Below are positions 1-47,590 of a stretch of DNA of 47,590 nucleotides, piece after piece. Source of the DNA: Syntrophomonadaceae bacterium. Lineage in GTDB: Bacteria > Bacillota > DSM-12270 > Thermacetogeniales > Thermacetogeniaceae. The position numbers were made by a program, and so were the translations under genes. The stretch lies in assembly GCA_012516535.1 (NCBI GenBank), contig JAAYWP010000045.1, positions 1 through 47,590 on the forward strand. Reading direction: 5' to 3'. Numbering within the stretch: the first letter of the stretch is position 1; the number at the start of each line of letters is the position of its first letter. The notes below the pieces were generated by a model. That model did no database searches. It was not told the DNA's origin and worked only from the letters and a program-made list of their open reading frames with translations.

Positions 1-50
1 CTGAACAATCAGCAGTGCCGGTATAAGTTAATGTCAACAAAATAATTAAA

Positions 51-81
51 GACAGCGGATCTTAAGTCCGCTGTCTTTTTT
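51..81 (+). terminator. Intrinsic terminator, possibly bidirectional
   Basis: A perfect 9-bp stem GACAGCGGA/TCCGCTGTC with a 7-nt loop is followed on the plus strand by a run of T. The A-rich left side gives a weaker T tract on the minus strand. It can therefore end a plus-strand gene lying left of the window and also the minus-strand nucleotidyltransferase gene that stops at 107. Confidence 0.85.
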
Positions 82-106
82 GCTGCTGTGCATCTTTGTT
101 ATTTGC

Positions 107-2575
107 CTATTCAGATGAGCTGATTTCTTTTATTTTTTCCACATACATATCGGTCAGGGATTCTGCGATCTCCTGGTTAAATGCCTCACTGTAAACCCTG
201 CACACCGGTTCATCTGCATCAGGCAGCACCATAGCCCAACCCTGAGGATGCTGTATTTTGAGGCCCTCTGCTGTTTCTATCCTTTGATCTGCAGATGCTT
301 CTGCCAGATGGCGCAGCACTTTTCCCTTTTCCTCCCACATTACCCCCACCTCTTTTCTGGCAACAGCAAATTTGGGGAGTTCAGAGAGAATCATAGACAG
401 GGGCCTGCCTTCTTTTGCCAAATACTGAGCAAGCAGTGCCATACTGGCGAGAGCATCATTATAAAAAAGAAACTGGGGAAAGTGCCGCTGAGAGGCCATC
501 ACATCATCTTTCATAAATTCAACCATCAAAGCCCAGGGAGCTGTTTTTGCTATCCTTACCTCAGCTCCTTCGGCGCGCACCATTTCAATTATTGCTTGTG
601 GAGCAGTAGCAGGTAAAACTAAAATCGCACCTGGATTGGTCCGGGCAGTTATCAAAGAAAAGAGGGCTAAATACTTCTCTTCATCGAACAGTTCACCGCG
701 ATCATCCAGCAGAACTAACATTTCACCTGTTGAATCAACTACTGCACCGAAATGTGCCCCCTGCTCCTTTACCACTTCTCCCAGCCGGGCAGCCGTTTCC
801 TTGAGTTTGGAGATGTTCTGTGGGTAATGCTGCTGGTTGCTGACCGTATTAAGCTCACACCCTAATTCATCAAAAAAACCGGGCAGCAGAGAAGCCAGTT
901 GGTGGCTATCGTAGGCCACCACTATCCGAATCCTATTTCTCCTGGTTAATTCCCGGTCAAGAAATTGCAGCAGAAAATTGAGATAGGATTTACCAATACC
1001 TGGTCTGTACTCCGGGCTCAAAATATCCTCCCTGGCTGCAAAACGAAACTCCTCCCGGTTGAGCAGCCCCTCCACTTTGCGCTGCTCTGCTCGTGAGTAG
1101 TCAGCACCATAATTGTTGAGCAGCCTGATGTTGATCCTGTTCCCCTCCATCCGGTTAACATGTACCCCTCCCTGCAGATCAAAAGCACGGATTCCATAGC
1201 GGTGAACAGGCAGGGTTACCTTGCCCAAATCAATTACATGCAAGCCCGTACTCATCAAACCTGATAGAACAGCATTTTTGATCATCTGGGAGTCGGGGTG
1301 GCCATCAGTGCCCAGTGAGAAATTGCCCTCTTTAATATTGGTCCCTACCGCAGCCCCCAAACGGCTTACCAGGTCCGGACTAAGTTCTGTACAGATTTCT
1401 CCACTGATCCCCATATTGCCAAACAGCCGTGTACGGTTGCAGTTGCCCCAAACCAGGCTGCTGCTGAGTCTTGTTCCTTTTTCAATCCATTTCCCAGGCC
1501 ATATTTTCACAGCTGGTTCAATTATGCTACCTTCACCAACTACAGTGTGATCTCCGATCACGGACCCCTCAAAAGCCCTGCAGGCTGTAAGCAAACGGGC
1601 TTTTTTACCTACTGTACAACCCCGCAGTTCAACTCCATCACCGATCCAGGAGTAGTCCCAGAGAACACACCTTTTGAGTGATGCTCCCTGTCCCACATGA
1701 ACTCCCCTGCCGATCACAGTTAAGGGGCCAACTCTGGTGTTCGGTCCTATAACAGCGCCCTCCCCAATAACAACAGGTGGTATCAGTTCCACACTGGGAT
1801 CGATACGAACACCTTGCTCCATCCAAATACCGGGGGATATCTCTTTACCAGGGAGGGAAATCAATGTGCCCTTTTTTTCTAAAATATCAAACTGTGCCTG
1901 CTGATACTGCTCAACATTTCCGATGTCACACCAGTAGCCCTTTGTTACATATGCGTAAAGGGGTTTTCCCTCAGCCAGAAGCTGCGGGTAGAGGTCTTTG
2001 GAGAAGTCCACCATTTCCTGTTCTTTGATATAATCGAGAACCTCCGGCTCCAGGATATAAATACCTGTATTTACCGTGTCACTGAATACCTCACCCCAAC
2101 CGGGCTTTTCCAAAAAGCGGATAATCCTTCCCTGTTCATCTGTAATCACCACACCATATTCCAGTGGACAGCTGACAGTTGTTAAAACCAGTGTAACCAG
2201 GGCCTTCTTTGCCCGGTGAAACTCAACAGCCTCTTGTAAATTGCAGTCGGTCAGAGCATCGCCGCTGATTACCACAAAGGTTTCATCCAAAAAGGAGGAA
2301 GCATTTTTTACACTTCCTGCTGTACCCAGTGGTGTTTCTTCTATAAAATAGTTCAGATGAACTCCATAGCCACTGCCATTACCAAAATAGGACTTGATCT
2401 CCTCCGGCAGGTATTGCAGGGTAACGGCGATATCAGTGATAGCCTGCTGGCGCAATAAATAAACAGTATGCTCCATACAGGGTCTATTCAAAATCGGCAC
2501 CATCGGTTTTGGTAAAGCACAGGTCAGAGGGCGCAATCGTGACCCTTCGCCTCCTGCCATGATCACTGCTTTCAA
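107..2575 (-). CDS. Sugar nucleotidyltransferase fused to a degenerate phosphohexomutase domain
   Basis: An 822-aa three-part protein. Residues 1-230 form a nucleotidyltransferase domain with the [11 protein letters not shown] signature at the N-terminus, as in mannose-1-phosphate guanylyltransferase and glucose-1-phosphate nucleotidyltransferases. Residues about 250-380 are hexapeptide (left-handed beta-helix) repeats. The rest resembles phosphomannomutase/phosphoglucomutase, but the expected motifs are eroded: no SASHNP-like phosphoserine loop ([11 protein letters not shown] instead), no DGDGDR metal loop (VVDSTGEM instead), and no RPSGTEP phosphate loop (VLPDADEP instead). I infer an active pyrophosphorylase with a probably dead mutase domain. 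The start overlaps the stop of the upstream glycosyltransferase by 4 bp, so the two are translationally coupled. Sugar and nucleotide specificity cannot be read from sequence. Confidence 0.85.
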
Positions 2576-3912
2576 TGGTATCGTCCCCCTTCAGTGATGG
2601 TTTCGGTCCTTTCACTTTGCTCTTTTCCTAAAAGATATCCGGGAACAGCATACCTCCCTATTTCCTCTACTCCCTGCCGGTTATTTTTGCGCAGATCTAT
2701 TTCAGCCAGCCAGCTATCGGTCTTCCAGGAGCTTGCTTCATAATCATCATGTACCTCTGTGTAAACCTCCCTGGTCTTATAAGCGATTTCATCCCAGGTA
2801 TAAAATTTCCTGAGATCCTGGTAGGCACGCTCTGCCAGTTTTTTTGCCAGATCCGGTTCATGCAGCAGGCGCAGAATATTGTCCGCCAGGGAATTGGGGT
2901 TTCCGGGATAGCATTTTAAGCCATTTACTTCATGCTGGACGATCTCTCCGAGCCCGCCCACATCTGCAACCACAACAGGGGTATGAGCAGCCATAGCTTC
3001 CAGGGCTACCATACCAAATGGTTCATAGGTGCTGGGGAAGACCGCCACATCAGCCTCTCTATAGAGGAAATCCCGGGTTCTGTCATCGATATAACCGGTG
3101 AAATAGATTTTTTCATAGATGTTCATATCCCTGGCTTTGTTTTTCAAATATTCCAGTGCTGGCCCCTTGCCTGCAATAATAAATTTAGCCTGTGGATAGT
3201 AGTGGAGTACCTTGGGAACAGCATCTACCAGAAGATGTGCCCCTTTTTCCTGGACAAGCCTGCCCACAAAAAATACGATCTTCTCATCTGGGGAAGCAAA
3301 AAAATCCCGGGAGAGACCTACATGTTCTTTGCGCTGGTAACGAGACATATTCACCCCATTAGGCACAACCCGTATTTTGTCAGCTGGAAGCTGAAAAACC
3401 CTTTTTAACTCCTGCTCCATATAGTGGCTGCAGACTATCACCCGCCAGGCCTCATAGGTCAACCACCACTCCACATCACTGATATACCGCTGGAGATCAT
3501 TATGCAGTCCCTGATTGCGCCCGTACTCGGTAGCATGGATTGTTGCAATCAAAGGGAGCTTATAGGCATGTTTTAACACCCTTCCTGCATAAGCCACAAG
3601 CCAGTCATGGGCATGCACCAGGTCGAACTTTTTGAGAGTATTGACTAGAGGGACTGCGCGTTCAATCATGCTCAAATTGAGCTGCAGGATCCAGGCAATA
3701 AAATCGGGCGCAGACAGGTTATAGGGCTGCACCCGGTAAACATGGACACCGTCTATAATCTCCATTTCCTTGGATTCAGGTGTTCCTACTGTAATCAGGT
3801 GTACCTCATCACCTGCTGCCGCTAGAGCACTGGAAAGGTCACAGACATGCTGGGCTAACCCCCCGATACTGCGCGGGGGATACTCCCAGGAAAGCATTAA
3901 GATCCGCATCAC
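2572..3912 (-). CDS. Glycosyltransferase family 4, glycogen-synthase-like
   Basis: A 446-aa two-domain GT-B protein. The N-terminal domain begins with [20 protein letters not shown], a nucleotide-sugar glycosyltransferase start typical of glycogen/starch synthases and related GT4 enzymes, and has the HAHDW motif near residue 100. The C-terminal domain has VPNGVN and the donor-binding stretch [11 protein letters not shown] with the E-x7-E pattern. No signal peptide or membrane segment is visible, so it should be cytoplasmic. It lies between a CBM25-like gene and a sugar nucleotidyltransferase, which suggests synthesis of an intracellular alpha-glucan or similar polymer. The product is inferred and other GT4 activities are possible. 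Confidence 0.85.
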
Positions 3913-4022
3913 CGTATCTCCTTACCATATCTTGTTGTAGATAAAATATATCCCCTCACAGATAGCCTACAGGGGACTCTAAAGGGAGGGGAATCTATCA
4001 GTGGGAGGGTCATCCCGGTTAA

Positions 4023-4415
4023 TTAGGGAATATCTCCGGAGTGAATTTCCAAACTCCAGTTTCTGCCATTATTATTGTCCCAGTTTTCGGCATTATCTTT
4101 AAAACAGAAGTTTAATCTGCTGTCACTGTCAGCTACAAATTGGACCTCCCATACCCCATTATTTTTCTGCATCGGCAGATCCTCTACAGAACTCCAGCTG
4201 TGACTGGGTCCATAGCCTTTATGCAGATAAACCTGTTCCGCCCCGGACTGAGCCAGCAGCCCTTGATACTTTATTGTAACCCTTTCCCCCATAGTCAGCG
4301 GTACAGGGGACACATTTATACCACCCTCCACTTCCACTTCACGCCTTTTACGACCATCAGTTCGTTGACTGGTACTGCGCGTTCTGGTTATACCACAGCA
4401 CTTCCTCTGTGGCAA
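4023..4415 (-). CDS. Small CBM25-like carbohydrate-binding protein
   Basis: About 130 aa. After a basic 30-residue N-terminus, one beta-sandwich-like module runs to the end, with QVYLHKGYG and FKDNAENWDNNNGRNW, which resemble the starch-binding motifs of CBM25/CBM53. There is no catalytic domain, signal peptide or anchor, so the protein seems to be a free cytoplasmic glucan-binding module. The TTG start is supported by AAGGGAG about 9 nt upstream. It is first in a minus-strand cluster with a GT4 synthase-like enzyme and a nucleotidyltransferase, which fits a role in binding glycogen-like polymer. Family assignment is by motif memory only. Confidence 0.7.
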   Translation of the reverse strand: MPQRKCCGITRTRSTSQRTDGRKRREVEVEGGINVSPVPLTMGERVTIKYQGLLAQSGAEQVYLHKGYGPSHSWSSVEDLPMQKNNGVWEVQFVADSDSRLNFCFKDNAENWDNNNGRNWSLEIHSGDIP

Positions 4416-4524
4416 AACACCTCACTCCCTTCTAACGGTCAATTTTTCTCCTTTTAGTATGCAACCCACGATGGGAAATATACGGGAAACACATGAAAAC
4501 AATTGTATTTAGGAATAATAAGCA

Positions 4525-6183
4525 TTGAAAAACACAACATGGAAAGCTGGGAAAAATATGATTTCCTTTTTCCGCTGGCTTGGTAAATTTCTCAAACATA
4601 TGACAGCTGAGCCAACAGGTGCTTTGCTCAAACCGGGGGATCCCGGTTACCAGGAGGTTCACACACTTAGCTCAAATCTGGATAAAAATATAAAAATAAT
4701 CACCGAAATTTTTGGGCTTTGTGATGATCTTATGGTCCGCGGGCTGAAGATCGGGAGGGGTAAAAAACAGGTTAGAGTAGCGGTAATCTACCTGGACCCC
4801 CTGATAAATCATACCCGTTTGCAGCAGGGCTTAATGCACTGTCTACAGACCATAGATCATCTGCCATCTATGGGAGTTACAACAGAGTGGCTGATCAATA
4901 ATGCCCTGTCCGATGGCAGGGTAATCGAAAAAAAGAGCTTTGTAGAGATTACAGACGAGATCAACCGGGGAGCGGCATGCCTGTTGATCGAAGGTCTGGA
5001 TCAAGCACTGCTGATCAGATTGGCGGAAAAAATAGGTCGAGCAGTTGAAGGGCCCGTTACAGAAAATGTGTCCAAAGGAGCCCTTGATGCCTTTAATGAG
5101 GATGTGCGCACAAATATCGCTCTATTACGCAAACGCCTGCACACTACACGCCTGGCTGTGGAAAACCTGCAGATAGGTGAACTGACCAAAACAGAGGTTA
5201 AATTGGTCTACCTTAAGGGCTATGTGATTGAAGGTTTAGTTGACGAAATCAAGTCCCGGGTCAGGCGCATCAGAATAGATGGAATTGTTGACAGCGGCCA
5301 GGTAGAGGAGCTTATCCAGGACAGCGCCTTTTCCCTGTTCAGCCTCCTTGACAGCACAGAACGGCCCGACAAACTGGCTGCCAACCTGCTGGAGGGTAAG
5401 GCTGGATTGCTGTTCGACAACACCCCTATTGCCATAATCATACCTGGTACATTGATTAATCAAATACAAAGCCCGGAAGACTATTACCAACGCTACTGGT
5501 TCAGCTCCTGGATCAGAGTACTGCGCTGGCTGGCGCTCCTGACTGCCTTGCTGGGCCCTTCACTTTGGATTGCTATTATCACTTTTCACCAGGAACTGCT
5601 GCCCACAGAACTGCTGATGACCATACTGGTCACCAGAGAAGGTGTGCCCTTTCCGGGCCTGGTAGAAGCTCTGATTATGGAGTTGTCATTAGAGGTACTG
5701 CGGGAGGCGGGTTTGCGCCTTCCCCAAACTTTCGGGCAAACCATCAGTATAGTGGGAGCAGTGGTATTGGGACAGGCAGCAGTCAGCGCAGGGTTGGCGT
5801 CACCTGGTATGGTGATTGTGGTGGCTCTTACGGCTATCGCCTCCTTTGTTATTCCCACACAACCCCTGTCCAACACCATCCGCATCCTGCGGTTCCCCTT
5901 TATGCTGCTGGCAGCCTCCTTTGGACTGATCGGTATTATCGTTGGGTTTTCCATTTTGACCTATCATTTGTGTTCACTGCGTTCCTACGGCATCCCCTTC
6001 CTGAGCCCTCTGGCACCTTTATCTTTTGGTGATTTAAAAGATACCTTCATCAGGGCACCTATTTGGAAAATGCTTTTTCGTCCGCGCCTGACAGGCTACA
6101 GAGAACCCCAGCGACAGAACCCTGATCAGAGGCCCCATCCACCTTCAAGAAAGGGGAAAAAATTTATCAGGAGGAGGAAGTAA
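4525..6183 (+). CDS. Spore germination receptor subunit A (GerA family), operon 1
   Basis: A 552-aa GerXA-type protein. The N-terminal about 300 residues are soluble and include the family stretches TTEWLINNALSDGRV and DNTPIAIIIPG. Several membrane segments follow between about 320 and 480, with VPFPGLVEALIMEL and LRLPQTFGQTISIVG, and the tail is basic. GerA proteins sit in the spore inner membrane with B and C subunits and sense small-molecule germinants. It is first in an A-B-C operon; the B gene starts 3 nt after this stop. The TTG start at 4525 has only a weak AGGA upstream, and an ATG at 4558 (MISFFRWLGK) is an equally good start. Confidence 0.9.
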   Translation: MKNTTWKAGKNMISFFRWLGKFLKHMTAEPTGALLKPGDPGYQEVHTLSSNLDKNIKIITEIFGLCDDLMVRGLKIGRGKKQVRVAVIYLDPLINHTRLQQGLMHCLQTIDHLPSMGVTTEWLINNALSDGRVIEKKSFVEITDEINRGAACLLIEGLDQALLIRLAEKIGRAVEGPVTENVSKGALDAFNEDVRTNIALLRKRLHTTRLAVENLQIGELTKTEVKLVYLKGYVIEGLVDEIKSRVRRIRIDGIVDSGQVEELIQDSAFSLFSLLDSTERPDKLAANLLEGKAGLLFDNTPIAIIIPGTLINQIQSPEDYYQRYWFSSWIRVLRWLALLTALLGPSLWIAIITFHQELLPTELLMTILVTREGVPFPGLVEALIMELSLEVLREAGLRLPQTFGQTISIVGAVVLGQAAVSAGLASPGMVIVVALTAIASFVIPTQPLSNTIRILRFPFMLLAASFGLIGIIVGFSILTYHLCSLRSYGIPFLSPLAPLSFGDLKDTFIRAPIWKMLFRPRLTGYREPQRQNPDQRPHPPSRKGKKFIRRRK

Positions 6184-6185
6184 TA

Positions 6186-7280
6186 ATGCTGGACAGAGGG
6201 CGCATCAGCAGTGTGCAGTTGTTTCTGTTATTGGTAATTGCTGAAGCAGCTACCGCATTTCTCTATGCCCCTTCTAGTGTTATAAAGATGGTTGGGAGAG
6301 ATAGTTGGCTCACTCCCTTCATTGCTGCAATTTCCGGTTTGGTGGTAGCAGTTGTTTGCATTGCTCTTGCCAAAAGGTTTCCACAACAGGTTTTTACTGA
6401 GTACCTCCCCCAAATCCTGGGGAAAATCCCCGGGAAAATTTTGGCTGGGGTTTACACAGCGGTTTTCATCCATCTCAGCAGTGTGATCATGAATCAAAGC
6501 TCTGCTTTTATTCATGTGGCTTTTTTAAGGGAAACTCCTCTTGTGGCCCTGGAAATCATTATTGGACTGGCATCAATCTACGGTGTCTACCTGGGTATTG
6601 AGGTCATTGCCCGGCAGAATGAACTGGTATGGCCGGTTTGGGTGCTGTCCATTTTCATCATCATTCTTTTAGTAGCTGAGTCAATCAATCCAGACAACTT
6701 CAGGCCATTTCTGGAAAAGGGGATCATGCCAGTCATCAAAGGCAGTGCACTTTTCAGCTCTTTCCGGGGGGAAGTATTTCTGCTGCTCATGCTCTACCCC
6801 TACCTCAATAAAAAAGAGGATGTATATAAAAGCGCAGTATATCATCTGCTCACAACAGCTGTTTTATTGGGAATAATCACAGCAGCAATAATCGGGGTCT
6901 TCGGTGAGCTGATTCCTGTTTATATGGTTTTTCCCATCTATAATCTTGCCCGCTACATTTCTTTAGCCCGATTTGTGGAACGCATTCAAATCCTGATTGT
7001 GGTTATGTGGATGTTCGGTGTGATCGTTAAACTGGCGGTATTCTATCACTCAGCTGCCATTGCCGCAGCCAACACCCTAGGACTTAAAAATTACCGGCTA
7101 ACCCTATTACCAATTTTGGCAGGAACCATCATCATCAGCAGGCTATTCTATGGTGATCATTTGAGTTTGACACATTTTCTTTCTCATATTTTTCCCTACT
7201 ATGGACCTGTAGTAGAGCTAGTTATCCCTGCACTAGTTCTACTGATCGCAGTTATCTTGAAGAAAGGTGGCAAAAGCTGA
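6186..7280 (+). CDS. Spore germination receptor subunit B (GerAB/endospore permease), operon 1
   Basis: A 364-aa, almost entirely hydrophobic protein with about ten predicted membrane segments, of the GerAB branch of the amino acid/polyamine permease superfamily. Family hallmarks include the early segment LLLVIAEAATAFLYAP and the glycine-rich loop GVYLGIEVIARQNE. B subunits are thought to form the germinant-binding channel of the receptor. It is preceded by AGGAGGAAG just upstream of the ATG and lies 3 nt after gerXA, so it is co-transcribed with it. Confidence 0.92.
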   Translation: MLDRGRISSVQLFLLLVIAEAATAFLYAPSSVIKMVGRDSWLTPFIAAISGLVVAVVCIALAKRFPQQVFTEYLPQILGKIPGKILAGVYTAVFIHLSSVIMNQSSAFIHVAFLRETPLVALEIIIGLASIYGVYLGIEVIARQNELVWPVWVLSIFIIILLVAESINPDNFRPFLEKGIMPVIKGSALFSSFRGEVFLLLMLYPYLNKKEDVYKSAVYHLLTTAVLLGIITAAIIGVFGELIPVYMVFPIYNLARYISLARFVERIQILIVVMWMFGVIVKLAVFYHSAAIAAANTLGLKNYRLTLLPILAGTIIISRLFYGDHLSLTHFLSHIFPYYGPVVELVIPALVLLIAVILKKGGKS

Positions 7281-7281
7281 C

Positions 7282-8544
7282 ATGATTACGCTGCTTCGCA
7301 AAATTTTTTTCTCTTTGCTGGTCATTATACTCCTCTTCACCTCCGGCTGTTGGAACAGAAGAGAAATGGATACACTGACCGTCAATTCTGCTCTGGGCTT
7401 TGATCTGATCGAAACCAACGGAGAAACTAAAATCCTGCTGTCTGTGCTGACGATCAAGCCATCCCAGGCTATCGGTGGTGCCGGAGATATGGCCGGAGGA
7501 GGTGCAGGACAACAACAATCAGTAACAGGTCAGGTGATCTCCATCACCGGTGACACTGTGGAGGATGCGGTGCGCAACTGGAACCAGTGCTCCTCAAGGC
7601 AACTCTTCATGGCTCACACTGTACTCTTTGTGATCGGTGAATCTGTTGCTAAGGAAGGGATCGGCTGGGTGATCGATTTCGGCACCCGCAACCGGGATAT
7701 ACCGGAGAGGGCATTGGTTGTGGTCTGTGAAGGTACGGCCCGGGACGCTCTCCAGGCCCAACCCGAGTTTGAGCCCCTGCTCTCCACAGAGGTCTATAAT
7801 ATACTGAATCAAAATAGATATTTCACTTCCAAAAGCAAAGCAACTGATATCATCGAAACAATGTATGATCTCTTGACTCCAGGCAGAGATGTTTCATTGG
7901 CATTCCTGAAAACCTTTGTTCCACCGGAAAAGGGCTCTTCAGTTAGACAAACACCACAGACCATTGATGGAAAAGATAGTGAAGGTGAACAGCCGGATCA
8001 TAAAGTTCCAACTGTGGCGGGAGCGGTTGTCTTTCGGGGTGAAAAAGCGGTAGGGCGGCTAAATGAAGCGGAAACCCAGGGTATGTTGTTTATCATGGGA
8101 GAAGCACAAGGGGGAATAATTTCGGTGGCCTTTGACTCCACTGGGAAAAACACCTCATTTCTTTTTCGAGATGTGAATACAAAAGTAAAAACAGTGATCG
8201 AAAAGAATGAAATTACCTACCAGGTAGAGATCAAGGGAACAGGAGAACTAATTGGAGCAGCACCGGGGACCATAGATATTACAAATAGGAGTGATATTCA
8301 AAAAATGGAGCATATGATCAACAAGGAGGTGGTATACCGCTGCCGGAAAGCGGTTAACAAAGCACAGGAACTGGGGTCAGATCCCTTTGGGTTTGGGGAT
8401 AAGCTCCATCGCACCCACCCAGGGGTTTGGAAGGAGATCGAAGACCGCTGGGAAGATATCTTCCCTCATATTAGAGTAAGCATCACAGCAGAATTTTCTG
8501 TAGAGCACTCAGGGCTGATCGATAAATCATTGCATATAAGATAG
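7282..8544 (+). CDS. Spore germination receptor lipoprotein subunit C (GerAC), operon 1
   Basis: GerXC-type lipoprotein of about 420 aa. From the ATG at 7282 the N-terminus is a signal peptide with lipobox FTSGC, lipidated on Cys23, followed by WNRREMDTLT, the usual start of mature GerAC proteins. The C-terminal domain has the family pattern GFGDKLHRTHPGVWKEI. The ORF track begins at GTG 7267, inside gerXB, but the ATG at 7282 has GGTGG upstream and gives a better signal peptide. It directly follows gerXB and completes the A-B-C receptor. A short repeat-like sequence follows the stop. Confidence 0.9.
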   Translation: MITLLRKIFFSLLVIILLFTSGCWNRREMDTLTVNSALGFDLIETNGETKILLSVLTIKPSQAIGGAGDMAGGGAGQQQSVTGQVISITGDTVEDAVRNWNQCSSRQLFMAHTVLFVIGESVAKEGIGWVIDFGTRNRDIPERALVVVCEGTARDALQAQPEFEPLLSTEVYNILNQNRYFTSKSKATDIIETMYDLLTPGRDVSLAFLKTFVPPEKGSSVRQTPQTIDGKDSEGEQPDHKVPTVAGAVVFRGEKAVGRLNEAETQGMLFIMGEAQGGIISVAFDSTGKNTSFLFRDVNTKVKTVIEKNEITYQVEIKGTGELIGAAPGTIDITNRSDIQKMEHMINKEVVYRCRKAVNKAQELGSDPFGFGDKLHRTHPGVWKEIEDRWEDIFPHIRVSITAEFSVEHSGLIDKSLHIR

Positions 8545-8615
8545 TAGTTGAATCAGTAGTTAGGCATCTATTAATAGTTGGTGGTCAGTCATCATTGGTC
8601 GGATGATTACTGTAC

Positions 8616-8663
8616 AAAAAAACATCTGTTCACTCCACACCAGAGGTGTTCGGTGAACAGATG
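8616..8663 (-). terminator. Intrinsic terminator of the citrate/isocitrate gene cluster
   Basis: On the minus strand a perfect 11-bp stem CATCTGTTCAC/GTGAACAGATG encloses an inner ACACC/GGTGT stem and is followed by TTTTTTT. It lies about 75 bp past the stop of the isocitrate dehydrogenase gene and separates that operon from the convergent germination operon. Confidence 0.9.
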
Positions 8664-8739
8664 AAATATACTGTCGTGGACAGTAAATTTTAGAGGTCAG
8701 ACAACAGCCAAGGGAAATGCCCCTGTGGCAGTCTTAGAT

Positions 8740-9738
8740 TTAAAGCTTTTCTGCGATTGCCCTGGCCATTTCTGATCCCTTAGCACTTCCACCTAGATCA
8801 TAGGTCAGGTATTTCCCCTCTTCCAGCACTTGATTAATTGCTTTCATCACCCGTTCAGCAGCTTCCATTTCTCCTATATATTTAAGCATCATTACACCTG
8901 AGAGAATGGTTGCCAGGGGGTTTACCTTGTCCATACCGGCGTATTTAGGAGCACTGCCATGTACCGGCTCAAAAACCGCATAATCCTTTCCAATATTGGC
9001 ACCAGGTGCAACACCCAGACCGCCCACAAGCCCTGCACAGATATCTGAAATGATGTCACCATAGAGATTGGGCATCACTAAAACATCAAAATCCTCAGGT
9101 TTCTGCACAAGCTTCATTGAACAGGCATCAACAATCCGGTCCTCAAATTCTATATCACTGTACTCCGCAGCAACCTGCCTTGCCACCTCCAGGAACAAAC
9201 CATCTGTGCACTTCATAATGTTTGCCTTGTGTACAGCGGTAACCTTTTTACGGCCTTCCCGGCGGGCAAGTTCAAAAGCATGGCGCACAATGCGCTCTGA
9301 TCCGGCCCTGGTGATGATCTTAATGCTCTCTGCTGCATCCTCTCCAACCATATGCTCGATTCCCGCATAAAGGTCTTCGGTGTTTTCACGCACCACAATA
9401 ATATCCACATTCTCATAACGGGTTTTCACTGCTGGAAGGCTTTTCGCAGGCCTGATGTTGGCATACAGGTCTAAAGATTTACGCAGAGCAACATTCACAC
9501 TGCGGAAACCTGTGCCAATAGGTGTTGTCAGGGGCCCTTTGAGGGCGACTTTATTTCGCTTGATTGATTCTAAAACATGATCAGGCAGAGGTGTGCCGTA
9601 TTTTTCGATCACACCCTCCCCTGCTTCGACAACTTCCCACTCAATACCTACATCAACTGCATCAAGGACAATACGAGCAGCCCTTGTAACATCTGGGCCT
9701 GTCCCATCTCCAGGAATTAACGTAATAGTATGTTTCAA
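8740..9738 (-). CDS. Isocitrate dehydrogenase (isocitrate/isopropylmalate dehydrogenase family)
   Basis: A short-type beta-decarboxylating dehydrogenase of about 332 aa that converts isocitrate (or homoisocitrate) to the 2-oxo acid. Evidence includes [13 protein letters not shown] at the N-terminus, the substrate loop [10 protein letters not shown] with a Ser as in isocitrate dehydrogenases, [12 protein letters not shown], and [17 protein letters not shown]. The cofactor loop reads HGSAPKYAG; Lys-Tyr here is usual for NADP enzymes such as E. coli Icd, while NAD enzymes often have Asp-Ile. The ORF track start at 9819 is too long: TTG at 9738 ([11 protein letters not shown]) has GGAGTG 6 nt upstream. 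It is last in the cluster after LeuD-like and LeuC-like genes. Confidence 0.88.
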
Positions 9739-9822
9739 AACTAACACTCCGTTTCCGAATATTCTAGTGCTGAAACTGCACGAATTTAATGTTTTTTTTA
9801 CTTCTCTGTTATGTGGCACATT

Positions 9823-10323
9823 TTACTCAAGATGAAAAGTGCCATATTTCCGGAAATGCTCTGCCAATCCCCCATCTGACAAAATCTTTAACATGACTGA
9901 GGGCAGAGGTTTGATAGGGACCTCTATCCCCTTGGTCAGGTTTTGCAGCAAGCCCTTCTCCAAATCAACTAGCAGTTCATCACCTGACTCAATCAAACTT
10001 GTATCACAGATAACCACCGGCAGCCCGGTGTTGATAGCATTCCGGTAAAAGATGCGGGCAAAGGACTGGGCCAAAACTGCTCCGACTCCTGCATTGAGCA
10101 GGGCAAGAGGCGCCTGTTCCCGGGAAGACCCACAGCCGAAATTACGGCCTGCTACTACAAAATCCCCAGGCTGCACCCTACGGGCAAAATCCGGATCCAG
10201 GTCCTCCATCACATGTTTGGCCAGTTCCTTCATATCCAGAGTCTTAAATTTATACTTGCCTGATATAATGTAATCTGTATTTACATCATCGCCAAAACAA
10301 TGGGCTTTTCCCCTAAGTTCCAT
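9823..10323 (-). CDS. Aconitase-superfamily small subunit (LeuD-like)
   Basis: A 166-aa LeuD-type swivel domain. It has GDDVNTDYII near residue 11 and NFGCGSSREQAP near residue 61, the conserved motifs of 3-isopropylmalate dehydratase and homoaconitase small subunits. It pairs with the large subunit encoded upstream (10539-11810) to form a hydro-lyase. With an isocitrate dehydrogenase next and a NifV/Re-citrate-synthase-like gene at the head of the cluster, citrate or homocitrate is a more likely substrate than isopropylmalate. The substrate loop reads GKYKFKTLD, from which I cannot decide specificity. Confidence 0.88.
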   Translation of the reverse strand: MELRGKAHCFGDDVNTDYIISGKYKFKTLDMKELAKHVMEDLDPDFARRVQPGDFVVAGRNFGCGSSREQAPLALLNAGVGAVLAQSFARIFYRNAINTGLPVVICDTSLIESGDELLVDLEKGLLQNLTKGIEVPIKPLPSVMLKILSDGGLAEHFRKYGTFHLE

Positions 10324-10345
10324 CTATAATCCCCCTATCTAATTT

Positions 10346-10376
10346 GGATGTCGGAAGCCGGATGTCTGATGTCGGC
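10346..10376. repeat. Dispersed GTCGGA/GCCGGA-type motif
   Basis: This 30-nt stretch between the LeuD-like and LeuC-like genes matches about 23 of 30 positions with the interior of the foldback elements at 22.8 kb and 44.8 kb (AGTCGGATGCCGGAGGTCTG). Related sequence in reverse orientation is at 44586-44610. The rest of the 215-bp gap holds nothing I recognise. Confidence 0.5.
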
Positions 10377-10538
10377 TCTTCATTTTCCGATTCGTACGAC
10401 GATAATTTCGAATGTCAGATGCTTGAAAGTAAAAGGCAGAACTAATACAGAACTGCCATCAATTTTAAGATATCAGCAATCCGAATCTCTTCCTTGAGTT
10501 TTTCTTAAGCTACTTTAGGAAGGTCTCATTTAAAATAT

Positions 10539-11810
10539 TTAAATAAACTCTCTGGGATCAGTGATCTCACCTTTTACTGCTGAAGCAGCCACTGTTGCCG
10601 GGGAAGCCAAATAGATAAATGCCTTATTATTTGCCATGCGACCTTTAAAATTCCGGTTGGCAGTAGAGATCACATTCTCTCCATCTGAAGGGATTCCATT
10701 GTGGGTTCCTACACAAGGGCCACAACCAGGTGTTACTACTGCTGCACCTGCTTCAACCAGTGTTTTCAGTGCACCTGTTTCCATTGCATCCAGATAAATC
10801 TGACGTGATGCCGGAGCAACGATCAAACGCACATCAGGGTGTACTTTACGCCCTTTAAGGATCTGGGCAGCGATAGTGAGGTCCTCAAGCCTCCCATTGG
10901 TGCATGTACCAATAACAGCCTGCTGAATAGGAGTTCCCGCCACCTCTCCTACAGGCACCCCATTATCCACACGATGGGGTTTTGCGATATAGGGATCCAG
11001 CTGGCTGACATCATACTCTTTGATTGCTGCATACTCAGCATCCGGGTCTGAGCTGACCGGTTCGAATTTATGATTACTGTGGGCCTGCACCCACTCCATA
11101 ACCTTGTCATCAGCCTCCATCAAACCAACTTTGGCTCCCATTTCAACAGCCATATTGGAAATGGTAAAGCGGGCCTCCACTGAGAGTGCTTGGATCGCTT
11201 CCCCTGTATATTCCGCAGCCATGTAAGTGGCACCATCTGCAGTCACCTGGCTGATCAGATAGAGGATCAGGTCCTTGGAATAAACACCTGCCGGAAGTGT
11301 CCCATGACACACAAATTTGATGGTCTCAGGCACCTTGAACCACATCTTCCCTGAAATCAAGGCTGCAGCCAGATCCGTAGACCCAACCCCTGTAGCAAAC
11401 GCATTCAATGCTCCATAGGTACAGGTATGGGAGTCTGCGCCGATAACAAGTGAACCTGGTCCCACATGCCCTTTCTCAGGGATAAGCTGATGGCAGACAC
11501 CATCACCGATGTCATAAATGAGCATGTTGTTTTCTTTGGAGAACTGGCGCATCAAAGCATGGAGAGCAGATACTCCCTCCAATGGACTGGGAGCGCTGTG
11601 ATCGATCACAAAGGCGGCACTCTCTGGGTCATAAACCCCTTTCCCATTCATAGCCTCAAAGGCTCGGATGGCCAGTGGTGAAGTGCCATCCTGGCCCATC
11701 CTAAAGTCCACATCTGCCACAACAATGTCATTTGCATAAGCGTTTTTTCCGCTTTTATTGCTTAATATCTTTTCAGCTATCGTTTTTCCCAAAAGGGACT
11801 CCTCCCCCAT
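10539..11810 (-). CDS. Aconitase-superfamily large subunit (LeuC/homoaconitase-like)
   Basis: A 423-aa hydro-lyase with a [4Fe-4S] cluster. The three ligands are Cys303 (GTCTNGRLED) and Cys363/Cys366 (PGCGPCVGTHNGIPSDGE). Other conserved stretches are VIGADSHTCTYG and ATGVGSTDLAAA. The length fits two-subunit LeuC/HacA proteins rather than single-chain aconitases of about 650-900 aa. It starts 3 nt after the stop of the upstream NifV-like gene, so the two are in one operon, with the small subunit after a 215-bp gap. I infer an aconitase-type step making isocitrate for the dehydrogenase at the end of the cluster. Confidence 0.88.
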   Translation of the reverse strand: MGEESLLGKTIAEKILSNKSGKNAYANDIVVADVDFRMGQDGTSPLAIRAFEAMNGKGVYDPESAAFVIDHSAPSPLEGVSALHALMRQFSKENNMLIYDIGDGVCHQLIPEKGHVGPGSLVIGADSHTCTYGALNAFATGVGSTDLAAALISGKMWFKVPETIKFVCHGTLPAGVYSKDLILYLISQVTADGATYMAAEYTGEAIQALSVEARFTISNMAVEMGAKVGLMEADDKVMEWVQAHSNHKFEPVSSDPDAEYAAIKEYDVSQLDPYIAKPHRVDNGVPVGEVAGTPIQQAVIGTCTNGRLEDLTIAAQILKGRKVHPDVRLIVAPASRQIYLDAMETGALKTLVEAGAAVVTPGCGPCVGTHNGIPSDGENVISTANRNFKGRMANNKAFIYLASPATVAASAVKGEITDPREFI

Positions 11811-11813
11811 CTC

Positions 11814-12971
11814 TTAATTTACTGCTTCTTTGGTACGTTCGTGAAGATAATCCTCATAGATATAAACCAATTCCTTATCAAAGAGCGTTCTTTTCAGCTC
11901 TACAGCTGCCGCCCGGATCCGGGTTAAAAGCTCCTCAGCTTCCTCCTGATCCAGCACTATGCCGTATTCCTCAAATTTCGCTTTTATGGCACTGGTTCCT
12001 GAATGCTTACCGATCACGATCTGGCGCTCAAGTCCCACCTCTTCTGGGCAGAATACCTCATAGGTGCGTGGGTCTTTTAGAGCGCCATCGGCATGGATCC
12101 CTGACTCATGGGCAAACATATTTGAGCCCACAATCGGTTTCCAGGCCGGCAGTTCCCTCTTGGCTGCACTGGAAACATATTCGGCAAGCTCCCTGAACAT
12201 CTCGGTTTTGAAATTGAGATCAATCCCTTTCAGGTGTTTTAATGCCATAACCACTTCTTCCAAAGCGGCATTACCAGCCCGTTCACCCAGGCCGATGACT
12301 GTAACTCCTACCCATTTAGCACCAGCTTGAACACCTGCCAGGGCATTGGCAGTAGCCATTCCGAAATCATTATGGGTATGCATCTCCACATCAATACCAA
12401 CCCGGGAGATGAGCTCACCGATCCGCTCATAGGTAGTAAAGGGATCCAAAATCCCTACAGTATCACAGTAGCGCAGACGGTCAGCTCCTGCCTCTTTGGC
12501 AGCCTGTGCAAACTCATAAAGAAATTCAGGATCAGTACGGGATGCATCCTCAGCATTAACGGAAATATAAACACCGTGCTTTTTGGCAAATTCCGTTGCT
12601 TTCACCATACTCTCCAGCACCTTCTCCCTGGTGCTGCGCAGCTTATGCTCAATATGAATATCAGAGGTTGAGATAGAAATGGCTACTGCATCTACACCGC
12701 ATTCCAGGGAATGTTCAATATCTTTGATAACAGCCCGGTTCCAACCCATAATACTGGCCTTCAGGCCCAGGTTGCAGATGGCCTTGATCGTTTCTTTTTC
12801 ATGACCACCCATCACAGGAATACCGGCTTCAATTTGGTCCACACCAACTGCATCAAGCATTTTGGCGATACGAAGCTTTTCCTTGTTGGCAAATACAACA
12901 CCAGCAGTCTGTTCCCCATCGCGCAGTGTAGTGTCAACAATTTTTATTTTGTCCGTTTTTATTTTGTCCAT
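11814..12971 (-). CDS. Homocitrate synthase / Re-type citrate synthase (NifV/LeuA superfamily)
   Basis: A 385-aa TIM-barrel acyl-transferase. It has KIVDTTLRDGEQTAG at the N-terminus, the metal motif MHTHNDFGMATANA at about 197-210, and GLGERAGNAALEEVVMAL. It lacks the C-terminal regulatory domain of leucine-pathway isopropylmalate synthases and has NifV length. Proteins of this family act as homocitrate synthases or, as shown in Clostridium kluyveri, as Re-citrate synthases. Downstream aconitase-like subunits and isocitrate dehydrogenase favour the Re-citrate reading, giving 2-oxoglutarate for glutamate. The ATG has GGGAGGGTG upstream and a strong promoter about 70 bp before it. Confidence 0.85.
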   Translation of the reverse strand: MDKIKTDKIKIVDTTLRDGEQTAGVVFANKEKLRIAKMLDAVGVDQIEAGIPVMGGHEKETIKAICNLGLKASIMGWNRAVIKDIEHSLECGVDAVAISISTSDIHIEHKLRSTREKVLESMVKATEFAKKHGVYISVNAEDASRTDPEFLYEFAQAAKEAGADRLRYCDTVGILDPFTTYERIGELISRVGIDVEMHTHNDFGMATANALAGVQAGAKWVGVTVIGLGERAGNAALEEVVMALKHLKGIDLNFKTEMFRELAEYVSSAAKRELPAWKPIVGSNMFAHESGIHADGALKDPRTYEVFCPEEVGLERQIVIGKHSGTSAIKAKFEEYGIVLDQEEAEELLTRIRAAAVELKRTLFDKELVYIYEDYLHERTKEAVN

Positions 12972-13033
12972 GTTTCACCCTCCCTTGAATAAAATCTTCC
13001 CCCTACTAGTTACACAGACCCTCTTTCGGACAG

Positions 13034-13061
13034 ATAATAGAAAATGCCATTTCTTTGTCAA
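13034..13061 (-). promoter_or_regulatory. Sigma-A-type promoter for the citrate-synthase-like operon
   Basis: On the minus strand TTGACA (13061-13056) is followed after 16 nt by TATTAT (13039-13034), one mismatch from the vegetative consensus. Transcription would start about 50-60 nt upstream of the ATG at 12971. No leader structure such as a T-box was recognised in the short leader. Confidence 0.75.
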
Positions 13062-13116
13062 AAATAATAAAGAAGGCAATTATATTTTACCTGATCAAAG
13101 CTTTCAATGTCAGCTC

Positions 13117-13139
13117 AAAAAACCTCAGTAAAACTAAGA
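13117..13139 (-). terminator. Probable terminator after gatB
   Basis: On the minus strand CTTAGT-TTT-ACTGAG forms a 6-bp hairpin (one G-T pair), followed by GTTTTTTG. It lies about 30 bp after the gatB stop. The stem is short, so confidence is moderate. Confidence 0.5.
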
Positions 13140-13167
13140 TTTCCCAAGTTATTTTAACAATTTTAAG

Positions 13168-14598
13168 TTATAACCTGGCTAGAAGCAACTTATTGACTAT
13201 TTGTGGGTTGGCTTTTCCCCGGGTCTTTTTCATTACCTGTCCCACAAAAAATCCCAATGCCTTTTTCTTGCCCTTACGGTAATCCTCAACAACCTCAGGA
13301 TGAGCAGCAATTATCTCATCAATGATGGCGGCAAGTTGATCCTCATCACTGATCTGCAAAAGCCCTTTCTCCTCAACGATCTGGGCTGCTCTTTTCCCGC
13401 TGACGAACATCTCTTCAAAAACGGTTTTTGCAATTTTACCGCTGATTGTCCCCTTATCCATCATGTTCAACATCTCTATCAGGTGAGATGGAGTTAATTT
13501 CGATTCCTTAATATCCAAACTGTTGGTGTTGAGCAGGCGAAGCAGTTCCACCATCACCCAGTTGCTGACCTTTTTGGGGTCATGGTAACCCCTAACACAT
13601 TCTTCGTAATAATCGGCCAGCTCCTTTGAACTGGTAAGGACCCCAGCATCATAAGCAGGAAGCCCGTATTCTTCTATAAAACGCTGCTTGCGGGCTGCAG
13701 GCAGTTCAGGCAGCCCTTCCCTGATCTCATCGATCATCTCATCATTCAATACAACAGGCACCAGGTCCGGATCTGGGAAATATCTGTAATCTGAGGCTGT
13801 TTCCTTGGCCCTCATGACCGATGTTTTTCCAGTGTTCTCATCCCAGGCGCGAGTTTCCTGAACCACTTCGCCCCCTGTCTCATAGAGTTTCTGCTGTCTG
13901 CTTATCTCACTTTCCAGGGCATGCTGTACAGCCTTAAAAGAATTCATGTTCTTGATCTCCACTTTGGTATTTAAAACACTGCTGCCAGCAGGACGAAGTG
14001 AAATATTGGCATCACAGCGCAAAGACCCCTCTTCCATTTTGCAGTCAGATACATCCAGATACTGAAGAATCTGTTTCAGGTTTTCTAAAAAAAGCCGCGC
14101 CTCCTCTGGTGTTCTAATATCTGGTTCAGTTACGATCTCTAAGAGGGGTACACCACCGCGGTTTAAGTCCACCAGAGAGTAATCAGCTTTCCCCTCACCG
14201 TGCAGCAGTTTACCTGCGTCCTCCTCCATATGGATTCTATTAATGCCAATTCTCCGCACCTCTCCGTCAACTTCTATATCGAGATAGCCATTGCGGCACA
14301 AAGGGAAGTCATTCTGGGAGATCTGATAGGCCTTAGGGAGATCAGGATAAAAGTAGTTCTTCCGGTCAAACTTGCAGTAATGGGCAATCTCACAGTTCAT
14401 AGCCAATCCTGCCTTGATCCCGTACTCTAACAGAGATTTATTCAGCACCGGAAGTGTGCCTGGCATGGAAAGACAGATTGGACAAACATTTGAGTTTGGT
14501 TCACTACCAAATTCATTGGGGCAGGAACAAAATGCCTTGGTCTTGGTGCGCAGTTCCACATGGACCTCCAGCCCGATCACAGCTTCATACTTAGTCAT
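13168..14598 (-). CDS. gatB: Asp/Glu-tRNA amidotransferase subunit B
   Basis: A 476-aa GatB, the kinase/transamidase subunit that activates Glu or Asp on mischarged tRNA-Gln or tRNA-Asn. The signature LEVHVEL is followed by a zinc site with Cys24, Cys26, Cys39 and Cys42 ([13 protein letters not shown]). The C-terminal third is the helical tRNA-binding tail. The ORF track start at 14730 lies far inside gatA; the ATG at 14598 ([12 protein letters not shown]) has GGAAGTG upstream, overlaps the gatA stop by 8 bp and gives the normal length. It is last in gatC-gatA-gatB. Confidence 0.97.
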
Positions 14599-16108
14599 CG
14601 ATATCACTTCCCTTTGCTTTTTCTTCTGATGCTCTTCTCTTGATGGGAGGACGCTCTCTGTGATATGGAGTATTCTGTTCAAAGGCATAAGCAACCTGAA
14701 AAAGACTATCCTCGCGAAAAGCAGGGGCAATAATCTGCATCCCTACAGGCAATCCATCCACAAAACCACAGGGTATAGATATGGCAGGGAGGCCAGCTAT
14801 ATTTACCGGTACTGTATACTTATCAGAATCATAACTGTCAAGAGGATTCACCTTCTCCCCTAACAAGAAGGGCAGGTCCGGTGTTGTGGGAGTTATAAGC
14901 ACATCAAACCGCTCATAAGCCTGTTCAAATTCCTTTTTGATCAATGTTCTTACCTTAGCAGCTTTTATATAATACTTTTCATAACTGCCAGAGCTGAGAA
15001 CATAAGTCCCCATCATGATTCGTCTCTTAACTTCTGGCCCAAAACCCTTACCCCGAGTTTTCATATACATCTCTTCCAAAGTGTATTTTTCCCCTTTCTC
15101 CGGTACAGCCCGGTAACCAAAGCGGACACCATCAAAGCGCGCCAGATTGGAACTGGCCTCAGCAGGTGCAATAATGTGATATACCGGAACAGATGATGCT
15201 GCTGCTACCGGCAGAGAACACTCATCAACAACAGCGCCTAACCCCTCCAGCTTGTTAACAGCCTTTTTGAATACTTCAGCAACCCTGGGGTTCAGACCGT
15301 CATCTATCATTTCCCTGACGACCCCGATCCTCTTTCCCTTGACCTCGCCGGTTAAAAAGGTGGTGTAATCGGGAACATTCCTCTTAACAGAAGTGGAATC
15401 CAATGGGTCATAGCCGGCGATGGCGTTCATCACCAATGCACAATCTCGCACATCCTTTGTCAGCGGACCCACCTGATCCATTGATGAGGCAAAGGCAACA
15501 ACTCCACTACGGGACACCAAACCATAGGTGGGCTTCATCCCCACAATGCCGCAAAAGGCTGCAGGCTGTCTGATCGAACCCCCAGTATCTGAGCCAAGGG
15601 CGAAAACAGCTTCACCTGCCGCTACAGCAGCTGCAGACCCACCGCTGGAACCTCCGGGAACCCGGTCAATGTCCCAAGGGTTACGTGTAGGAAAGAAATA
15701 GGAGGATTCAGTGGATGAACCCATGGCAAATTCATCCATATTCAGCTTACCAAGGAGAACAGCGCTGTTTTCCAACAGCCTGTCAACAACAGTAGCACTG
15801 TAAGGAGGGATAAAATTCTCCAGCATGCGGGATGAGCAGGTAGTGCGAACCCCCCTGGTACAAATGTTATCCTTTAGTGCCATTGGGATTCCTGCTAGAG
15901 GAGGCAGAGCATCCCCTTTGTTCCTGCGCTCATGGACATTCTTAGCAGCATGAAGAGCATTTTCCTCAGTAATAGTAACATAGGCGCGGATATCGCCATC
16001 GATCTGGTGAATCCGCTTTAAGACCGCACTGGTGATCTCTATATCAGTTACCTCTTTTTTTTCCAGCAAATCACTCAATTCGTGAGCAGTGAGATCAAAA
16101 ATCTCCAT
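14591..16108 (-). CDS. gatA: Asp/Glu-tRNA amidotransferase subunit A (glutaminase)
   Basis: A 505-aa amidase-signature enzyme that releases ammonia from glutamine and channels it to GatB. The catalytic triad Lys79 (ALKDN), cis-Ser154 (PGGSSGGS) and Ser178 ([10 protein letters not shown]) is complete, at the same numbering as known GatA proteins. This is notable because three other glutamine amidotransferase functions in the window appear lost. It lies between gatC and gatB with an 8-bp overlap to gatB. Confidence 0.97.
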
Positions 16109-16210
16109 TGATCATGAACTCCTTTATCTAAATTTATAAAAAATTATTAATAAAGTTAGCGAGGTTCTCCCCGCTAATCCTGCAGCATTTCGTCAATTTG
16201 TTGCAAAAAT

Positions 16211-16498
16211 TTATAAAATGCGGGGAACCTTGAAAAAACCCCTCTCCTGTTCAAGCGCGTTTTGGAAGACTTCCTCTGCTGCCAGGGGTTGGCGGCCATC
16301 TTCATCCTGTCTCCAAACATTCTGAAGAGGCAACAAATAAAAAGTCGGCTCGACATTTTCCGTATCGATCTCATTAATGGTTTCCACATACCGCAGCAGG
16401 TTATTCAATTGGCTTTGCAGATCAGCCAATTCCTCTTCATCTAAAGCGATCTGCGCCAATACAGCTAACTCCTCCATATCTTTCCTGCTCAATACCAT
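16211..16498 (-). CDS. gatC: Asp/Glu-tRNA amidotransferase subunit C
   Basis: A 95-aa GatC, the small strap between GatA and GatB. The helical N-terminal half (LAQIALDEEELADLQSQLN) and the segment NVEPTFYLLP are typical, and the tail contains LEQERGFFKVPRIL. The ATG at 16498 has GGAGGTG 7 nt upstream. It is first of the gatCAB operon, with a good promoter 65-95 bp upstream and about 100 bp of unannotated sequence before gatA. Confidence 0.95.
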   Translation of the reverse strand: MVLSRKDMEELAVLAQIALDEEELADLQSQLNNLLRYVETINEIDTENVEPTFYLLPLQNVWRQDEDGRQPLAAEEVFQNALEQERGFFKVPRIL

Positions 16499-16561
16499 TT
16501 GACAGCACCTCCGTCTTCCATTTAATATTTAGGTTTCATAAATTTGAAAACTATCCAATAG

Positions 16562-16591
16562 ATTATAACAGAATCAATGAGCACTGTGCAA
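16562..16591 (-). promoter_or_regulatory. Sigma-A-type promoter for gatCAB
   Basis: On the minus strand TTGCAC (16591-16586) is followed after 18 nt by a perfect TATAAT (16567-16562). It lies in the gap between ligA and gatC, so gatCAB can be transcribed independently of ligA. Confidence 0.65.
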
Positions 16592-16651
16592 TCTAAGCGG
16601 TTCAATAGTCGAATTCAGTCGAAGCAAAAAACAGTGCGCAAAGATAAAACT

Positions 16652-18664
<2,013 letters not shown>

Positions 18665-18690
18665 TCAGGGTGCTTAAACATCATATCAAT

Positions 18691-18696
18691 ATTATA
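18691..18696 (-). promoter_or_regulatory. Candidate -10 box for ligA
   Basis: A perfect TATAAT is present on the minus strand about 45 bp upstream of the ligA ATG in an AT-rich 220-bp gap. No good -35 hexamer is found at 16-18 nt, so the call is tentative. The remainder of the gap holds no recognisable feature. Confidence 0.4.
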
Positions 18697-18867
18697 CCAA
18701 ATATAACCAATAACAATTCTTCAATGTATATTTTAGTGTATATTTATATCTCCTGTTTGCCATTTCTTATTTCCTAAATAACTCCAGTTTGAGATCAAAG
18801 GGTCAAGTAATCAGCACCTTTAACTAAAAGTATATCCACAACGTTTTAGCTATTAGTCGTGAATATT

Positions 18868-21072
18868 TTATAGCTTCTTCAAAGGTGCATATTTGGCCAG
18901 CAGATGCTTAAATCCCGCGGTTTCGAAAGACACATAGACCTCCAGATCCCCACCGGGGCCGATCTTGGTTTCCATAACAACACCCCTGCCGAACTTCTTG
19001 TGCTCCACCTTTTCACCCACTTTGAACAAGCACTCCTCCTGGAGTGCTGTCACAGCTGCTGCCTCCTCTTTGCCAGCGCTGCTCTCCATTAATGCATGAT
19101 CCGCTGCTTGCTCCCGTCCACCAACTGCAACAACAGCATGAACACCCCCACCAGCTGCCACAGGACAGAGGTAGTCTTCTGGAATCTCAGATAAAAAGCG
19201 GGATGGTTCCCGAAATTCGACACTGCCATAAGATGAGCGGCGCATAGCCCTGGTAAGATAGAGCTTCTTTTTTGCCCTGGTTATTCCCACATAACAGAGC
19301 CGCCGCTCCTCCTCCAGTTCTGCCTCTTCATATAAAGCATGGGCATGTGGAAAAAGGCCCTCCTCCATTCCGGTTAAGAACACCACTGGGAATTCCATCC
19401 CCTTGGCGCTGTGGATGGTCATCAAGACAACAGCATCCTCTGAAGGCTGGTAGTTGTCAATATCAGTGACCAGAGCAAGCTCCTCTAAAAATCCGGCCAA
19501 AGACCTGTCAGTTACTGCAGAGTCATACTGCTGCGCCACAACCAAAAACTCTTTGAGGTTTTCCAGGCGGGTTTCCGCTTCAATGGTTTTTTCATTTTCA
19601 AGCATTGCCAGATATCCTGTATCTTCCAGGATCCTTTCCACCAGATCCGCGATGGACACAGCCCCATCAAGGGCCCTCCAACCATTGACCATCTTAAAGA
19701 AACCCTTGATTGCCGCCACAGCACGTGACCCGAGATCAGCCAACTCCGGGTGAGCAAGGACATCAGCAAAGGTTCTGCCTGTTCTCAATGCCGCCTCTTC
19801 CACTCGGGCGATGGTTGTATCACCTATTCCCCTTCTGGGAACATTGATGATCCTGCGCAGGGAAACCTCATCAGCTGGATTGGCCACCACCCGCAGGTAT
19901 GCCAGTATGTCTTTGATCTCTTTGCGCTCATAGAACCGCTGTCCGCCGTAAATCCGGTAAGGTATACCTGATCTGATGCATTCCTCCTCAATCGACCTGG
20001 ACTGAGAATGGGTTCGATAAAAAACCGCACAATCTCTGTATTCTGCGCTACCCTCTCTTACCAAACCCCTGATTGTTTCACCGACAAATCTCGCCTCATC
20101 TCTTTCATCCAAAGCCTGATAGAAGTAAATTGGCTCCCCTTCCCTGTTGGAGGTCCACAGCTCTTTGGGCTTTCTCCCTCTGTTATGAGAGATCAAAGCA
20201 TTAGCTGCATCGAGGATGTTCTGGGTTGAACGGTAGTTCTGCTCCAATTTGATTACACGCGCATCAGGATAATCCCGCTCAAAGTTGAGGATATTTCTGA
20301 TATCAGCTCCCCGCCAGCCGTAAATCGATTGATCATCATCCCCCACCACACAGATATTGCGCCAACTGCCAGCCAATTGATGTACCAACACATATTGGGC
20401 ATGGTTGGTGTCCTGGTATTCATCCACCATGATGTACTGAAAACGTTGCTGGTAGTGCTGCAGAACCTGGGGTTCTGACTGCAAGAGTTTTACAGTCTGC
20501 ACCAGCAGATCATCAAAATCCATCGCATTCTGCTTTAGCAGTTTCTTCTGATAAAGCGCATAAAGCTCTGCTATAGTCTCCTCCCGCACATTGCGTGCCA
20601 TTTCACTGTACTCTTCAGGGGTTACCAGCTCATTTTTTAAAATGCTGATCTCTGCCAGCACTCCCCGGGGCCGGAATTTGCGGTCATCAACCCGCAGTTC
20701 CTCGATGCAGTGTTTCATGACCGTCAGCTGGTCCGCATCATCATAAATAATAAAGCTAGGATCAAAAGGAAGATGGCGTGCCTCTCTCCTGAGAATGCGC
20801 ACAGCCATGGAATGAAAAGTGCTGATCCACACATCACGAGCATCACTGCCTACTAAATGCTGCACCCGTTCCCGCATCTCATCAGCAGCCCGATTGGTAA
20901 AGGTTACCGCCAGTATACGAAAAGGAGAGATGCCCAAACTCAATAGGTAAGCGATCCGATAGGTTAAAACCCTGGTTTTTCCACTCCCTGCACCAGCAAA
21001 AATAATCAATGGGCCTTCTGTATGTTTTACTGCAGCCAACTGCTGTGGATTTAATTCTTTTTCCCAATCCAT
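18868..21072 (-). CDS. pcrA: ATP-dependent DNA helicase PcrA/UvrD
   Basis: A superfamily 1A helicase of about 734 aa acting in repair and removal of blocks to replication. Walker A is AGAGSGKT near residue 30, motif II VDEYQDTN near 230, and the C-terminal tail holds the Tudor-like module KVEHKKFGRGVVMET found in PcrA. The ORF track starts at GTG 21081 (MIKM), but the ATG at 21072 sits 5 nt after AGGTGA and gives MDWEKELNPQQ. The stop codon of hisIE lies directly upstream, so pcrA is probably read through from the his operon. Confidence 0.96.
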   Translation of the reverse strand: MDWEKELNPQQLAAVKHTEGPLIIFAGAGSGKTRVLTYRIAYLLSLGISPFRILAVTFTNRAADEMRERVQHLVGSDARDVWISTFHSMAVRILRREARHLPFDPSFIIYDDADQLTVMKHCIEELRVDDRKFRPRGVLAEISILKNELVTPEEYSEMARNVREETIAELYALYQKKLLKQNAMDFDDLLVQTVKLLQSEPQVLQHYQQRFQYIMVDEYQDTNHAQYVLVHQLAGSWRNICVVGDDDQSIYGWRGADIRNILNFERDYPDARVIKLEQNYRSTQNILDAANALISHNRGRKPKELWTSNREGEPIYFYQALDERDEARFVGETIRGLVREGSAEYRDCAVFYRTHSQSRSIEEECIRSGIPYRIYGGQRFYERKEIKDILAYLRVVANPADEVSLRRIINVPRRGIGDTTIARVEEAALRTGRTFADVLAHPELADLGSRAVAAIKGFFKMVNGWRALDGAVSIADLVERILEDTGYLAMLENEKTIEAETRLENLKEFLVVAQQYDSAVTDRSLAGFLEELALVTDIDNYQPSEDAVVLMTIHSAKGMEFPVVFLTGMEEGLFPHAHALYEEAELEEERRLCYVGITRAKKKLYLTRAMRRSSYGSVEFREPSRFLSEIPEDYLCPVAAGGGVHAVVAVGGREQAADHALMESSAGKEEAAAVTALQEECLFKVGEKVEHKKFGRGVVMETKIGPGGDLEVYVSFETAGFKHLLAKYAPLKKL

Positions 21073-21081
21073 TTTAATCAC

Positions 21082-21744
21082 CTACCGCCGCCGCTCTGCT
21101 AGCTTTTCTTTGATCTGTTGGGGGCTGACACCGCACTCCACCAGCAGCACCAAAAGGTGATAGACCAGATCAGCTGTTTCTTCTATCAGTTCACCCTGCT
21201 TATCCTCCATTGCAGCAACAACAGTTTCCACAGCCTCTTCTCCTACCTTTTGCGCGATCCTGCCCCTACCCTTTTGAAACAACTTTGCTGTATAGGAACC
21301 CTCAGGTAAGGTCTTGCGTCGCTCCTTGATCAGGGCATACAATTCATCAATAATGTCAGCTGAACTCTGCTCTTCAGCAGTAACGCTCCCTGCCAACCGG
21401 GAAAAACAGGACCTGGTCCCCTGATGGCAGGCTACACCCAATTGCTTTACCTTAATAAGCAGTGTATCACCATCACAATCCAGAAACACTTCTTTGATGT
21501 ACTGATGGTTGCCGCTGGTCTCTCCCTTCAGCCAAAGAGCCTGTCTGCTCCTGCTGTAAAACCAGGTCAGCCCGCTTTCCAGTGACCTTCGAAGTGACTC
21601 CCTGTTCATCCAGGCTACCATCAGAACCTCATCATTCTCTGCATCCTGGATGACAGCCGGTACCAAACCGGCCTGATCAAACTTAACCTTAGCCAATATA
21701 CTATCTATCTCTTTACTGTCAGTTAAAACCGGTTCTGCTCTCAC
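21082..21744 (-). CDS. hisIE: Bifunctional phosphoribosyl-AMP cyclohydrolase / phosphoribosyl-ATP pyrophosphatase
   Basis: A 220-aa fusion catalysing the second and third steps of histidine synthesis. The HisI half has [26 protein letters not shown] and the zinc-binding CHQGTRSCF. The HisE half has [16 protein letters not shown] and [13 protein letters not shown]. The order HisI then HisE is the usual fusion. It overlaps hisF by 4 bp and its stop is immediately followed by the pcrA start region. Confidence 0.97.
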
Positions 21745-22499
21745 AGCCTTACTGAAACTCCCCTCTCTGCCAAATATTCTTTTGCCTGTCTGATGGTGTA
21801 TTCCCTGTAGTGAAAAATGGATGCAGCCAATGCTCCATCAGCTTTCCCTGTTGTAACAGCCTGGTAGATATGCTCCAGCCTTCCGGCACCACCGGAGGCT
21901 ATAACCGGAATCTGCACAGCCTCGCTGACAGCTCTGGTAAGCTCTAGGTCATAACCGTCTTTGGTGCCATCACTATCAAAACTGGTCAAAAGGATCTCCC
22001 CGGCCCCCCGTTTTTCCATCTCCTGAGCCCAGATGACAGCATCCACTCCGGCGCTTTCAGCACCTCCACGGATAAGAGTCTCCCATTTTCCCGCTGCAGT
22101 CCGGCGGGCATCAATTGCAACCACAATGCGCCCTTTCCCAAACTCCCTGGCAGCATCTGTAACTAATCCAGGATTTTTTACTGCAGCGGTTCCCAGAGAC
22201 ACCTTATCAGCCCCGGCTTTCAATAAAGTGCTGATATCATCAAGAGTTCTGATCCCTCCACCAACTGTAAAGGGGAGGGAAATGTTATCTGCCAGCTGTT
22301 TAACCAAATGGACCATGGTTTTTCGGCCTTCAATCGTTGCGGTAATATCAAGAAAAACCAGCTCATCAGCTCCTTGTGCCTCATACTCCACAGCCATAGC
22401 CACAGGGTCACCGGCATCCCTTAAATCCCCGAATTTTATCCCTTTGACAACCCTCCCCCCCTTGACATCCAAACAGGGGATGATCCGTTTGACGCCCAT
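21741..22499 (-). CDS. hisF: Imidazole glycerol phosphate synthase cyclase subunit
   Basis: A 252-aa TIM barrel that closes the imidazole ring using ammonia. Catalytic Asp11 (IPCLDVKGG) and the Asp in VVAIDARR are present. The residues that form the ammonia gate in the Thermotoga enzyme (Arg5, Glu46, Lys99 and Glu167 equivalents) seem conserved: KR near the start, [22 protein letters not shown]. Its normal ammonia-supplying partner HisH is not encoded at the expected site. hisF is separated from hisA by 506 bp filled by a foldback repeat. Confidence 0.97.
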
Positions 22500-22567
22500 T
22501 TTTACTCCTCCTATAATCTATCTAAAATACAGACCGATCACCGAGATGGTTATGTTGCACAGCCTTA

Positions 22568-22634
22568 TATATTCCTACCGCATAGCTTTGTATATTCCTG
22601 CCTGCGCAGCGGTATATCCCTGCTGGCGCAGCGG
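22568..22634. repeat. Tandem 22-23 bp repeat, three units
   Basis: Units start at 22568, 22591 and 22613 with the core TATATTCCTGCC/TATATCCCTGCT followed by GCGCAGCGG. The unit resembles the foldback terminus TTTATCCCTGC, so the array looks like an amplified element end. Confidence 0.7.
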
Positions 22635-22902
22635 ACTGTGAAGGTTGTTACTTGCCCTTAACGAAGGAGCAGTTAACGACAGCCGAAGCAAACTCCAAAG
22701 GAAGCAGTCCCCAACTAGGCAGAACGATTACTTAATAGGAATTTCTAGATAAGAGCTGGTAATGACACCCGATTCAAATTTCAAATTCTGGCATCAGACC
22801 TACGGCATCCGACTTCTAAAATAGATGGCGTCATAGGAGCCGGTCAGCTGTCGTCTGCAGATATTATATGGGCAAGTTCAACCTGAACTTAAGCCGCAAG
22901 CA

Positions 22903-22965
22903 GCAGGATATACCGGACTGCAGGGATAAACAGAACGGCAGGATATACCGGACAGCAGGGATAAA
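22903..22965. repeat. Tandem 35-bp repeat, two units
   Basis: GCAGGATATACCGGA followed by GCAGGGATAAA occurs at 22903 and again 35 bp later at 22938, with a 1-bp deletion in the second unit. Each unit ends with the foldback terminus GCAGGGATAAA. Confidence 0.75.
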
Positions 22966-23005
22966 GCTAACAACAGCAATAAACCGAACAATCAGTGGAA
23001 CAGCT

Positions 23006-23737
23006 CTAAGAGCCAACAGCATCTAAAGCCTCTTGGAGAGTGAATTTACCCTCATAGAGCGCTTTCCCGATGATGACCCCTTCTACCCCTAGGGATTCCA
23101 GAGGCCGCAGTCTTCTCAGATCCTCCAGTGTTCCTACCCCACCTGAAGCGATCACATACATCCCGGTTTTTTCCGCCAATTCGGCTGTTGCCTGTATATT
23201 AGGCCCAGTCAGCATTCCATCCTTGCTGGTATCGGTAAACACAAGCCGTCTGCAGCCTAGGTCCCGCATCTGGCAGGCAACATCTAAAAAATGCCTTGAG
23301 GAGATGTCCTGCCATCCCTTGACTGCCACAAAACCATCCCTGGCATCGATCCCCACGATCACCCGTTCCCAGCCAAAAGTTGCACAAGCTTCCTTCACCA
23401 GATCCGGATTGGTGATCGCCACGGTCCCCAGGATCACCCTTTGCACACCGGCAGCAAAGGCTTCCTCGATCTGTTCCAGTGTCCTGATGCCCCCTCCCAA
23501 TTGAACCGGGAGCCCAGCCCTTTTGATGATCTCCCTGACCACAGGCAGCTGCCGCGGCTCACCGGCAAAGGCGCCATCAAGATCTACCAAATGCAGCCAC
23601 TGGGCTCCTGCATTTTTCCAAGAAAGAGCGGTTTTGACCGGGTCCTCATCATAAACAGTCTCTGCATCTGCACGCCCCTGTAGTAAACGGACACATTTGC
23701 CTCTTCTTAGATCAATCGCTGGAAAAATCAGCATCAT
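23006..23737 (-). CDS. hisA: Phosphoribosylformimino-AICAR ribotide isomerase
   Basis: A HisA TIM barrel of about 243 aa, catalysing the Amadori isomerisation ProFAR to PRFAR. It has IFPAIDLRRGKCVRL with the catalytic Asp, HLVDLDGAFAG and QLGGGIRTLEQI, plus VFTDTSKDGMLTGPN with the second catalytic Asp. The ORF track start at 23767 is too long; the ATG at 23737 has CAGGGGG 5 nt upstream. hisB lies upstream across a 226-bp repeat-rich gap where hisH would normally be. Confidence 0.96.
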   Translation of the reverse strand: MMLIFPAIDLRRGKCVRLLQGRADAETVYDEDPVKTALSWKNAGAQWLHLVDLDGAFAGEPRQLPVVREIIKRAGLPVQLGGGIRTLEQIEEAFAAGVQRVILGTVAITNPDLVKEACATFGWERVIVGIDARDGFVAVKGWQDISSRHFLDVACQMRDLGCRRLVFTDTSKDGMLTGPNIQATAELAEKTGMYVIASGGVGTLEDLRRLRPLESLGVEGVIIGKALYEGKFTLQEALDAVGS

Positions 23738-23806
23738 TCTAACCCCCTGAGATACTGCACAAAACATCTACGAACTCCAATCCCCATTAGGTCCGCATCC
23801 ACCCAA

Positions 23807-23830
23807 CGACTAACCACCAACCACCAATGA
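23807..23830 (-). repeat. GTTGGTGGTTAGTC-type repeat
   Basis: CGACTAACCACCAACCACCA (plus strand) lies 70 bp upstream of hisA. It belongs to the same family as the copies at 23917-23963, 36031-36058, 44479-44504 and 45657-45688. Confidence 0.7.
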
Positions 23831-23839
23831 CGCGCCCTC

Positions 23840-23908
23840 CGTCCCCCCTTGTCAAAAAGACCGTCCTTATGCTTTCATTTGTGACAGTAACCCCGTCCCC
23901 TTGTCACA
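23840..23908. repeat. GGGGACGG-type repeat pair
   Basis: On the minus strand TGACAAGGGGACGGGG and TTGACAAGGGGGGACGGAGG flank a GGACGG core. The motif family recurs at 36119-36135 and as a tandem pair at 44990-45033. Such GGGGACGG repeats are common in intergenic DNA of Clostridia. Here they fill the hisB-hisA gap. Confidence 0.6.
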
Positions 23909-23916
23909 CCCCAATC

Positions 23917-23963
23917 AACTAACCACCAGCCACCAACTACTGACGACTAACCACCAACCACCA
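23917..23963 (-). repeat. Heptad-type repeat abutting the hisB stop
   Basis: Read on the minus strand, TGGTGGTTGGTGGTTAGTCG and further GTTGGTGGCTGG units begin directly after the hisB TAA. The same type of sequence directly follows the guaA stop and, on the plus strand, follows gerXC of operon 1. Confidence 0.7.
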
Positions 23964-24551
23964 TTAAAGCTTTCCTTTAGTGGATGGGATCCCTCTTTCC
24001 CGCTCACTGAAGGCAACTGCCTCCCGCAAGGCCCGGGCAAAGCCCTTGAAAAGCACCTCAATAATATGATGGGTGTTATCCCCGCTGAGCAGATGCATGT
24101 GCAGGGTGATCCCTGCATTATTTATTATAGCTCTGAAAAACTCAGGCACCAGTTCCACCGGCAGATCCCCTGCAGCCTGTCCCGGCACTTCTACTTCATA
24201 ACTCAAAAAGGGCCTGCCGCTGAGATCCAAGGCAACAAGCGCCAGGGCTTCATCCATAGGGATCAGAGCACTGCCATACCTATTGATCCCCTTTTTATCG
24301 CCCAGTGCTTTCTGTAGTGCCATCCCCAGACAGATACCGGTATCCTCCACAGTATGATGGGCATCTACATACAGATCTCCAACCGCCTCCACACCCAGAT
24401 CAATTAAGGCATGCCGTGCCAGTAGATGCAGCATATGATCTAGAAACCCAACCCCTGTTTTACCTTCAAAGACACCGCTCCCATCAAGGTTCAGTTTTAA
24501 CTTAACACTGGTTTCAGCTGTTACCCTTTCCACTTGCGCTTCCCGCATCAT
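23964..24551 (-). CDS. hisB: Imidazoleglycerol-phosphate dehydratase
   Basis: A 195-aa monofunctional HisB. The two manganese-binding histidine motifs are DAHHTVEDTG and DNTHHIIEVLFK, and FLDHMLHLLARH is also present. The end STKGKL is typical. It overlaps hisD by 4 bp. Next in transcription would usually come hisH and hisA; here a gap filled with repeats follows before hisA. There is no histidinol-phosphatase domain. Confidence 0.97.
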   Translation of the reverse strand: MMREAQVERVTAETSVKLKLNLDGSGVFEGKTGVGFLDHMLHLLARHALIDLGVEAVGDLYVDAHHTVEDTGICLGMALQKALGDKKGINRYGSALIPMDEALALVALDLSGRPFLSYEVEVPGQAAGDLPVELVPEFFRAIINNAGITLHMHLLSGDNTHHIIEVLFKGFARALREAVAFSERERGIPSTKGKL

Positions 24552-25831
24552 AACCCCTCCAACCTTTTGGAAACTGCCCGGGCATGGGCATCTAATCCCT
24601 CTTCCTCAGCCAACCTGACGATATGGGGACCCCATTTTTTCAGGGCATCTTTAGTTGTATAGATCACACTGGTGCGCTTCAAGAAATCCTCCACACTCAA
24701 CGGTGAAAAGAATCTTGCCGTCCCCCCTGTAGGCAGAACATGGTTTGGCCCTGCCAGATAATCTCCTACCGGCTCTGAGGCATAAGCACCGAGAAAAACC
24801 GCACCTGCGTTTTTGATCTGTCCAAGCAAGGAAAAGGGATCCTCCACATAAAGCTCCAGGTGTTCAGCTGCCAGTTCATTGGCCAAGTCTACAGCATCCT
24901 GTAAGTCGTCCACCACCACTGCTGCGCCGCAGTTGTCCAGTGCACTGGTTGCGATCTCTTTCCTGGGCAGTACTGCCAGCTGTTTCTCCACTTCCTCCTG
25001 CACCCTCTCCGCCAATACCCTGTCAGGTGTTACCAGTACAGCCGCAGCCCTGGTATCATGCTCTGCCTGGGACAGCAGGTCAGCAGCCACCAACTCCGGG
25101 TCCGCAGAGCTATCTGCCACAATCACGATCTCACTGGGCCCTGCCAGCATATCGATATCCACCAGTCCGAAAACCAACCTCTTGGCAACAGTGACATAGA
25201 TGTTTCCCGGCCCAACAATCTTATCCACCTTAGGGATCGATTCTGTCCCATAGGCCAGGGCAGCGATAGCCTGTACACCCCCAACCTTGAATATTTTCGT
25301 CACCCCTGCCTCAGCAGCAGCAACCAAAACAAGAGGGAGTATTGTACCATCACTTCTAGGTGGTGTCACCATAATGATCTCCTTTACCCCAGCCACCTTA
25401 GCAGGCAGGGCATTCATTAAAACAGAAGAGGGATAAGCAGCGGTACCGCCGGGAACATAGATACCGGCTCGATCCAGCGGCCGATACAACTGGCCAAGCA
25501 CCTCTCCGTTCTCACCGGGATGAAACCAGGACTGGAAGTGCTGCCTTTGGTGAAAATCCTCAATGCGGTCCCTGGCCAGGCGCAGAGATTCCAGCAGTTC
25601 AGGGGACACCTTTTGATATGCTTTCTCTATCTCTGCCTCTGTAACCTGTAATTGTTCAGCTGTAAGATCAGCATGATCAAATTTTTTTGTAGCAGCCAGG
25701 ACACCGGCATCCCCCTGCTCCCGAACCTGTTGGATAATCTCCCGTACTCCGGCCTCTAGCTCTTCACCCCGGTGCTCCCGGGCTCTCAGTTGAGAAACCA
25801 GTTCATCTTTATGAGATACCACCTTCAACAT
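24548..25831 (-). CDS. hisD: Histidinol dehydrogenase
   Basis: A 427-aa zinc enzyme oxidising histidinol to histidine with two NAD. It has GGTAAYPSSVLMNALPAKVA, VDKIVGPGNIYVT, DMLAGPSEI, SQAEHD with the zinc-ligand Gln and His, and GDYLAGPNHVLPT. It is followed by hisB with a 4-bp overlap, so no hisC lies between them as in many his operons. Confidence 0.97.
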   Translation of the reverse strand: MLKVVSHKDELVSQLRAREHRGEELEAGVREIIQQVREQGDAGVLAATKKFDHADLTAEQLQVTEAEIEKAYQKVSPELLESLRLARDRIEDFHQRQHFQSWFHPGENGEVLGQLYRPLDRAGIYVPGGTAAYPSSVLMNALPAKVAGVKEIIMVTPPRSDGTILPLVLVAAAEAGVTKIFKVGGVQAIAALAYGTESIPKVDKIVGPGNIYVTVAKRLVFGLVDIDMLAGPSEIVIVADSSADPELVAADLLSQAEHDTRAAAVLVTPDRVLAERVQEEVEKQLAVLPRKEIATSALDNCGAAVVVDDLQDAVDLANELAAEHLELYVEDPFSLLGQIKNAGAVFLGAYASEPVGDYLAGPNHVLPTGGTARFFSPLSVEDFLKRTSVIYTTKDALKKWGPHIVRLAEEEGLDAHARAVSKRLEGL

Positions 25832-25870
25832 ATCAGTGTCCTCCTTTTATCAAGTGACATCTCTTAGGAA

Positions 25871-26554
25871 CTAACCCTTCCCTGATGATGCAGGTAAATG
25901 CACTTTTTTGATGGCATCAATCAATGAAACCAATAGGTGATGCTTAACCCTGTAGGATACTCTGTTGGCAACCAACCTGGCGGTGGCCCCTGTGATCTGT
26001 TCTATTGCTACCAGCCTATTTTCCCGCAGTGTTCTGCCGGTTGAAACCAAATCGATGATCACCTCAGCTAACCCTACCAGAGGCGCCAGTTCAATATTAC
26101 CGGAAAGTTTGATAACCTCACCCGGCAGATTGCGGCTGCGCAGATAAGACTCCGCAACCTTTGGGAATTTTGTTGCCACCCGCAGCCGCCCAAAACGGGA
26201 CAGATAGGCGGATAGCCCACCCCGGTACAGCTCAAGTTTGGATGCCGGAACAGCTACCACAAATTTACACTCGCCAAACCCCAGATCCATCAGCTCACAG
26301 ATATCCTTACCCTGCTCAAGGATCACATCCTTCCCTGCAACACCCAGGTCAGCAGCACCATACTCCACAAAGGTGGGAACATCAGCAGCACGGCAGATAA
26401 GATAGCGTATCCCGCTCTCCGGATCACTATAAACCAGGCGGCGTCCGTCCCCCTCCAGATCAATTGCCATCAATCCGGCATCCTTTAAAACCTTCTCTAC
26501 AAGGGGTAGCAGACGACCCTTGGGCAGTGCGAAAGTTATCACTTCTTTATTCAT
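25871..26554 (-). CDS. hisG: ATP phosphoribosyltransferase, short form
   Basis: A 227-aa catalytic subunit for the first step of histidine synthesis, joining ATP and PRPP. It has TFALPKGRLLP at the N-terminus and IIDLVSTGRTLREN with the PRPP loop. It lacks the C-terminal histidine-binding domain of long HisG, so it needs HisZ, encoded 5 nt upstream. Feedback inhibition by histidine then acts through the HisGZ complex, as known for this family. Confidence 0.96.
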   Translation of the reverse strand: MNKEVITFALPKGRLLPLVEKVLKDAGLMAIDLEGDGRRLVYSDPESGIRYLICRAADVPTFVEYGAADLGVAGKDVILEQGKDICELMDLGFGECKFVVAVPASKLELYRGGLSAYLSRFGRLRVATKFPKVAESYLRSRNLPGEVIKLSGNIELAPLVGLAEVIIDLVSTGRTLRENRLVAIEQITGATARLVANRVSYRVKHHLLVSLIDAIKKVHLPASSGKG

Positions 26555-26559
26555 TTACC

Positions 26560-27750
26560 TCACTCCACTTTCTCATAGTTATCCATAACCAGTATGTGAG
26601 GTATCCCCTTCCGGGAGGCATAGGCTATAGCCTCCCGCCTAGGCCGTTCTGTGAGATCAACCTCTACAATAAAACCTTCCTGTCTCAATTCCCTTGCTTT
26701 TTTCACTACCTCACCCATATCAGAGCCAGTAATAAAATAATCAGGGGTTTGGTCATCACAGGAAAGGGATTGCTTATCCAGTGCATCCAGAATACGATCT
26801 ATGGTTAAGGCAAAACCAGTGGCTGGACAGGGGAAACCGAATTTAGCCAATAGCTCATCATACCTCCCCCCACCACAGACGGGGTAGCCCACCCCCTGGA
26901 CATAACACTCAAACACCAACCCTGTATAATAGCCCAATCCCCGCAAAAGAGTCAGATCGATGCACACCTGATCTCGAAAACCATAGTAAGACAGAACCTT
27001 CCACACATGGCGCAGGCTTTTTAACCCCTGCTGTGCAGCTTCATCCTTGATCAGTCCATCCATTTCCTGGAGTATCTCAATACCGCCGTGCAGATAGGGC
27101 AGTGAAGCAAGAGCCTTTTTATACTTCCCTGTTAGCTGTGAACCCTCTACCAGCTTATCCCAGGTTACAAGATCTTTCCTGCTCAAAGCCATCTTCGCCT
27201 GTTCCTGTTCCGCAGCTGAAAAACCAGCCCCTTTTAAGATACCGCTCAGCACATCAACATGTCCCACTGTAATGGTGAAATCGCCAACACCAGCCATTTT
27301 CATGGATTCTGCAGCCAAGCTGATCACTTCTGCATCAGCATCTGGCCCTGCAGCACCTATCAACTCTACACCTGCCTGATAAAACTCACGCTGACGCCCG
27401 GCATGGTTTTCCCTGCGAAAGATATTGGCTGTGTAACAAAAGCGAAGAGGGAGCTCCTGATCCCTCAGCCGGGCACTGACCAAGCGGGCAATGGGAGTAG
27501 TCATATCTGGCCTTAAAACAGTGATCTGCCCGTTTTCATCGATAAACCTGTAAAGTTGATTGTGCAGCATATCATCCAATGCAGGTGCCAGCACCTCATA
27601 ATATTCGAAGGTTGGAGTAACCACCTCCTGGTAGCCCCAGGACCTGATCAGCCTCAATAATTTATTTTCCAGTTTCCGCTTGCGGCGCGCCTCAGCAGGA
27701 AGGAGATCCCGCACCCCTCCCGGCATCAAAACTGTTCCTGAATTATCCAT
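26560..27750 (-). CDS. hisZ: ATP phosphoribosyltransferase regulatory subunit
   Basis: A 396-aa HisZ, a histidyl-tRNA-synthetase paralogue without the anticodon-binding domain. It has GVRDLLPAEARRKRKLENKL, the HisRS-like LRPDMTTPIARLV and an R-G-L-G-Y-Y-T-G motif, and gives histidine-sensitive regulation to short HisG. It is the first gene of the his operon. No T-box or strong promoter was recognised in the 85 bp before it. Confidence 0.95.
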   Translation of the reverse strand: MDNSGTVLMPGGVRDLLPAEARRKRKLENKLLRLIRSWGYQEVVTPTFEYYEVLAPALDDMLHNQLYRFIDENGQITVLRPDMTTPIARLVSARLRDQELPLRFCYTANIFRRENHAGRQREFYQAGVELIGAAGPDADAEVISLAAESMKMAGVGDFTITVGHVDVLSGILKGAGFSAAEQEQAKMALSRKDLVTWDKLVEGSQLTGKYKKALASLPYLHGGIEILQEMDGLIKDEAAQQGLKSLRHVWKVLSYYGFRDQVCIDLTLLRGLGYYTGLVFECYVQGVGYPVCGGGRYDELLAKFGFPCPATGFALTIDRILDALDKQSLSCDDQTPDYFITGSDMGEVVKKARELRQEGFIVEVDLTERPRREAIAYASRKGIPHILVMDNYEKVE

Positions 27751-27837
27751 CTATCTTCCCTGCTTTCATACTACTGATTTATATCAATTAATAATATCAT
27801 AAAATTTGTAATTAGGGCCACCTATTTCTTTTTTCTT

Positions 27838-27865
27838 AAAAAAAAAGCAGCAGCAACTGCTGCTT
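27838..27865 (-). terminator. Intrinsic terminator of germination operon 2
   Basis: On the minus strand AGCAGCAG-TTG-CTGCTGCT forms an 8-bp hairpin followed by nine T residues. It lies about 35 bp after the stop of the gerXC pseudogene and upstream of hisZ, so it insulates the his operon. Confidence 0.88.
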
Positions 27866-27898
27866 ATAAGTTAAGTCATATTATAACTATAGCAAAAA

Positions 27899-29140
27899 TT
27901 AATGTCCTTTGATAGGAAGAGGGTCCAATATCAAGCCTGTTCGTGTTATTTCACAAGTGACTTTCACATCAACGGCAACATGGGGCAGCCAGGCATCCCT
28001 CCAGTCATCCTTTACCTTTTCCCAGACCTCCGGGTATTCCCGGTAAAGCCTGTCACCCAAACCGAGAAAATCGCTTTTCAGTTCCCGGGACCGCCTGATC
28101 GCTGCCTCAACATCCCTTTTGATGGCTTTTTCCTTTTCCCGTTCCAGCAGTTCTAATGCTTCAGCCTCGCCGACCGCGAGCCCTGTTTTTTCCACACATC
28201 ATATATACCCTTCATCAATTATTTCGATACGAAAAGATATATTATCTTCAGTGATCACCGGCTCGATGCGAGAACTCCCACTTGTTGTAACAAGTGATGC
28301 CCATAACCCTTCAGAGGGGGTGGGTACTGTATAAATGCCGCCATCTATCTTGCCTTTAACCCAGCGCGCCCCTCTAGTCTCACTTGGCCCCAAATACCCC
28401 ACCAATTTGTCTCCTCTAAACACACCGGAACCTTCGAACACCAACTGGTTGTTTTCTGTAGACCCGGTTTCACTTTGACCTGCCTTATTCTCCTGCATAG
28501 GCTTAACCCTGACAGCAGCTACAATCGCATCTTTTCCCTCTTCATTCATATCAGTTAAAAAATCACCCAGTACAACAGGATAGTAAGTAGGGGCGTATTT
28601 ATGAGATACTTCCATTTGCATTTTAACCGCCTGCCCGGGTACCTTTTCCTGGACCGGTGCCCCTTTTAATAATACATCCTGGGCGTTGCCGTGGGCTACT
28701 ACCATCCAGATGGAACGGCGCATCTCCCAGTGGCGGACAAAAAAATCAGCCACATGGGCTACCCCCTCCCTCCCCAGATCCTCTCCTAAAACAATGGCAT
28801 TTAACTGTTTAAAACGCACTATACGGGGACTTTCCTCAGATATTTTGGCCAGAGCAAGAGGTATACTCCTCGCTTTAACGCTTAACACAATAAACGGCTT
28901 GTCACCACCACCTCCACCACCACCCCCTCCTCCCCCGCCCTGGGCTAAGACATCAGGGTTGACAAATTGAAAGGAAACCAGCAGTTCTTGTGGGCCTGCA
29001 GCATCTACCCCCACCATAGAGATAAATGCCATTCTCTCTATTTCTACCCTGCTCCAACAGCCGGATAGATTAACTGATAAAAATATTAAGATAAGGGCAA
29101 ACAGTATCGGAACTTTCAATCTAGCAACTGTAAGCTTCAT
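27899..29140 (-). pseudogene. Spore germination lipoprotein subunit C, operon 2, interrupted by in-frame TGA
   Basis: A GerXC-type gene read as two ORFs, 28199-29140 (313 aa) and 27899-28195 (98 aa), which are in the same frame and separated only by TGA (28199-28201) and one Cys codon. The first part has a signal peptide with lipobox NLSGC (Cys28) and then WSRVEIERMAF. The second has the family tail LGLGDRLYREYPEVWEKV. The alignment with the intact GerXC of operon 1 is continuous across the stop, which falls at a variable position. A run of 12 Gly (about residues 67-78) sits where the paralogue has a glycine-rich loop. A nonsense mutation or a sequencing error is likely. Confidence 0.85.
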
Positions 29141-30246
29141 TGTGTTTCGCCTCCCTTTTTGTCATTTCTCCTGAATGAAGATGCAATATAAAGAAAGAGT
29201 GTTGTTCCTGTCATGACCGTAACCGCAACCAATGGATAATAGCGGGATAAATAAAACCTGACATGGTTGGTATCCTCCCATCCGATAACGGACAGAACAA
29301 CCAGAATAAAGGCATAAGGCAAAACCAGCGGCCTATAATCTTTCAGCTTAAATACCTCAGCAAGAATCAGCACTGACACATAGTAAAATGCCATGATCTT
29401 AAGACTGACGGACGACACCCAGAGCCCAACCACCAGGGATTCAATGCGCTCTACAAAAGCTCCCAGGCTCACTGTTTTTGCCAATTCAAAGGTGGGGAAT
29501 AACATCCGGGAGGTTTCCTGAGCGCCGAACAATGAAATCAGACCTACTACATCAATCGATATAACAGCTAAAAGTATTAATGAAACAGGCAGTACTATTC
29601 TCCTGGCATCCTTCGGATTCCGCAGAGATGGGATAAGCATCAATAAAAACGATCCTTCAGCATAAAAAGAAGCAAGGATCAAACTGCCCCAAAGTATACC
29701 GGAGAAAGAATGAGTTAAATAAGGTTTCAACTGCTCAAAATCCATTTCAGGAGCAGCCAGCGCAAAAATAATAAGGCCGGCTAACATAAACAGAGGAAAA
29801 ATTATTTCATTGACCCGGGAAAACACCTCCAATCCCAGGTAAACCCCATATGCTACAAGAATAACCAGCAGTATATTCAGTACAGAAAATGGCGTATCAG
29901 GTATGGTTTCAGTAATCAACAGCACACTGAATGCCCGGACCAGATAGGCATTAACATGCAAAAAGAAGAGAGCGAAAATGATGCACACTGCCCGCCCAAA
30001 CCAGGGGCCAAGCAGATCGATGCTGTATTCCACCAAATTTTTTTCCGGGAAGCGCAGCCCTAGGGAAACAACAAAAAGACCTATTAAATAACCTAGAAGC
30101 CCGGCAATCAATACAGAAAGCCAGGCATCCTGGCCCGCCTCTTTGGTCAGAAGTGCGGGAGTAATCAGCACCATACTGGCAAGAATAGAATTGGAAACCA
30201 ATAACAGAGCCTGCCAATTGGATATTTTGCCCTGTTCAATAGCCAT
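29137..30246 (-). CDS. Spore germination receptor subunit B (endospore permease), operon 2
   Basis: A 369-aa hydrophobic protein with about ten membrane segments, homologous to the B subunit of operon 1 (GVYLGLEVFSRVNE compared with GVYLGIEVIARQNE). It has the usual start ISNWQALLLVSNSILASMV. It overlaps the C gene by 4 bp and follows a small two-segment membrane protein, so operon 2 has the order A-D-B-C. Confidence 0.92.
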   Translation of the reverse strand: MAIEQGKISNWQALLLVSNSILASMVLITPALLTKEAGQDAWLSVLIAGLLGYLIGLFVVSLGLRFPEKNLVEYSIDLLGPWFGRAVCIIFALFFLHVNAYLVRAFSVLLITETIPDTPFSVLNILLVILVAYGVYLGLEVFSRVNEIIFPLFMLAGLIIFALAAPEMDFEQLKPYLTHSFSGILWGSLILASFYAEGSFLLMLIPSLRNPKDARRIVLPVSLILLAVISIDVVGLISLFGAQETSRMLFPTFELAKTVSLGAFVERIESLVVGLWVSSVSLKIMAFYYVSVLILAEVFKLKDYRPLVLPYAFILVVLSVIGWEDTNHVRFYLSRYYPLVAVTVMTGTTLFLYIASSFRRNDKKGGETQ

Positions 30247-30275
30247 TTTTTGCCTCCATTATTATTAAATTATTA

Positions 30276-30506
30276 CTACCCTGGATAGAGCAATCTTACC
30301 AGGGGGCCGAAAATAAATTCTATAGCATTGGTAGGGTTTGGAAGCGGAATATTTAAGACCAATGCCAGTGCCATAATAAGACCAATCAGCAGAAAACAAC
30401 TGAAAACCATGAGTTCTCTTTTTTGCTGCAGTTTAGGTACTTCATAATAAGCCACCCCTGCACCGAGCAGCAAAACCAATAATACCTTCAAAAACATTGT
30501 TCTCAC
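30276..30506 (-). CDS. Small two-helix membrane protein, candidate germination receptor D subunit
   Basis: A 76-aa protein with two hydrophobic segments (about 4-20 and 33-52) joined by a polar loop YEVPKLQQKRE. It overlaps the upstream gerXA by 4 bp and precedes gerXB by 29 bp, so it is translationally coupled into the receptor operon. Some Bacillus and Clostridia ger operons encode similar small D proteins that modulate receptor response. No such gene is in operon 1. Assignment rests on position, size and topology rather than on a conserved motif. Confidence 0.7.
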   Translation of the reverse strand: MRTMFLKVLLVLLLGAGVAYYEVPKLQQKRELMVFSCFLLIGLIMALALVLNIPLPNPTNAIEFIFGPLVRLLYPG

Positions 30507-32191
30507 CCTTGTCCTTTTCCTGTTTGATCATGCTGCTGTTTATCCTGCTCCTGAGCTCCGCTGTTCCTTTGAGCTTGCGATTGATTCTCAGGTGGCTCTG
30601 GACGCTGACCAGGAGCTTGCCTTATTATATTAGGTGACCGGAAAAGCCGAGGGCGCCTGTCCATCGCCCACCAGGGTGCCCGGTAGAAAACATCCTGCCA
30701 TTCCCCGGGAACAGCAGGTGAAATCGGATAAAGGTAAGGAACCCCGAAGGATCGCAAGGAGGCAAGATGCAGCAGCAATAACATCAACCCCCAAAAAACG
30801 CCCAAAAGTCCAAATGAACCAGCAAGCAAAAGTATAGGATAGCGTAAATACCTGATCGCGATAGATGCCGAATAGTTTGGGATCAGAAAAGAAGCGATAG
30901 CGGTCAGAGCAACGATAATCACCATAAATGGGCTGACAATACCGGCAGCCACTGCGGCCTGGCCTAAAACCAGTGCCCCGACAACACCCACAGCTTGGCC
31001 TACAGACCGGGGCATTCGTGTCCCTGCCTCCCTGAGCAGATCAAAAGTTATTTCCATCAGCAGGGCCTCTACAACTGCAGGGAAGGGAACACCTGCACGC
31101 CCAACCGCCATACTTAATGCTAAACTGCCGGGGATCATTTCCTGATGGAAGGTGGTTAAAGCAACATAAAATGAAGGCAGGGTCAGGGTCAAAAATAATG
31201 CCACCCACCGTAAAGGGCGGATATAATCATGAGCTTCATAGTAATCCTCAGGGGATTGCAGAAACCCACTGAATACTGCGGGAACAATCAGTACAAAGGG
31301 TGTATTATCCACCATAATAGCTACCCGGCCCTCAACCAGACAGCCTGCCACCTTATCAGGCCGCTCTGTGCGATCCAACAGGGCAAAGGGTGTCCGGTAG
31401 TTGTCTCTGATAAAATCCTCAAGATATCCGCTCTCCAAAATGGAATCAGTATCGATGCGCTCCAGGCGCTGTTTGACCTCTTTTACTGTCGCCGGATTAA
31501 CCAAACCATCAATATAAGCAACACAGACATCTGTTTTAGTAACAGAACCGATCTGCAGCATATCAAATCTGAGTTTCGGTGTTCTGATGCGGCGCCTGAT
31601 GAGAGCAGTATTGACCCGCAGTGTCTCTGTGAAACCCTCCCGGGGGCCCCGCACAAAGGATTCAGCTTTAGGCTCTTCCACAGAGCGCATTGCCCATCCC
31701 TTAACTTCGATCGCCAGGGCTTTTGCAGCACCATCGATAAAAAGGATAGCAAAGCCGGCTAGCAATAGGTCCAACAGTTTACCAATTTCAACTTCTTCTT
31801 TGACACTGTAAAAAGTAACCAACCAGTTGAGGATCAAATCATAAGGGTTTTGAGGAACTATTTCCTGCTCCCCGTTCTCTAAGGTTTTCATCATAAATGG
31901 TGTAAAAATTGACTCACTAATGGAGGTCCTGTCTACAAGTCCGTCAATGAAAATTAAAGCAACCCGGATTTCCCTGTTAGATCCAAAATGAAACTGGCGC
32001 ACCACAAAATCGCTGGTCTCAGCAAACATCTTTTTAAACAATTCAACATTATGATCCAAAACAGGACTGATGGGCTGTTTCAAAAGTTCTGTGTCAGGTT
32101 GGATCTGCTCCAGTCGAGCATTGATCCTCTGTTTTCTGATCTCAGCTGATTTTTTTGGCTTTTTCAGTGGGCGCATAAACTGACCGGACAC
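30503..32191 (-). CDS. Spore germination receptor subunit A (GerA family), operon 2
   Basis: A 562-aa GerXA protein. The soluble N-terminal region (1-310) contains FIDGLVDRTSISESI and DNTPFVLIVPAVFSGF; the membrane region contains VPFPAVVEALLMEITF and TRMPRSVGQAVGVVG; the C-terminal tail is rich in Gln, Pro and charged residues (QSQAQRNSGAQEQDKQQHD). The GTG start at 32191 has AGGAG 6 nt upstream. It is similar to, but clearly diverged from, the A subunit of operon 1, so the two receptors probably sense different germinants. Confidence 0.92.
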   Translation of the reverse strand: MSGQFMRPLKKPKKSAEIRKQRINARLEQIQPDTELLKQPISPVLDHNVELFKKMFAETSDFVVRQFHFGSNREIRVALIFIDGLVDRTSISESIFTPFMMKTLENGEQEIVPQNPYDLILNWLVTFYSVKEEVEIGKLLDLLLAGFAILFIDGAAKALAIEVKGWAMRSVEEPKAESFVRGPREGFTETLRVNTALIRRRIRTPKLRFDMLQIGSVTKTDVCVAYIDGLVNPATVKEVKQRLERIDTDSILESGYLEDFIRDNYRTPFALLDRTERPDKVAGCLVEGRVAIMVDNTPFVLIVPAVFSGFLQSPEDYYEAHDYIRPLRWVALFLTLTLPSFYVALTTFHQEMIPGSLALSMAVGRAGVPFPAVVEALLMEITFDLLREAGTRMPRSVGQAVGVVGALVLGQAAVAAGIVSPFMVIIVALTAIASFLIPNYSASIAIRYLRYPILLLAGSFGLLGVFWGLMLLLLHLASLRSFGVPYLYPISPAVPGEWQDVFYRAPWWAMDRRPRLFRSPNIIRQAPGQRPEPPENQSQAQRNSGAQEQDKQQHDQTGKGQG

Positions 32192-32460
32192 CTCCTGCTC
32201 CTTTTAGCATGGTCCATATTTCCTTATTTTATGTTGATCTTGAAATTTTTTTAGATAATGTATACTGGTGTTTTTTAGCTAATTTGTAAGGATGGCTATT
32301 TATATCTTCACTGGCAGCAAACAACGGGTAACAGTTCAAGTAAATAGGACACAATAAATTTTGAAACCAACCTCAAAATCGGTTCTTTTAGAACGGGTTT
32401 AGGGCTCTCCTAATTGGTGAACATCTATTGCATCAGACACATTGATGAGAGGATGTCATT

Positions 32461-33609
32461 ATGAAAAAAGAGACCTGGATTCGCTTACTGACATTGATCA
32501 TTGTTTTCTTATTTTTTCTGATACCACTACCACAGGGCTTTTCAGTCAATAAATCTACCGATTCAAAGTGGGCTGAAGTGACGAAAACTGTTAAAAAAAT
32601 ATTTGATAGCAGGGCGAGAGCCCTTGTTGATCACTCAAATGATAAAGAAGCATTGTCATTTTATTATACAAAGGAAAAATTAGGCTGCTGGGCACACTCC
32701 CATGAAAAAGCTAAATTGGATTTTGTCCGGCAGTGGGTAACAAAAAGAGGAGTTAACTTTATAGAAGCAAGATCTGAGATTAAAATACCGTGGCTTGAAA
32801 TAAAAGGGGAGCAGGCTGAACTGATAGTCAACCAAACCCTGATGATCGGTTATGTTTACAAAGGCGAAACAACTGTCAACCGCTTCGGTATCGGCACCCG
32901 CCACTGGATGAAAATGAAAAAACATAAAGGAAAATGGCTGATCAGCCAGGATTTTTATACAGATGGTCTGGGGGATGATTCACTGGCCCCTAACCCAACA
33001 CCGGCAGATGGCAGGCCAAAGGGAAAGGTAACAGGCAGTTCTCAAAAGGATAGTGACAAAGGCAGTTATGACCGGGAAGCAGCTGTCAGATATGCGGATC
33101 AATATGCTGGAATGGCATGGGGGGCAGGGAACAACCACCAGTACAATCTTAAGGAATATGGAGACCTAAGCGGTTTGGGTGGAGATTGCGCCAATTATGT
33201 TTCCCAATGCTTAGCTGATAAAAATGGTGGTAAGATTCCATTAGATGGCAGCTGGTTTTATACCATTAATCAGAATGGTTTCAGCGGCAGTGAAGCCTGG
33301 GTGAGAGCTCAAAATTTCTGTGATTGGCTGCTCTACAGCGGTCGTGGGCGTTTAATAGCACAAGGGACCTTTTCAGAGCTGATCCAACCTACAAAGAAAT
33401 TTCCGGCAGGGGCAGTGGGAGAACTGAATAAGGGAGATGTGATCGGGTACGGTATGGGCGGAGAAATAGAACATGTTGCTATTGTTGTGGGGTGGGATTC
33501 AAATGGCTATCCCCTGGTCAATTCCCATACAGTTGACCGCTACCACTGCCCCTGGGATATGGGCTATGACAAAAAAACAATCTATTATCTGTTTCATGTT
33601 ACTGGATAG
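32461..33609 (+). CDS. Secreted amidase-like (Amidase_6, papain-fold) protein
   Basis: A 382-aa protein with an N-terminal signal peptide (MKKETWIRLLTLIIVFLFF). The middle (35-170) looks like a small NTF2-like or substrate-binding region. The C-terminal 180 residues resemble the putative amidase domain related to NlpC/P60 cysteine peptidases: candidate nucleophile Cys243 in GGDCANYVSQC and candidate His338 in IEHVAIVVG. It is probably exported and acts on a cell-wall or spore peptide bond, but the substrate is unknown. GAGAGGA precedes the ATG. It stands alone in plus orientation beside germination operon 2. Confidence 0.78.
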   Translation: MKKETWIRLLTLIIVFLFFLIPLPQGFSVNKSTDSKWAEVTKTVKKIFDSRARALVDHSNDKEALSFYYTKEKLGCWAHSHEKAKLDFVRQWVTKRGVNFIEARSEIKIPWLEIKGEQAELIVNQTLMIGYVYKGETTVNRFGIGTRHWMKMKKHKGKWLISQDFYTDGLGDDSLAPNPTPADGRPKGKVTGSSQKDSDKGSYDREAAVRYADQYAGMAWGAGNNHQYNLKEYGDLSGLGGDCANYVSQCLADKNGGKIPLDGSWFYTINQNGFSGSEAWVRAQNFCDWLLYSGRGRLIAQGTFSELIQPTKKFPAGAVGELNKGDVIGYGMGGEIEHVAIVVGWDSNGYPLVNSHTVDRYHCPWDMGYDKKTIYYLFHVTG

Positions 33610-33691
33610 ATGATCATATTATTATCTCTCATGGTAACACCTGGTATTGAGCAGGCATATGATGAAAGAAAAGCAAAAGGGGGAGGATGTT

Positions 33692-34012
33692 ATGTCTGAA
33701 AACAATAAAGCTGAAGCAAGAATGTTTAATCCTTTTGAAAACTTTACTGGGAGGCTCGATAAAGAGTTTCAATGCAAAGTAGTCAATGTGGAGTACTCCT
33801 GTGGGAATTGTTGTAAAAAAGCTGAGGGAGGAATTTTGAGCCTGATCGGAAAAGATTTTATTGAGCTGACCGCTGATGATGACTCTATTGATGTACTCAC
33901 TTTTGTGGCAGGTATAGATAAACCCTTCAAGCAAAGGGTACGGGAGATACTTATACCCCTAGATCACATTTGTAGTGTTCAGAGAGCAGCAAAGAAAAAA
34001 TACGATGTTTAA
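33692..34012 (+). CDS. Small protein of unknown function, possible Sm-like beta-barrel
   Basis: 106 aa from the ATG at 33692, chosen because GGGGAGGA lies 4-5 nt upstream; the ORF track start at 33647 (TTG) has no such site. The central pattern (KVVNVEY, CGNCCKKAEGG, GILSLIGKDFIEL, EILIPLDHICSV) is like the short beta-barrel proteins of sporulating Firmicutes that end with IPL-x-x-I-x-x-V. The CGNCC cluster could bind metal. No signal peptide or membrane segment is seen. It follows the amidase-like gene in the same direction. Confidence 0.65.
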   Translation: MSENNKAEARMFNPFENFTGRLDKEFQCKVVNVEYSCGNCCKKAEGGILSLIGKDFIELTADDDSIDVLTFVAGIDKPFKQRVREILIPLDHICSVQRAAKKKYDV

Positions 34013-34036
34013 TTAATTATACCTCTTCAGAATTAA

Positions 34037-34059
34037 GCCCACGGTGATAATCCGTGGGC
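34037..34059. terminator. Hairpin between convergent genes, probable bidirectional terminator
   Basis: GCCCACGG and CCGTGGGC form a perfect 8-bp stem with a 7-nt loop. On the minus strand it is followed by TTAATTCT, on the plus strand by ATGCTTATG, so neither T tract is strong. It lies between the convergent small unknown gene and the HD-domain gene. Confidence 0.55.
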
Positions 34060-34075
34060 ATGCTTATGTCAACTA

Positions 34076-34735
34076 TTACAACATATGATGCCCATTGATC
34101 ACCAAGCCAAAGCGGCAGTTAAGGAAATTGGCTGCTCGCCGGCATAAAAGCATCTTGGTCATAAAAATCTCAAAGTATTCCATAACAGAACAGATAGAGG
34201 TATCGATCTCCAGATGCATGATGATCTCCCGCTTATCTGGATCCACAGTGAGGTACGATTCCCTGGCAGCAAAGTTTACCCGGTCCCGGGTGGTGAAGGT
34301 GGCCTCATCTTCTTTACGCACCCTGCTGTAATGCACATTGGATTTATCCGCCAGAATAACTGCAGCTGCCACATTGCTCACTGCCACACCTGACCTCTCC
34401 TCATGGTTGCCGATGGCGGCGATCACAACAGCGATCTCCTCTGGAGGCATTCCCATACGCATCAACAGATGAAAGGCGATCAACGCACCGCTCCGCCCAT
34501 GTTCATACCTGTTGACCACATTACCAATATCATGCATATAGCCGGCGATAGCGGCAAGTTCAGCATCCCGCTCAGGGTAACCAAGCACCTTTAAAATACG
34601 GTAGCTGAGATTGGCTACATGGCGGGCATGTTCTTCATCATGGGTAATGGCCAGCATGGTAGACAGGTATTCATGAACCTTTTTCATGAGTACCTCTATT
34701 TCCGGGTTTTGCTGGATATCTTCAAGCTTGATCAC
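34076..34735 (-). CDS. HD-domain phosphohydrolase
   Basis: A 219-aa protein with a metal-dependent HD domain: His in EEHARHVANLS, the His-Asp pair in GYMHDIGNVVNRYEHG, His in GNHEERSG and Asp in ILADKSNVHYSR. Such proteins hydrolyse nucleotides or other phosphate esters, and the substrate cannot be read here. The GTG start overlaps the purD stop by 4 bp, so it is the last gene of the purine operon. That suggests, but does not prove, a nucleotide-related role. The C-terminal 30 residues, rich in Cys and hydrophobic residues, are not part of the HD fold. Confidence 0.82.
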   Translation of the reverse strand: MIKLEDIQQNPEIEVLMKKVHEYLSTMLAITHDEEHARHVANLSYRILKVLGYPERDAELAAIAGYMHDIGNVVNRYEHGRSGALIAFHLLMRMGMPPEEIAVVIAAIGNHEERSGVAVSNVAAAVILADKSNVHYSRVRKEDEATFTTRDRVNFAARESYLTVDPDKREIIMHLEIDTSICSVMEYFEIFMTKMLLCRRAANFLNCRFGLVINGHHML

Positions 34736-36009
34736 TTAACTACCCCCTTTTTTAGGGCGCGATGGGCAATATCCCTGCGGTAATGGATCCCCTCAAAATA
34801 AATTTTCTCCACTCCGGAATATACTCTCTTCACAGCCTCCTCAATAGTTGCGCCAAAGCCTGTAATGCCCAGCACCCTTCCCCCACTGGTTACCAGCTTC
34901 CCATCAGACAGAGCGGTACCAGCATGAAAAACCAAAATATCTGAAGGGAGTTCATCAAGACCGGTAATCACTTTACCCTTTTCATATGCTCCCGGATAGC
35001 CGCCTGAAGCTGCTACAACACAAACAGCAGCCCTGGGGTCCCACTCCAGTTCTACCTCATCTAAGCGCTCTTCGATAACAGCATTCATCACTTCCAACAG
35101 ATCTGATTTAAGACGGGGTACAACCACCTGTGTTTCGGGATCACCGAAACGGCAGTTGAACTCTAAGACATAGGGACCCTCACTGGTGACCATCAAACCA
35201 GCATAAATAACACCCTTATATTAAATACCATCATCAGCCAAGCCGTAGATAACCGGTTCCAGTATATCTTTCACAGCTTTCTCATGGAGATCACTGGTAT
35301 AAACAGGTGGTGGGGAATAGGCACCCATCCCTCCGGTATTTGGCCCCTCATCTCCGTCAAAAACTCGTTTATGGTCCTGGGATGCTGCCAGTGTTTTAAT
35401 AGTTTTGCCATCTGTAAATGCCAGGACACTAACTTCCTCTCCCTGGAGAAGCTGTTCCACAACAACTGCTTTACCAGCATCCCCAAAAGCCCTTTCTTCC
35501 ATGATCAAACGGACAGCCTGCTCTGCCTCTTCTCTATTTTTGGCTATAATCACACCTTTACCTGCTGCCAATCCGTCAGCTTTCACCACACATGGCCTGT
35601 TAAGTTCTCTTACAAACTCAAGGGCTGCAGCAGCATCATAGAAAACCCTATACGCAGCTGTAGGAACACCGTATCTGGTCATTTTCTCTTTGGCAAAAAC
35701 CTTACTTCCTTCTAAACGCGCTGCTTTTGCATCAGGCCCGAAAACCTTGAGACCCCGTGATTTAAAGAGGTCCACAATCCCTGCGGCAAGAGGGGCCTCC
35801 GGCCCTACTACAGTCAGATTAATCCTTTGCTCCTGGGCAAAATCAGCCAGTCCATGTAAATCCTCAGCTGCCAAGGGAACGCATTCCGCATCCCCGGCAA
35901 TACCCCCATTTCCAGGAGCACAGTAGATTTTATCCACATGGGAGCTTTGTTTCAGCTTCCAGACCAAAGTGTGTTCTCTTCCTCCCCCACCTACAACCAG
36001 AACCTTCAT
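34732..36009 (-). pseudogene. purD: Phosphoribosylamine-glycine ligase, interrupted by in-frame TAA
   Basis: PurD (GAR synthetase) joins phosphoribosylamine and glycine. The frame is open from the ATG at 36009 (MKVLVVGGGGREHTL; AGGAGG 6 nt upstream) through the ATP-grasp motifs (PCVVKADGLAAGKGV, GPNTGGMGAYSPPP) to a TAA at 35221-35223. It continues in the same frame as YKGVIYAGLMV, EFNCRFGDPETQ and the normal C-terminus. The stop replaces the residue before the conserved Y-K-G-V, so nothing else is missing. The ORF track shows two pieces, 35221-36060 and 34732-35196. A single-base nonsense change or sequencing error is likely because the enzyme is essential for purine synthesis. Confidence 0.9.
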
Positions 36010-36030
36010 CATATACCTCCTCATATTGTA

Positions 36031-36058
36031 GTTAGTCGTTAGTCGTTGGTCGTTAGTC
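36031..36058 (+). repeat. GTTAGTC heptad tandem array, four units
   Basis: GTTAGTC, GTTAGTC, GTTGGTC, GTTAGTC run without gaps just upstream of the purD ribosome-binding site. The ORF track extends purD into this array (MTNDQRLTTNYN), which shows that the upstream start is an artefact. Confidence 0.85.
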
Positions 36059-36118
36059 ATTTGTTTTGTTGGTATTTGCTCGGTAAATTCCTTCTCTATC
36101 TAACCGCTAACGACTACC

Positions 36119-36135
36119 GCGGGAACCGTCCCCGA
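36119..36135 (-). repeat. GGGGACGG-type motif
   Basis: On the minus strand TTCGGGGACGGTTCCCG carries the GGGGACGG core shared with the hisB-hisA gap and with the tandem pair at the end of purE. Confidence 0.5.
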
Positions 36136-36174
36136 ACTGTTCTGCTTATCGGTTTCAGCGCAGCAGAACCTCGG

Positions 36175-36377
36175 TTTATCCCTGCGCTTGCTCTTTAGGC
36201 TCAGGTTGAACTTGCCCTAAGACTCCTCGCAGACGACAGCTGACCGGCTCCTATGACGCCATCCATGGCGCAGAGTCGCCTAGCTCAACATCCATGTTGA
36301 GCTTCAGCTGTCGTTAACTGCTCCTTCGTCAAGGGCAAGTAACAACCTTCGCAGGTCGCTGCGCTTGCAGGGATAAA
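36175..36377 (+). repeat. Foldback (MITE-like) element, copy B
   Basis: A 203-bp element whose two halves pair in nested order. The termini TTTATCCCTGC (36175-36185) and GCAGGGATAAA (36367-36377) pair over 11 bp, then ACTTGCCCT/AGGGCAAGT (36210-36218/36332-36340), then ACGACAGCTGA/TCAGCTGTCGT (36233-36243/36304-36314), and the tip AGCTCAACAT/ATGTTGAGCT (36282-36291/36294-36303). It shares arms with copies A and C but has a different interior. It lies between purH and purD. Confidence 0.85.
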
Positions 36378-36442
36378 CCAAGTATCGTAAAGCCAAAACC
36401 CCGTAGTAGCTCCTTGTTTATCTCTGTACTCAGCGCCGCTGT

Positions 36443-38041
36443 TTAATGTTTGAAATGCCGCCTCCCGGTAAAGACCATTGCCATCCCCACCGCATCTGCG
36501 GCTTTGATGACCTCCTCATCCCTGATCGAACCACCGGGCTGGATCAATGCTTTAATACCGCTCTTGGCTGCATATTCAATGGTATCAGGGAAAGGTAAAA
36601 ATCCATCAGAAGCTATCACTGCGCCATCTGCTTGCTCTCCTGCTTTTTCTAAAGCTATCCTGGCAGCAGCTACACGGCTCACCTGTCCCCCACCGATACC
36701 CAGGGTCTGCCTCCCTTTTGCCACCACAATAGCATTGGAAAAAACGTGTTTAGCAACGATCCAGGAAAAGATCAGATCATCCCATTCCTCTTCAGATGGG
36801 TCCCTTTTCGTAACAACCTTGAGCTGATGACGCCAACTGCTCAAATCCCCCAAACTGTCCGGATCTTGTATTAAAAAGCCGCCGCTTACCCTTTTCACAC
36901 TTAATTCTCTTTTCAGATCAGCAAACTCTCCTGTGCTTAGAACCCGCAAGTTTTTCTTTCCCCTGAGAATAGCAAGGGCATCTTCACTATAAGCTGGAGC
37001 AATAACTGCCTCCAGGAATGTTTCCGCCAACGCTGCCGCAGTTTCCTTATCCACTGTACGGTTGAGGCCCACAATCCCGCCATAAGCAGCTATAGGATCA
37101 GCATTATAAGCCTTCCTGTAGGCACCCACCAGAGCGTTGGAGCAAGCCACACCTGATGGAGTGTTGTGTTTGATCACAACAGCAGCGGGGACCTCAAACT
37201 CTGATACGGTTGTCAAGGCAGCATCCAGGTCCAGGATATTATTAAAAGAAAGTTCCTTGCCGTGAAACTGCCGGGCACTAGCTAAACCATAGGGCCTGCT
37301 TGTTTCTTCCCTGTAAAAAGCAGCCTCCTGATGGGGGTTTTCACCATAGCGCAGATCACGGATCTTCACCATAGGCAGCAGCATCCTCATTGGGAACTTT
37401 CCGCTCTCCGCTGCTTTGAGCTCCCCTTCCTCAACCCTGACAGCTGTTAAATAATTGGAAATAGCAGCATCATATTGTGCTGTATGCCAGAAGGCCTCCT
37501 GAGCCAATTCAAGCCTGGTAGACAGGCTGATCTCACCCTGGGAACGGAGTTCCTCTATAATCTGGTCATAGCGGTTGGGATTGACCACCACCGCCACTCT
37601 GGGGAAATTTTTAGCAGCAGCCCTTACCATAGTTGGGCCGCCGATATCGATCTGTTCCAGTGCTTCACACACCGGCAGACCTGTCTTGGCGATGGTCCTC
37701 TGAAATGGATAAAGGTTAATAACAACCAAACTGAAGGGTTCGATCCCCAATTCCTCCAGTTGAGCCTGGTCCTCAGGTAGATCCCGTGCCAGGATGCCGG
37801 CATGAACGGCCGGGTGCAGTGTTTTCACACGTCCCCCTAGAATCTCGGGAAAATTAGTTACCTTTTCCACATGCTGGACTTCAACCCCAGCCTCCTCAAG
37901 GGTGCGTGCTGTTCCACCTGTGGACACTATATGAAAGCCCAGTTCTACCAGGGCTTTTCCAAATTCGACAATCCCTTGTTTATCAGATACACTGATTATC
38001 GCTCTTTTGTTGGCCTGTTTTAAACCTGTTCCTTCATTCAC
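36443..38041 (-). CDS. purH: Bifunctional AICAR formyltransferase / IMP cyclohydrolase
   Basis: A 532-aa PurH catalysing the last two steps to IMP. The N-terminal MGS-like cyclohydrolase domain has AIISVSDKQGIVEFG, HIVSTGGTARTLEEAG and LGGRVKTLHPAVHAGIL. The formyltransferase domain has RYGENPHQEAAFY and the catalytic Lys-His in IKHNTPSGVA. It overlaps the purN stop by 8 bp and is separated from purD by a 433-bp repeat-filled gap, whereas in Bacillus purH and purD are adjacent. Confidence 0.97.
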   Translation of the reverse strand: MNEGTGLKQANKRAIISVSDKQGIVEFGKALVELGFHIVSTGGTARTLEEAGVEVQHVEKVTNFPEILGGRVKTLHPAVHAGILARDLPEDQAQLEELGIEPFSLVVINLYPFQRTIAKTGLPVCEALEQIDIGGPTMVRAAAKNFPRVAVVVNPNRYDQIIEELRSQGEISLSTRLELAQEAFWHTAQYDAAISNYLTAVRVEEGELKAAESGKFPMRMLLPMVKIRDLRYGENPHQEAAFYREETSRPYGLASARQFHGKELSFNNILDLDAALTTVSEFEVPAAVVIKHNTPSGVACSNALVGAYRKAYNADPIAAYGGIVGLNRTVDKETAAALAETFLEAVIAPAYSEDALAILRGKKNLRVLSTGEFADLKRELSVKRVSGGFLIQDPDSLGDLSSWRHQLKVVTKRDPSEEEWDDLIFSWIVAKHVFSNAIVVAKGRQTLGIGGGQVSRVAAARIALEKAGEQADGAVIASDGFLPFPDTIEYAAKSGIKALIQPGGSIRDEEVIKAADAVGMAMVFTGRRHFKH

Positions 38042-38729
38042 TGGGGAAAACCTCCTTTATCACATCTTTCATCTTCAACCATTCCAGCACACAGTCCCTT
38101 GGTTGCTTTGGAATTCTCCCCTCCCAATTGATAGCAACCTTCCTCCCGGAGAGGCTGACCCTCCCCTCAGCCAGCAGTTGCAGAGCTGCCGGATAGGTCA
38201 GATGCTCTTTGACCAGGATGCGCTCAGCAAGGGTTTTCACTGTATCAGTCTGATAGACCGGTACCACCGATTGCAGGATAATAGGGCCAGTATCCATTCC
38301 TGCGTCAACAAAATGCACAGTACAGCCGCTGTAATGGACCCCATATTCCAGTGCCTGCCTCTGCCCCTCCAAACCCGGGAATGCAGGCAGCAGGGCCGGA
38401 TGGATATTGATCACCCTTTGAGGAAAGGCATCTAAAAAAGTTGGGGTCAGCATTCTCATGAAACCAGCCAGAGCAACAAAATCCGGATGAAATGCAGCAA
38501 CCTCCCGGGCCAGGGCAGCGTCATACTCTTCACGCCCCTTGTAATCTTTCGGATTTACGAAAACAGTAGGTATATCCCTTTCCCTGGCTCTGTGAAAGGC
38601 ATAAGGCTCAGGCTGATCACTGAAAACCCCCACAACCAGCATCTCTAGAGAACCGTTCTCCACTGCATCAAGGATCGCTTGGAGGTTTGTCCCCCTCCCT
38701 GAAACTAAAACAGCAAGCCGTTTATGCAC
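38034..38729 (-). CDS. purN: Phosphoribosylglycinamide formyltransferase
   Basis: A PurN of about 231 aa, transferring formyl from 10-formyl-THF to GAR. It has LAVLVSGRGTNLQAILDAV, the catalytic Asn and His in VINIHPALLPAFPG, and Asp in DAGMDTGPII. The ORF track start at 38852 lies deep in purM; the GTG at 38729 is preceded by GAGGGTG at 6 nt and follows the purM stop by a single base. The C-terminal tail (after about 200) is slightly longer than in typical PurN. Confidence 0.95.
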   Translation of the reverse strand: MHKRLAVLVSGRGTNLQAILDAVENGSLEMLVVGVFSDQPEPYAFHRARERDIPTVFVNPKDYKGREEYDAALAREVAAFHPDFVALAGFMRMLTPTFLDAFPQRVINIHPALLPAFPGLEGQRQALEYGVHYSGCTVHFVDAGMDTGPIILQSVVPVYQTDTVKTLAERILVKEHLTYPAALQLLAEGRVSLSGRKVAINWEGRIPKQPRDCVLEWLKMKDVIKEVFPSE

Positions 38730-38730
38730 T

Positions 38731-39783
38731 TTATTCACCCTCTCCCACATAGCGGACACCTGCTCCTTCAATAACCTGTCCGATGATATAAGCTTCTTCT
38801 CCCAACCCCTGCAGGGTTTTAAGAACTTCTTCTCCCCCATTTTTATCTGCAATCAGAACAAATCCGATACCCATATTAAACACCCGGTACATCTCATCCA
38901 ACTGTACATCGCCCTTTTGCTTCAGAAAATAAAAAATAGGCGGAACCGGCCACTTCCCCCGGTGGATCTCTACTCCCAGTCCCATGGGGAGTACCCGGGG
39001 AATATTTTCAGTCATTCCACCACCTGTAATATGGGCAGCCCCTTTGATCAAGCCACCCACCTTTTCTTTGGCAGCTAGGACCGATTTGACATAGATCCTG
39101 GTAGGAGTCAACAGTTCCTCCCCCAGAGTGCGGCCTGTTTCAGCAAAAGGATCTCCCACAGAAAGCCCGCATTTTTTAAAGAGGATATGGCGCACCAGAG
39201 AATAACCATTACTGTGGACACCGGATGAGGCAAGGCCAATCAATAGATCTCCGGCAGCTATCCTATTACCATCCCAGATAGCATCCCGGTTAACAACCCC
39301 TACAGCAAAACCGGCCAGATCATACTCCCCTTCAGGATAAAAATCAGGCATCTCCGCTGTTTCACCCCCTAAAAGGGCACAGCCCGCCTCTCTGCAGCCG
39401 GCAGCTACACCGGCCACAACCTCCTCTGCTTGACGCGGCTCAAGTTTGCCACAGGCCAGATAATCCAAATAAAAAAGAGGTTCTGCACCTGTTACCAGGA
39501 TGTCATTGACACACATAGCCACCAAATCGATCCCTACTGTATCATGTTTTCCCACCATTTGGGCGATCTTCAGCTTGGTCCCTACACCATCAGTACCAGC
39601 AACCAGCACCGGCTTAGGATAACGACTCAGATCCAGTGTAAAAAGACCTGAAAACCCTCCGATGCCACCCAGAACCTCAGGGCGCATAGTTGACGCCACA
39701 TGCCTTTTCATCAGTTCCACAGCATAATTCCCCGCGTCTATATCCACTCCAGCTTCTTTATAAAGTGATTTTTCTTGAGCCAT
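38731..39783 (-). CDS. purM: Phosphoribosylformylglycinamidine cyclo-ligase (AIR synthetase)
   Basis: A 350-aa PurM, closing the imidazole ring of AIR with ATP. It has YKEAGVDIDAGNYAVELMK at the N-terminus, the glycine-rich LVAGTDGVGTKLKIA, LLGGETAEMPDFY and HITGGGMTENIPRVLP. The start is ATG 39783 with AGGTGGG 6 nt upstream; the ORF track start at 39837 is an extension into purF. It lies between purF and purN as in Bacillus. Confidence 0.96.
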   Translation of the reverse strand: MAQEKSLYKEAGVDIDAGNYAVELMKRHVASTMRPEVLGGIGGFSGLFTLDLSRYPKPVLVAGTDGVGTKLKIAQMVGKHDTVGIDLVAMCVNDILVTGAEPLFYLDYLACGKLEPRQAEEVVAGVAAGCREAGCALLGGETAEMPDFYPEGEYDLAGFAVGVVNRDAIWDGNRIAAGDLLIGLASSGVHSNGYSLVRHILFKKCGLSVGDPFAETGRTLGEELLTPTRIYVKSVLAAKEKVGGLIKGAAHITGGGMTENIPRVLPMGLGVEIHRGKWPVPPIFYFLKQKGDVQLDEMYRVFNMGIGFVLIADKNGGEEVLKTLQGLGEEAYIIGQVIEGAGVRYVGEGE

Positions 39784-39833
39784 TAAGAACCCACCTATTC
39801 GCAGATCATTTCCTAACACACGACTGATACCGA

Positions 39834-41243
39834 TCACTTAACATTACTTGGTATCTGAATTGGATAATTTCCACAGAAACAAGCATCACAAAGTTCATCC
39901 GGTTGGAAGGGAGCTAAAGCGGCATGCAACCCAAGAAGACTTAGGTAATTAAGGCTATCAGCACCGATATGCCGGCGAATCTCCTCTAAACAGTGGCTGG
40001 CTGCGATCAGTTCCCCCCTGCTGGAGGTATCGATCCCATAATAGCAGCTATGGGTAATAGGTGGAGAACTGACCAAAAGGTGCACCTCCCTGGCACCTGC
40101 CTCCCGGATCATCTGCACAATTTTCCCTGATGTGGTCCCCCTGACAATAGAATCATCGATCATAATCACTCTTTTTCCAGAAACAATTTCCTTGATTGGG
40201 TTGAGCTTAAGCCGCACACCCAGTTCCCTGAAGGTCTGTGCCGGACGGATAAATGTACGCCCTATATACCTGTTCTTCATCAATCCTTCACTAAATGGAA
40301 GGCCCCGCTCAGCAGCATAGGACAGAGCTGAACTGACCCCCGAATCAGGCACTGGAATCACCATATCCCCCTCCAAGGGGTATTCCTTAGCCAACTGGCG
40401 CCCTAGGGCATAGCGCGCCTCTTGCACATTCAACCCATCGATCACACTGTCCGGTCTGGCAAAATAAACAAACTCAAAAGCACATAAAGCCTTTCGGTGA
40501 GCTTTATGGGGACGCAAAGATGTTATACCACGTTCATCAATGATCACAACTTCCCCAGGCTCAATATCTCTGATAAACCGCGCTCCTACAGTATCCAGTG
40601 CACAGGACTCAGATGCCAGCACATAACCATCTTGCAAACGACCTAAGCACAGAGGGCGCATCCCATAGGGATCTCGTATGCCGAACATCCTTTTTTCGGT
40701 CAGCATCACAAGAGAATAGGACCCCTCGATCTTCTCCATGGTCTGGAGAATACCGGATACCAGGTCCTTTGCCCCGGCACGTACGATCAAACTGACGATT
40801 AACTCACTGTCTGCTGTGCTCTGAAAAACCGCGCCGGCATCCTCAAGCTCTCTCCTCAGTTCAGCACTGTTGGTCAGCCTTCCATTATGGCCAATGGCGA
40901 TCATGCCATCCCTATAATAGAAATTCAGCGGTTCTGCATTCTCTATAATACTATCCCCAGCAGTGGTGTAGCGGACATGGCCTAGAGCGATGGATCCTTG
41001 CAGCTTTTCTAAGATATCCTCTGTGAAAACTTCCCCGACCAGGCCCATCCCTTTACGGCAGATGATCTTGTTACCATCACTGACAGCAATACCAGCGCTC
41101 TCCTGTCCGCGGTGCTGGAGTGCATAAAGCCCATAGTAAGTGATCCTAGCCACATCCTGCCCAGGTGCATAAATACCAAAAACACCACAAGCCTCATGGG
41201 GCTTATCACTATTTAAAAATAACTGGCAATACTCCCCCGCCAT
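39834..41243 (-). CDS. purF: Amidophosphoribosyltransferase (Fe-S type)
   Basis: A 469-aa PurF, the committed step of purine synthesis, moving glutamine nitrogen to PRPP. The catalytic N-terminal Cys is Cys19 ([10 protein letters not shown]), which implies removal of an 18-residue propeptide as in Bacillus. Likely [4Fe-4S] ligands are the Cys in [10 protein letters not shown], in HSCYYGID, and Cys452/Cys455 in ELCDACFCG. The PRPP loop is [14 protein letters not shown]. The glutaminase site is intact, unlike PurQ next door. The start overlaps the purL end by 31 bp, the only ATG available in frame. Confidence 0.96.
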
Positions 41244-43408
41244 ACCTTTTCCATCTCCTCAATATGCTGATTGATTAAAGCCCGCTCTGCTCTATCCCTG
41301 ATAATAAGGTGTCTCCCTCCTGTCTCCCCCAGCACTGCAGCAGTAACCCCTGCTTTCTCTGCTGTTTTCAAAACACTGTCCAGTTCGCGGGGAGTACATG
41401 TAACCAGTATACAGGATTGTACCTCACCAAAGAGCAGAGCATCTTCCCTCCCAGCAAAAGGCAGATTTATTGTTGCCCCTCTTTGGCCGGGAATACAGCA
41501 CTCAGCAATAGCTACAGCTAGACCGCCTTCAGCACAGTCATGGGCTGATTTTATTTTCCCTTCTCTGATCAGTTCACGACAGCAGAGCTGAACCTGTTTT
41601 TCTTCAGCTAAATCGATTTCGGGAACCTCTCCCTGTTCCAAACCATGGATCACAGCCAGATACTCGCTGGCACCTAACTGGGGGTGGAATTTACCCAACA
41701 GCACCACCAGATCACCCGAATCCTTAAAAGCACTTGTGGTACATCTTTTCACATCGGGAAGAAGTCCCACCATTCCTACAACAGGTGAAGGGTAAATAGC
41801 CTCTCCTTTTGTTTCATTATATAGGCTGACATTTCCACTGACAACAGGTATCTCCAAGCTGCGGCAGGCCTCACTCATCCCCTCCACCACCTGTTTGATC
41901 TGCCAGAAGATCTCGGGCTTTTCAGGATTGCCGAAGTTCAGTCCATCTGTAAGCGCCAAGGGCTCAGCCCCCACACAGGAAAGATTCCTTGCTGCCTCCG
42001 CAACAGCGATTGCTCCCCCACGGCTGGGATCAAGGTAGCAGTAGCGTGGGTTCCCATCAGTTGTCATAGCGATTCCTTTTTTCGTCCCTTTGATGCGCAA
42101 AACCGCAGCATCTGCACCAGGGCCTACTATCGTATTCAGCATCACCTGATGATCATATTGAATGTATACCCACTCTTTGCTGGCAATATTGGGGGATGAC
42201 AGAAGCTTCAGCAAAACACTGTTTAAGTCTTCTGGAACAGGGAGATCATCCGGCTTCCAGTTACGCAGTCTTTGATAATACTCCGGTTCTCTCTGCTCCG
42301 GATACCGGACCGGAGAGTCAGTAAGAGCTTTCACCGGTATTTCAGCAACTACAATTTCCCCATCAAGTACCCGGTAGATACCATCCTCGGTCACCCTGCC
42401 GACAACAGCTGCTTCAACACCCCATTTAGCAAATATATCCATCACCACTTGTCTGTGCTGGGGTTCGATCACTAAGAGCATCCTCTCCTGTGACTCAGAG
42501 AGCATTACCTCATAAGGGGTCATCCCTTCATCCCGCTGTGGCACCAAAGACACATCGATCTCTATACCAGTACCGGCCCTACCGGCCATCTCAGCACTGG
42601 AACTGGTGAGACCTGCTGCACCCATATCCTGAATGCCTACCACATAGCCCTTTTCCATCAATTCCAAGCAGGCCTCGATGAGAAGGCTTTCCAGAAATGG
42701 GTCACCTCTCTGTACATCAGGGGCCTCGGTCTCCTCACTAAACTCTTCAGAGGCGAAGGTGCAGCCGTGGATACCATCCCTACCTGTTTTTGCCCCGGCA
42801 GCCACTACTAAATTCCCAGGCCCTGCTGCCAGCCCCCGGACAATCCGTTTATGGTCTACCAAACCGACACACATGGCATTGACCAGGGGATTACCCTGAT
42901 AACTGGGATGGAAGAAAATGTCTCCCCCTACAACAGGAGTTCCCAGACGATTTCCATAACCACCGATTCCCTCCACAACCCCGGAAAAGAGGTGGCGCAC
43001 CCGGGGGTCCTCCAAACTACCGAAACGCAGGGAGTTCAAAGCAGCGATCGGACGCGCTCCCATGGTAAATATATCCCGCGCTACCCCTCCTACACCTGTG
43101 GCAGCACCTTCATAGGGTTCCACTGCTGATGGGTGGTTGTGGCTTTCAACTTTGAATACCAAAGCCTGCCCATCACCAATATCAACAACACCGGCATTTT
43201 CGCCGGGGCCTTGAATAACATATTTGCCCTCTGTGGGGAAATTCTTGAGCACAGGACGGGAATGCTTATAACTGCAGTGTTCGGACCAGAGCACTGCAAA
43301 AAGTCCGGTCTCCAGATAGTTAGGCTCTCTCCCGAGAATATCACAGATCTTTGCGTATTCTTCAGAACTAAGCCCCATCTCCATCCAGGCAGGTTTTTGT
43401 TCACTCAT
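41213..43408 (-). CDS. purL: Phosphoribosylformylglycinamidine synthase subunit II (small PurL)
   Basis: A 731-aa small-type PurL that makes FGAM from FGAR, ATP and ammonia. It has [11 protein letters not shown]-like [47 protein letters not shown] and [16 protein letters not shown]. It lacks the fused glutaminase domain of large PurL and normally gets ammonia from PurQ with PurS as bridge; both genes precede it. Small PurL proteins are known to accept free ammonium in vitro. That matters because PurQ here lacks its catalytic Cys. Confidence 0.97.
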
Positions 43409-44120
43409 CGGTCATTACTCCTTCCTGTGTGTGAATACCCCACCAATCCAAGACAGACAAAAACAACCGCAGCCCCTGGGTATTGCCTAAAATCTCTTCT
43501 GAACAGCGTTCCGGGTGAGGCATAAGGCCTAAAACATTCCCTTTAACATTACAAATCCCAGCAATATTCCGCACAGATCCATCAGGATTGGCTGCAGGTA
43601 TAACCTCTCCCTGCTCATTGCAGTAGCGGAAGACAACCTGCCCGTTTTGCTCCAACTGGGCAAGGCCTTCCGAATCTATATAGTAATTCCCCTCACCATG
43701 GGCTATTGGGTACTTGATAACCTCCCCCTGATGGTATCTGTTGGTAAAAGGTGTCCTGCTGTTCTCTACTCTGAGAAAAACATCATGGCAGCGAAAGCGA
43801 AGGCTTTCATTTTTACGCATCGCTCCAGGCAACAGCCCTGTATTTAAAAGAATCTGGAAACCATTGCCGATCCCCAGAACAAGTCCCCCCTGTTCTGCAA
43901 AATCTGCAATCTGTTCTATCACTGGGGTTGCTGCAGCCAGCGCCCCAGCTCTCAGGTAATCACCATATGAGAAACCACCGGGAAGAACTATACAGTCAAA
44001 TCCGTCCAGTTCCCGCTCCTCCGGCTGTATAGGACTGACAGGATGGCCGATCAACTGATCGATAACATAAAAACAGTCAGCAGCATTGGCACCGGGAAAG
44101 AACACCACTCCAAATTTCAT
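43401..44120 (-). CDS. purQ: Phosphoribosylformylglycinamidine synthase subunit I, glutaminase nucleophile missing
   Basis: A 239-aa class I (triad) glutamine amidotransferase with the normal PurQ frame: [28 protein letters not shown], and His and Glu of the triad in [12 protein letters not shown]. The nucleophile elbow, normally GICNGFQ, reads GIGNGFQ, so residue 85 is Gly (codon GGC at 43868-43866) instead of Cys (TGC). Glutamine hydrolysis should be lost, while the protein may still stabilise the PurL-PurS complex. It overlaps purS by 4 bp and purL by 8 bp. A single-base sequencing error is the main alternative. Confidence 0.93.
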
Positions 44121-44371
44121 CTGTCAACCTCCCGGAGTTCAAAACTATAATCCTCCAATACCATATTAACTAAAAATTTTTCACAGATCTGGCGCAGCTC
44201 TTCCTCTGCAGCTGTGCGGTCACGCTCCTTTATTTTAAGGAGAAAATACTTTCCTGTTGTTACCTCTTCCACCTGGTCATACCCCTGTGACTTAAGACTG
44301 TTCTTTATCGCTTTTCCCTCGGGATCGAGGATCCCCTTTTTCAATGTCACATAGACCGCTGCCTCAAACAT
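44117..44371 (-). CDS. purS: Phosphoribosylformylglycinamidine synthase subunit PurS
   Basis: An 84-aa PurS that bridges PurQ and small PurL. It has [38 protein letters not shown] and [18 protein letters not shown] lies upstream of the ATG. It is first of the purSQLFMNH series, 649 bp downstream of purE; that gap replaces the purK, purB and purC genes of the Bacillus order. Confidence 0.95.
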
Positions 44372-44478
44372 CTCCTATACCTCCTTAGTGCCAGGCTTGC
44401 TTTATTGCCTTTTTCAAAACGGTGCCATTAACAGTACCAATTTTGCTTTATTGTCTTATTTACCATCCCTATATTCTA

Positions 44479-44504
44479 ACGACTAACCACCAACTTCCAA
44501 CTTG
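44479..44504 (-). repeat. GTTGGTGGTTAGTC-type repeat
   Basis: AACGACTAACCACCAACTTCC on the plus strand belongs to the family seen at 23807, 23917, 36031 and 45657. Confidence 0.6.
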
Positions 44505-44585
44505 CCAGGCTTGCCTGATTGCTTTATTTATACGACCCATCATGGGGATTGTCCCCGCGGCCCTATCGACTATACTTATCTTTTC

Positions 44586-44610
44586 TCCGACCTCCGACTT
44601 CCGGCATCCA
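44586..44610 (-). repeat. Dispersed GTCGGA/GCCGGA-type motif
   Basis: On the minus strand GGATGCCGGAAGTCGGAGG is related to the interior of foldback copies A and C and to the motif at 10346-10376. Confidence 0.5.
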
Positions 44611-44720
44611 ACCTCTATTTCAGCCAGGCTTGTTTTATTGCCTTTTCACAATGCTGTTTGTGTTTTATTGCTTAATTATTACCCGCCGGTTCCTCCGCCC
44701 ATTTGCTTCGCGATCTTCGA

Positions 44721-44932
44721 TTTATCCCTGCCGCTTGTCACATAAGCTCCAGTTTAACTTGCCCTAAGACTCCTCGCTTTCATAGCAAACCGCACCCTAT
44801 GACGCCATCCATTTTAGAAGTCGGATGCCGGAGGTCTGAGGCCAGAATTTGAAATTTGAATCAGGTGTCATTACCCCTTCGTCAACGGCAAGCAACAACC
44901 CTCGCAAGTCGCTGCGCGCTAGCAGGAATAAA
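44721..44932 (+). repeat. Foldback (MITE-like) element, copy C
   Basis: 212 bp running from TTTATCCCTG to GCAGGAATAAA. The arms AACTTGCCCTAAGACTCCTCG and CGTCAACGGCAAGCAACAACC match copy B closely. The interior at 44796-44873 matches copy A (inverted) at 74 of 78 positions. It lies in the purE-purS gap. Confidence 0.82.
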
Positions 44933-44989
44933 AATTGCTCAGAGAAGATGCTTCTCATAATCGGTCAATCCATCCTCCTGATCGCTCGT

Positions 44990-45033
44990 GAGTCAAAGTC
45001 ACCGTCCCCTTGAGTCAAAGTCACCGTCCCCCT
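44990..45033 (-). repeat. 22-bp tandem pair that supplies the 3' end of purE
   Basis: GAGTCAAAGTCACCGTCCCC occurs at 44990 and 45012 (22-bp units with one or two differences). On the minus strand the unit reads GGGGACGGTGACTTTGACTC. The purE stop TGA (45023-45021) and its last codons (ESGGR) come from this repeat, so insertion or slippage has set the end of the protein. Confidence 0.85.
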
Positions 45034-45521
45034 GACTCACTCAGTTTCTCCGCCTTTTTTGCTGTGCGCTCCGCAAGTTCCTTTTTATAAGCCCTGAACT
45101 TTTCCCTCAGTTCCGGCTCCTTGATGCTCAACATTTGAACCGCCAGAAGAGCAGCATTGCGCGCCCCATCAATAGCCACTGTAGCCACCGGAACACCCGG
45201 TGGCATCTGAACTATAGAATAGAGAGAATCCAGACCATTGAGGGCACCGCCTTTTAGAGGAACCCCGATCACAGGCAGACAGGTGTATGCTGCCAGAACT
45301 CCTGGCAGATGGGCAGCCATCCCCGTCCCGGCAATAATCACCTCAATACCTCGTTCCTCCGCGCTGCGGGCGTATTCAGCTGCCAGATCCGGGCTGCGGT
45401 GGGCAGAAGCAATGGTCATCTCATAGGAAACCCCAAAATCCTGCAAAATACGAGCTGCTTCCTCCATAACCGGGAGATCAGAATCACTCCCTAAAACGAT
45501 TCCTACTCTGTGTTTTTCCAC
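45021..45521 (-). CDS. purE: N5-carboxyaminoimidazole ribonucleotide mutase
   Basis: A 166-aa class I PurE converting N5-CAIR to CAIR. It has [46 protein letters not shown] and [15 protein letters not shown]. Class I PurE usually works with PurK, which is not in the window. The GTG start at 45521 has GGGAGTG upstream. The last residues are encoded by a GGGGACGG-type repeat. It is first of the pur genes in the window, with purS 649 bp downstream. Confidence 0.95.
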
Positions 45522-45656
45522 CTGTTTTCACTCCCTACCCTATATGCCAAAAGGACCACCCTTTTAACGCCCATACATAAAATATCTATAACTCTGACCA
45601 TCTCCGGCCCTTCGTTCCTTAATTCTTTTTAACTATATTGAAACATACTGACTTTC

Positions 45657-45688
45657 CAACGACCAACCACTAACCACCAATGACCATT
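45657..45688 (-). repeat. Heptad-type repeat abutting the guaA stop
   Basis: On the minus strand TAATGGTCATTGGTGGTTAG and GTGGTTGGTCGTTGG directly follow the guaA TAG. It is the same repeat family and same relative position as after hisB. Confidence 0.7.
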
Positions 45689-45689
45689 A

Positions 45690-46658
45690 CTACTCCCACT
45701 CAATTGTTCCTGGCGGTTTTGATGTGATATCATAAAGCACCCTGTTGACACCCGGAACCTCACGGACAATACGGCTGGCTATCTGATCCAGGAGATCATG
45801 GGGCAGGTGTGCCCATTTTGCGGTCATGGCATCTTCACTATTGACAGCACGGATGACTATGGGGTGAGCATAAGTGCGTTCTCCATCAGAGACCCCCACA
45901 CTCCTGACCGGCAGCAAAACAGCAAAATACTGCCAGATCTCTCTACCCAAGCCAGCTTTTTGGATTTCCTCCCTTAAGATATAATCAGCTTCCCGCACCA
46001 TGGTGAGCTTTTCCTCTGTTACTTCACCCAGGACACGAACCGCCAGGCCAGGTCCAGGGAAGGGTTGGCGCCAAATAACATCTCTGGACAGACCCAATTC
46101 CTCACCGATGAGGCGCACCTGATCCTTGTACAACTCACGCAGAGGTTCCAGCAGCTTAAGTTTCATATCCTCAGGGAGGCCACCCACATTATGATGGCTC
46201 TTCACTACACCTGCTGCGTTTTTCCCCGATTCGATTACATCAGGGTAGATTGTACCCTGCAGAAGGAATTGAAAATCACCCAGCCGGGCGGCTTCCTCCT
46301 GAAACACATTGATAAATTCATTGCCTATAATCTTCCTTTTTCTTTCCGGGTCTGTTACACCCGCTAATTTATTCAGGAACCGCTCCTTGGCATCAACAGT
46401 GATGGTATTAACACCCACATGCCGGAGAATCTCTGTCACCTGTTCCCGCTCGCCTTTTCTCAACAGTCCGTGGTCAACAAAAATACAGGTTAACTGATCT
46501 CCAATTGCCCGCTGTACCAAAGCTGCAGCAACTGTGGAATCGACTCCTCCGCTCAGCCCTCCCACAACCCTGCTCTTACCGACGGTTTTTCTGATAGAAG
46601 AGAGCTGTTCTTCGATAAACTCAGCCGGTGTCCAATTCCTGCCCTTTTGTTTATTCAC
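45690..46658 (-). CDS. guaA: GMP synthetase, ATP pyrophosphatase part only (no glutaminase domain)
   Basis: A 322-aa protein matching only the C-terminal two-thirds of bacterial GuaA, which is about 510 aa. The P-loop [10 protein letters not shown] is at about 33-42. [20 protein letters not shown] and the dimerisation end [13 protein letters not shown] are intact. The N-terminal class I glutaminase domain is absent, and the start overlaps the hpt stop by 8 bp, so it cannot be just upstream. The start [20 protein letters not shown] corresponds to the linker that follows the glutaminase in fused bacterial enzymes, which suggests deletion from a fused ancestor. It should aminate XMP with free ammonia, or with a glutaminase subunit encoded elsewhere. 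Confidence 0.92.
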
Positions 46659-47214
46659 GAGCCAGTTCCTCCTTAGTTAGGCATTTATCCCCACACTCCT
46701 GATGAAGAATGTAGATATTGGGAAGATTGCGATAGCGCTGAGCACAGTCCAACCCATAACCCACAACAAAGTAATCGGGAATAGTAAAACCATTGTAATC
46801 AGGGGTAAAATCCACCTTGCGCCTACTGGGTTTGTCTAGAATGGTGCAAACCCTTAGGCTGGCAGGACCCCTGGCCTCAAGGGTTTTACAAAGGTATTTC
46901 AGTGTTAATCCAGTGTCGATGATATCCTCCACTAAAAGCACATGCTTGCCGGTGATTGTTTCATCCAGGTCTTTGAGGATTCTGACAACACCGGAGCTGA
47001 CAGTATCATCCCCATAACTGGATACTGCAACAAAATCTATGATCACCGGCATCTCTAAATTGCGCACCAAATCGGCCATAAAGACAAAAGCACCCCGTAG
47101 GATGCCTACCACCAGGAGTTCTTTTCCTTGATAATCCCGGTTGATCTGTTCGGCCAATTCCTTCACTTTTGACCGCAGTTGCTCTTCTGTAAAGAGTATT
47201 TCAAGTTTTTCCAA
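46651..47214 (-). CDS. hpt: Hypoxanthine(-guanine) phosphoribosyltransferase
   Basis: A salvage enzyme of about 187 aa converting hypoxanthine or guanine with PRPP to IMP or GMP. It has [32 protein letters not shown], the PRPP loop [14 protein letters not shown] and [19 protein letters not shown]. The ORF track start at 47229 is GTG-rich; TTG at 47214 lies 5 nt after GGGAG and is the better start, though the exact codon is uncertain. It overlaps guaA by 8 bp, giving a purine salvage and GMP unit. An extended -10 promoter lies upstream. Confidence 0.94.
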
Positions 47215-47304
47215 GCACACTCCCACCAATCTGTTATACCTAGTATTTCCTCATTAACAAAAAAGTTATTAAAGAAGCACCTATTTCAAAAAAAATCAAG
47301 TCAT

Positions 47305-47313
47305 ATTATATCA
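47305..47313 (-). promoter_or_regulatory. Extended -10 promoter for hpt-guaA
   Basis: On the minus strand TGATATAAT gives an extended -10 element (TG-N-TATAAT) about 90 bp upstream of hpt. There is no good -35 box, which extended -10 promoters can do without. No purine riboswitch fold was recognised in the leader. Confidence 0.55.
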
Positions 47314-47373
47314 CAAAAATGGTTTTTACCACTAATACTACAATAAAAATCTATACTGAAAAAACCGCGGATA

Positions 47374-47590
47374 TCAGGTTCCCATCTCCCAGGAAGCTAG
47401 ATATGCTTTCTGTTCTTCGGTCAGTTCCTCGATCTCTATTCCATAAGCGGCCAGTTTAAGCCTTGCTACCCGCTCATCGATCTCCTGGGGTACCCGGTAG
47501 ACAGCAGGCTGAAGTTTTCCCCGGTTAGCCACCAACCAGGCTGCAGATAGGGCCTGATTGGCAAAGCTCAGATCCATCACCTCAACCGGA
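47374..47590 (-). CDS. ahcY: Adenosylhomocysteinase, C-terminal part (cut by window edge)
   Basis: The reading frame is open to the window edge, and the visible 72 or so residues match the end of S-adenosylhomocysteine hydrolase: [30 protein letters not shown] and the terminal [14 protein letters not shown]. The enzyme splits S-adenosylhomocysteine to adenosine and homocysteine. The ORF track starts at an internal Met (47580); the real start lies beyond the window. The sequence ends EMGT rather than the Tyr-type end of many homologues, which is common in the shorter bacterial form. Confidence 0.88.

Follow-up and report, generated by a model that had tools for sequence, protein, structure and literature searches.

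Background

Glutamine amidotransferases are textbook examples of enzymes that work with tunnelled ammonia. In vertebrate CPS I, an ammonia-dependent carbamoyl-phosphate synthetase, the glutaminase is kept but is catalytically dead.

HisF, the partner of HisH in IGP synthase, takes ammonia without HisH in vitro (PMC11350729), and the restoration of a Klebsiella hisH mutant by high NH4+ revealed that it does so in vivo (PMC5919458). In Escherichia coli hisH is non-essential (PMC3423039). A C. glutamicum hisH deletion mutant is prototrophic (PMC3896937), so histidine can be made in vivo by HisF without HisH, as proposed below, although this is a laboratory deletion in a species that has a functional hisH. 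Likewise, GMP synthetase goes on accepting NH4Cl when its catalytic Cys has been mutated (PMC9312489).

Loss of hisH also occurs in nature. The ant endosymbiont Blochmanniella has hisH pseudogenes but retains hisF, with ammonia proposed as the donor. As described in the accessible part of that report (PMC12779916), this is a reduced endosymbiont in which hisH is the sole amidotransferase affected, whereas the losses described here are in free-living syntrophs, appear to be independent in several cases and extend to GuaA, CarA and PurQ. Syntrophaceticus schinkii has neither glutamine synthetase nor ammonium transporters according to the accessible part of its description, which makes no mention of glutaminases (PMC5113046). 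This species is very likely one of the genomes compared here (G015), which belongs to the family studied.

The his operon and the hisB-hisA spacer

The window (the whole stretch of DNA analysed, 47,590 nucleotides) is contig C145 of a 1.84-Mb MAG (G000), which is 82% complete. Its his operon, on the minus strand throughout, is intact apart from the missing hisH and consists of hisZ (26560-27750), a short form of hisG (25871-26554), hisD (24548-25831), hisB (23964-24551), hisA (23006-23737), hisF (21741-22499) and hisIE (21082-21744). It shares the order hisB-hisA-hisF with organisms that have a HisF-HisH IGP synthase. An earlier note on this DNA had described this gene order and a gap of 226 bp without hisH between hisB and hisA (23738-23963), and both coordinates and profile searches agree with it. 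The gap, which is the site of hisH in HisH-bearing relatives, measures 226 bp only if hisA starts at 23737, where the conserved start MLIFPAIDL is found; a longer hisA ORF begins at an in-frame ATG at 23767. No gene was found in the 506-bp spacer between hisA and hisF (22500-23005). The hisB-hisA spacer of the window contains no hisH remnant (tblastn gave only noise, E > 2), and none was detectable in the spacers of six genomes, that of G017 being partly unread.

The heptad and second repeat reported from the gap are real. TTGGTGG occurs in 18 copies in the window (6.1 expected) and GGGGACGG in seven (about 0.5 expected), with tandem heptads in the hisB-hisA spacer at 23815 and 23952. Both repeats are also present elsewhere among the spacers of the window, with most copies on the minus strand. 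They are not site-specific, and the idea that they form an element replacing hisH was rejected.

The absence of hisC between hisD and hisB, which overlap by 4 bp (24548-24551), had been listed as a further peculiarity. Both the absence and the overlap are real, but the absence is trivial, as hisC lies outside the operon (G000:C93:5154-6218, 367 bits in the genome search) and his operons without hisC are found family-wide; it was rejected as a second anomaly.

Absence of HisH from the genus and its relatives

The genome-wide search that the earlier note had proposed located hisC but, using TIGR01855, no HisH in the window genome, while 14 of 14 control genomes were positive. HisH was also absent from three congeners (hence from 4 of 4 genomes of the genus) and from 3 of 4 genomes of the sister genus g7, these three being 94 to 97% complete. 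By contrast, it is present in genera g2, g4, g5, g6 and g8, and wherever operons were drawn out (g2, g4, g5 and g8) hisH lies between hisB and hisA, with ten relatives having this canonical site. Because the absence spans the whole genus and three nearly complete genomes of g7, a single incomplete assembly does not explain the missing HisH. Six genomes of the family that are without HisH contain HisF; G002 and G005 have no HisF above the family cut-off. The order- and class-level surveys comprise the same 20 genomes as the family survey, and frequency counts cover those.

Weak HisH matches in G024:C165 and G016:C125 were rejected, both being PdxT. In G016, the fourth genome of g7, hisH is missing from the his operon, but a hisH-hisF2 pair is found within a purine operon, flanked by purF and purA (L248:14269-15716, G016:C120).

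Changes in HisF

The window HisF is a clear family member (TIGR00735, 360.6 bits against a cut-off of 294.55). The alignment comprised 70 HisF proteins whose genome or operon includes HisH and 15 HisH-less ones. All 70 of the former have F at position 74, Q at 123 and C at 124. Among the HisH-less proteins F74 is lost in 13 of 15, and Q123 and C124 in 9 of 15 each. All seven proteins of the window clade have S74 and none retains Q123, and the window HisF carries F74S, Q123G and C124R. Thus, with no HisH subunit and all three residues changed, it differs on both counts from the HisF of the HisF-HisH class. Position 74 is presumably on the HisH-facing side, given its place before barrel strand 3. 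For position 123 there is structural precedent, as Q123 of Thermotoga HisF recognises glutamine bound to HisH (PMC9052757). Single-column tree tests on such residues comprise four independent pairs and have low power. The window clade has G or S in place of N103, which is conserved in 69 of 70 HisH-bearing HisFs. In the G016 genome bin the F74-Q123-C124 signature is present in HisF2 but missing from the HisF of the his operon.

The catalytic residues D11 and D130 are retained in all HisFs compared, that of the window included. The ammonia-gate residues R5, E46 and K99 are retained in 15 of 15 HisH-less HisFs, and E167 is also retained in the alignment, bearing out the earlier observation that the gate is kept, a feature held in common with the HisF-HisH enzyme. 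The suggestion drawn from it, that HisH might exist elsewhere, did not hold up: neither the four genomes of the genus nor three of those in the sister genus have HisH, and HisF is eroded on the side that faces HisH. With its HisH-side residues eroded and its catalytic residues kept, HisF appears to carry the mark of HisH loss. In the tree, the HisFs of the window clade form a single clade (support 100/99), to which that of the HisH-bearing G019 is sister.

In two separately assembled genomes, G015 (L179) and G018 (L178), hisA and hisF are fused in frame with almost no linker, giving 501 and 498 codons, respectively. The accessible part of a review of his gene fusions has no mention of a whole-gene HisA-HisF fusion, and such an arrangement may hinder docking of HisH.

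These features bear on the alternative that hisH is merely missing from an incomplete assembly, or has moved, and that HisF still works in a normal IGP synthase. The window genome is indeed an incomplete MAG, and one further genome (L138/G027) looks like such a case, with the FQC signature kept and CarA intact. However, in seven genomes the operon is unbroken and its spacer short, three HisH-less genomes are 94 to 97% complete, the HisF residues facing HisH are changed and HisA is fused to HisF in two genomes, which makes this alternative very unlikely indeed. L138/G027 and L157/G026, the latter also with the FQC signature and with an intact GuaA, were for these reasons set aside as doubtful HisH losses.

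Other amidotransferases

Several other enzymes of amide transfer are encoded in the window, all on the minus strand. The gene guaA (45690-46658), which overlaps by 8 bp with hpt directly upstream (46651-47229), encodes a protein of 322 aa with only the ATP-pyrophosphatase and dimerisation domains, over the full length of which it matches TIGR00884 (492.8 bits). Its start falls in the linker that leads into the ATP-pyrophosphatase domain (profile position 192 of 512), and so it is without the N-terminal class I glutaminase domain. The protein aligns end to end with the synthetase subunit of the archaeal two-subunit GMP synthetase (PDB 2dpl; 6jp9 subunit B), but, unlike the archaeal system, no separate glutaminase subunit was found: the genome search detected no separate class I glutaminase able to serve the truncated GuaA. 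In purQ (43401-44120) the catalytic Cys is replaced by Gly (LGIGNGFQ instead of LGICNGFQ), while HPE is kept. As purS (44123-44371) is retained, its product can still form a complex with PurQ and PurL, the synthetase subunit of FGAM synthase (41213-43408). The same region contains purE (45021-45521), assigned from the similarity of its neighbours and gene order. Glutaminase function is not lost from the class II amidotransferase PurF (39834-41243), whose N-terminal Cys is intact, and the amide-transfer enzyme GatA, an amidase (14591-16108), has its Lys and Ser motifs as judged by direct reading of the sequence. Despite a missing and a dead glutaminase, respectively, window guaA and purQ pass the NCBIfam equivalog cut-offs for glutamine-dependent enzymes.

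Glutaminase status was compared in relatives. GuaA is without its glutaminase domain in G000, G006, G007, G008, G015 and G017, being full-length in other genera; its catalytic Cys is replaced by Gly in G018, G002, G022 and G023, and the glutaminase is shortened by deletion or degenerate in G021, G025 and G028. PurQ has lost the catalytic Cys in ten genomes, to Gly in G000, G002, G006-G008, G015, G017 and G018 and to Ser or Ala in G022 and G023. The window genome (82% complete) yielded no CarA; in its congeners (G006, G007 and G008) Cys is replaced by Ala and HPE by YPV or YPL, and CarA is also dead in G002, G021, G024, G025 and G028. As in vertebrate CPS I, a dead glutaminase is retained, although here it is bacterial CarA with independent substitutions (Ala, Ser and Gly). 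Syntrophomonas zehnderi (G042; L352 and L347) has two CarA proteins, one intact and one with Cys replaced by Gly and HPE by DPE, and in G021, G024 and G028 no CarA other than the dead type was detected. The intact and dead copies occur side by side in S. zehnderi, which marks the dead type of the Syntrophomonas group as an older paralogue. PurF, PyrG, PabA and PdxT retain their catalytic residues where found; therefore, glutamine is not abandoned altogether.

It could be argued that another glutaminase, for example PabA, or some other amide donor serves HisF in trans, as PabA is intact in the genus and HisF retains its gate residues. However, HisF has lost both the residue that touches the glutamine of HisH and the otherwise invariant F74, PabA sits in a pabA-pabB-pabC cluster, and a single partner for HisF leaves the glutaminase losses of GuaA, PurQ and CarA unaccounted for. 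Service in trans is accordingly rated very unlikely. In the window genome itself pabA (G000:C58:16708-17303) is split by a frame change, the congeners' copy being intact.

Every gene tested is under purifying selection, with dN/dS of 0.07 to 0.23 for hisA, hisB, hisD, hisF, guaA, purQ and carA. This is relevant to the view that the organism is an auxotroph whose his and pur pathways are in decay, with the losses being pseudogene erosion, which could accommodate several losses at once, the HisF-less G002 and G005 and the split purD of the window. Erosion would not be expected to spare the remaining his genes, which are intact (dN/dS 0.07 to 0.21 for hisA, hisB, hisD and hisF), the truncated guaA (dN/dS about 0.09) or D11 and D130 of HisF, nor to hit glutaminase functions while sparing synthase functions, and we regard it as the least probable of the alternatives. 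The split purD (34732-36060) consists of frames 35221-36060 and 34732-35196 and reflects a frameshift, an assembly error or a pseudogene.

Recurrence of the losses

A scan of HisF in public genomes, most of those compared being MAGs, revealed more hisH-less operons in Syntrophomonas, Hydrogenispora, Peptococcaceae and unclassified Clostridia MAGs, with no HisH above cut-off in these genomes. When mapped on a tree built from the remaining His proteins, HisH absence corresponds to seven changes, at least six of them forced by well-supported branches; the count of seven takes in the doubtful L157 (G026), and L101 and L129 are on long branches. GuaA is intact in 18 of 18 HisH-bearing genomes. Among six independent genome pairs, each with HisH in one member and not in the other, loss of the glutaminase of GuaA, CarA or PurQ goes in the same direction in about 5.6 and never in the opposite one (p 0.03 to 0.06). 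G024 and G026 are HisH-less with an intact GuaA. Syntrophic anaerobes have lost HisH on several occasions, and glutaminase function in GuaA, CarA or PurQ has nearly always gone with it.

Ammonia as the probable amide donor

The lost genes and domains, the substituted catalytic residues, the purifying selection and the repeated co-occurrence are very probably explained by a wider change of which hisH loss is part: HisF would aminate PRFAR with free ammonia and no HisH, while GMP synthetase (GuaA), FGAM synthase (PurLSQ) and carbamoyl-phosphate synthetase, likewise without glutaminase function, would take NH3/NH4+ directly. The pattern of losses suggests pathways fed directly by ammonia. That HisF can act without HisH, which the earlier note stated for the enzyme in vitro, is well supported by the published precedents, both in vitro and in living cells. 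We infer that ammonia serves as the in vivo donor here, and likewise the selective cause of the switch.

The likely cause would be life in ammonium-rich digesters at the thermodynamic limit, with glutamine costing one ATP per amide nitrogen. With no glutamine supply, or with plentiful ammonium, a glutaminase would be useless, and each amide nitrogen drawn from ammonium would save the ATP of glutamine synthetase. S. schinkii strain Sp3 came from a reactor with 6.4 g/l NH4+ (PMC4642661). G019 would fit Thermacetogenium phaeum, and on the strength of this and the S. schinkii assignment of G015 the window family would be syntrophic acetate oxidisers of high-ammonia digesters, living close to the energetic limit. 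The absence of glutamine synthetase is published for S. schinkii, and a link to other glutaminase-less genomes would extend from there.

Conclusions

HisF ammonia use, hisH pseudogenes in an ant endosymbiont and the lack of glutamine synthetase in S. schinkii are already known. The literature searched held no description of coordinated and repeated glutaminase loss over IGP synthase, GMP synthetase, FGAM synthase and carbamoyl-phosphate synthetase, and this pattern appears to be unreported. It may have been overlooked since family models call truncated GuaA and dead PurQ glutamine-hydrolysing above their cut-offs; so labelled, these enzymes may lead models of biogas communities to carry the wrong nitrogen and ATP cost. 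Taken as a whole, it is likely that the amide-nitrogen donor of several biosynthetic enzymes has switched from glutamine to free ammonia, repeatedly in syntrophs of ammonia-rich digesters, in connection with loss of glutamine synthetase and saving of ATP, and that annotation as glutamine-hydrolysing masks this.

A free-living lineage, with several independent parallels, has given up the glutaminase half of four amidotransferases. A simpler, ammonia-fed histidine pathway has been proposed for early life (Lazcano and Miller, as cited in the accessible part of PMC5919458), and the window lineage would be a natural case of it. The pattern connects ammonium-rich habitat and energy limitation with enzyme architecture in a way that can be tested.

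Follow-up and report, generated by a model that had tools for sequence, protein, structure and literature searches.

The window analysed here, a stretch of 47,590 nucleotides from a Syntrophomonadaceae contig, carries a foldback sequence between purH and purD (copy B) and two relatives in other biosynthetic gaps (copies A and C), which raises the question of what kind of element this is and what its RNA might do. The nested complementary arms described for copy B in an initial annotation are real: the outer inverted repeat (36170-36185/36367-36382) is 16 nt long and 94% complementary, with further arms nested inside, and the near-perfect foldback is far more stable than shuffled sequence (z of about -9.8, i.e., -9.9 and -9.7 for the two strands; 0 of 200 shuffles equally stable). 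Its bounds had been drawn too tightly, as 36175-36377 lies within a repeat that spans about 36170-36382 (213 bp). Copy B contains no transposase, none of the listed ORFs of 100 aa or more lies within it, and neither a promoter nor a terminator was found in it. The placement of the copies in gaps of his and pur operons was confirmed, with hisA/hisF (copy A), purH/purD (copy B) and purE/purQ (copy C) as neighbors, all on the minus strand (Table 1); purS is probably located between copy C and purQ. The purD gene consists of two adjacent minus-strand ORFs (window 34732-36060; model positions 1-264 and 275-424), which suggests that the reading frame is interrupted near 35200 by a frameshift or an error of sequencing.

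Table 1. Repeat copies in the window, parts of copy B, and its neighboring genes.
Feature	Window position	Strand	Remarks
Copy A, between hisA and hisF	22611..22932	+	Arms kept; antisense to operon
purD, N-terminal part	35221..36060	-	Downstream neighbor of copy B
Copy B, whole repeat	36170..36382	-	RNA sense is minus strand, same as pur operon
Copy B terminal inverted repeat, RNA 3' side	36173..36185	-	GCAGGGATAAACC
Copy B match to Rfam RF01731 (TwoAYGGAY)	36197..36354	-	Model 1-168; 52.2 bits (cut-off 43)
Copy B hairpin 2	36256..36271	-	GCGCC-AUGGAU-GGCGU; CsrA-type loop
Copy B hairpin 1	36282..36303	-	AGCUCAAC-AUGGAU-GUUGAGCU; CsrA-type loop
Copy B terminal inverted repeat, RNA 5' side	36367..36379	-	GGTTTATCCCTGC
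purH	36443..38041	-	Upstream neighbor of copy B
Copy C, between purE and purQ	44717..44932	-	Arms kept; core replaced as in copy A

Copy B belongs to the TwoAYGGAY RNA family (RF01731): its minus strand matches the full Rfam model above the gathering score and forms two adjacent hairpins with AYGGAY terminal loops. The initial description as a MITE- or REP-like foldback captured neither this membership nor the two CsrA-type GGA hairpins. The table entry for TwoAYGGAY, reported as an RNA with no known function, is y (RNA), n, n (Weinberg et al., 2010, PMC2864571), which likely stands for a probable RNA that is neither cis-regulatory nor a switch. Two CsrA-binding motifs were noted in TwoAYGGAY RNA, and a CsrA-binding sRNA in Clostridia was predicted (Gardner and Eldai, 2014, PMC4333381). 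CsrA-titrating RNAs in Clostridia have hitherto been predicted only. The sections of these reports that treat the family make no mention of mobility, terminal repeats or terminator targeting. The evidence discussed below makes it probable that RF01731 as a family represents a transposon-like repeat dispersed in many copies, and that copy B is part of a mobile and structured repeat offering paired, predicted CsrA sites on transcription.

The family seen in the window extends to the rest of the genome, as a search of the whole assembly identified 15 stretches matching copy B, or about 11 copies. Copy A aligns with copy B in two blocks (22611-22689 and 22821-22915, at 90% and 82%), and copy C (44717-44932) matches it at 70%. 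Both share the arms of copy B, as initially noted, and lack its central two-hairpin core, which in copy A is replaced by a longer unrelated insert common to other copies (G000:C47, C48); copies A and C score below the RF01731 cut-off. In the Rfam orientation copies B and C are sense to the operon and copy A is antisense. Most copies in this genome, A and C included, have lost at least one of the two hairpins; the copies cannot therefore all serve as CsrA sites. Further short dispersed repeats occupy the same intergenic gaps (44390-44646, 23806-23970, 44989-45032; GCCAGGCTTGCTTTATTGC, ACGACTAACCACCAAC, TGAGTCAAAGTCACCGTCCCC).

Of 101 related genomes, 14 have relatives at the DNA level, frequently with eight copies or more. 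Within the phylum, RF01731 matches were found in 31 of 200 and 40 of 399 genomes, where many sites per genome are common. In several families the element copies have sharp ends. The exact two-hairpin core ACATGGATGT-N12..30-GCCATGGATGGC occurs at least 119 times in a species-level genome collection (about one occurrence expected by chance in evenly composed sequence, by our own arithmetic). Among the matches listed, the hosts include Pseudomonas, Luteimonas, Lysobacter, Shewanella, Photobacterium, Methylobacter, Spirochaetota, Desulfobacteraceae, Lachnospiraceae and others, often with several per genome; two core matches lie on one contig of the MAG Clostridia bacterium DTU068. In the Proteobacteria MAG C1.bin.13 (L304 and L312) the outer arms of the core copies differ between copies and pair within each, and look as if derived from the target.

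Across 13 lineages the stem sequences of hairpin 1 differ yet pair: positions 6-8 are paired in 92-100% of the distinct sequences, against 41-50% when the 3' arms are shuffled. Pairing at positions 1-3 and an A(N)GGA loop were prerequisites of that search and alone are no evidence. The A(N)GGA(N) loop has a closing C-G pair in 37 of 40, both AUGGAU loops of copy B are closed in this way, and alignments of the elements show A(N)GGA loops at a corresponding position in each lineage. Within the family to which the window belongs, among 65 copies chosen by overall DNA similarity, both GGA motifs are present in 57 and the first in 63; the conservation of these columns is not unique, since about 12% of windows of three columns equal it. 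A(N)GGA loops closed by C-G correspond to the recognition pattern of CsrA, and binding of CsrA is predicted on this basis.

The distribution of csrA (PF02599) is consistent with this prediction. The gene was found in 38 of 40 element-bearing genomes vs. 246 of 359 other genomes of the phylum (Fisher p = 1e-4), in 31 of 32 vs. 164 of 235 when counted by genus (p = 3e-4), and in 9 of 9 vs. 4 of 10 within the window's own family (p = 0.008), a co-occurrence that is a correlation. A search for csrA gave no match in the window's own MAG, which is 82% complete and whose three congeners all have the gene, nor in the element-bearing genome G197. Given this co-occurrence, the published CsrA hypothesis can be tested directly; as binding is a prediction, we do not file copy B as a CsrA sRNA.

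Mobility is most evident in other lineages. The distant genome G136 has 27 copies in which both ends (CAGACTGTNGACAAA) are present and which are flanked left and right by duplicates of an intrinsic-terminator hairpin. The longest exact stretch shared by the left and right flanks of a copy has a median of 17 nt and reaches at least 10 in 23 of 27, compared to a median of 5 and a maximum of 9 for 702 mismatched flank pairs, and a hairpin is found on both sides in 25 of the 27 copies. In the listed examples the left terminator duplicate keeps few T residues and the right keeps more (in G136, a mean of 1.8 and 3.7, respectively, in the 8 nt after the hairpin). A-tracts occur equally often ahead of the left hairpin. 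The terminators may therefore be bidirectional, and read-through transcription into the element is putative. The same ends delimit an IS1182-family insertion sequence in the viral contig L239 (NF033551, E 8e-138) and, in G049, a repeat with a duplicate of one terminator on either side; in G167, which belongs to the genus of G136, IS1182 copies with three differences in their ends lie directly behind terminator hairpins. IS1182 ends and duplicated terminators thus indicate a MITE-like transposon in these lineages, and, judged by its sequence, the element of the G136, G127 and G049 lineages is an IS1182-type MITE in behavior, aimed at terminators. Pairing of IS1182-like ends in G136 recovered short elements only and no full insertion sequence, and the autonomous one in G049 is represented by contig ends only, the remainder being lost in assembly gaps. 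IS1182-like genes in G005 and G007 were considered as a source and rejected, their ends bearing no resemblance to the repeat.

A purely selfish MITE, whose palindrome and hairpins would be recognized as DNA by a transposase acting in trans and whose RNA would be functionless, could account for the terminal repeats, the terminator duplications and the IS1182 link of these other lineages, as well as for a near-random orientation and the loss of hairpins from several copies. Transposition through the ends alone, as we infer it, would leave unexplained why the A(N)GGA loops are invariant on the different stems of 13 lineages, and why the element co-occurs with csrA; we regard this explanation as rather unlikely. 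At the other extreme, the curation of RF01731 as an RNA family and the CsrA-binding sRNA proposed by Gardner and Eldai (2014, PMC4333381) would fit a dedicated family of trans-acting sRNA genes with their own promoters, not mobile, but the copies are dispersed at unrelated sites with terminator duplications and no promoter was found in copy B, which makes such a family highly improbable.

In the genus of the window, the copies differ from IS1182-family MITEs such as those of G136, G127 and G049, which match IS1182 elements in their ends and have duplicated target terminators. The ends here read TTTATCCCTGC, no target duplication was found in 26 copies and no IS1182 gene in the four genomes of the genus (G000-G003); an IS1182 parent with the same ends was found for the CAGACTGTNGACAAA lineages only. 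Copy B thus combines inverted ends, a short length and the lack of a transposase gene with the absence, in its genus, of a target site duplication and of such a parent, and is for the latter reason called MITE-like and not filed as a MITE. Of the MITE-like family proposed in the initial annotation, the dispersal, the defined ends and the lack of an own transposase stand, and target duplications and an IS1182 gene are not found in this genus; the suggestion that the copies were mobilized from elsewhere finds its IS1182 link in other lineages only.

Sites A (G001, G003) and B (G001-G003) are occupied in every congener examined, and copy C is absent in G002 only. Relative to G000 and G002, the orientation of copy B with about 50 nt of flank (window 36061-36442) is reversed in G001 and G003. 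Copy A (window 22500-23005) has the opposite orientation in G001 and G003 from that in G000, and at a given site the inner type (two hairpins present or absent) switches between congeners. The copies of the window are therefore old and have been remodeled in place. In the related genera represented by G005, G007, G012 and G016 the repeat has extra outer modules, and in G008 the outer arm is different and still pairs.

These comparisons also bear on a role in cis, in which the repeat would be an attenuator, RNA processing site or stabilizer tuning the downstream pur and his genes. Copies A, B and C do occupy gaps in operons, 20 of the 23 copies in the genus that could be classified are located between co-directional genes, and the fold is very stable. 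The orientation of the copies relative to genes is nevertheless near random, in G136 and in the window's own genus, with copy A antisense, and both orientation and internal type change at the same site between congeners. Near-random orientation, the lack of a terminator or promoter in copy B and inversion in place argue against a cis-regulatory role, so that attenuation, as suggested earlier, or terminator function finds no support in the sequence, and a cis-acting element of any of these kinds appears improbable.

For the preferred reading, a mobile repeat with paired CsrA sites, the following mechanism can be proposed. The DNA repeat would spread as a non-autonomous element, and in the G136, G127 and G049 lineages the sequences show that it uses IS1182-type ends and enters intrinsic terminators, duplicating them, whereby copies end up toward the 3' end of a transcription unit. 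The copies in the genus of the window are old and lie in operon gaps. Sense copies would be transcribed by read-through, the RNA is predicted to fold into a long stalk with two adjacent A(N)GGA hairpins, and one CsrA dimer could clamp both. Many transcribed copies would then titrate CsrA as a sponge; a single copy could also alter the stability or translation of its host mRNA, for which the case is weaker. Genomes may in this way scatter CsrA-binding RNA through their operons. More tentatively, and with less confidence than in the repeat itself, we suggest a transposon-borne CsrA sponge in several phyla, in which repeats would enter terminators, leave termination intact and add CsrA sites to 3' untranslated RNA.

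If the sponge reading is true, the free level of the global regulator CsrA would be set by how many copies of a selfish element there are and where they lie, and an Rfam family of unknown function (RF01731) would become a mobile element. A small repeat would target and duplicate terminators, so that termination may be kept, and CsrA networks of Clostridia might gain or lose sites by way of transposition.

Several known systems resemble parts of this arrangement. The family of copy B would behave like MITEs that have a structured RNA as cargo. Like CsrB/CsrC and RsmX/Y/Z, the element has paired A(N)GGA hairpins and occurs mostly where csrA is present; it differs in having two sites per copy, many dispersed copies, no promoter found, and binding that is predicted. 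The pneumococcal BOX, RUP and SPRITE repeats (PMC10969869) and the Coxiella QMITE (PMC5896051) are likewise dispersed, structured small repeats, some of which are transcribed as small RNAs; the likeness is one of description, and these papers do not mention CsrA. Searches of open-access papers yielded no account of mobile repeats that carry CsrA sites.

Some further observations concern other parts of the window. The guaA ORF (45690-47229) matches positions 192-512 of GMP synthase only, the amidotransferase half being absent, and the ORF next to it encodes a hypoxanthine phosphoribosyltransferase. A sub-threshold match to Rfam n00280 on the minus strand (19244-19341) lies inside a helicase-like gene and probably reflects coding conservation.
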